This document shows, one piece after another, positions 1 through 33,938 of a stretch of DNA of 33,938 nucleotides. Under the pieces are notes generated by a model. The model was not told where the DNA came from, made no database searches, and saw nothing but the letters and a program-made list of their open reading frames with translations. The stretch is taken from positions 1 through 33,938 of the forward strand of contig JANYHV010000217.1 in the NCBI GenBank assembly GCA_025362195.1. Direction: 5' to 3'. This stretch comes from Fimbriiglobus sp. (GTDB taxonomy: Bacteria; Planctomycetota; Planctomycetia; Gemmatales; Gemmataceae). Within the stretch, counting starts at the first letter, position 1; each line of letters begins with the position of its first letter. The position numbers were made by a program, and so were the translations under genes.

Positions 1-2926
1 CGACCTGGGCGTGGACTCGATCAAGCGGGTCGAGATCCTGAGCGCCCTGCAGGAGCGCCTGCCGAACGCCCCGGTGGTCAAGCCCGAGCACCTCGGCACC
101 CTGCACACCCTGCAGGACATCGCCGACTTCCTCGGCGGGTCGTCCCACACCGCGAAGATCGAGGTGCAGGCGCTCCGCCACGCCCCAAAATCGGATGATG
201 GCTCCGTCCCGTCCAGCGCTGTGGGCCGCCCCGCCGCGGACCGCGCCATCTCGCCCCTGGACCGCAAGTCGAGCGACGGCCAGGCGGCGGACGGCGGGAT
301 CGCCACCGTGCCCCTGAGCGCGATCCGCCAGGAATTCTTGTCCGAGTCGATCCGCCCGTCGGCCCGCCGCCGGCCGGCCGGCGGGGTCGGGGACACGTCC
401 ACGATGAGCGAGGTGGCGAACGCCCTGGAGGCGCTACGCAACCCGATCGTGACCGGGGCCATCGAGAACATCGACCGGAGCATCTTGCAACTGGTGAACA
501 TCGACCTGACCAGCGGCCGGGCGAACCTGGCGATCGCCGACGGGGCCGAGTTCTGGCTCGTCGCCCAACCGGACGACGCCTTCGCCACCGAGATCTTCGC
601 GCAGCTGACCGCGCAGCACTACACCGTGAAGCAGTTCCCGTGGCTCGAACCGGCCGCGGTCAAGCCGGCCGGCACGCCGGCGGCCCTGGTCCTGTTGCCG
701 CCGGTCCACTCCCTCGGGCTGCCGTTCAACCGGCTGGCCTTCCAGTGGGTGCAGGCGTGCGGGCCGAAGCTCCGCCAAGTCGCCCGCCAGGGGACGGCGA
801 CGCTGATCGCGTCGGTCGCCCGGCTGGACGGCGAGTTCGGCCTGGGCGAAATCACCCCGGGCACCGACCCGACCGCCGGCGGCCTCGCCGGCCTGGTCAA
901 GACGGCCCGGCACGAGTGGCCCGAACTCGGGTACAAGGCCCTCGACGTGGCCGCGGCTTACGCGCACCAGTCGCCGGCCGCGGCCGCGGCCGCCCTGCTC
1001 GACGAGCTGTGCCTGGCCGGGCCGATCGAAGTCGGCATCGGCGCGCGGCACCGGTGTACCCTGGAACTCGTCCGGACCGTCCGCCGGCCGGTCACCGGGT
1101 CGCCCGTGCTCGGGCCGAAGGACGTGGTCCTCGTCACCGGCGGGGCGCGGGGGGTCACGGCCGAAGTCGCGGTCGCCCTGGCCGAGGCGTTCCAGTGTAC
1201 CCTGGTCCTGACCGGCCGCACGCCCGTGGCCGCCGGCCCGGAGCCGGAGTTCCTCCGCGGCCTGACGGACGAGTCGGCGATTAAGCGGGCCGTCCTCGAG
1301 CACCTCGGGGCCGCCGCGACGCCCAAGTCGGTCGGCGAGTTCTACGCCAAGACGCTCGCCCAGCGCGAGGTCGCCCGCACGGTGGCCCGCGTCCAGGCCG
1401 TCGGGGCGAAGGCTGCGTACTACTCCGTGAACGTGTCGAACGGCCGCCAACTCGCCGACCTGATCCACCAGGTGAAGGTGAAGTACGGCGCGGTCACCGG
1501 CCTGGTCCACGGCGCGGGGGTGCTCGCCGACAAGCGGATCGACGACCTCACGGCCGAGAGCTTCGACCTCGTGTACAACACCAAAGTCGAGGGCCTGCGG
1601 AACCTGCTGGACATCCTGGCCAACCAGGATTTGAAGGCGATGATCCTGTTCAGCTCGACGACCGCGCGGTACGGCCGGACCGGCCAGGTGGCCTACGCCG
1701 TGGCCAACGAAGTGCTCAACAAGACCGCCCAGGTCGAGGCCCGCAAGCGGCCGACGACCCGCGTCGTGTCGCTCAACTGGGGGCCGTGGGAGGGCGGCAT
1801 GGTCACGCCCGGCCTGCGCAAGCTGTTCGAGTCCGAGGGCATCGGCCTGATCCCGATGGGCGAGGGGGCGATGTTCGCCGTCCAGGAACTGTCCGCGGCC
1901 GGCCGGTCGGTCGAGGTGATCGCGCTCGGCAAGGCGGTCCGCAGCGGCAAGTCGTCGGCGATGACTTCGACCGGGTCGGGCACGGCCCCGGCCATGACGA
2001 CGCCGCAGCCGCTGGGCAACGGCAGCGGGTCCCTGCCGACGCCGGCCACCCTGCCGCCGAACCCCGACCTCGCGTTCGTGTTCGAGCGGACCGTCGAGAT
2101 CGCCACGCACCCGATCCTCCGGTCGCACGTCCTGGACCACCACGCCGTCCTGCCGATGGCCGTCCACATCGAGTGGATCGCGCACGCGGCCCTGCACAAC
2201 AACCCCGGCCTCGTCTTCCACGGCTTGAACGCCCTGCGGGTGACCCGCGGCGTGAAGACGGACGAAAGCGCGCCGACCGTCCTCAAGGCGTATTCGAGCA
2301 AGGCGGTCCGGGACGGCGACCTGTTCCAGGTGGTCGTCGAACTCCGCGGCCTGCCCCGGAACGGCCGCGAGGTGCCGTACTCGCGGGCCGAAGTCGTGCT
2401 GACGGCGAAGCTGCCGGCGGCCCCGGTCGCCGACCCCGACCCGTCCGTCGTGCCGTACCCGCACACGATGGAGGAGGTCTACCGGCACTTCCTGTTCCAC
2501 GGGCCGGACTTGCAGGCCATCGAAAGCGTCGTCGGGCTGACCGACCTGGCGGTCGTGGCCACGGCGTACCCGGCCGCGTCGCCGAACGAGTGGTTCACGA
2601 ACCCCCTGCGGTCGTCGTGGGTGGCCGAGCCGATGGTCCTGGACGCGGCCTTCCAGCTGATGATCCTGTGGAGCCTGGCCCAGCACGGGTCGGCGTCGCT
2701 GCCCTGTTTCATGGGCCGGTACCGCCAGTACCGCCGGTCGTTCCCGGCCGCCCCGGTCAAGGTCGTCATCCGCGTCACCCGGGACAACGGCACGTTCGCC
2801 CGGGCCGACATGGACTTCCTGGACGCGGCCGGCGCGGTGATCGCGCAGCTCCAGGACTTCGAGTGCATGATCGACGCCAACCTGGCCCAGTCGTTCCGCC
2901 GGAACACGCTGGCCCCCCGCTCGTAA
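1..2926 (+). CDS. Pfa/Hgl-type lipid polyketide synthase, C-terminal part (ACP-KR-DH), 5' truncated
   Basis: The frame is open at the window start, so this is the last 974 residues of a larger multidomain synthase (residue 1 = codon at base 2). It opens inside an acyl carrier domain: DLGVDSIKRVEIL is the signature of PUFA-synthase ACPs, and Ser6 would carry phosphopantetheine. A ketoreductase follows, with a Rossmann loop near residue 377 (VTGGARG) and a complete catalytic set: Ser552, Tyr565 and Asn569 (YAVAN). The C-terminal third is a double-hotdog polyketide dehydratase: His709 in SHVLDHHAVLP and Asp881 in VLDAAFQ. In this motif the usual Gly after the catalytic His is replaced by His. 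ACP-KR-DH matches the end of PfaA/HglE-like proteins, so KS, AT and further ACPs are expected upstream. It lies 72 bp before the second synthase gene on the same strand, surely the same operon. The chain it builds cannot be read from the sequence. Confidence 0.9.
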   Translation, partial: DLGVDSIKRVEILSALQERLPNAPVVKPEHLGTLHTLQDIADFLGGSSHTAKIEVQALRHAPKSDDGSVPSSAVGRPAADRAISPLDRKSSDGQAADGGIATVPLSAIRQEFLSESIRPSARRRPAGGVGDTSTMSEVANALEALRNPIVTGAIENIDRSILQLVNIDLTSGRANLAIADGAEFWLVAQPDDAFATEIFAQLTAQHYTVKQFPWLEPAAVKPAGTPAALVLLPPVHSLGLPFNRLAFQWVQACGPKLRQVARQGTATLIASVARLDGEFGLGEITPGTDPTAGGLAGLVKTARHEWPELGYKALDVAAAYAHQSPAAAAAALLDELCLAGPIEVGIGARHRCTLELVRTVRRPVTGSPVLGPKDVVLVTGGARGVTAEVAVALAEAFQCTLVLTGRTPVAAGPEPEFLRGLTDESAIKRAVLEHLGAAATPKSVGEFYAKTLAQREVARTVARVQAVGAKAAYYSVNVSNGRQLADLIHQVKVKYGAVTGLVHGAGVLADKRIDDLTAESFDLVYNTKVEGLRNLLDILANQDLKAMILFSSTTARYGRTGQVAYAVANEVLNKTAQVEARKRPTTRVVSLNWGPWEGGMVTPGLRKLFESEGIGLIPMGEGAMFAVQELSAAGRSVEVIALGKAVRSGKSSAMTSTGSGTAPAMTTPQPLGNGSGSLPTPATLPPNPDLAFVFERTVEIATHPILRSHVLDHHAVLPMAVHIEWIAHAALHNNPGLVFHGLNALRVTRGVKTDESAPTVLKAYSSKAVRDGDLFQVVVELRGLPRNGREVPYSRAEVVLTAKLPAAPVADPDPSVVPYPHTMEEVYRHFLFHGPDLQAIESVVGLTDLAVVATAYPAASPNEWFTNPLRSSWVAEPMVLDAAFQLMILWSLAQHGSASLPCFMGRYRQYRRSFPAAPVKVVIRVTRDNGTFARADMDFLDAAGAVIAQLQDFECMIDANLAQSFRRNTLAPRS

Positions 2927-2998
2927 CTCGGTGCCCTCCCGCCCCGCCCCGGTCCGACCGCGGGCGGCGGCCCTCTGCCCGTCCACGGAGTGAAGCGA

Positions 2999-5900
2999 AT
3001 GCCTGCGGCCGAGCGCGTCGCGATTGTCGGGCTGGCCGCGCGGCTGCCCGGCTCGGGGGCCGACCTCGACCTGTTCTGGGACAACGTCGCCGGCGGGGTC
3101 GATTGCTCCCGCGAGGTTCCCGACGGCCGGTGGCTGCTGCCCCCGGACGCCTGCCGCGACCCCCGCGTCGCCAACCCGGACACCGTCTACTCGACCCGCG
3201 GGTACTACCTCGACCCGTTCGACGTGGCCGCGGCCGACGTCGGCGTGCCGGCCGACCTGCTGGCCGGCCTCGACCCCCTCTTCCACCTCGTCCTGGACGT
3301 GGGCGCGCGGGCCTTCCGGTCGGCCGTCACGCACAGCCTCGACCTGCGGAAGGTCGGCGTCGTGCTGGGCAACATCTGCCTGCCGACGGACAAGGCGTCC
3401 GACCTGGCCCGGGAGTACCTGGGGCACCGCGTCACCCGGGCCGTCGGCCTGCCGCCCGAGCCGCGCCGCACGCACCCCCTGAACCGGTACGTCGCCGGAC
3501 TGCCGGCCGGGCTGCTGGCCAAGTCCCTCGGCCTGGGCGGCGGCACGTTCACCCTGGACGCGGCCTGTGCGTCGTCGATTTACGCGATCAAGTTGGCGTG
3601 CGACGAACTCCTGTCCGGGCGGGCCGACGCGATGCTCGCCGGCGGGGCGTCCCGGCCGGACTGCCTGTACACGCAGATGGGCTTCGCGCAACTCCGCGCC
3701 CTGTCGCCGAGCGGCCGGTGCTCGCCGTTCGACGCGGCGGCGGACGGCCTGGTCGTCGGCGAAGGGGCCGGCGTGTTCGTCCTCAAGCGGTTGACGGACG
3801 CGCTCAAGGCCGGGGACACGGTCCACGGAGTCTTGTGCGGCGCGGGCGTGTCGAACGACATGCACGGCAACCTGCTCGCCCCGGCCAAGGAGGGCCAACT
3901 CCGGGCGATGCGGTCGGCGTACGGCCTGGCCGGGTGGAAGCCGAACTTCCCCGACCTGATCGAGTGCCACGCCACCGGCACCCCGGTCGGGGACGCCGTC
4001 GAGTTCGACAGCCTGAGCGAACTCTGGGGCGAGGACGGCTGGAAGCCGGGGCAGTGCGTCATCGGGTCGGTCAAGTCCACCGTCGGCCACCTGCTCACCG
4101 GGGCCGGCGCGGCCGCGCTCGTGAAAGTGCTGCTGGCGATCCGACACCGCGCGCGGCCGCCGCAGGCCAACTTCGCCGCGGCCAACCCGGCCTTCCGGTA
4201 CGACGGCGGGCCGCTCCGCGTCGCCACGACGTTGGAAGAGTGGGACCCGCGGCGGCCGACCCTGCCGCGCCGCGCCGCCGTCAGCGGGTTCGGCTTCGGC
4301 GGGGTGAACGGGCACCTGCTCGTCGAGGAGTACGTCGGCCAAACCTACGCCGGGTCCACGGCCTCGCAAGTGCTCAAGTCGAAGCCGACCGCGGCGACCC
4401 CGTCCCGGCTCATGACCCGCCTGAACGAACTCATCACCCGGCACGCCGACACGCTCGGCACCGCCGTGCCCGGGACCGGCACCGACCCGGACCTGACGGC
4501 CAACGGCCCGGTCGCCGTAGTCGGCCTGGCGGCGCACTTCGGCCCGTGGCGCGAGCTGCGCGCCTTCCAGGAGTTCGCCCTGGGCGGCGGCCACCGGCCC
4601 GACCCGGTGCCCAAGGCGGCCGGCCGCTTGCCCGGCGACGCCGACGGCCCGCCCGGGTTTTTCATCGAAGACGTGGACGTGCCCCTCGACCGCTTCCGCA
4701 TCCCGCCGCGGGAACTCGAGGAGATGCTGCCCCAGCAACTCCTCATGCTCAAGACGGCCGCCGCCGCCCTCGACGACTGCAAGGGGACGGCCCCGGACGC
4801 CGCCGACGGCGACCCGCGGACCGGCGTGTTCATCGGCCTGGGCCTGGACCTGAACACGACCAACTATCACCTGCGGTGGAGCGCGAAGCACAAGGCGCTG
4901 ACGACCCGGCCGCCGCGGAAGCGCGAGGCCGGGACCGGCGAAGCCCCGTCGTTCTCGTCGGCCGAGTGGCCGGACTTGCTGGCCGACTCGGTCGGCCCGG
5001 CGTTGAACGCGAACCGGACGATGGGCGCACTCGGAAGCATCGCCGCCAGCCGCATCGCGCGGACCTTCCACTTCGGCGGGCCGAGTTTCACCGTGTGCAG
5101 CGAGGAAAGCTCCGCGGCGCGGGCCGTCGAGCTGGCCGTCCGGGCGCTCCGGGCCGGCGAACTCGACCGGGCCGTGTGCGGCGGGGTGGACCTGGCCGGC
5201 GACCCGCGGGCAATGGGCGCGAACGACCCGCAGCGGCCGTACTCGATGTCCGGCCGGGCCGCGCCGCTCGAGATCACCTCCGCCGGCGTGCTGCCCGGCG
5301 AGGGGGCCGGGGCGCTCGTCCTCAAGCGGCTGGCCGACGCCGAGCGCGACGGCGACCGCGTGTACGCCGTCATCTGCGGGGTCGGCACGGCGTCCGGCGG
5401 CAGCCCGGACGGTCTCGCGCCGGACGCCGCCGCTTACGCGTCGTCCCTGGTCCGGGCGTGCGCCGACGCGGCCATCGATCCGACGACGATCGAGTACGTC
5501 GAAGTCGCGGCGACCGGCAGCCCGTTCGACGACCGGCCCGAGGCGGACGCCCTGGCGGCGCTCCTGCAGGCCAAGCCGCGGCCGGTCCCCGTCACCCTGT
5601 CGGCCGTCCGCGGGCAGGTCGGCCACGCCGGCGCGGCCGGCGGCGCGGCCGGGCTGATCAAGGCGTGCCTCGCGCTGTACCAGCAAATCCTTCCGCCGAC
5701 GATCGACTTGGCCGGCGTGCGGCCCGAACTGAACGCGTCGCGGGCGCGGTGCCACTCGGCGAAGGCGGCGCGGTACTGGCTCAAGGAGGCCGACGCGCCC
5801 CGGCGGGCGATCGTCGCCGCGACCGGCGTGGACGGGTCGGCGGTCCACTTCGTCCTCGAAGAGTCGCTGCTGGCCGTCGATCCCGTGGCGATCATCGACC

Positions 5901-8900
5901 CGACCGCCGACCCCGAGCGCTTGCAACCGCTGGGCGCGCGGCCCGAGGCCCTGTTCGCCGTCGAGGGGGACACGGCCGCCGACCTGGCCGGGCGGCTGGC
6001 CGAGTTCACCCGCTGGATCGACCGGGTGGCGGCCGGCGCGGGGGTCGAGTTCCTGGCCCGCGAGTGGATTCTGAACGCCCCGCCGGCGGCCAACCGCCGC
6101 CGGGCGGTGGCGTTCGTCGCCCGGAGCGGGGCCGAGTTGCGCGAGCAGGTCGCGGCCGCCCGCGACCACCTGGCGGCGCGGCCCGAGTCGCCCCTGCCGG
6201 CGGCCGACGGTCTGGAAGTGCGGCCGGCCTTGCGCGACCGCGTCTTCTACAACCCGCAGCCACTGACCGGCCCGATCGGCCCCGGGTCGCGCGGCCGGGT
6301 GGCCTTCGTCTACCCCGGGTCGGGCAACCAGTTCGCCGGCATGGGCCGGGACGTGGCCGCGCACTGGCCGGAGGTCTTGCGCCGCCAGCAGGCCGAGAAC
6401 CGTCGGTTGCAAAGCCAGTACGCCCCCGGCCTGTTCTGGGCCGAGGCGATCCCGCCGACCGCGACGGCGAAAGAGTTCCTGTTCGGCCAGGTCGCTCTCG
6501 GCACGCTGACCACCGACCTGCTCACCGGGCTGGGCTTCAAGCCGGACGCGATGATCGGCCAGAGCCTGGGCGAGTCGTCCGGGCTGTTCGGCCTGCGGGT
6601 CTGGCGGGACCGGGACGAGATGCTCGCCCGCATCCAAACTTCGACGCTGTTCGGCACCGACCTGGCCCCGCCGTACGACGCGGCCCGGGCGTTCTACCAC
6701 ACCCCGCGCGGCGAGGGGATCGACTGGCTGGCCGGCGTGTTGGCCGTCCCGGCGGACGAGGTCCGGGCCGCCCTGCCGTCCGGGGGCCGCGCGTACTTGC
6801 TCATCGTCACGACCCCGACCGAGTGCGTCGTCGGCGGCGTCCGCGACGACGTCGAACGGCTGGCCGCGCACTTCCCGGGCAAGGCGTTCTTGCCGCTCGC
6901 CGGCGTCACCCTGGCCCACTGCGAGGCCGGCGGGCCGGCGCAGGAGCCGTACCGCAAACTGCACACCCTGCCGACCACCCCGGCCGCCGGGCTGACGGTC
7001 TACAGCGGGGCGTTCGCGCGGCCGTACAAGCCGACCCCACCGATCGCCGCCGACTCGATCACGGCCGGGCTGGTGAACACCATCGACTTCCCGGCGGTCG
7101 TCAACAACGCCTACCGGGACGGCGTCCGGCTGTTCGTCGAAGTCGGCCCGGGGAACTCGGCGACGCGCATGATCGGCGCGATCCTGGCGGGCCGGCCGCA
7201 CCTCGCCCGGGCCGTCTGCGTCGCCCGCCAGGACGGCGTGTCGCTCACCCTCCGCACGGCCGCGGCGTTGATCGCCGAGCGGGTGCCACTGGACATGATG
7301 CGGCTGTACGGCGGGCCGTCCCCGGCGGCCGACCACCAGCCCCCGGTGCCGCCCGGCCGGCCGCACGTCCGCGTCCCGGTCGGGCTGATCTCGGCCGAAG
7401 CTCCGACCGCCCCGTGGCTCCCGCAAGCCCCGCGGCCGGCCCCCAAGTCCGAGCCGAAGGTCGCCGTCAAACCAGCTCCGGAACTGGCCCCGGAGCCGGT
7501 CGCGGCGGTCGCGGCGAAGGAGTGGAGCGACGTCGGCTTCGAGTTGCCGCCGGTCGCCGCCGAGCACGACCCGGATGTGGTCCCGCTGTTCGTCGCGCCC
7601 CCCGGCGAGTACGACCTGACGCCGCTCGACGTGGACACCCCGTCGGCCACCCCGGCCCCGGCCCCGTTGCCGCCGCCCCGCGTCGTCTCCGTGCCGGCCC
7701 TCGCGGCGCTGGCGGCGTCGCCCGTGACCGTCGGCCTTCCGGCCGCCGCGGCCGTCCAGTGGACGACGACCTTCACCCCCTACTTTGAAGCCGCGGCCGG
7801 TGCCGATGCCGCGACCGCCCTAGCCCACGAGGCCTACGTGAACACGCAAGCCCGCGCGACCGAGACCGTGGCCCTCGCCGCCGAAGTCAAGTCGAAACTC
7901 CTGTCCCAACTCCTCGGCTACGACGACGAGGACGACGAGGACGATCTGCCGGAAACATTGACGATGGAAACCCCGGGGGGGGGTTCGGCGGACGATTCCG
8001 TCAATCGCCAATCCCCGGCCGGCGTATTCACGCCGTGGATCGGGAGCGAACCGCCGCGGTCCCTGGACACCGCCCAGTGCTCCGAGTTCGCCCGCGGCAA
8101 GATCGGCGACGTGCTCGGGCCGACGTTCGCCGCCATCGACGCCTTCCCGACCCGCGTCCGCCTGCCCGACGGCCCGCTGATGCTCGTCGATCACGTCCGG
8201 TCGATCGAGGGCGTGCCGCTGTCGATGACATCCGGCCGCGTCGTCACCGACCACGCCGTCCACGCGGACCGGTGGTACCTCGACGCCGGCCGCTGCCCGG
8301 TCTCGGTGACCGTCGAGGCGGGCCAGGCCGACCTGTTCCTCGCCGGCTTCCTCGGCGTCGATTTGCACACCAAGGGCCTGGCCGTGTACCGGCTCCTGGA
8401 CGCCGTCGTCACCTTCCACCGCGGCCTTCCGAAGGTCGGCGAGACGATCGTCTACGACATCCACGTCGATAGCTTCTTCAACCAGGCCGACGCCTGGCTG
8501 TTCCGCTTCCGGTTCGAGGGGAGCGTGAACGGCGAGCCGGTGCTGACGATGCAGAACGGGGTCGCCGGGTTCTTCACGCAGGCGGCCCTCGACGCCGGCC
8601 AGGGGATCGTCCACACCAAGCTCGACAAGGTCGCCGTCCCCGGCAAGAAGCCGGACGACTGGCGGCCGTTCGTGGCGCTGCCCGCCGGCAGTCTGAACGA
8701 CGCCCAGGTGCGGGCGCTGCAAGAGGGGGACTACGTCACCGCCTTCGGCCCGGCCTTCGCCCGGCTGCCGCTGCGGAACCCGCTCCGCCTGCCGGCCGGC
8801 ATGGTCCGGCTGCTCGACCGCGTCCCGGTCGTGGACCCGAGCGGCGGCCGGTTCGGCCTCGGGTTCGTCCGCGGCGTGTACGACATCCAGCCGAAAGAGT

Positions 8901-10402
8901 GGTTCATCGAGTGCCACTTCATCGACGACAAGGTGATGCCCGGCACGCTCATGTACGAGTGCTGCCTGCACACCCTCCGCGTGCTGTTGATGCGCACGGG
9001 CTGGGTCGGCGAGGACGGCGAAGTCGTCTGCGAGCCGGTCCCCGGCGTCCGCAGCCGGCTCAAGTGCCGCGGCCAGGTGCTGCAATCGACGAAGTCCGTG
9101 ACCTACGAGATTAGCGTCAAGGAGGTCGGCTACCGGCCCGAACCGTACTGCGTCGCGGACGCGCTGATGTTCGCCGACGGCAAGCCGATCGTCGAGATCT
9201 CGAACCTGAGCCTGCGGATGAGCGGGCTGACCCGGGACCGCCTCGACCGGACCTGGGACCGGCCGGATGTGGTCCTGGCCACGCCGCCGGCCCGGCACGC
9301 CGACGTGGAGTACGAGGCGAAGCCGGCGCTGTACGACCGCGCGAGGATTCTGGCGTACTCGAACGGCGACCCGTCCGAGGGCTTCGGCGCGCCGTACCGC
9401 GTCTTCGACCAGGACCAGCCGCGTAAGCTGGCCCGCCTACCCGGCCCGCCGTTCCAGTTCGTGGACCGGATCACGGCCGTCACCGGCGAGCCGTTCGTCC
9501 TCGTCGCCGGGGCCGCCTGCGAGGCCCAGTACGACGTGCCCCCGGACGCGTGGTACTTCGGCGAGAACCGCAGCGACCTGATGCCGTTCAGCGTGCTCCT
9601 CGAAACCGCCCTCCAGCCGTGCGGGTGGCTCGCGGCGTACTGCGGGTCGGCGCTGACCAGCCCGACCGACATCTCGTTCCGCAACCTCGGCGGCAGCGCG
9701 ACGCAGTTCCTGGCGGTCACCCCCGGCACCGGCACGCTGACGACCAACGTGACCATGACGCAGGTGTCGAACTCGGCCGGGATGATCATCCAGCACTACA
9801 CGATGCTCGTGACCAACCGCGGCCGGAAGGTGTACGAGGGCACGACGTACTTCGGCTTCTTCGCCGCGGACGCCCTGAAGAACCAGGTCGGCATGCCGGC
9901 GGCGAAGTTGCCGCAGTTCAGCCCCGAGCAGCGCGCCGACCGGCAGTTCAAGGCCGAGAGCCTGCCGACGACCTACCCGTTCCCCGCGCCGATGATGCGC
10001 ATGGTGGACGCGGTCGAGTACCACCCCGTCGGCGGGTCGAAGCACCTCGGCCTGGTCCACGGCCGGATCGCCGTCGATCCGTCGATGTGGTTCTTCGCCG
10101 CGCACTTCTACCAGGACCCCGTCTGGCCCGGCTCGCTCGGCCTCGAGTCGTTCCTGCAACTGGCGAAGTACGTCGCCTTCCAGCGGTACGGCGAAGCCCC
10201 CCGGCACGGCTGGCAAACGGTCGGCCTGAACCGCAAGCACGACTGGGTCTACCGCGGTCAGGTCGTCCCCGGCGACCGCGAAGTGAAAGTCCTGCTCGAA
10301 GTCACCGCCGCCGACGACACCGCCCGCCGCCTGACCTTCAACGGCTTCCTCACCGTCGACGGCCGCAACATCTACCAGATGACCGCGTTCACCCTGGAGT
10401 AA
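2999..10402 (+). CDS. Multidomain lipid synthase KS-CLF-AT-DH-DH (PfaC-like with built-in AT)
   Basis: A 2467-residue iterative fatty acid/polyketide synthase subunit. The ATG at 2999 is preferred over an in-frame GTG at 2990 because GGAG sits 8 bases before it. Domains in order: an active ketosynthase (about 5-440) with Cys190 (DAACASS), His324 (HATGT) and His364 (STVGH); a second, decarboxylase/chain-length-factor-like KS (about 500-960) in which the Cys is Glu703 (CSEESS) and HATGT is AATGS; an acyltransferase (about 1095-1440) with Ser1189 in GQSLGE, where GHSxGE is usual; a Pro/Ala linker with an acidic run at 1642-1649; then four hotdog folds forming two FabA-type dehydratases. FabA motifs are CHFIDDKVMPG (His1973) and AHFYQDPVWPG (His2369). 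The order resembles PfaC, with an AT of the kind PfaB carries inserted between CLF and DH. It acts with the preceding ACP-bearing subunit. No enoyl reductase is present here. Confidence 0.93.
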   Translation: MPAAERVAIVGLAARLPGSGADLDLFWDNVAGGVDCSREVPDGRWLLPPDACRDPRVANPDTVYSTRGYYLDPFDVAAADVGVPADLLAGLDPLFHLVLDVGARAFRSAVTHSLDLRKVGVVLGNICLPTDKASDLAREYLGHRVTRAVGLPPEPRRTHPLNRYVAGLPAGLLAKSLGLGGGTFTLDAACASSIYAIKLACDELLSGRADAMLAGGASRPDCLYTQMGFAQLRALSPSGRCSPFDAAADGLVVGEGAGVFVLKRLTDALKAGDTVHGVLCGAGVSNDMHGNLLAPAKEGQLRAMRSAYGLAGWKPNFPDLIECHATGTPVGDAVEFDSLSELWGEDGWKPGQCVIGSVKSTVGHLLTGAGAAALVKVLLAIRHRARPPQANFAAANPAFRYDGGPLRVATTLEEWDPRRPTLPRRAAVSGFGFGGVNGHLLVEEYVGQTYAGSTASQVLKSKPTAATPSRLMTRLNELITRHADTLGTAVPGTGTDPDLTANGPVAVVGLAAHFGPWRELRAFQEFALGGGHRPDPVPKAAGRLPGDADGPPGFFIEDVDVPLDRFRIPPRELEEMLPQQLLMLKTAAAALDDCKGTAPDAADGDPRTGVFIGLGLDLNTTNYHLRWSAKHKALTTRPPRKREAGTGEAPSFSSAEWPDLLADSVGPALNANRTMGALGSIAASRIARTFHFGGPSFTVCSEESSAARAVELAVRALRAGELDRAVCGGVDLAGDPRAMGANDPQRPYSMSGRAAPLEITSAGVLPGEGAGALVLKRLADAERDGDRVYAVICGVGTASGGSPDGLAPDAAAYASSLVRACADAAIDPTTIEYVEVAATGSPFDDRPEADALAALLQAKPRPVPVTLSAVRGQVGHAGAAGGAAGLIKACLALYQQILPPTIDLAGVRPELNASRARCHSAKAARYWLKEADAPRRAIVAATGVDGSAVHFVLEESLLAVDPVAIIDPTADPERLQPLGARPEALFAVEGDTAADLAGRLAEFTRWIDRVAAGAGVEFLAREWILNAPPAANRRRAVAFVARSGAELREQVAAARDHLAARPESPLPAADGLEVRPALRDRVFYNPQPLTGPIGPGSRGRVAFVYPGSGNQFAGMGRDVAAHWPEVLRRQQAENRRLQSQYAPGLFWAEAIPPTATAKEFLFGQVALGTLTTDLLTGLGFKPDAMIGQSLGESSGLFGLRVWRDRDEMLARIQTSTLFGTDLAPPYDAARAFYHTPRGEGIDWLAGVLAVPADEVRAALPSGGRAYLLIVTTPTECVVGGVRDDVERLAAHFPGKAFLPLAGVTLAHCEAGGPAQEPYRKLHTLPTTPAAGLTVYSGAFARPYKPTPPIAADSITAGLVNTIDFPAVVNNAYRDGVRLFVEVGPGNSATRMIGAILAGRPHLARAVCVARQDGVSLTLRTAAALIAERVPLDMMRLYGGPSPAADHQPPVPPGRPHVRVPVGLISAEAPTAPWLPQAPRPAPKSEPKVAVKPAPELAPEPVAAVAAKEWSDVGFELPPVAAEHDPDVVPLFVAPPGEYDLTPLDVDTPSATPAPAPLPPPRVVSVPALAALAASPVTVGLPAAAAVQWTTTFTPYFEAAAGADAATALAHEAYVNTQARATETVALAAEVKSKLLSQLLGYDDEDDEDDLPETLTMETPGGGSADDSVNRQSPAGVFTPWIGSEPPRSLDTAQCSEFARGKIGDVLGPTFAAIDAFPTRVRLPDGPLMLVDHVRSIEGVPLSMTSGRVVTDHAVHADRWYLDAGRCPVSVTVEAGQADLFLAGFLGVDLHTKGLAVYRLLDAVVTFHRGLPKVGETIVYDIHVDSFFNQADAWLFRFRFEGSVNGEPVLTMQNGVAGFFTQAALDAGQGIVHTKLDKVAVPGKKPDDWRPFVALPAGSLNDAQVRALQEGDYVTAFGPAFARLPLRNPLRLPAGMVRLLDRVPVVDPSGGRFGLGFVRGVYDIQPKEWFIECHFIDDKVMPGTLMYECCLHTLRVLLMRTGWVGEDGEVVCEPVPGVRSRLKCRGQVLQSTKSVTYEISVKEVGYRPEPYCVADALMFADGKPIVEISNLSLRMSGLTRDRLDRTWDRPDVVLATPPARHADVEYEAKPALYDRARILAYSNGDPSEGFGAPYRVFDQDQPRKLARLPGPPFQFVDRITAVTGEPFVLVAGAACEAQYDVPPDAWYFGENRSDLMPFSVLLETALQPCGWLAAYCGSALTSPTDISFRNLGGSATQFLAVTPGTGTLTTNVTMTQVSNSAGMIIQHYTMLVTNRGRKVYEGTTYFGFFAADALKNQVGMPAAKLPQFSPEQRADRQFKAESLPTTYPFPAPMMRMVDAVEYHPVGGSKHLGLVHGRIAVDPSMWFFAAHFYQDPVWPGSLGLESFLQLAKYVAFQRYGEAPRHGWQTVGLNRKHDWVYRGQVVPGDREVKVLLEVTAADDTARRLTFNGFLTVDGRNIYQMTAFTLE

Positions 10403-10406
10403 CCGG

Positions 10407-10628
10407 CGCGCCAGGAGCGTCAGTGACTGGAGTTCCGTGGCTCCGCCGCAGGCGCGTTAGCCCGACGCGCTAGCGAGGGTCGAACGGTCGAGGACGGTGT
10501 GGGCAGACGACGACACAACCGTCAACGACCCCGAACAGTGCCCTCGACCGTTCGACCCTCGCTAGCGCGTCGGGCTAACGCGCCTGCGGCGGAGCCACGG
10601 AACTCCAGTCGCTGACGCTCCTGGCGCG
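10407..10628. repeat. Giant palindrome, 87-bp arms, filling a convergent intergenic gap
   Basis: Left arm 10407-10493 and right arm 10542-10628 are reverse complements over 87 bp with one mismatch (10424 T against 10611 G), which is a G-U pair in RNA. The loop is 48 bases. The left arm starts 4 bases after the lipid synthase stop and the right arm abuts the nuoC stop, so it takes up nearly all the space between the two convergent genes. The outer part (AGGAGCGTCAG, then GACTGGAG) is shared with the palindromes at 31288 and 33910. The middle carries GGCTCCGCCGCAGGCG, also found at 26909. It probably acts as a bidirectional transcription barrier or 3' RNA stabiliser. Nothing in it codes, and no target-site duplication flanks it. 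Confidence 0.93.
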
Positions 10629-11144
10629 TTACTTGCAGCGGATGCCGTGGTACTCGTCGGGGTACTCGTAGTCCTTGCGGAGCGGGTGGCCGACCCAGTC
10701 GTCGGCCAGCAGGATGCGGCGCAGGTCGGGGTGGCCGGCGAAGACGATGCCGAACAGGTCGTACACCTCGCGCTCCTGCCAGTCGGCCGTCGCCCAGATT
10801 TTGCACAGAGTCGGCAGGACCGGCGTGTTCTCACGCGGTAGGGTCACCTTGAACGTGAACCGGCGGCCGGGGATGGCGAACGACGACACGTGGTAGACGA
10901 CTTCCAGGTGCGGCTCGAACCCGGCCTTGGCGAGCTTCTTCGGGTCGGTTTCCAGGTAATCGACGCCGGTCACGTCGTTCAGCACGGCGAAGTTCATCCG
11001 CGGGTCGTCGCGCAAGAACGCCGCCACCTCGGCCAGTCGCGCCGGCTCGACGACGACGAACGGGTCGTGGGCGTCGGCGTTGCCGTAGAGAATGCCCGAA
11101 CCGAACTCGGTTTGCAGTGTCTGGATCGTGTCGGCGGCGGTCAT
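10629..11144 (-). CDS. nuoC: NADH-quinone oxidoreductase subunit C (30 kDa subunit)
   Basis: A 171-residue protein of the complex I 30-kDa subunit family, part of the hydrophilic arm that passes electrons from NADH to quinone at the cytoplasmic membrane. The C-terminal family signature is clear: [12 protein letters not shown], then [10 protein letters not shown] and [10 protein letters not shown]. Length is normal for a stand-alone NuoC, not the NuoCD fusion. The ATG at 11144 is the only sensible start; the ribosome site before it is weak. No other nuo gene is beside it: upstream is a divergent tRNA gene and downstream the convergent lipid synthase. It is therefore separated from the usual nuoA-N cluster, or it is a second copy. 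The family call is firm; whether it is the sole nuoC of the genome cannot be seen here. Confidence 0.95.
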
Positions 11145-11191
11145 CGGCGGGTTCGCTTTCGTCGGGGTCGGCCGGGCCGGGGGCAGAGGGG

Positions 11192-11219
11192 TTGACAGGT
11201 CGTCGGCCCGCCGTAAACT
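11192..11219 (+). promoter_or_regulatory. Promoter of tRNA-Ala
   Basis: A perfect -35 box TTGACA at 11192-11197, a 16-base spacer, and TAAACT at 11214-11219 as the -10 box. The mature tRNA begins 11 bases after the -10 box, so the transcript would have a very short leader. This is the best consensus sigma-70 promoter in the window. Confidence 0.75.
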
Positions 11220-11229
11220 TCATGCTGTT

Positions 11230-11302
<73 letters not shown>

Positions 11303-11310
11303 CTCAACTC

Positions 11311-11352
11311 GCAAGCCCCGCACTGAACCCAGTGTCGGGGCTTGCTTCGTTT
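11311..11352 (+). terminator. Intrinsic terminator of tRNA-Ala
   Basis: A 10-bp perfect stem, GCAAGCCCCG (11311-11320) with CGGGGCTTGC (11336-11345), extended inward by CACT/AGTG, and followed by TTCGTTT. It begins 8 bases after the tRNA 3' end. Confidence 0.8.
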
Positions 11353-11432
11353 AGCTCTTCATATTGGCCACGCCCGCACGGCCAACCTCGCGGCGAAAAC
11401 CGGGGCCGGCGTAAGACTCCGCCCGTGCTTGT

Positions 11433-11448
11433 TGTACTGCCCAGTACA
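11433..11448. promoter_or_regulatory. Candidate operator of the SDR-Ohr pair
   Basis: A perfect dyad TGTACTG-CC-CAGTACA, 7-bp arms with a 2-bp centre, lying 22 bases before the SDR start codon. Outer bases GTT and AAC extend it with a bulge. The size and symmetry fit a TetR- or MarR-family dimer. No regulator gene is adjacent, so the protein partner is unknown. Confidence 0.5.
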
Positions 11449-11470
11449 CAACGCCAATCCGGAGACGAAC

Positions 11471-12223
11471 ATGCCGAAGCAACTCGAAGGCAGAGTGGCC
11501 GTGGTGACCGGTGCGTCGAAGGGCATCGGGGCGGAGATCGCCAAGCACTTCGCCGCGGAGGGCGCGGCGGTCGTCGTGAACTACGCGTCCAGTCGGGCCG
11601 GGGCCGACGCCGTGGTCGTCGACATTCTCGGCAACGGCGGCCGGGCGGTCGCCGTGCAGGCCGACGTGTCGAAGGCGGACGACATCCGGCGACTGCTCGC
11701 CGAGACGATGAAGGCGTTCGGCCGGCTCGACGTGCTGGTGAACAACGCCGGCATTTACGAGTATGCCCCGCTCGACGAGATCACGGCCGAGAACTTCCAC
11801 AAGCAGTTCGGGCTGAACGTCCTCGGGCTGATCCTGACCACTCAAGAAGCGGTTAAGCACTTCGGGGGCGATGGCGGCAGTGTCGTCAACATCGGTTCCG
11901 TGGTGGGCAAGTTATCCCTGCCGGGGAGTACCGTGTACGCCGCCACCAAGGCGGCCGTCGATTCGGTCACCCGGACCCTGAGTGCCGAACTCGGGCCGAG
12001 AAAAATCCGCGTCAACGCCGTCAACCCGGGGATGGTGTTGACCGAAGGGAACGCGTCGGTCGGGAACGCCGAGGACGGGTTCCGCAAGCAGGTCGAACCC
12101 CGCACCCCGCTCGGCCGGATCGGGCGGGTGGACGACATCGCCCCGGCGGTCGTGTACTTCGCGTCCGACGACTCGAACTGGGTGACGGGCGAGACCCTGT
12201 ACATCGCCGGCGGCTACCGGTAA
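11471..12223 (+). CDS. SDR-family NAD(P)-dependent oxidoreductase
   Basis: A classical short-chain dehydrogenase/reductase of 250 residues, FabG or glucose-1-dehydrogenase type, probably cytosolic. It has the cofactor loop TGASKGIG (residues 13-20), NNAG (91-94), and the catalytic Ser143, Tyr156 and Lys160 (YAATK). The C-terminal NPGMV segment is typical. The ATG at 11471 is chosen because GGAG lies 6 bases upstream; an earlier in-frame codon at 11342 would place the operator-like palindrome inside the coding region and lacks homology. The substrate cannot be told from the sequence. The Ohr gene follows after 73 bp on the same strand, which suggests that both belong to a response to oxidised or toxic organic molecules, though FabG-like roles remain possible. 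Confidence 0.92.
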   Translation: MPKQLEGRVAVVTGASKGIGAEIAKHFAAEGAAVVVNYASSRAGADAVVVDILGNGGRAVAVQADVSKADDIRRLLAETMKAFGRLDVLVNNAGIYEYAPLDEITAENFHKQFGLNVLGLILTTQEAVKHFGGDGGSVVNIGSVVGKLSLPGSTVYAATKAAVDSVTRTLSAELGPRKIRVNAVNPGMVLTEGNASVGNAEDGFRKQVEPRTPLGRIGRVDDIAPAVVYFASDDSNWVTGETLYIAGGYR

Positions 12224-12296
12224 CCGCCGGTCCACGCACGACACCGACGACCAAGTCCACTTCCCGCACGAAACGCTTTCGCACAAGGAGATTGCC

Positions 12297-12716
12297 ATGA
12301 CGCAGATCGAAAAGGTCCTCTACACCGCCAAGACCCACACGACCGGCGGACGGGACGGGGCGTCCCGCAGTTCCGACGGCCGCATCGACCTCAAGCTGTC
12401 GTCCCCGGGCACCGCGGGCACCGGCACCAACCCGGAGCAACTCTTCGCCGCCGGGTGGTCCGCCTGCTTCCTCGGCGCGATGGGGATTGCGGCCGGCAAG
12501 ATGAAGGTCGAGCTGCCGGCCGACCGAGCGATCGATGCCGAGGTGGACCTGGGGACGGCCGACGGCGGGTACCTCCTGCGGGCCCGTCTGACCGTCAGCC
12601 TACCGGGCTTGGACCGGACCGTCGCCCAGGCCATCGTCGACGCCGCGCACCAAACCTGCCCGTACTCCAAGGCCACGCGGGGGAACATCGACGTGGTGAT
12701 CGCCCTGGCCGAGTAA
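12297..12716 (+). CDS. ohr: Organic hydroperoxide resistance protein (Ohr/OsmC family)
   Basis: A 139-residue thiol peroxidase that reduces organic and fatty-acid hydroperoxides with two redox cysteines. The Ohr features are all present: Arg19 in the GGRDG loop, Glu47 in NPEQL, the peroxidatic Cys57 in SACF, and the resolving Cys121 in HQTCPYSKATRGN. Length matches the family. The ATG follows AAGGAG with a 6-base gap. It lies downstream of the SDR gene and may be cotranscribed under the same palindromic operator. Ohr genes are classically controlled by the MarR-type regulator OhrR, but none is encoded in this window. The Ohr assignment rather than general OsmC rests on length and the CPYSKATRGN motif. 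Confidence 0.93.
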   Translation: MTQIEKVLYTAKTHTTGGRDGASRSSDGRIDLKLSSPGTAGTGTNPEQLFAAGWSACFLGAMGIAAGKMKVELPADRAIDAEVDLGTADGGYLLRARLTVSLPGLDRTVAQAIVDAAHQTCPYSKATRGNIDVVIALAE

Positions 12717-12742
12717 GCCGTACTCGCCGGGGCAATCATTGG

Positions 12743-13321
12743 TCACTCCGGCTTCTTCGCCGGCGGGGCGGGGAACTCGACCTTCTTCACGCTTTGCAGG
12801 TAGTCCAGGGTCGCGGAGGCTTGCTCGCGCCCCATTTTGGCGTGCCAGTGGAGCGAGAAGCCGTGCGGGCCTTTGGCGTCGATCAGCTTCGGGGCGGCCG
12901 TCAGCATTCCCTTCACCACGTCCGTCAGGCCGAGCATCGCGGCGCAGAACACGTCCATGCGGGCACCGTGCTCCAGCAAGTACGTCGCAATTTCCCGGTT
13001 GCCCAGGTGCGACGCCCCGCCGAGGCCGCTCTCGTAGTCGCCCGCGCCCCAATCGACGACGGCCAGCGCCAGCGCCGGCTCCCTGGCGAGCAGTTTCTTG
13101 ACCATGTCGAGGTCGGAGTGCGCGAAGACCACGAAGTCCCGGGCGAGCGTTAAGTCAACGAACGGCTTGGTGAGCTTGGGCTGGAACTTCGGCGGGTCGT
13201 AGTCGCGCACCGGCAGCGCGGCGGGCTTTTCGTCGGGGGTCATCGCGGGGCCTGTGCGGGTGGTGAGGAGGAGGGCCGTCGTCGCGGCCGCGAATCCCCG
13301 GCGGGTCAGGTCGTCGGGCAT
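12743..13321 (-). CDS. Tat-exported ankyrin repeat protein
   Basis: A 192-residue protein. The N-terminus TRRGFAAATTALLL is a twin-arginine export signal, so the product is probably sent folded to the periplasm. The middle holds three or so degenerate ankyrin repeats: FAHSDLDMVKKLLAREP, ASHLGNREIATYLLEHGA and AAMLGLTDVVKGMLTAAP. The ATG at 13321 is preferred to an earlier in-frame one because the Tat motif then sits at the N-terminus and AAAGGA lies before it. The segment between the signal and the repeats is Pro/Lys-rich. It ends 26 bp from the convergent ohr and is divergent from the sigma-factor gene. Such ankyrin domains mediate protein contacts; the partner is unknown. Confidence 0.85.
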   Translation of the reverse strand: MPDDLTRRGFAAATTALLLTTRTGPAMTPDEKPAALPVRDYDPPKFQPKLTKPFVDLTLARDFVVFAHSDLDMVKKLLAREPALALAVVDWGAGDYESGLGGASHLGNREIATYLLEHGARMDVFCAAMLGLTDVVKGMLTAAPKLIDAKGPHGFSLHWHAKMGREQASATLDYLQSVKKVEFPAPPAKKPE

Positions 13322-13442
13322 GGCGTTCGCTGTCCTTTCGGGCCGGCGCGGGGGGACCATCATCTTCGGAACCGCCCGCACGGGGGGCAAGAGAATTGCC
13401 CCCGCCGGCCGGCCGACGCTATCGCCCCCCGACCCGGCGGGT

Positions 13443-13457
13443 TACACTGTCAGTGTA
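13443..13457. promoter_or_regulatory. Candidate operator between divergent ankyrin and sigma-factor genes
   Basis: A perfect dyad TACACTG-T-CAGTGTA, 7-bp arms around one base, located 34 bases before the sigma-factor GTG and about 120 bases before the ankyrin start. Its central CTG-CAG resembles the SDR-Ohr palindrome, but the outer bases differ, so the two need not bind the same protein. Confidence 0.45.
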
Positions 13458-13491
13458 GGGTGCGAGCACTTTCACCGTCCAGGAGCCTGCC

Positions 13492-14154
13492 GTGTCGCTG
13501 ACGCCCGTGGACCGCGAACTCCTGCACAACTGCCTGGCCGGGAAACCGGGGTCGTGGAACGACTTCGTGGATCGCTTCCTGGGCATGATCTACCACGTCG
13601 TCCACTCGACCGCCCACCTCCGCAGCGCCCGCCTGTCGCCCGAAGACGTCGAGGACATCGCCGCCGAGGTGCTGTTGCAAATCGTCGCCGGCGAGTTCAA
13701 AGTCTTGAAGCAGTTCCAGGGCAACGCCAGCCTGGCGACGTACCTGACCGTGATCGCCCGCCGGACCGCCGTCCACGAGATCAACCGCCGGCAAGCCGTC
13801 CGCGAAGAGATTCGGTCGGGGGCCGTGACCCCGGACGACGACGGGGCGGACGAGAGCGTCGCCGCCCAGCGGAGCGTCGAGAGCCTGGAAGAAGTCGAGC
13901 GGTTGCTGCGCAAACTGTCCGGCCGGGACCGCGAAGTCGTCCGCCTGTTCTACCTCGAAGGCCGCACCTACGAAGAGATCAGCACCGACCTCGACATCCC
14001 GGTGAACACCCTCGGGGCGATGCTGTCGCGGGCGCGCACGAAGCTCCGCGAGATGGCCGCCCCGGCGTCGTCCACGCTGGAGATGCGGTCGCTCAGGCTG
14101 ATGGTCGAAGCCGAGGCCCCGCGCATCCGCAAGAAGCCGAAGAAGTCGAGTTAG
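13492..14154 (+). CDS. RNA polymerase sigma factor, sigma-70 (ECF-like) family
   Basis: A 220-residue two-domain sigma factor. Region 2 covers about residues 25-105, including LATYLTVIARRTAVHEINRR, which fits the promoter-melting helix. Region 4 covers about 130-188, with LSGRDREVVRLFYLEG followed by the helix-turn-helix YEEISTDLDIPVNTL and the closing LSRARTKLREM. A basic tail ends the protein. The GTG at 13492 is used because AGGAG lies 6 bases before it. No anti-sigma factor is next door. The stop codon overlaps that of the convergent DUF3501 gene. A dyad just upstream suggests repression or autoregulation. The regulon is unknown. Confidence 0.93.
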   Translation: MSLTPVDRELLHNCLAGKPGSWNDFVDRFLGMIYHVVHSTAHLRSARLSPEDVEDIAAEVLLQIVAGEFKVLKQFQGNASLATYLTVIARRTAVHEINRRQAVREEIRSGAVTPDDDGADESVAAQRSVESLEEVERLLRKLSGRDREVVRLFYLEGRTYEEISTDLDIPVNTLGAMLSRARTKLREMAAPASSTLEMRSLRLMVEAEAPRIRKKPKKSS

Positions 14155-14744
14155 GCCACGTCGGCGACCAGGCTCCGCCACACGTCGTCGCTGAACACGT
14201 CGCTGGCCACGCGGACGCCGCCGGCCTCGACGACGAGGTGCCAACCGCGGCCGGGGCTGGCGAAGGCTTCGGCGGCCGCGGCGGTGAACGCGAACTCGAC
14301 CCACCCGGCCAGGCCGATGAGACGGTCCTGCACGCGGTCGGTGCGGAAGTGGCCGACGACGGCCGTCCCGCTCGCGTCTTCAAACGCGACGACGCCGTGG
14401 GTCACGGCGTCGCGGAGTTCGAGGGTCGCCCGCGTCGTCCGCCGGCCGGTCTCGCCGAGCCAGAGGGCCGCCCGCAGCGTGCCCTCGGCGGGGAGTAGGC
14501 GGGCGTACCAGTCGAGTTCGTGGCGGACGTGGGACGCGGACGTGAGGCGGGCGACGCGGTCGAGTTCTTGCAGCCGGAACCACAAGGTTTCGCGGTTCTC
14601 GAAGACCAGCGAAATCTCGCGGCCCACGGCCACGCGGCGGTTCTCCAGCAAGTACCGGAAGCGGTGTTCGGTCGTCAGGTCGGCCCTGAGGCTCGAATCC
14701 GACCCGTCGTCGAGCGGCGATCGCAGTGAGAGTACGGCAGACAT
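14151..14744 (-). CDS. DUF3501 family protein
   Basis: A 197-residue soluble protein. Residues about 25-115 match my recollection of DUF3501: an RRVAVG strand, then ISLVFENRETLWFRLQEL, then a helix ending HELDWYARLLP. The family has no firmly assigned function. The start ATG at 14744 has AGGGAG 6 bases upstream. The gene is convergent with the sigma-factor gene; the four bases TTAG at 14151-14154 hold both stop codons, so neither gene has a private 3' untranslated region at that point. No membrane segment or signal is visible. Confidence 0.75.
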   Translation of the reverse strand: MSAVLSLRSPLDDGSDSSLRADLTTEHRFRYLLENRRVAVGREISLVFENRETLWFRLQELDRVARLTSASHVRHELDWYARLLPAEGTLRAALWLGETGRRTTRATLELRDAVTHGVVAFEDASGTAVVGHFRTDRVQDRLIGLAGWVEFAFTAAAAEAFASPGRGWHLVVEAGGVRVASDVFSDDVWRSLVADVA

Positions 14745-14905
14745 CGAAACTCCCTCGTAGGTGACGCGAGACTTTCCCCTTCCGCCCCCCGACGCCCGGA
14801 CCGGCGAGTCGGGTCTGCAAGTCCTCCTGTGCGTATTGTCGCGCTGCAGGAATGAGAGTGATTCGCAAAGGCCCGTCCTTCACGCCCTCTTCAACTTCAT
14901 CGCCC

Positions 14906-14944
14906 TTAAAAACGACAGAACCGCGCTAACGTAGCGCGGTTCTG
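14906..14944 (-). terminator. Intrinsic terminator of the STAS gene
   Basis: A 13-bp perfect stem (14916-14928 with 14932-14944) around a 3-base loop. Read on the minus strand it is followed after three bases by five Us (A-run 14908-14912). It lies 45 bases after the STAS stop codon and is a textbook Rho-independent terminator. Confidence 0.88.
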
Positions 14945-14989
14945 AGTGCCCGGTGCGTTCGGCGGGCGATTTTCCCGCGCTCTTCGCAA

Positions 14990-15376
14990 TCAGTCGGAGC
15001 CGCTGAGGGCGTCGAGGGCTTCCTGGCGGGTGTCGTACAGCGCCCAGAGGGTGTCGAGGGCCGTGGTGTTGAGGAGTTCGCGGATTTCGTCGTTGACGCC
15101 GGCCAGGACCAGTTCGCTGCCGCGGCCCTTGATGAGCAGGTGGCAGCGGAGGAGGAAGGTGATGAACGCGGACCCGAAGTAGCGGACGCTGGTGAGGTCC
15201 ACGATGAGGTGCATCGGGGGGTCGATTTTGAGCGGGGCGAGGACCATCGCGGCGGCCGGCGAGATGAGGTTCTCGGGCAGTTGCTCGACCTCCGGCGACG
15301 GCACGATCATGGCCACGTCGCCGTGCCGGGTGACCGTGAAGTACTCGTTGGCGAGCTCGGCCGCTTCCATGTTCAT
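14990..15376 (-). CDS. STAS-domain protein (anti-sigma factor antagonist type)
   Basis: A 128-residue protein with a single STAS fold of the SpoIIAA/RsbV class, which in known systems binds and releases an anti-sigma kinase when its serine is phosphorylated or dephosphorylated. The core strand-turn is LIVDLTSVRYFGSAFITFLL; the Ser in FGSAF takes the place of the phosphorylated Ser of DSSGL-type proteins. It continues with LVLAGVNDEIRELLNTTALD, also typical. The ATG at 15376 is preferred (AGGA 8 bases upstream); a second in-frame ATG at 15370 is possible. No partner kinase is adjacent. It is single-gene by layout, with its own terminator, and divergent from the helicase gene by 196 bp. Confidence 0.88.
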   Translation of the reverse strand: MNMEAAELANEYFTVTRHGDVAMIVPSPEVEQLPENLISPAAAMVLAPLKIDPPMHLIVDLTSVRYFGSAFITFLLRCHLLIKGRGSELVLAGVNDEIRELLNTTALDTLWALYDTRQEALDALSGSD

Positions 15377-15572
15377 GGGGGGTGTCCTGAGTGTCTCGAA
15401 TCGCAGTGAGCCTACCAATCTACCCACCCCCCGCCGCAACGCAAGGAGGAAACCGCGGGGGGGCGGAGTCGACAGGCATTCGGAGAATCTCCACGGATTT
15501 CTCGTCACGTTCTCGCTCTGACAGTTGAAGATAGTCCGAGTCCCAATCACTCGACGCAAATGAGCATAATCG

Positions 15573-18500
15573 ATGGCCCGCCAAGTTTTCGCCGTCCCCA
15601 ATTACAACGGCACATCGGTCGATATGCTTTCCTGCAACCCGGCCGATGCCGACTCCAATGGCGTCGTCCATTACGCCTACGCCGTCGGGGCCGAAGCAGA
15701 CGCGGTCACAAAACGGATGATGCCGTGGACGAAGGTGCAGGACTTCGCGGGCAGCTACAGCCAGCAACACCCCACAGTCATCAAGCAGTTGACGGAGCAC
15801 GTCGGATATCGACCCGGCGACTTAGTTCTCGGCCACGAGGCCGGGTCCACGTCCGAGAGCGACCAAGACACGGTGATGCGCCTCGGCGCGCTCGAACTGC
15901 TGGCCAACTTGTCGTCCGGGCGACTCTCGACCACTGAAAAAGACCCCTTCCCGCACCAACTCGCCTTGCAACAGTTCGTCCGCAAGCCCCCCCAGCCGAG
16001 CGGCCTCCGGCGGCTGTTGATCGCGGACGAGGTCGGGCTGGGCAAGACGATCGAGGTCGGGCTGATCCTCCGGGACATGCTGCTGGCCCGCGGGACGTTG
16101 GACGGCTTCCGCTGCCTGTACCTGACCTCCGGCGGCCTCGTGGGGGACGCCGCGGACAAATTGCGGGACGTCCTCTCCGGGACGATCGACGAGCAGCACA
16201 TCGTCAACCCGATCGATACGTTCCGCGACTACGGGACCGGGCCCACCCAGGGCGTCTACGTGGCGAGCATGCACGCCGCGCGTTTGTACACGACGAAGGT
16301 CCAAAAGGGGAAACTTCCCAAGGCGGTCCGGCCCCAAGTGATCATCATCGACGAGTGCCACCACGCGGCCAGCGAGGGCGACTTGGCCGGGGCGGCGGTC
16401 CGCCGCCAGGTCGCAACACAAACCTATTCGGCCGCCATGCAACTCCTCAGCGGCGAGTACTGGCTGGACTCGGAGCCGCCGCCGCTCGCCATCCTGATGA
16501 GCGCCACCCCGTTCCGGTCGCAGCCGCAGTTCGTGAACCTGCTACGTCTGTTGACCCACGGCATCACCCGGCCGGGCACGGAGGTGACGTTCGACGCCTA
16601 CGCAAGCGGCGTCCAGGCGAACGAACTCCGCGCCATGCTCCAGGACCCGGGGGCGGCGGCGAGCGTCGTGTGGCGGCGTCAGAGCGACGACAGTGTCCGC
16701 TCGTGGACCGGCAGCCGAATCTTCCCGAACCTGACGATTGTCCGCCCGCACACCGTCACCGAAGGCGACCCGCAGACGCCGCTCCTCGCCGCCCCGAGCA
16801 GCCAGTTTCTGGACCTCCTCGGACAAATCAAAGACACCGTCAGCGCGATTGCGGCCGCGCACGAGCAGCGGTTCGGCGGGTTCGCCATTGCGCAACTCGA
16901 GAAGAAGCTGACGAGTAGTTCCGTCGCGGGAGCATGCTGGCTGTTCAGTTGGGCCGCGCGGCACCTGCACTGGGACACGCAAGCGGATTTTCAGAAAGAC
17001 AAGGGGATTGGGACTGATGCGCTGCGCCGGCTCATCAAACTCATTTCGCAGAGGATAGCCTCTTACTCGACTGGAACCGCGAAGCATGCGGACGTGCGAT
17101 TTCCTAGCGACAACTTTGCGTTCGAGGGGACCAAACTGGCACAGGCCGTTCACGTCATCGAAATCCAGGCCTATTCCAAAGCAATGCGTGACAGCGGGTC
17201 CGACGACGGACTCTGGGTGGCCACGCAAGAAGAGGTCGTCGAACTGGTCCGCCTCGCCGAAAACCTCCTCGACCTCCAGGGCCGCGGGGGCGATGAAGTC
17301 GGTGCCGAGGACGCCAAGTTAGCCTGGCTCACGGAACTGCTCCGGCGCTACCCGGACGACCGCTTCCTGCTCTTCACCGAGAGCCTGCAGACGTGCGAAG
17401 CGCTTCAAAGCGCCCTCGGCACGGTCTGCCGGACACTCGTAGGCAGCATGTCGAAAGCCGCTCGGAACGAGGCCGTCGCCGACCTGCAGAACCCGCGCAT
17501 GAACGCGCGGGTTCTGGTCGCCACGTCCGCCGCCGACGAGGGGTTCGACCTGCAAGTCGCGTGCAAGGTGATTCACTGGGACCTCAGCTCGTCGCCGGCC
17601 ACATTGATGCAGCGCAACGGCCGCGTCGCACGACTCGGGCAAACCTCGGACGTGACGGCCTACTACCTGATCCTGACCGGCACCCACGAGCAACTCCGGG
17701 ACAGCGCGCTCCAGAAGAAGTTCGCCGATCTCGGGATCACGGACGAAGCGCTCCGCAGTACGATCCTCGGTTCGCTGACGGAGGACGAGGAGAACGCGCT
17801 CGACCAGGCCATCGAGCAAAACGAAGACCGCATCGTCGGGGACATCCTCCGGAGGGCGGACGACGACAACAAGAGGATGAACAAGGAACTCGACGACATC
17901 CGAACCGAAGTCGAGTTCGCGCAAGTCCTGAGCCGGGACGACTTGGCCGTGCGGCTCGACGCCTGGAAGCGGATGGGTCCGCCCGGTCAAGCGACCCGGG
18001 GGGTCAAGTTCGAGTTCGACACAGTGTCCTGGGAGCGGCCCGTTTTCGGCGACGTGACGCGTCGGGAGGCGACCGAGTCAAAAGTCGCCCGCCTCGAAGG
18101 CAAGAGCGACAACGGTCTCCTGAAGCAGCAACTCGTCTTCGACCCCGAGTTCTTACTGTTCGGCCCGTTGGAAAAGGGCAAGGCCCTCAAGCTCGCCGGC
18201 ATTCCGCCGTGGGTCCGAACGCCGCCGTCGCGTTACGGCAAGGTGGGCATCGAACCTTACGACCAAGGCAACCTCATCGGCCGATTGCTGCACAACATGG
18301 CGAGGCTGCAGCGCGCCGACTACCTGGCGATCCGCCGGCCGTGGCTCGACAACGTCACCCACATGCCCCCGCCCCTGGCCCGGTGGCTGCTCTTCTGCAC
18401 GCACCCGCTCCGGGAAGCCGAGAACACGCTGCCGGTGAAGTCCCGGCCGCTGCTGACTTACTACGCCTTCCCGGAGTTGAGCGAGGAGTTGCCTTCCCCG

Positions 18501-18746
18501 CTCGACGCCGAAGGGGCAGACGGCGAAGCGGTCCACGCCTTCATCCGCCAGGCCGAAGTCCTCGCCCTCGACGGATCGCTGGACGGAGTCAGCGACCCCG
18601 CTGCCATCGCCGTGGCTCGCCAAGCCGGCGTGCGGCTCAGGGCGTGGCTCGAGACCGTCACCAAGTTCGGGGCCGCGTCGTTCCTGGATGAGGCGAAGTA
18701 CTTCGTCCCAGTCCCCGTTGCCCTCGTCCAGATCACCGAGGAATGA
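15573..18746 (+). CDS. Large SNF2/DEAD-type helicase
   Basis: A 1057-residue ATP-dependent nucleic-acid translocase. The two RecA lobes are intact: Walker A ADEVGLGKTIE with Lys158, DECH at 260-263, SAT at 310-312, and in lobe 2 LVATSAADEGFDLQ followed by QRNGRVARLGQ starting at 680. The arrangement fits the SNF2/RapA/DrmD group. An extra N-terminal stretch of about 130 residues and a C-terminal 330 residues match nothing I recognise. The start ATG at 15573 has no clear ribosome site; an overlapping ATG at 15560 is in another frame. It stands alone: no methylase, nuclease or phospholipase-D partner as in DISARM. The stretch 16950-17170 is visibly less GC-rich than the neighbours, suggesting import. 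A role in defence or transcription recycling is only a guess. Confidence 0.9.
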   Translation: MARQVFAVPNYNGTSVDMLSCNPADADSNGVVHYAYAVGAEADAVTKRMMPWTKVQDFAGSYSQQHPTVIKQLTEHVGYRPGDLVLGHEAGSTSESDQDTVMRLGALELLANLSSGRLSTTEKDPFPHQLALQQFVRKPPQPSGLRRLLIADEVGLGKTIEVGLILRDMLLARGTLDGFRCLYLTSGGLVGDAADKLRDVLSGTIDEQHIVNPIDTFRDYGTGPTQGVYVASMHAARLYTTKVQKGKLPKAVRPQVIIIDECHHAASEGDLAGAAVRRQVATQTYSAAMQLLSGEYWLDSEPPPLAILMSATPFRSQPQFVNLLRLLTHGITRPGTEVTFDAYASGVQANELRAMLQDPGAAASVVWRRQSDDSVRSWTGSRIFPNLTIVRPHTVTEGDPQTPLLAAPSSQFLDLLGQIKDTVSAIAAAHEQRFGGFAIAQLEKKLTSSSVAGACWLFSWAARHLHWDTQADFQKDKGIGTDALRRLIKLISQRIASYSTGTAKHADVRFPSDNFAFEGTKLAQAVHVIEIQAYSKAMRDSGSDDGLWVATQEEVVELVRLAENLLDLQGRGGDEVGAEDAKLAWLTELLRRYPDDRFLLFTESLQTCEALQSALGTVCRTLVGSMSKAARNEAVADLQNPRMNARVLVATSAADEGFDLQVACKVIHWDLSSSPATLMQRNGRVARLGQTSDVTAYYLILTGTHEQLRDSALQKKFADLGITDEALRSTILGSLTEDEENALDQAIEQNEDRIVGDILRRADDDNKRMNKELDDIRTEVEFAQVLSRDDLAVRLDAWKRMGPPGQATRGVKFEFDTVSWERPVFGDVTRREATESKVARLEGKSDNGLLKQQLVFDPEFLLFGPLEKGKALKLAGIPPWVRTPPSRYGKVGIEPYDQGNLIGRLLHNMARLQRADYLAIRRPWLDNVTHMPPPLARWLLFCTHPLREAENTLPVKSRPLLTYYAFPELSEELPSPLDAEGADGEAVHAFIRQAEVLALDGSLDGVSDPAAIAVARQAGVRLRAWLETVTKFGAASFLDEAKYFVPVPVALVQITEE

Positions 18747-18774
18747 ACCCCGCCGTGAGAAAATCGGCTGTGGG

Positions 18775-19680
18775 CTACGCTTTCCAGCCGACGGCGGCGA
18801 GGTTTCCGGCGGGTAACGGCAGGACGAGCTTGCCCAGGCGGCCGCGGCCCAGGCGGTCCAGGAGGGCGGCCTTGACGGCGGCCGGGGCGGGGAAGAGGCG
18901 GAGCCAGTAGGCCAGCGGGTACCGGTTCACGATGGGGCGAATCGTCACCCGCTGGAAGCCGGCCGCCCGCAACAGGGCCGTCAGGCTGCGCGGCGAAAAG
19001 AGTTGCAGGTGCTCGATGTCGAAGATCGGCGACCGCTCGCCCAGCAGCCGGGCGGACGGGGCCGTGCGGTCGTGGCCGATCAGGAACGCGGCCCCGCCGG
19101 GGCGGAGGATGCGGTGCATCTCCCGCGTCAGGGCGAGCGGGTCGCTGAGGTGTTCGATCGTCTGGAAGCAGCTCACGAGCGAGAGCGAGTCGGCGGCATA
19201 CCCGCCCGGCTCGAACAGGCCCTGGCGGATGAGCGGCCGCACGTCGGCGGCCGCGGCGGCGATCGGCGCGGTGGACGGCTCGACCCCGCGAACGTCGGTG
19301 AACCCGCAGGCGATCAGTTCGCGCAGGAACTCGCCGTCGCCGGTGCCGATGTCCAGCGCGCCGGACCGGTGGGCCAGGCCCGCGGCGATGGGCCGGAGGT
19401 AGCGGCCGTAGGTGCGGGCGGCCAGCCCGGCCTCGCGGCCGCTGTCGAACGCCGCCTCCCGGTACAGCCGGCCCAACTCGGCCGGCGTCGGGGCGGGGTC
19501 GGCGAACAACAGGTCGCACGCCCGGCAGCGGCGCAACTGCCAGTGCATGTACTCCGGCAGCTTCCGCGACGCGAACGCGAAGTCGTCCAGCGCGGCGGCG
19601 TCGAACCGCTCCGGGTACTTCACGTCGGCGTGCGCGTTCGTGCCGCAGATCGGGCAGAGGCGGGGTTCGAGGGTCAGCAC
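18775..19680 (-). CDS. Class I SAM methyltransferase with N-terminal Cys4 (zinc) motif
   Basis: A 301-residue methyltransferase, last gene of the glycan operon. The N-terminus carries CPIC (Cys9, Cys12) and CRAC (Cys52, Cys55), a four-cysteine set that probably binds zinc, as in sugar C-methyltransferases and related enzymes. The SAM-binding motif I is LDIGTGDGEFL (109-119), and later SCFQTIEHLSDP and ILRPGG are typical. The start is GTG at 19680, reached by AAAGGA nine bases upstream; it overlaps the stop of the preceding methyltransferase by seven bases (GTGCTGA), so translation is coupled. It is convergent with the helicase, 28 bp apart. It may methylate a nucleotide sugar or a glycan; the exact acceptor is not visible. 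Confidence 0.88.
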   Translation of the reverse strand: MLTLEPRLCPICGTNAHADVKYPERFDAAALDDFAFASRKLPEYMHWQLRRCRACDLLFADPAPTPAELGRLYREAAFDSGREAGLAARTYGRYLRPIAAGLAHRSGALDIGTGDGEFLRELIACGFTDVRGVEPSTAPIAAAAADVRPLIRQGLFEPGGYAADSLSLVSCFQTIEHLSDPLALTREMHRILRPGGAAFLIGHDRTAPSARLLGERSPIFDIEHLQLFSPRSLTALLRAAGFQRVTIRPIVNRYPLAYWLRLFPAPAAVKAALLDRLGRGRLGKLVLPLPAGNLAAVGWKA

Positions 19681-20519
19681 GGGCGGTCGTCCTTTCCCGG
19701 GCCGGGGGCGGTGGCCACGACCGTGTAGCCGAGGCAATCGGTCCCGCCGTCCCGCCGCAGCGAGAGTTGGCCGATGGCGGCCAACCCGACCACGACCGGG
19801 GAGAGGGCCAGCCCGGCCACGCGCTTCAGCGCCCGGCCGAGCGTGCCCCCCGACTGGGGCATGAGCAGCGGCAGGACGAGCGCCATGCCCTTGTAGCAGG
19901 CGACCGTCACGGCGTTGCCGCGCGGGTAGACGGCGACTTTGTCGAACCCGGCGGCGGCGAGCAGGCGGGTCAAGGCCGACGGGGTGAACCGCCAGTAGTC
20001 GTGCGGCACGTAGTGCCAGCGGGCCGCGAACGGCACGGTCAGGATCGCCCGCCCGCCCGGCCGCAGGCAGCGGCGCAACTCGGCCAGGAACGGCGCGGAG
20101 TCGGGGACGTGTTCGAGCGTCTCGGTGCAGAGCAAGACATCGACGCTCGCGCCCGGCACGGGCAGGGCGTCGCCGGCGTAGTACGCCGTGTCGGGCGTGC
20201 GGTAGCCGAAGCGGGCGAGCGCGTCCTCGGTGTCCACGCCGAGGTAGGTGACGCCCGGCGGCAGGAGGCGGCGGTACGGTTGCGCGCCGCACCCCACGTC
20301 GAGGACCGTCCCCCGGGCGTGCCGGAGGAGCGGCCCCAGGTCGGCCCAAATCGACGCCGCCTGGAGGTCGAGGCAGCGCCGCGCGACCGCCCGCAGCGAG
20401 AACCCCGGCGGGTCGTAGGCCGGCGGTTGCCACGCCTCCCGGCAGCCGCCGGCGTGGTCGGTCCGCGGCAGGGTGAACGGGTCGATTTCGGCCGGCGGCG
20501 GTGCGGTCGGACTCGGCAT
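19674..20519 (-). CDS. Class I SAM methyltransferase
   Basis: A 281-residue methyltransferase. Motif I is VLDVGCGAQPY (72-82), the acidic end of strand 2 is YLGVDTED, and the later region LCTETLEHVPD and LRPGGRAILTVPF is characteristic of Methyltransf_11-type enzymes. Towards the C-terminus a hydrophobic stretch (LSPVVVGLAAIGQL) could lie on the membrane. The ATG at 20519 overlaps the previous stop as TGATG, so it is translationally coupled; a GTG one codon earlier is possible. Two methyltransferases in a row with sugar enzymes suggest methylated sugars or lipid-linked glycans as product. It differs from its downstream neighbour in lacking the four-cysteine N-terminus. Confidence 0.88.
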   Translation of the reverse strand: MPSPTAPPPAEIDPFTLPRTDHAGGCREAWQPPAYDPPGFSLRAVARRCLDLQAASIWADLGPLLRHARGTVLDVGCGAQPYRRLLPPGVTYLGVDTEDALARFGYRTPDTAYYAGDALPVPGASVDVLLCTETLEHVPDSAPFLAELRRCLRPGGRAILTVPFAARWHYVPHDYWRFTPSALTRLLAAAGFDKVAVYPRGNAVTVACYKGMALVLPLLMPQSGGTLGRALKRVAGLALSPVVVGLAAIGQLSLRRDGGTDCLGYTVVATAPGPGKDDRPC

Positions 20520-22510
20520 CACGGCTTCTCATTGGGCGTGGTCGCGTCGGCGGCCGGGCGGACTTCGCCGTCGCGGATGACGGTCCGGCGGATGAACAGC
20601 GGCCGCTGCTTCACCTCCTCGAACACCTTGGCCATGTACTCGCCGACGACACTGATGCCCAGCAGGTTGAGCGAGCCGAAGAAGATGATGAGGAGCAGCG
20701 TCGTCGTGATGCCCGGCGGCACGGACTCGGGGAAGGCGAGGCGGACGGCGATCTGCGTCAGGCTCAGCACCACGCTCAGCACGAACAGGAACAGGCCGCA
20801 CGCGCTCAGGGCGTTCAGGGGGGCGTTGCTGAACGACAGGATGCCCTTCTTCGCCCAGCCGATGTTCTTCACCAGGCTGTTCGTCGTCCGGCCGAACATC
20901 CGCTCCGGCCGGGTGTAATCGACGCCGGTCTGCTTGAACCCGGCGAACGCCCGCACCCCGCGGAGGAACAGGTCGCGCTCGGGGAACTGCAAGATGGCCC
21001 GGACCACCTTCTTGTCCATGAGCGAAAAGTCCCCGGCGTCGTGGGGCACGCGCATCACGGAGAAGTAGTCCCACACGCGGTAGAAGCCCTTGTACGCGAG
21101 CTGCATGAACAGGGTCGCCTCGCGCTTGACCCGCCGGCCGTACACCACGTCGTACCCCTCCCGCCACCGGGCGACGAACTGTTCGATCATCTCCGGGGGG
21201 TCCTGCAAGTCGCCGTCGAGGAGGACGACGCTGTTCTTCGTGGCCAGCCTCATGCCGCTCACGAACGCCGCCTGGGACCCGAAGTTGCGGGCGTGGGACA
21301 CGCCGACGACGCGGCGGTCGTTCGCCGAGATGGCCCGGATGACCTCTTCGGTGTCGTCCGGCGAGCAGTCGTTGACGAACAAGATTTCGTAATCGACGTT
21401 GAGCTTGGCGAAGGTCGCGCGGAGCCGCTCGTACATGACCGGGATGGCCTGGTTGTCCTTGTAGCAGGCGACGACGGCGGTGACGCTGTACACGGTATCC
21501 ACGCCGAACTTCTTGCTCGCCCGCTCGTACCCGGCCTTGTCCGCGAGGTCGCGGTACCAGTCGGTCGTCCGCCGGAAGCCGTCGGCCAGCGGCGTCCGCG
21601 GGGACCACCCCAGGACGGCCTTGGCCTTGGCAATGTCGCCGAACCAGTCGGCCACGTCCCAGCTGCGGTTCGGCATCGTGTACGTCGCCTCGGCGGCCAG
21701 GGCGTACTGGCCGCGGGCCAGCCCGGCCACGTCGGCGATGGTCGTCTTGTGCCCGCTGCCGACGTTGAACGACTCGCCGTAGTTCTCCTTGGGCAGGCTC
21801 AGGGCGGTGTCCACGAACGCCTCGACCACGTCGTCCACGTACACGAAATCGCGGGAGATGGCGGGGTGGACGAAGTCCGGGTAGCCGCCCTCCAGGCCGC
21901 GGCGGACGACGTTCGGGATGAGCCGGGACGAGTCTTCTTGGGGGCCGTACACGGAGTACAGGCGGAGGTTCGCGCACGGGAACCCCTTCCGCTTCCCGTA
22001 GTACCAGAGCAGGTTGCCGGCGGCCGCCTTGGACACGGCGTAGTCGCTGTTCGGGGCGAGCGGGTCGTCCTCGCGCGGCCCGGCCGCCTTGTCCCCGTAC
22101 TCGGACGACGACCCGGCGTGGACGTAGGCGGCGATCCCCCGGGCCGCCAGCCGCTCGACGAGCCGCTGGATGAACTGGAAGTTGGTCCGGTAGATGAGCT
22201 GCGGGTCGGTCTCGAACGAGTACCCGCCGTAGGCGATGCAGTTGAACACCGTCCGCGGCTTGACGGCGGCGAGCAGCGCGTCCAGGTTGCTGTCCACGAG
22301 CAGGTCCACGGCGACGACGTTCGCGTCGGGCAGGTCGGCCAGCCGCCAGGCCGGCTTGCGGGTGGTCACGCCGAACACGTCCGGCCGGACGGCGAAGATC
22401 TGGCGGACCAGGTTGGCCCCGACGAACCCGCTCCCGCCGAGGACGAGAATCGGCCCCTGGAGGCGGGCGATCTTGTCGCGCAGGGATTCGAGCGCGGCCG
22501 CGTCCGTCAT
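20519..22510 (-). CDS. Fusion of NAD-dependent sugar epimerase/dehydratase and GT2 glycosyltransferase
   Basis: A 663-residue protein made of two enzymes in one frame. Residues 1-330 are an extended SDR of the nucleotide-sugar epimerase/dehydratase family: GGSGFVG (25-31), SSSEYG (134-139) and Tyr157/Lys161 (YAVSK). Residues about 342-560 are a family 2 glycosyltransferase of the DPM1/ArnC type: VVACYKDN, then VNDCSPDDT, then DGDLQDPPE with Asp432 and Asp434 for metal and nucleotide. Two transmembrane helices (about 570-592 and 601-623) follow, as in enzymes that load sugars on polyprenyl phosphate. It would modify a sugar nucleotide and transfer it at the inner face of the membrane. The ATG overlaps the transketolase stop as ATGA. 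The continuous frame and conserved motifs on both sides argue against a sequencing error. Confidence 0.92.
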   Translation of the reverse strand: MTDAAALESLRDKIARLQGPILVLGGSGFVGANLVRQIFAVRPDVFGVTTRKPAWRLADLPDANVVAVDLLVDSNLDALLAAVKPRTVFNCIAYGGYSFETDPQLIYRTNFQFIQRLVERLAARGIAAYVHAGSSSEYGDKAAGPREDDPLAPNSDYAVSKAAAGNLLWYYGKRKGFPCANLRLYSVYGPQEDSSRLIPNVVRRGLEGGYPDFVHPAISRDFVYVDDVVEAFVDTALSLPKENYGESFNVGSGHKTTIADVAGLARGQYALAAEATYTMPNRSWDVADWFGDIAKAKAVLGWSPRTPLADGFRRTTDWYRDLADKAGYERASKKFGVDTVYSVTAVVACYKDNQAIPVMYERLRATFAKLNVDYEILFVNDCSPDDTEEVIRAISANDRRVVGVSHARNFGSQAAFVSGMRLATKNSVVLLDGDLQDPPEMIEQFVARWREGYDVVYGRRVKREATLFMQLAYKGFYRVWDYFSVMRVPHDAGDFSLMDKKVVRAILQFPERDLFLRGVRAFAGFKQTGVDYTRPERMFGRTTNSLVKNIGWAKKGILSFSNAPLNALSACGLFLFVLSVVLSLTQIAVRLAFPESVPPGITTTLLLIIFFGSLNLLGISVVGEYMAKVFEEVKQRPLFIRRTVIRDGEVRPAADATTPNEKP

Positions 22511-23415
22511 GACGTCTCCGGGGACAGGGCGGCGAGGACGGCAGCCGGGTCGAGGCCGCACTCGCGGCGGTGGAACTTCTGCGACCCGTACCGGCCCGAC
22601 GGGTAGCCCAACGCGGCGCGGTGCCGGAACCACCGCGGGGCACGCCCGGCCTCCAGCAGCCGGGCGGCGAGTTGCTGGCCGAAGCCGCCGACGGCCACGT
22701 GCTCCTCGACGACGAGGAGCCGGCCGGTCGCCGCCACGTCGGCCAGGAACTCGGCCGGGACGGTCGTAACTGGGAGTTCGCAGACGCACCAGACGGCCGG
22801 CCGGTCGGCGGCGGGCAAGGCCTTCGCCGCGGCCCAGATGCCGCCGACGAGGGGGCCGCAGACGGCGACGACCCCGGCCGCGCCGCCGAGGAGTTTCCGC
22901 CACGCCGCGTATGCGGGGATCGGCGTGTCGGCCGGCGGTTCGGCCAGCCCGAGGCGGAAGTACGTCGGGTGGTCGGCCGCGAACAACAGGTCGGCGATCG
23001 CGCCCACGTCCGGGTCGAACGCCGGGACGTAAGCCCTCAAGTGCGGCAGCGTGAGCAGGCTGCCGTAGTCTTCGAGGGCGTGGTGCGTCGCGCCCATGAC
23101 GCCGTACCCGTACCCGCCGCCGTTGCCGACGAGGACGACCGGCAGGCGGTGCAGGGCCACGTCGTTGCGGATCTGCTCGAACGGCCGGGCGTACTGGAAC
23201 GGGGCGATGCTGTACGTCCACGGCCGCTGCCCGGCCCGCGCCAGCCCGGCCGCCACCCCGACCATGTTTTGCTCGGCCACCCCGACGTTCAGGAAGCGCG
23301 GCCCCAGGGCGTCGCGCAGGGGCTCCAGGGCCTTGTACCCCAGGTCGCCGGTCAGGAACAAGAAGTCGTCGCGGCCGGCGGCGGCCACGAGCGTCCGGCA
23401 GAAGGCGTCCCTCAC
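22507..23415 (-). CDS. Transketolase, C-terminal (pyrimidine/small) subunit
   Basis: A 302-residue second half of a split transketolase. It carries the central Pyr domain, with LTGDLGYKAL and NVGVAEQNMVGVAAGLA, where Glu48 would activate thiamine diphosphate, followed by GATHHALEDYG and the C-terminal domain. It must pair with the N-terminal subunit encoded just upstream, since thiamine diphosphate binds between the two. The start is GTG at 23415, overlapping the upstream stop as GTGA. Split transketolases of this size are known both in archaea-like pentose metabolism and in surface-sugar clusters; the neighbours here (epimerase-GT2, methyltransferases) favour a two-carbon transfer onto a sugar for glycan synthesis. 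That use is inference. Confidence 0.9.
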   Translation of the reverse strand: MRDAFCRTLVAAAGRDDFLFLTGDLGYKALEPLRDALGPRFLNVGVAEQNMVGVAAGLARAGQRPWTYSIAPFQYARPFEQIRNDVALHRLPVVLVGNGGGYGYGVMGATHHALEDYGSLLTLPHLRAYVPAFDPDVGAIADLLFAADHPTYFRLGLAEPPADTPIPAYAAWRKLLGGAAGVVAVCGPLVGGIWAAAKALPAADRPAVWCVCELPVTTVPAEFLADVAATGRLLVVEEHVAVGGFGQQLAARLLEAGRAPRWFRHRAALGYPSGRYGSQKFHRRECGLDPAAVLAALSPETS

Positions 23416-24206
23416 GCGGCCTCCACTTCGGCCACGGCCTGGCGGTACTGCGGCTCGGTCATCGGCAGGTAGTGCCACTCCATGCGGTCGGCCATGAACG
23501 ACACGCCGCACCCCTTGTGCGTCCGGGCCAGGACGACCCGCGGCCCGGCCCCCGCCACCGGCGGCGCGGCCAGCACGCCGACGAGCGCCGCCCCGTCGTG
23601 CCCGTCCACGTCGTGGACCTCGCACCCGAAGGCCCGGAACTTGTCCGCCAGCGGTTCCAGGTCGGCGACTTCTTGGGTCGTGCCGAAGCCCTGCAGGCCG
23701 TTCACGTCCAGGACGACGGTCAGCCCGTCGAGCCGCTGGTGCCGGGCGAAGATCAACGCCTCCCAGCACGAGCCTTCGTTCCACTCGCCGTCGGAAGTAA
23801 GGCAGAAGACGCGGTTCGGGCCGCCCAGGAAGCGCGCCGCGAGGGCCAGCCCCGCCGCCAGCGACAGCCCGTGGCCGAGGCTCCCGGTGGCGAACGGCAC
23901 CCCCGGCAGGCCGCTCGTCGGCGGGTGCCCGCTGAGCCGCGTGCCGTCCTTGTGGAAGGTCGTCAGTTCCGCGTCGGAAAGTTGGCCGAGCGTGAACAGG
24001 GTCGTGTACAAGGCCCCGGCGGCGTGCCCCTTCGACAGGACGAAGTGGTCGCCGGGGGTCATCGCGTGGTGGTGGACGGCCAGCAAAATGTCGAGGCACG
24101 ACAGGTTGCCGCCGGCGTGGCCGACGCCGCTCTCGAAGTGCATCCGCAACAGCCGCAGGCGGGCACGCCGGCGCAGGTCGCGGAACTGTGCGGGATCGAA
24201 GCTCAT
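23412..24206 (-). CDS. Transketolase, N-terminal (PP/large) subunit
   Basis: A 264-residue first half of the split transketolase. It holds the diphosphate-binding domain: GHAGGNLS near 29-36, LSKGHAAGALY near 58, GSLGHGLS near 108, and the thiamine diphosphate/metal motif SDGEWNEGSCWEA with Asp139, ending in Asn169. In this motif the first Gly of GDG is Ser. The ATG at 24206 starts inside the stop of the membrane-protein gene (ATGA), and the gene ends inside the GTG of the C-terminal subunit, giving equal, coupled synthesis of the two halves. The enzyme moves a two-carbon ketol unit between sugars. The real acceptor is unknown, but its genomic context is glycan-making rather than pentose phosphate. 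Confidence 0.92.
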   Translation of the reverse strand: MSFDPAQFRDLRRRARLRLLRMHFESGVGHAGGNLSCLDILLAVHHHAMTPGDHFVLSKGHAAGALYTTLFTLGQLSDAELTTFHKDGTRLSGHPPTSGLPGVPFATGSLGHGLSLAAGLALAARFLGGPNRVFCLTSDGEWNEGSCWEALIFARHQRLDGLTVVLDVNGLQGFGTTQEVADLEPLADKFRAFGCEVHDVDGHDGAALVGVLAAPPVAGAGPRVVLARTHKGCGVSFMADRMEWHYLPMTEPQYRQAVAEVEAA

Positions 24207-26377
24207 TCCCGCCCCCGTGAAATCGGACCGATCGCCGCCCGGCGGTCCACCCGCCGAAGCACCAGGGCACAGCCGGCCGCGGCGAGTACCGCCGCGGCCG
24301 CCGCCGCGAACCCCTTCGCCCACGGGGCCTGGTAGCGCAAGGTCAACTCCGTCGCCGCGGCCGGCAGGACGGCGCTCACGCGGCCCCAGCGGTCGTCCGT
24401 CAGCGCCAGTCGGCTGCCGTCAGCATATAGCTCACTCTCCGGGTACCTCAAGAAATTCAACACCACCCGCTCGCCCGGGCGGACCCCCGCCACGTCAGCA
24501 CCGACACCACTGGCACGGAGTCGCACCGGCAGCGCCCGCGTCGGGTCGGCTTCGACGAACGCCAGTGGGGCCGCGGCGGGCGACTCGTGCAGCGTACACG
24601 CGGCGTCGGCGGCCCGGACGGGCAACGCCCCCGGGTTCCACGCGGCGAACAGGTCGGCCAGCGCGAAGCTCTCCTCGAAGGCCCTGGCCCCTTCGGCGGC
24701 GCTGAGGTCCGGCGTCGCCACCGACCGGTGGACGAGGTGCCAGCGGACGCCGTAAGCCGCCCCGGCCTCGGCCGGACTCGCCCGGAGCCGGGCGACCGCC
24801 GCGCGGTACGCCGGCTGGCCCTCGACGACGGGGTCGTACCCGTGCAAGACCGGCACGCCGTAGACGCCGGAGGTCTGCAACGGGAGCACTTCGGCGAAGT
24901 CCGCGGCCGGGCTGCGCTGCCGCGCCCAGCCCATCGCCCGCGTCGCCCCCGGGTCCGGGATCGCCCCCGCCGGCCCGGCGTCGAGCGCCGGGTACGGGCG
25001 GAAGCCGTAGCTGTAGAACGCCGTCGTACACTGGCCGACGTGCCAGGCCAACACCGCCAGCCAGGCCGCGGCCAGCGGGACCGCGAGGCGGTCGGCGGTC
25101 GGCCACCCGCGGCGGAGTTTTTCGAGGACCTGCCCGCCGCCGAGGGCGACGTAGAAGGCGAGGAACGGCAGGATTCGAAGGGGGTAGCGGTTGACCATCC
25201 CGACGACCGGCAGCTCGGACACCACCGGCCACAGCCCGCCCGCGTCCCCCAGGGCCATGAGGAACGCCGTCAGCCCGCACAGGCTCCAGACCGCCGCGTC
25301 CCAGTCCCGCTGGGTCGTCCGGCAGGCGACCAGGACGACCAGCCCGGCGAAGAAGGCGACCGCCACCGGCCCGCCGGCGAAGTTCAACGCCCCCATCCGA
25401 TCGATGTCGGAGTTGCCGTGAAAGTACGGGTGATCGGCCGCGGCGAGCGGGTGCGGCAGCACCATCGTGGCGACGAGTTGGAGGACCGGCGTGGCGAGCG
25501 TCGGGAGCGGCTGCCGGACGAGGTTCTTGCCGAGCTCGAACTGGCACACGGCCAGCGGCAGGGCGACCGCCGCGGCGACCCCGACGGCCGGGATCAGCCA
25601 GGCCAGCCGCCGCCACGGCACGCCCCCGCACGCCCCGGACACGGCCAGCGGCAAGACCGTGAACGCCCCGAGGTAGACGGACAGTTGCGGGAAGCCGACG
25701 TGGAAGGAGGCCCCGAGGCACGCGCCCAGGCCCAGCGCCCAGGCGAAGCCGACGGGCCGGTGCCGGACCGTGACGACGAAGTGCGTCACCGCCGGCAGCC
25801 AGACGACGACCGGCAGGAAGACGTGCCACGACCGCCCGGCGATCAGCACCGACCCGGCCAGGACGAACGACAACGCCGCGGGCACGGCGACCGCCGGCGC
25901 AAGACCGAGGCGGGCCGTCAGACAACGGGTCAGCCCGTACCCGGCCGCGAGGTGCAGCGCGGCGAACACTTCCATCGTCAGGTGTTCGTTACCCAGCAGG
26001 CCGCGGGCGATGGCGTAGGCGGCGTAGGTCGGCGGGTAGGTCAGCGAATAGATGCCCAAACTGGCCAGCGGCGCGCCGAGCAGGGCGTAGGGGTTGTAAC
26101 TGGGGAAGTGCCCGTCCCAGACCCCGCGGCAGCCGACCAGAATCCCCGGCAGCTCGGTGACGAGGACGTCGTCTTGCGTGAAGTAGAACGGCTGCGTCGT
26201 TTCGAGCCAGCCGAACGCCGCGGCGAGAAACGCCACGCCGATCACGTCCCAAACCCGATGGTACCCGCTGGTCAGCGGGCGACCGGGGTCGGTCGTCGTC
26301 GCCCAGGCCGGTAAGGCGATGCGGACCGGGCCGAGCCGCCAGAGTACAGCGACGGCGACGAGACAGGCGAGCAGCAT
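24203..26377 (-). CDS. Polytopic membrane protein, YfhO/GT-C-like
   Basis: A 724-residue inner-membrane protein and the first gene of the operon. It begins with a hydrophobic helix (LLACLVAVAVLW) and has about a dozen transmembrane segments up to residue 480. A large, presumably exported domain follows (about 480-690), then a last helix (FAAAAAAVLAAAGCALVL) and a basic tail. Near residues 80-110 it has DVLVTELPG and, further on, FPSYNPYALLGAPL, the pattern seen in YfhO and other GT-C fold proteins that use polyprenyl-phosphate sugars. It could use the lipid-linked sugar made by the downstream GT2 domain. The ATG at 26377 has only a weak ribosome site. Function at the family level only; the enzyme class is inferred. 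Confidence 0.82.
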   Translation of the reverse strand: MLLACLVAVAVLWRLGPVRIALPAWATTTDPGRPLTSGYHRVWDVIGVAFLAAAFGWLETTQPFYFTQDDVLVTELPGILVGCRGVWDGHFPSYNPYALLGAPLASLGIYSLTYPPTYAAYAIARGLLGNEHLTMEVFAALHLAAGYGLTRCLTARLGLAPAVAVPAALSFVLAGSVLIAGRSWHVFLPVVVWLPAVTHFVVTVRHRPVGFAWALGLGACLGASFHVGFPQLSVYLGAFTVLPLAVSGACGGVPWRRLAWLIPAVGVAAAVALPLAVCQFELGKNLVRQPLPTLATPVLQLVATMVLPHPLAAADHPYFHGNSDIDRMGALNFAGGPVAVAFFAGLVVLVACRTTQRDWDAAVWSLCGLTAFLMALGDAGGLWPVVSELPVVGMVNRYPLRILPFLAFYVALGGGQVLEKLRRGWPTADRLAVPLAAAWLAVLAWHVGQCTTAFYSYGFRPYPALDAGPAGAIPDPGATRAMGWARQRSPAADFAEVLPLQTSGVYGVPVLHGYDPVVEGQPAYRAAVARLRASPAEAGAAYGVRWHLVHRSVATPDLSAAEGARAFEESFALADLFAAWNPGALPVRAADAACTLHESPAAAPLAFVEADPTRALPVRLRASGVGADVAGVRPGERVVLNFLRYPESELYADGSRLALTDDRWGRVSAVLPAAATELTLRYQAPWAKGFAAAAAAVLAAAGCALVLRRVDRRAAIGPISRGRE

Positions 26378-26447
26378 TCCACGGACCCCGCGATCACGAC
26401 ACCGTCAGCGGGGGGAGTCTAGGACGAATTCGGACCGGCGTTCTGTC

Positions 26448-26465
26448 TCTGCGTGTCAACGCAGA
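26448..26465. repeat. Small hairpin TCTGCGT/ACGCAGA overlapping the rpmA terminator
   Basis: Arms 26448-26454 and 26459-26465 pair perfectly over 7 bp with a 4-base loop. The right arm shares bases 26462-26465 with the terminator stem, so the two hairpins exclude each other in a minus-strand transcript. Confidence 0.55.
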
Positions 26466-26494
26466 AACCCGGGGCGGTTGGCCCCGGGTTTCTG
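26462..26494 (-). terminator. Terminator hairpin downstream of rpmA
   Basis: A 13-bp perfect stem, CAGAAACCCGGGG (26462-26474) with its complement at 26482-26494, around a 7-base loop. It lies 32 bases after the rpmA stop. The stem ends in the A3-C3/G3-T3 pattern of bacterial terminators, but no long U-run follows, so it may work with other signals or on both strands. Confidence 0.7.
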
Positions 26495-26526
26495 GGTGTC
26501 GGCGCGGGATCTGACTGGTTGTTGCG

Positions 26527-26811
26527 TCAGACCGCGACCGGCTGGGCCGTCGTGGGATTCTCTTCGCCGTGGGGCTTGACGTTGACGCGGCGCTTCTGGC
26601 CGTCGAAGAAGACCTTCCCGTCGCACATGGCGAACAGGGTGTCGTCCTTGGCCCGCTTGACGTTGCGGCCGGGGTGGAACTTCGTGCCGCACTGGCGGAC
26701 GATGATACTCCCGGTCGTCACGGTCTCGCCGGCGTACGCCTTGATGCCGCGGCGTTGCGCGTTCGAGTCGCGGCCGTTCTTGACGGAGCCTTGACCTTTC
26801 TTGTGTGCCAT
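26527..26811 (-). CDS. rpmA: 50S ribosomal protein L27 (bL27)
   Basis: A 94-residue ribosomal protein that reaches toward the peptidyl-transferase centre. The N-terminus [19 protein letters not shown] and the core [15 protein letters not shown] are typical bL27, so the start is the ATG at 26811; the frame stays open upstream but those 30 residues have no homology. There is no N-terminal cleavage extension of the Firmicutes type. The tail ([15 protein letters not shown]) is somewhat long. The usual partner rplU (bL21) is not next to it: the upstream neighbour is a secreted transglutaminase-like gene separated by a long palindrome. It is followed by its own terminator. Confidence 0.97.
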
Positions 26812-26925
26812 CGACGCAACCCTCGGGAATGATGTTTCCGCCATGCTACCGGCCCGCCCGCCGGACGCAACCGCAAAAAGCAAGCCGAAGCCCCCGGGCA
26901 CGGTTCGCGGCTCCGCCGCAGGCGA

Positions 26926-27072
26926 ATCCCGGCGAGCGGCGGTGCGTCAGCCCGCCGGTCCTTCCGGGAATGCGAGTGACTTCCCCGTGGCGTGCGCCGG
27001 AAACTTCGCCCGGGTTGCCGTTCCCCATTCCGGGGTGGACCGGCGGGCTGACGCACCGCCGCTCGCCGGGAT
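26926..27072. repeat. Palindrome with perfect 36-bp arms downstream of the transglutaminase-like gene
   Basis: Left arm 26926-26961 and right arm 27037-27072 are exact reverse complements over 36 bp; the 75-base loop starts and ends with partly complementary sequence (CCGGGAATG against CATTCCGGGG). The right arm ends 8 bases beyond the stop of the minus-strand gene at 27081. The outer CCCGGCGAG start is shared with the palindromes at 31288 and 33910, but the inner part (GGTGCGTCAGCCCGCCGG) is different. The adjoining 26909-26924 is the 16-mer also found at 10439. Likely a transcript 3' end barrier or stabiliser. Confidence 0.92.
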
Positions 27073-27080
27073 ACGCTGGG

Positions 27081-28847
27081 TCAGTCGCCGCGGCCGGCTT
27101 TGAGCGCGCCGAGTTGCTGCTTCAGGCCGGCCGCCTCGGTCGGCTTGTTGTTCGCTTCGAGGAAGGTCACGCCCTGCTCGTACATCGTCACGCAGTACTT
27201 GCTCACCTCGTCGCCGCGGCGCTTCGGGATGAGCGGCAGGAACTTGACGTAGAAGTCGGCCAGGAGCTTGGTGCCGTTGCCGGCCGGCGTGCCCTTGTAG
27301 TCCTTGCACACCTCCTGCAATTTGGTCATCATCTTCGGCACGTACCGGCCCTCGCTGGGGAACTTCAGGCAGGTCCCGGCGATGCCGTCGGCCGCCTTCT
27401 TGTACTCCTTCGCCTCGACCTGGTACTCGGCCAGCTTGAGCCGGGCCTCGCACGCCAGGTCGGGCCGGGCGAGCTGTTCGTACGACGCCACGTACCGCTC
27501 GAACAGCCGCGTCCGCTTCTCCTTGTTCGTCACCGGCGTGAGCAGGTCGTCGAGGACGCGCCACGAGAAGTCCGGGTACCGGGCGAACGTCGTCAGCGCC
27601 TTCTCGGCCGTCGGCGTCGTCAGGGCTTCGTCGGAGAGCGTGCCGTCCTTGTACAGTTTCGCCAGTTCGAGCCAGGCCTTCTCGTCGGACGGGAAGATGT
27701 CGTGGACCTTCTTCAAGTACGCCGCCTGCTGCGGGCCGGTGAGCTTCTTCTGGTCGCGGACGATCGGGAAGGCCCGCATCAACAGGTCGGCGTGCCGGGC
27801 CGCCTGCGGGGCCAAACCGAGGAAGGTCAGGCGGCGCTCCATGTCCCGGTCGGTCATGTCCGCGCCGGTCCGCGGATCGACGACCGTGCCGACGTAGTAC
27901 TGGTCGCCCAGGTACCGGCCCTCGGACATCAGGGCGAAGTCGATCTTGTCCTTCGACACGGCCTTCACCTCGACCCACATGACCCAGGCGTGCAGCCCGC
28001 CCGAGTTCGACTCGCCGCGGACGTACTCGGCCGGGACGACGAGCGACTTGGCCACCCGGGCGGCGAAGTCGGCCTGCATCGCGCACACGCCGCCGTGCTT
28101 CTTGATGCTCGGCAGGGTGTACGGCTTGTCGTTCAGCTTGCACACTTCGCTCTTGGTCCGCAGCATCCCCTGGTCGTACTCCACGTCGAAGTAAATCTTG
28201 CCCACCCCGGACCGCTTGGCCAGGTAGTTCTTGAGCGCCCAGTCGCGCTCGTCCGGCGGGGTCCGGTGGTTGACGACGTGGACGAGGAACTCCCACGGGA
28301 AGAACTGCACGGCCTGTTTCAGCGGGCCTTCGATCTTGGCCAGCCGGTCGAAGTTCTTGACGTGGTCGGTCGTGGCCACCGTCGCGGGCAGTTCGCTCTT
28401 GGTGCGGCGCTGGTGGTCGCCGTAGTCGTACACGCCCTTCGGGTTGTCCCACGTCACGGCCACGGCCACGGCCACGTTCGGGTACGCCTTCACCTTGTCC
28501 GGCCCGAGCTTGTACAGGTCGCGGAAGACTTCGAGCGCCTGGATCACGCTATCGGTCTCGGGGTCGATGGCCGCGTACAGCATCTCCTTGACCTCCGGGT
28601 TGGCGGTCAAGAACGCGGCGATCGGCTTGGCGTCCTCGTTGAAGGCGAGCTTGATCTGGTCGGCGTAGGTCGCCTCGAAGAACTTGACCCAGGCGGTCCG
28701 GGCGACCTTGCCCTCGCCCTTGGTGAACGCCTTGTCCCCCTGCAGGGCGGCGACCAGGGCCGTCTCGGCGGGGGTCGCCTTGTCGTCGTCCCCGGCGGTC
28801 AGGGCGGGGGCGAACAGGAGTAAGACGAGGATCGCGCGGGCCGGCAT
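27081..28847 (-). CDS. Secreted transglutaminase-like protein
   Basis: A 588-residue exported protein. Residues 1-18 form a signal peptide (MPARAILVLLLFAPALTAG). The middle has a transglutaminase-like cysteine protease fold: Cys255 in HGGVCAMQADF, His286 in GGLHAWVMW and Asp324 in VVDPRTG, a complete Cys-His-Asp triad in the right order. The last 250 residues are helical and TPR-like (AEKALTTFARYP, LACEARLKLAEYQVEAKEYKKAADGI). The ATG at 28847 has GGAG 8 bases upstream. It lies 44 bp after the OPA-type transporter gene on the same strand. It could be a peptidase or cross-linking enzyme of the cell envelope; the substrate is unknown. Confidence 0.85.
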   Translation of the reverse strand: MPARAILVLLLFAPALTAGDDDKATPAETALVAALQGDKAFTKGEGKVARTAWVKFFEATYADQIKLAFNEDAKPIAAFLTANPEVKEMLYAAIDPETDSVIQALEVFRDLYKLGPDKVKAYPNVAVAVAVTWDNPKGVYDYGDHQRRTKSELPATVATTDHVKNFDRLAKIEGPLKQAVQFFPWEFLVHVVNHRTPPDERDWALKNYLAKRSGVGKIYFDVEYDQGMLRTKSEVCKLNDKPYTLPSIKKHGGVCAMQADFAARVAKSLVVPAEYVRGESNSGGLHAWVMWVEVKAVSKDKIDFALMSEGRYLGDQYYVGTVVDPRTGADMTDRDMERRLTFLGLAPQAARHADLLMRAFPIVRDQKKLTGPQQAAYLKKVHDIFPSDEKAWLELAKLYKDGTLSDEALTTPTAEKALTTFARYPDFSWRVLDDLLTPVTNKEKRTRLFERYVASYEQLARPDLACEARLKLAEYQVEAKEYKKAADGIAGTCLKFPSEGRYVPKMMTKLQEVCKDYKGTPAGNGTKLLADFYVKFLPLIPKRRGDEVSKYCVTMYEQGVTFLEANNKPTEAAGLKQQLGALKAGRGD

Positions 28848-28885
28848 CGGGGCAACTCCGACGGAAGTAATTGATTGTCCCGACG

Positions 28886-28894
28886 ATTGTATCA
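28886..28894 (-). promoter_or_regulatory. Candidate extended -10 promoter of the transglutaminase-like gene
   Basis: On the minus strand TGATACAAT fits the extended -10 form TGnTATAAT with one mismatch, 38 bases before the start codon. No good -35 box is seen. Its TGA is also the stop codon of the upstream transporter gene, so the secreted protein may have its own promoter as well as read-through. Confidence 0.35.
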
Positions 28895-30247
28895 CGCCCG
28901 CCGCTCGTGCAGAAGTGTGTAAGCGAGCGCCACGGCGACCGTCAGCCCGGCCACGCCGGCGAGCGCCCCGAACGCGGCCGGCCAGCCGTGGGCGTCGGCC
29001 ACCCGGCCGACGCCCGACCCGGCGAGGGCGGCCGCGACGTACCCGGCCGTGTCGATCAAGCCGGCCGCCGTCGCCCCGCCGCGCGGCCCGCCGAGTTTGA
29101 CCGCCAGCACGCCGGCGCTGAACGTGTACGGGCCGATCAGGCAGAACGCGGCGGCGCACACCAACCCGACGACGACCGGGGTGCGGGCGGCGTCCGGCAG
29201 GTCGCGGACCGGGGCGAACGCGAGCACCCCCAGCGCGGCCACCAGCCCCACCAGCGACGGCACTAGCACCGCCCCGTACCGGCCGCCGACCCGGCCCACG
29301 GCCCACCCGGCGGTGACGGCCGAGAGCGCCCCGGTCAGCGGGAAGACCAGGCTCGTGATGCCGGCCCGGCCGGCGTCCAGCCCGGTCGCGTCCCGCAGGT
29401 ACGTCGGCGTCCAGAAGTTGAACGTCTCGCGGATCAGCGTCAGCCCCATGTTCAGCGCGCAGACGAACCAGAAGGCCCGGCTGGCCAGGAGCGGCCCGAC
29501 GAGTTGCCGCGCCGACAACGGCCCCGCGGCGGCGGCCCCGTGGACGTTCTCTGGCGGCGGCGGCGGCTCGGGCAAGCCGACGGCCGCCGGCCGGCTCTTG
29601 AGCAGCACCGCCGCCACCAGGCCGATGGTCGCCAGCACCGCCGCGGCGGCGGCGAAGACCTCGCGCCAGCCGTAGCCGAGGCGCACGAGTTGGCCCAGGG
29701 CGAGCCGGGCGACGGCGTCGCCGACGAGGTAGCTCATCGACAAAAAGCCCATGACGGCCGGCAGGCGGTGCGGCTCCGTCCAGCGGGCGGCGAGCTGGAC
29801 CAGCCCGCCCCAACCCATCGACTGGACGAACCGGTTGCCGGCCCAGACGAGCACGAGCGGGAGTACGACCGCCGCCCCGAGGCCGAGCCGCGCGGCGACC
29901 CCGGCCAGGGCCGGTGCCCAGTCCGGGGCGAGGGTGAACAGGAGCGTCGCCGCGACCGACGCGAACAGGCCGACCAGGAACAGCCGCCGGCCGCCGACCA
30001 GGTCGGCCGCGACGCCGTTGACCAGCTTGCCCGCGGCGTAGGCGACGATGCCGACCGACGCCACGTCCCCGACCATCCCCTTCGTCAGCCCGGCGTCCGC
30101 GTACTCGTCGAGGAGCAGCGGGGTGACGACGGACAGGTTCGACCGGCAGACGTAGTACCCGAGGTAACCGGTGAAGAGCGTGCCGACGGTGACGCCCTGC
30201 CAAGCGCGGAAGCGGCGGGTCGGGGCGGGCGGCGGGGCGGTGTCCAT
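28892..30247 (-). CDS. MFS transporter, organophosphate:phosphate antiporter (OPA) family
   Basis: A 451-residue major facilitator with 12 predicted helices. The first helix region GYLGYYVCRSNLSVVTPLL, then the following KGMVGDVASVGIVAYAAGKLVNG, resembles GlpT/UhpT-type carriers that swap phosphate for glycerol-3-phosphate or hexose-phosphate. The second half opens with FVCALNMGLTLIRETFNFWTP, again OPA-like. A cytoplasmic Pro-rich linker (EPPPPPENVHG) divides the two halves. The ATG at 30247 has no strong ribosome site. It is divergent from the 30377 gene and is followed after 44 bp by the secreted transglutaminase-like gene. Substrate is inferred only at family level; no UhpABC-type sensor is nearby. 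Confidence 0.88.
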   Translation of the reverse strand: MDTAPPPAPTRRFRAWQGVTVGTLFTGYLGYYVCRSNLSVVTPLLLDEYADAGLTKGMVGDVASVGIVAYAAGKLVNGVAADLVGGRRLFLVGLFASVAATLLFTLAPDWAPALAGVAARLGLGAAVVLPLVLVWAGNRFVQSMGWGGLVQLAARWTEPHRLPAVMGFLSMSYLVGDAVARLALGQLVRLGYGWREVFAAAAAVLATIGLVAAVLLKSRPAAVGLPEPPPPPENVHGAAAAGPLSARQLVGPLLASRAFWFVCALNMGLTLIRETFNFWTPTYLRDATGLDAGRAGITSLVFPLTGALSAVTAGWAVGRVGGRYGAVLVPSLVGLVAALGVLAFAPVRDLPDAARTPVVVGLVCAAAFCLIGPYTFSAGVLAVKLGGPRGGATAAGLIDTAGYVAAALAGSGVGRVADAHGWPAAFGALAGVAGLTVAVALAYTLLHERRA

Positions 30248-30288
30248 GCCCGAGATGATACGGCGGCCCGGGAAGTTTTCGCGCTCCG

Positions 30289-30317
30289 TTGTTTCCCCGG
30301 GTGTCCGCGGTTAGGAT
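30289..30317 (+). promoter_or_regulatory. Possible promoter of the 30377 gene
   Basis: TTGTTT at 30289-30294 and TAGGAT at 30312-30317 are spaced 17 bases apart, in the 129-bp divergent gap, about 60 bases ahead of the start codon. Match to consensus is only partial. Confidence 0.35.
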
Positions 30318-30376
30318 GTGCCGACCGGGGCGAACGCCCCGGCCCACGTCTCGAACGCTTCGCGCGGAGGTCGCCC

Positions 30377-31285
30377 ATGCCGTCTCGCCTCGGCCTGCTC
30401 GCCATCGTTCTCGGCTGGCTCGCCGTCACCGGGCACGTCGTTTACCACGACGTGTGGCCGCGGTACTTCGCCGACGCCCCGCCGGGCTTGCAAATCGACC
30501 TGGCCGACGAGGCGACGCAGCAGGCCCCGACCAAGTGGACGATCTACCGCGGCGGCAAGAAGATCGGCACGCTCACCACCCGCATGGAGTACCTCGCGGC
30601 CGACGACACCTTCCGGTTCGTCAACAACTACGGCCGGCTCACCCTCGACGCCGGCAAAAGCGACGGCGTGCTGAGCGTCGAGGCCCCGCGGCTGGTGACG
30701 ACCATCCGCGTCACCCGCACCGGCGAGTTGCGCGAGCAGTCGATGTCCGGCGAACTCCGCGTCCTCCTCGGCCCGGTCGAGATCGGCCACGCGGCGGCGG
30801 AGGTCGAGGGCCGCGTCGTCGACGGGGTGCTGCTCGGCCGGTGCAAAGTCCGCTACCCGATCACCGCCGCCCAGCCGACCATCGACCGCGAACTCGACCC
30901 CGTCCCCGTGCCGGCCGGGCAGGTGCTCAACCCGATGATGCCGTTGAACCGGCTGCGCGACATTACGCCCGGCCGCCGGTGGGTCATCCGCGAGGTGGAC
31001 CCGCTCAAGGACGCGCTGGCCGTGCTCGGCCAGGAACTCGCCAAGGGGGCGAAGTTGAACATCGCCCTGCCCCAATCGGCGTCCGGGGCGGAACTGATCG
31101 CCGAAGTGCAGAGCGGCACCGAAGACTACCCCCTGCGCGTCGGCCAACCGGTCCCGTGCCGGGTCATCGTCTACCGCGGCGAGCGCGTGTCGGCCCGCAC
31201 CTGGGTGAGCGCCGCCGACGGCCGCGTCATGCGGCAAGAAGCGACCGCCGGCGACGAGACTTTGCGCTTCGACCGCGACGACTAA
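30377..31285 (+). CDS. Membrane-anchored hypothetical protein
   Basis: A 302-residue protein that I do not recognise. It starts with a hydrophobic helix (LGLLAIVLGWLAVTGHVVY) that probably stays as an anchor, since no cleavage box is evident. The rest is beta-rich and polar: IYRGGKKIGTLTTRMEYL, then ELRVLLGPVEIGHAAAEVEG, then paired strands up to the C-terminus (RVMRQEATAGDETLRFDRDD). This layout recalls lipoprotein-like or DUF-type outer-layer proteins that read or carry lipids, but that is only an impression. The ATG at 30377 has GGAGG 6 bases upstream. The ABC exporter genes follow 102 bp later on the same strand, separated by a terminator-like palindrome. Confidence 0.85.
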   Translation: MPSRLGLLAIVLGWLAVTGHVVYHDVWPRYFADAPPGLQIDLADEATQQAPTKWTIYRGGKKIGTLTTRMEYLAADDTFRFVNNYGRLTLDAGKSDGVLSVEAPRLVTTIRVTRTGELREQSMSGELRVLLGPVEIGHAAAEVEGRVVDGVLLGRCKVRYPITAAQPTIDRELDPVPVPAGQVLNPMMPLNRLRDITPGRRWVIREVDPLKDALAVLGQELAKGAKLNIALPQSASGAELIAEVQSGTEDYPLRVGQPVPCRVIVYRGERVSARTWVSAADGRVMRQEATAGDETLRFDRDD

Positions 31286-31287
31286 CG

Positions 31288-31372
31288 CCCGGCGAGCCAG
31301 GAGCGTGAGCGACTGGAGATCGAACCACCTCCAGTCGCTCACGCTCCTGACTCGCCGGGTGCCGCAATTTTT
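31288..31372 (+). terminator. Palindromic repeat with U-tract, terminator of the 30377 gene
   Basis: Arms 31288-31318 and 31329-31359 are reverse complements over 31 bp with one mismatch; the loop is 10 bases. It begins 2 bases after the stop codon, and AATTTTT follows the right arm by 6 bases, so it should terminate on the plus strand. The core AGGAGCGTGAGCGACTGGAG is a variant of that in the 10407 palindrome; one base (C there, G here) has changed together with its partner in the other arm. Confidence 0.85.
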
Positions 31373-31387
31373 CACACGAGGCCCACA

Positions 31388-32134
31388 ATGATCGAAATCA
31401 CCGGCGTCACGAAGCGGTACGGGCCGAAGGTGGCCGTCAGCGACTTGAACCTGAGCGTGCCGGACGGGGAGCTGTTCGCCTTCCTCGGGCCGAACGGGGC
31501 GGGCAAGACGACGACCATCAAGATGCTCTGCGGCCTGCTCTTCCCGACCGAGGGGACCGTCGAGATCGGCGGCTTCGACATGCGCACCCAGGGCGACGAG
31601 GCCCGGCACCTGGTGAGTTACGTCCCCGACCAGCCGTTCCTGTACGAGAAGCTCAGCGGCCGGGAGTTCTTGCAGTTCACGTGCGACATGTACCGCATGG
31701 ACCGCGACCACGCCCGCCAGCGCACGGCCGAGGTCATCGAGACGTTCCACCTCGGCGAGTTCGTGGACGACCTGACCGAGCGGTACTCGCACGGCATGCG
31801 GCAGCGGACCGTCTTCGCCGCCGCCCTGGTCCACGAGCCGAAGTTGCTCATCGCCGACGAGCCGACGGTCGGCCTCGACCCGAAGTCGATCCGCGAGTTG
31901 AAGGTGCTCCTCCGCCGGCTGACCGAGGCGGGCACGACGGTCTTCCTGTCGACGCACACCCTGGACATCGCGCAGGAACTCGCCGACCGCATCGGCATCA
32001 TCGACCGCGGCCGGATGCTCGGCCTGGGCACGATGGCCGACCTGCGGACGCAGGCGGCGATGGACGGCAGCCTCGAAGACCTGTTCCTGAAGATCACCGA
32101 AGGCGTCGATACCGCCGCGGGGGTGCCGGCGTGA
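31388..32134 (+). CDS. ABC transporter ATP-binding protein (ABC-2 exporter type)
   Basis: A 248-residue ATPase that powers the membrane partner encoded next. Walker A is GPNGAGKTTT with Lys40, the Q-loop Gln is Gln82 (DQPFLYEKLS), the signature is SHGMRQ (134-139, a variant of LSGGQ), Walker B ends in Asp157-Glu158 (LLIADEP), and the switch His is His190 (STHTLD). This is the CcmA/DrrA/NatA-like group that serves ABC-2 exporters. The ATG at 31388 has GAGG 6 bases before it. Its stop overlaps the start of the permease gene (GTGA), so the two are made together. The cargo is not visible. Confidence 0.95.
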   Translation: MIEITGVTKRYGPKVAVSDLNLSVPDGELFAFLGPNGAGKTTTIKMLCGLLFPTEGTVEIGGFDMRTQGDEARHLVSYVPDQPFLYEKLSGREFLQFTCDMYRMDRDHARQRTAEVIETFHLGEFVDDLTERYSHGMRQRTVFAAALVHEPKLLIADEPTVGLDPKSIRELKVLLRRLTEAGTTVFLSTHTLDIAQELADRIGIIDRGRMLGLGTMADLRTQAAMDGSLEDLFLKITEGVDTAAGVPA

Positions 32135-33909
32135 GCGACTTGCCCCTCGAAGCCCTCGAAGCCCCGCCGGCCCGGACGCGCGAAGTCGTCGTGCCGAGTG
32201 GCCGCACGTTCACGCCGGACGACCAGGCCGGCGTCTTCCGCCGCCTCCGCTACCGGCTGTCCGTCAACGGCCTGCGGACCGCGTGGGAGTCGGGCAAGGT
32301 CAAGCTCATTTCGGTCCTCGGCACGTCCTTCCTCGTCGCCGCGTTCGTCTTCGGCCTGAGCTGGTACGGCATCGACCAGATGTTCAAGTTCAACGTCCCG
32401 GCCAAGGGGTTGATCGTCGGCGGGCTGTTCGACCTGATGTTCTTCGCCCTCGGCGGCATGTTGATCTTCTCCACCGGCATCATTCTCTACGCCAGCCTGT
32501 TCACGGCCCCCGAGGCCCGCTTCCTGCTGTGCAGCCCGGCCCGGGCCGACCGGGTGTTCGCCGCGAAGTTCCAGGCGGCCGTGGGGTTCAGTTCGTGGGC
32601 ATTCCTGATCCTCGGCGTGCCGATCCTCGTCGCCTACGGCATCGTCGCCGGGGTGCCGTGGTACTTCTACCCGCTACTCCCGCTGTACCTGCTCGGGTAC
32701 GTGCTGCTGCCCGGGTCGGTGTCGGCGATGTTCTGCCTGCTCTTCGTCCGCTTCGCGCCGCGCAACCGCCGGCAGGCTCTGATCGTCCTCGGCGCGGTCG
32801 GGGTGGCCGTGCTGGGCGTCTGGGTGATCCGCCTCGGGGCGGCGACCCGGGCGACCGTCCTGACCACCAAGAAGAACGAAGTCGAGGGCCTCATCGGCCA
32901 GTTCGCGCTGCTCCAGTCGCCGGTCACGCCGAGCCACTGGATGACGAACGGGATCATGGCGGCGGCCCGCGGCGAGGTGATGAACGCCCTCGTGCCGCTG
33001 GGGATGCTCTGGACCAACGGCCTGATGCTGTACCTCGGGGCGGCGCTGCTGGCCAAGCAGTTCTACCGCACCGGGTACGACCGCGTCGTCGGCGGCGGGC
33101 GGGGCAAGAAGGTGTACCGGGCGAACGCCCTCGACCGGGTCATGGAGTGGTCCGTCTTCTACCTCGACAAGCCGACCCGCGTCCTCGTCGTCAAGGACTT
33201 CCGCACCTTCCGCCGCGACCCGACGCAGTGGGTCCTCTTGAGCATATTCGCCGGGATGCTGTTCCTGGGCGCGTCGAACTACCGGGCCATCATCAAGAAC
33301 GACCTGGCCGTGCTCGACCAGTACGTCATCAGCCTGGTCAACGTGTCGGCGACGTGCGTGCTGCTGTGCGCCGGGCTGAGCCGGTTCATCTTTCCGCTGA
33401 TCAGCCTGGAGGGCCGCAAGTTCTGGATTCTCGGCCTGATGCCGGTGAAGCGGGAGCAAATCTTGCGCGGCAAGTTCTTCTTCGCGGCGACCGTCTCGAC
33501 CGCCTTCGCCGAGACCCTGACCCTGGTCAGCGACCTCCTCCTCGGCCTGCCGCCGGGGGCCATCGCCGTTCACCTGCTGACCGTCGGCGTCGCGGCCGTT
33601 GGCTTAAGCGGTTTGAACGTGGGCCTGGGCGCGTACTTGCCGAACTTCCGCGAGACCGACCCGTCGAAGATCGTCGTCGGCTTCGGCGGGACGATGAACA
33701 TGATGCTCGGCCTACTCTTCCTCGTCGTCGTCGTCACCCTGATGGCCGCCCCCGTCCACGCGGCCGGCGTGGCCAAGGGGTACGGCGTCAACCCGGACCT
33801 GCCGACGTGGTCGTACCTCGGCGTCCCCCTGGGCCTCCTCGCCGGCGTCGCCGCCGTCGTCCTGCCGATGCGCGCCGGCGCACGCTCCCTCAACGCAACG
33901 GAGTTCTAA
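32131..33909 (+). CDS. ABC-2-like membrane exporter subunit
   Basis: A 592-residue integral membrane protein with about 10-12 hydrophobic helices, partner of the preceding ATPase. A 60-residue soluble N-terminus precedes the first helix (ISVLGTSFLVAAFVFGL). A longer loop with RVLVVKDFRTFRRDPTQW lies mid-protein and is the part likely to face the ATPase; the motif KDFRTFRRDP is typical of large ABC exporter permeases. The C-terminal half repeats the layout of the first. The start is GTG at 32131, overlapping the ATPase stop. It is about twice the length of a classic ABC-2 permease, so one copy may supply both transmembrane halves. It stops right at the next palindromic repeat. Confidence 0.88.
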   Translation: MSDLPLEALEAPPARTREVVVPSGRTFTPDDQAGVFRRLRYRLSVNGLRTAWESGKVKLISVLGTSFLVAAFVFGLSWYGIDQMFKFNVPAKGLIVGGLFDLMFFALGGMLIFSTGIILYASLFTAPEARFLLCSPARADRVFAAKFQAAVGFSSWAFLILGVPILVAYGIVAGVPWYFYPLLPLYLLGYVLLPGSVSAMFCLLFVRFAPRNRRQALIVLGAVGVAVLGVWVIRLGAATRATVLTTKKNEVEGLIGQFALLQSPVTPSHWMTNGIMAAARGEVMNALVPLGMLWTNGLMLYLGAALLAKQFYRTGYDRVVGGGRGKKVYRANALDRVMEWSVFYLDKPTRVLVVKDFRTFRRDPTQWVLLSIFAGMLFLGASNYRAIIKNDLAVLDQYVISLVNVSATCVLLCAGLSRFIFPLISLEGRKFWILGLMPVKREQILRGKFFFAATVSTAFAETLTLVSDLLLGLPPGAIAVHLLTVGVAAVGLSGLNVGLGAYLPNFRETDPSKIVVGFGGTMNMMLGLLFLVVVVTLMAAPVHAAGVAKGYGVNPDLPTWSYLGVPLGLLAGVAAVVLPMRAGARSLNATEF

Positions 33910-33938
33910 CCCGGCGAGCCGAGAGCGCCAGCGACTGG
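33910..33938. repeat. Third copy of the AGCG-CGACTGG repeat, cut by window end
   Basis: Directly after the permease stop codon begins CCCGGCGAGCCGAGAGCGCC and then AGCGACTGG, closely matching the left arms at 31288 and 10403. The second arm lies outside the window. Confidence 0.7.

Follow-up and report, generated by a model that had tools for sequence, protein, structure and literature searches.

Why does the same hairpin stand directly behind a stop codon at three places in one stretch of planctomycete DNA? The window analysed here is the whole of a 33,938-nt contig of Fimbriiglobus sp. (GCA_025362195.1, JANYHV010000217.1, forward strand; contig C445:1-33938). A sequence-only reading had described the copies at 10407, 31288 and 33910 as a dispersed hairpin family that resembles the REP/BIME elements of other bacteria and may act as a genome-wide 3'-end element. 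We verified the three positions, each of which lies 0-4 bases past a TAA stop codon on the plus strand: the first codon (10400-10402) is followed by CCGG from 10403, the second (31283-31285) by a palindrome from 31288 and the third (33907-33909) by the copy that starts at 33910. A search of the window at Rfam gathering thresholds yielded just a tRNA, and membership of a known Rfam family was rejected.

The palindrome at 31288-31359 (no strand assigned) has 31-nt arms that are 97% complementary around a 10-nt loop, with a fold z of -12. It is made of two inverted 25-nt units, GCGAGCCAGGAGCGTNAGCGACTGG, separated by 14 nt: a left arm on the plus strand (31292-31316), with the foot GCGAG and a GTGA loop, and a right arm on the minus strand (31331-31355), with the single change GCGAGT. 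The copy at 10407 is a composite in which units of this repeat, here called family A, form the outermost arms, and a longer palindrome of a family 'C' containing GCGTTAGCCCGACGCGCTAGCGAGGG (10431-10604, no strand assigned) is nested between them. Its left outer arm (10406-10430, plus strand) has the foot GCGCG and its right outer arm (10605-10629, minus strand) the exact core; the inverted repeat as a whole (10407-10628) has 94-nt arms that are 96% complementary, with a fold z of -25 for 10400-10635. Sequence related to 10431-10604 flanks two Y1 transposase genes of the same genome (L033 and L034), and similar sequence occurs at many places in the sister genome G001. At 33910 just half an element is present, since the contig, and with it the window, stops there and truncates the unit (33914-33938, plus strand). 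No mismatch to the core occurs in either arm at 31288 or in the right arm of the composite (10605-10619), and one each occurs in the left arm at 10416 and in the copy at 33924; at up to three mismatches, the window holds 15 matches (shuffled mean 6.0, maximum 12).

The expectation of a dispersed family with further genome copies was borne out, since the organism's own assembly (5.66 Mb, 509 contigs, 87% complete) contains 112 exact cores, compared with 0 matches to a reversed-pattern control; inverted core pairs with spacers of 4-34 nt occur 25 times (control 0). We took the surroundings of 98 of the 112 cores (omitting two on contig C427 and 12 others), together with the window and four transposase loci, as a unit sample of 240 kb in 64 segments. 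It holds 116 units within five mismatches of the consensus, against 0 in a shuffled control. The REP unit consists of the foot GCGAG, the stem CCAG-GA-GC / GC-GA-CTGG with its tandem mismatch, and the loop GTNA; 102 of the 116 units have this foot, the remainder being scattered, and 113 have this loop, while one sub-type, CCGG-AA-GC-GTCA-GC-GC-CCGG, has AA opposite GC in mid-stem. Grouping units within 150 bp gave 73 elements, including 36 simple inverted doublets, with the two arms at 10407 counted as two elements. Because the loci were found via the exact core, diverged copies are under-represented, and the same choice of loci confounds any comparison of conservation between singlets and doublets. 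Seventeen of the 73 elements lie within 60 bp of a contig end, where 0.8 would be expected; this fragmented planctomycete assembly thus breaks at the palindromes, and a gene between two near-identical ones may well drop out of such an assembly.

The short unit as the conserved hairpin

A paired change between copies, GTC/GAC in one and GTG/CAC in another, had been taken as a sign that the long hairpin, rather than the raw sequence, is kept. The change is real but tells less than had been claimed: the changed base sits in the GTNA loop of the single-arm hairpin. At this loop base the arms of doublets agree in 25 of 39 cases (permuted mean 15.1, p 0.0004), as would be expected of doublets that multiply as subfamilies; no selection on the long hairpin is needed to explain it. 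Such selection, as read from the GTC/GTG change, was rejected given that the arms disagree in the other 14 of the 39 dimers.

Among the 116 own units, positions 6-25, 7-24, 8-23, 12-19 and 13-18 are paired in 97-98% and 9-22 in 66%; 10-21 and 11-20 are paired in 2-3%, being mostly a conserved GA opposite GA. A-T and G-C at 8-23 co-vary in the same units (Fisher p 1.2e-6). The stem was also compared in a set of 23 units picked by hand: one variant from the own genome and 22 from relatives, where they lie at 20 transposase loci. This set was chosen for an 8-nt arm, with the exclusion of loci with a 9-nt arm (L110, L114, L116, L117, L124, L130, L131 and L154); it is also without L111, L119, L129, L138, L139 and near-duplicates, and retains the L137 row, which is one base out of register. 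The eight-pair stem was paired in 91.8% of cells, compared with 64.1% after shuffling (0 of 500 shuffles as high), two-sided changes occurred at seven of the eight pairs (12 of 500 as high), and the covariation was 0.594 compared with 0.150 in shuffled and at most 0.234 in slid versions. As the search pattern had fixed the foot, the loop and two inner pairs for many units, it is the outer pairs that carry the evidence. A family-A unit is weakly stable as single-stranded DNA (-4.0 kcal/mol, z -0.95), and its support is therefore comparative. These alignments show that the short foot-plus-hairpin REP unit is kept by compensatory change, and the single-unit stem across relatives is better compensatory evidence than the GTC/GTG change.

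Transposases flanked by the unit

The resemblance to REP/BIME elements held up well: the repeats are dispersed, extragenic inverted doublets, and in relatives the unit flanks Y1 transposase genes. In one relative (G007), a transposase gene lies immediately upstream of family-A units. With this transposase as the query, 60 of the 95 genomes of the family gave matches at E <= 1e-5, a count that takes in distant ones. The closest enzymes, 64-66% identical to the query (L106-L109), have family-A units on both sides, as have the transposase genes L159 and L166 in named MAGs; at L105, whose contig starts at the gene, the units lie downstream. In all, these make seven distinct loci of relatives at which family-A units accompany a transposase gene (L155-L158 being L107, L109, L106 and L105 again). 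At L159 two sub-types, GCGAGCCGGGAGC and GCGAGCCGGAAGC, are paired in a manner that resembles the mixed doublets of the own genome, and L160 has a stop within its frame and a stem variant unit with AA opposite GC. No family-A units were found at 29 other Y1 loci in six relatives (L075-L104 without L079).

Pfam Y1_Tnp is matched at E <= 1 by each of the nine members tested (best 1.3e-7), and so is the NCBIfam RAYT equivalog NF047646 (best 3.4e-12); against the latter, the first member scores 34.6 bits, below the curated cut-off of 80. The HxH (H103-x-H105) and Y----Q (Y165, Q170) residues are invariant in 23 proteins of relatives. A sequence search against structures returned the IS200 type only (2f4f, 2ec2). 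The closest fold to the AlphaFold2 model (pLDDT 87) is 4er8, the structure of a REP transposase in complex with a REP hairpin, with E 4.4e-5, a modest TM of 0.46/0.51 and 10% identity across the aligned part; the next fold matches are IS200/IS605 transposases. L160, with its stop in frame, was omitted from the structure alignment.

As to the linked RAYT-type transposase that the sequence-only reading had thought worth looking for, flanked genes stand at the seven loci of relatives, but none was found in the own assembly. There, four Y1_Tnp matches occur at E <= 0.1, two above the family cut-off and two below; two have GTAG-type repeats at their flanks (L031, L032) and two have family-C palindromes (L033, L034), and at none of the four was a family-A unit found within six mismatches. 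The best matches to the family-A transposase are the two family-C enzymes, at about 33-34% identity, and no such gene was found between widely spaced unit pairs. Given that these four are the only matches in the assembly at that threshold, and that a family-C palindrome is nested in the family-A element at 10407, it might be asked whether the family-C or the GTAG-type enzymes move family A in trans, instead of a cognate enzyme that was lost or remains unassembled. We regard this as doubtful, though not negligible, because the four carry different repeats of their own and because REP and enzyme co-diverge elsewhere.

The distribution among genomes bears on the same point. Each of the five genomes of the family with an enzyme at least 64% identical or equal to that of G007 has family-A units (G007 7, G115 102, G080 79, G034 20 and G028 11), and at least one unit occurs in 34 of the other 90. 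Thus, the enzyme goes with the units, but the units do not now require it. Four genomes are rich in units without an enzyme closer than about 42% (G084 304, G066 170, G073 77 and G029 76), so that copy number does not follow gene presence; G029's enzyme is broken by a stop, and, since G073 has just four contigs, assembly gaps alone do not explain the missing enzyme. In 294 genomes drawn from the phylum, few of them members of the family, the generic pattern GCGAGC-N5-GCGTNAGC, which fits 8-nt arms only, was matched in 82. The own genome has 213 matches (control 1), and a clear excess elsewhere is confined to a few genomes of the same class (G367 124, G348 26, G209 23 and G307 12).

Among the 47 transposase loci for which the family-A query was the best match, 24 have a GCGAG/GTNA unit within 400 bp; generic units of this kind number 83 in 35 kb near these 47 genes and 1 in 75 kb far from them, the pattern having been derived from some of the loci on which it was later counted. 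Of the 23 loci without such a unit, 17 were inspected by eye without a control, and all 17 have other palindromes with a YGAR foot, including CCGAG, CTGAG, GTGAG and GCGAA. At L135, which is best matched by another query, no shared flanking repeat was found. A scan of named genomes kept 80 of 94 confirmed loci, nearly all labelled Planctomycetota and two Chloroflexi. At least two YGAR-foot hairpins, in both orientations, lie within 420 bp at 41 of these 80 loci, and none at 19; such units number 216 in 61 kb near the genes and 63 in 107 kb far from them. The YGAR filter demands near-perfect stems and therefore misses family A.

Distances between proteins correlate with distances between REPs (Mantel r 0.59, 0 of 10,000 permutations), with one hand-chosen unit per locus at 38 of the 50 loci from relatives. 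On a protein tree built from 41 of 52 sequences (omitting L135-L137, L140, L141, L144-L147, L149 and L151), nine stem groups need eight changes, which is the minimum, compared with a shuffled mean of 22.7 (0 of 200). Stem group D alone, which is split, needs three changes, and the family-A group has support of 81/87; ten rows of the tree are in no stem group, group G is weakly supported and the bootstrap is unsettled. Both measures, to which genome relatedness contributes, show REP units and transposases diverging together.

Placement behind genes and apparent mobility

With genes called by a simple codon-usage method (222 in the 240-kb sample), 33 of the 73 elements fall in the interval from -5 to 20 bp relative to a stop codon, compared with 8.2% of 5000 random intergenic positions. 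The proposed enrichment close downstream of stop codons was confirmed at shorter range, where 21 elements lie within -5 to 10 bp compared with 5.8% of random intergenic positions. The three copies in the window are nearer to stops than most elements.

Such placement would also be expected of a functional RNA element at the 3' end, whose long hairpin protects or terminates upstream transcripts and is kept for that reason. Just 3 of the 73 elements lie inside genes, compared with 78% of random positions, and the 47 elements with both neighbours known comprise 19 convergent, 23 same-direction and 5 divergent cases (random intergenic about 21%, 52% and 27%). The RNA fold is very stable, as the z at 31288 indicates, and that copy has TTTTT at 31368-31372, 8 nt past the palindrome. 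However, of the 41 hairpins towards which a neighbouring gene is transcribed, just 3 (7%) are followed by a T-run of at least four (random intergenic 2.4%, binomial p 0.07), and the same holds for 3 of 78 doublet sides (random again 2.4%). This is no clear excess, and an intrinsic terminator as the main role was rejected on the former count. In addition, the arms are identical in 9 of 39 doublets, two congeners have 1 and 0 full units where this genome has 58, the 31288 element has no counterpart at the orthologous 3' end in the sister, and REPs in general are placed likewise according to PMC3733652. With no clear T-run excess, an empty sister site and patchy copy numbers, the suggestion of a genome-wide, dedicated 3'-end RNA element was not sustained; we consider it quite unlikely, and the data agree better with a mobile repeat whose presence at 3' ends is tolerated.

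The sister genome G001 carries the 31288 locus at 85-87% nucleotide identity, and at this one orthologous site it lacks the 31288 palindrome between the stop codon and an ABC-transporter gene. A deletion in the sister could account for the empty site, but insertion in the own genome is the simpler reading, because nine exact cores occur in G001 (reversed control 1) and none in the congener G002. The 10407 site offers no filled/empty test, as in the sister comparison its flanks are on separate contigs and the gene order differs. In a comparison of contig C250, a single repeated coding segment accounted for most matches. A MITE of the classical type, belonging to a DDE insertion sequence and bearing terminal inverted repeats and target duplications, is scarcely credible: the inverted-repeat structure, the length of about 72 bp and the dispersal would suit it, but the family-A units of relatives stand beside Y1 HUH genes, every unit contains a covarying stem of its own, and no target duplication is evident in the one filled/empty alignment, where the flanks have diverged.

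We propose that the hairpins are very probably REPINs, that is, non-autonomous inverted REP pairs spread by a REP-associated Y1 HUH transposase. This proposal draws directly on the unit hairpin, the doublets, the 3' placement, the flanked transposases, the co-divergence and the one filled/empty site. If E. coli and Pseudomonas are a guide, a single unit, folded while the DNA is single-stranded (probably at replication forks), would be bound by the transposase, and the GCGAG foot would position the enzyme's cut; the enzyme would then move or copy the doublet to a new site, and selection would leave copies where they are least harmful, mainly just behind genes. We infer cleavage, strand transfer, the mode of copying and the past action of a cognate enzyme in the own genome.

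Relation to known REP systems

REP doublets have been described as scattered at random through extragenic space (Bertels and Rainey 2011, PMC3116915). The present repeats are like those REPINs in their inverted doublets, short spacer, extragenic position and link to a Y1 enzyme (here in relatives), and differ in their GCGAG foot, their strong 3'-end bias and a cognate enzyme that was not found in the genome. The GTAG/CGTC REPs (Di Nocera 2013, PMC3733652) are likewise tagged short palindromes that form inverted dimers and lie behind genes; neither GTAG nor CGTC is among the 12 commonest feet listed for the 116 own units. The E. coli REP stem has a conserved AA-GC mismatch (Corneloup 2021, PMC8266576). 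Our stem is similarly imperfect, with AA opposite GC in the own sub-type and at L160, whereas family A differs in its foot and has an outer stem of 4 bp.

The 'class 3' TnpA_Y1 enzymes have been reported, from 24 proteins and manual inspection, to carry Y----Q, to occur mainly in Planctomycetes and to have gene-flanking hairpins, sometimes in high copy, with a CnGA foot (Quentin 2018, PMC6006769). Y----Q and the HUH motif are common to the enzymes of relatives studied here, and the feet CCGA or CTGA beside L115, L118, L125 and L129 conform to CnGA, whereas family A has GCGA(G). To that account the present analysis adds a definition of stem and loop, covariation, co-divergence and protein matches in the 60 genomes of the family. 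We found no description of the GCGAG unit in the open literature searched. The repeats are best classed as a family of REPINs, with a transposase that resembles the class 3 group, of which little has been described.

We also considered a broader possibility, to which we give slightly less than even credence. The YGAR foot may mark a third REP superfamily, centred on Planctomycetota and with a transposase clade of its own, in which the foot, and often the GTNA loop, would stay constant while stems are swapped compensatorily in step with the enzyme. Family A would then have reached an E. coli-like mismatch, AA/GC or GA/GA, independently, and several genomes, the own included, would retain large numbers of family-A units although no cognate enzyme is detectable, the units being either orphans or driven in trans.

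Class-3-related enzymes are common in one planctomycete family, which offers dozens of natural enzyme-hairpin pairs. These pairs make it testable how an HUH transposase reads the foot, the mismatch and the loop of its hairpin, and also whether REPIN populations outlast their enzyme.

Contig ends and the surroundings of the palindromes

In the Fimbriiglobus assembly itself, contigs break at family-A palindromes: 17 of the 73 elements lie no more than 60 bp from a contig end, against an expectation of 0.8. Contigs C12, C52, C71, C147 and C445 (the last being the window itself) provide examples. Within the window, an Rfam match places a tRNA gene at 11230-11302; the composite palindrome at 10407-10628 lies approximately 600 bp away. 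Separately, G001, the sister genome, contains about 40 sequences related to the coding segment L040:3302-3611, and we speculate that this segment may be a repeated domain, perhaps that of a protein kinase.

Other transposase and repeat systems in the genome

Two further systems that combine a Y1 transposase with repeats were found in the same genome. In one of them the repeats are of the GTAG type (L031 and L032, on contigs C319 and C61, respectively), and in the other they are long family-C palindromes (L033 and L034, on contigs C155 and C465).

Transposase genes of relatives

Relatives of the transposase also occur in two MAGs labelled Chloroflexi (L164 and L215), which may reflect either transfer or mis-binning. 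The gene adjoining the G007 transposase (L079, from about position 835) may encode a CRISPR type III RAMP-like protein. An in-frame stop interrupts the transposase genes of L160 and L146, both of which are apparently decaying. The transposases of L105, L106, L108, L109 and L113 end in the residues GEP or GEPGA. The adjacent REP seems to supply the codons for these residues and would thus overlap the 3' end of the transposase gene.
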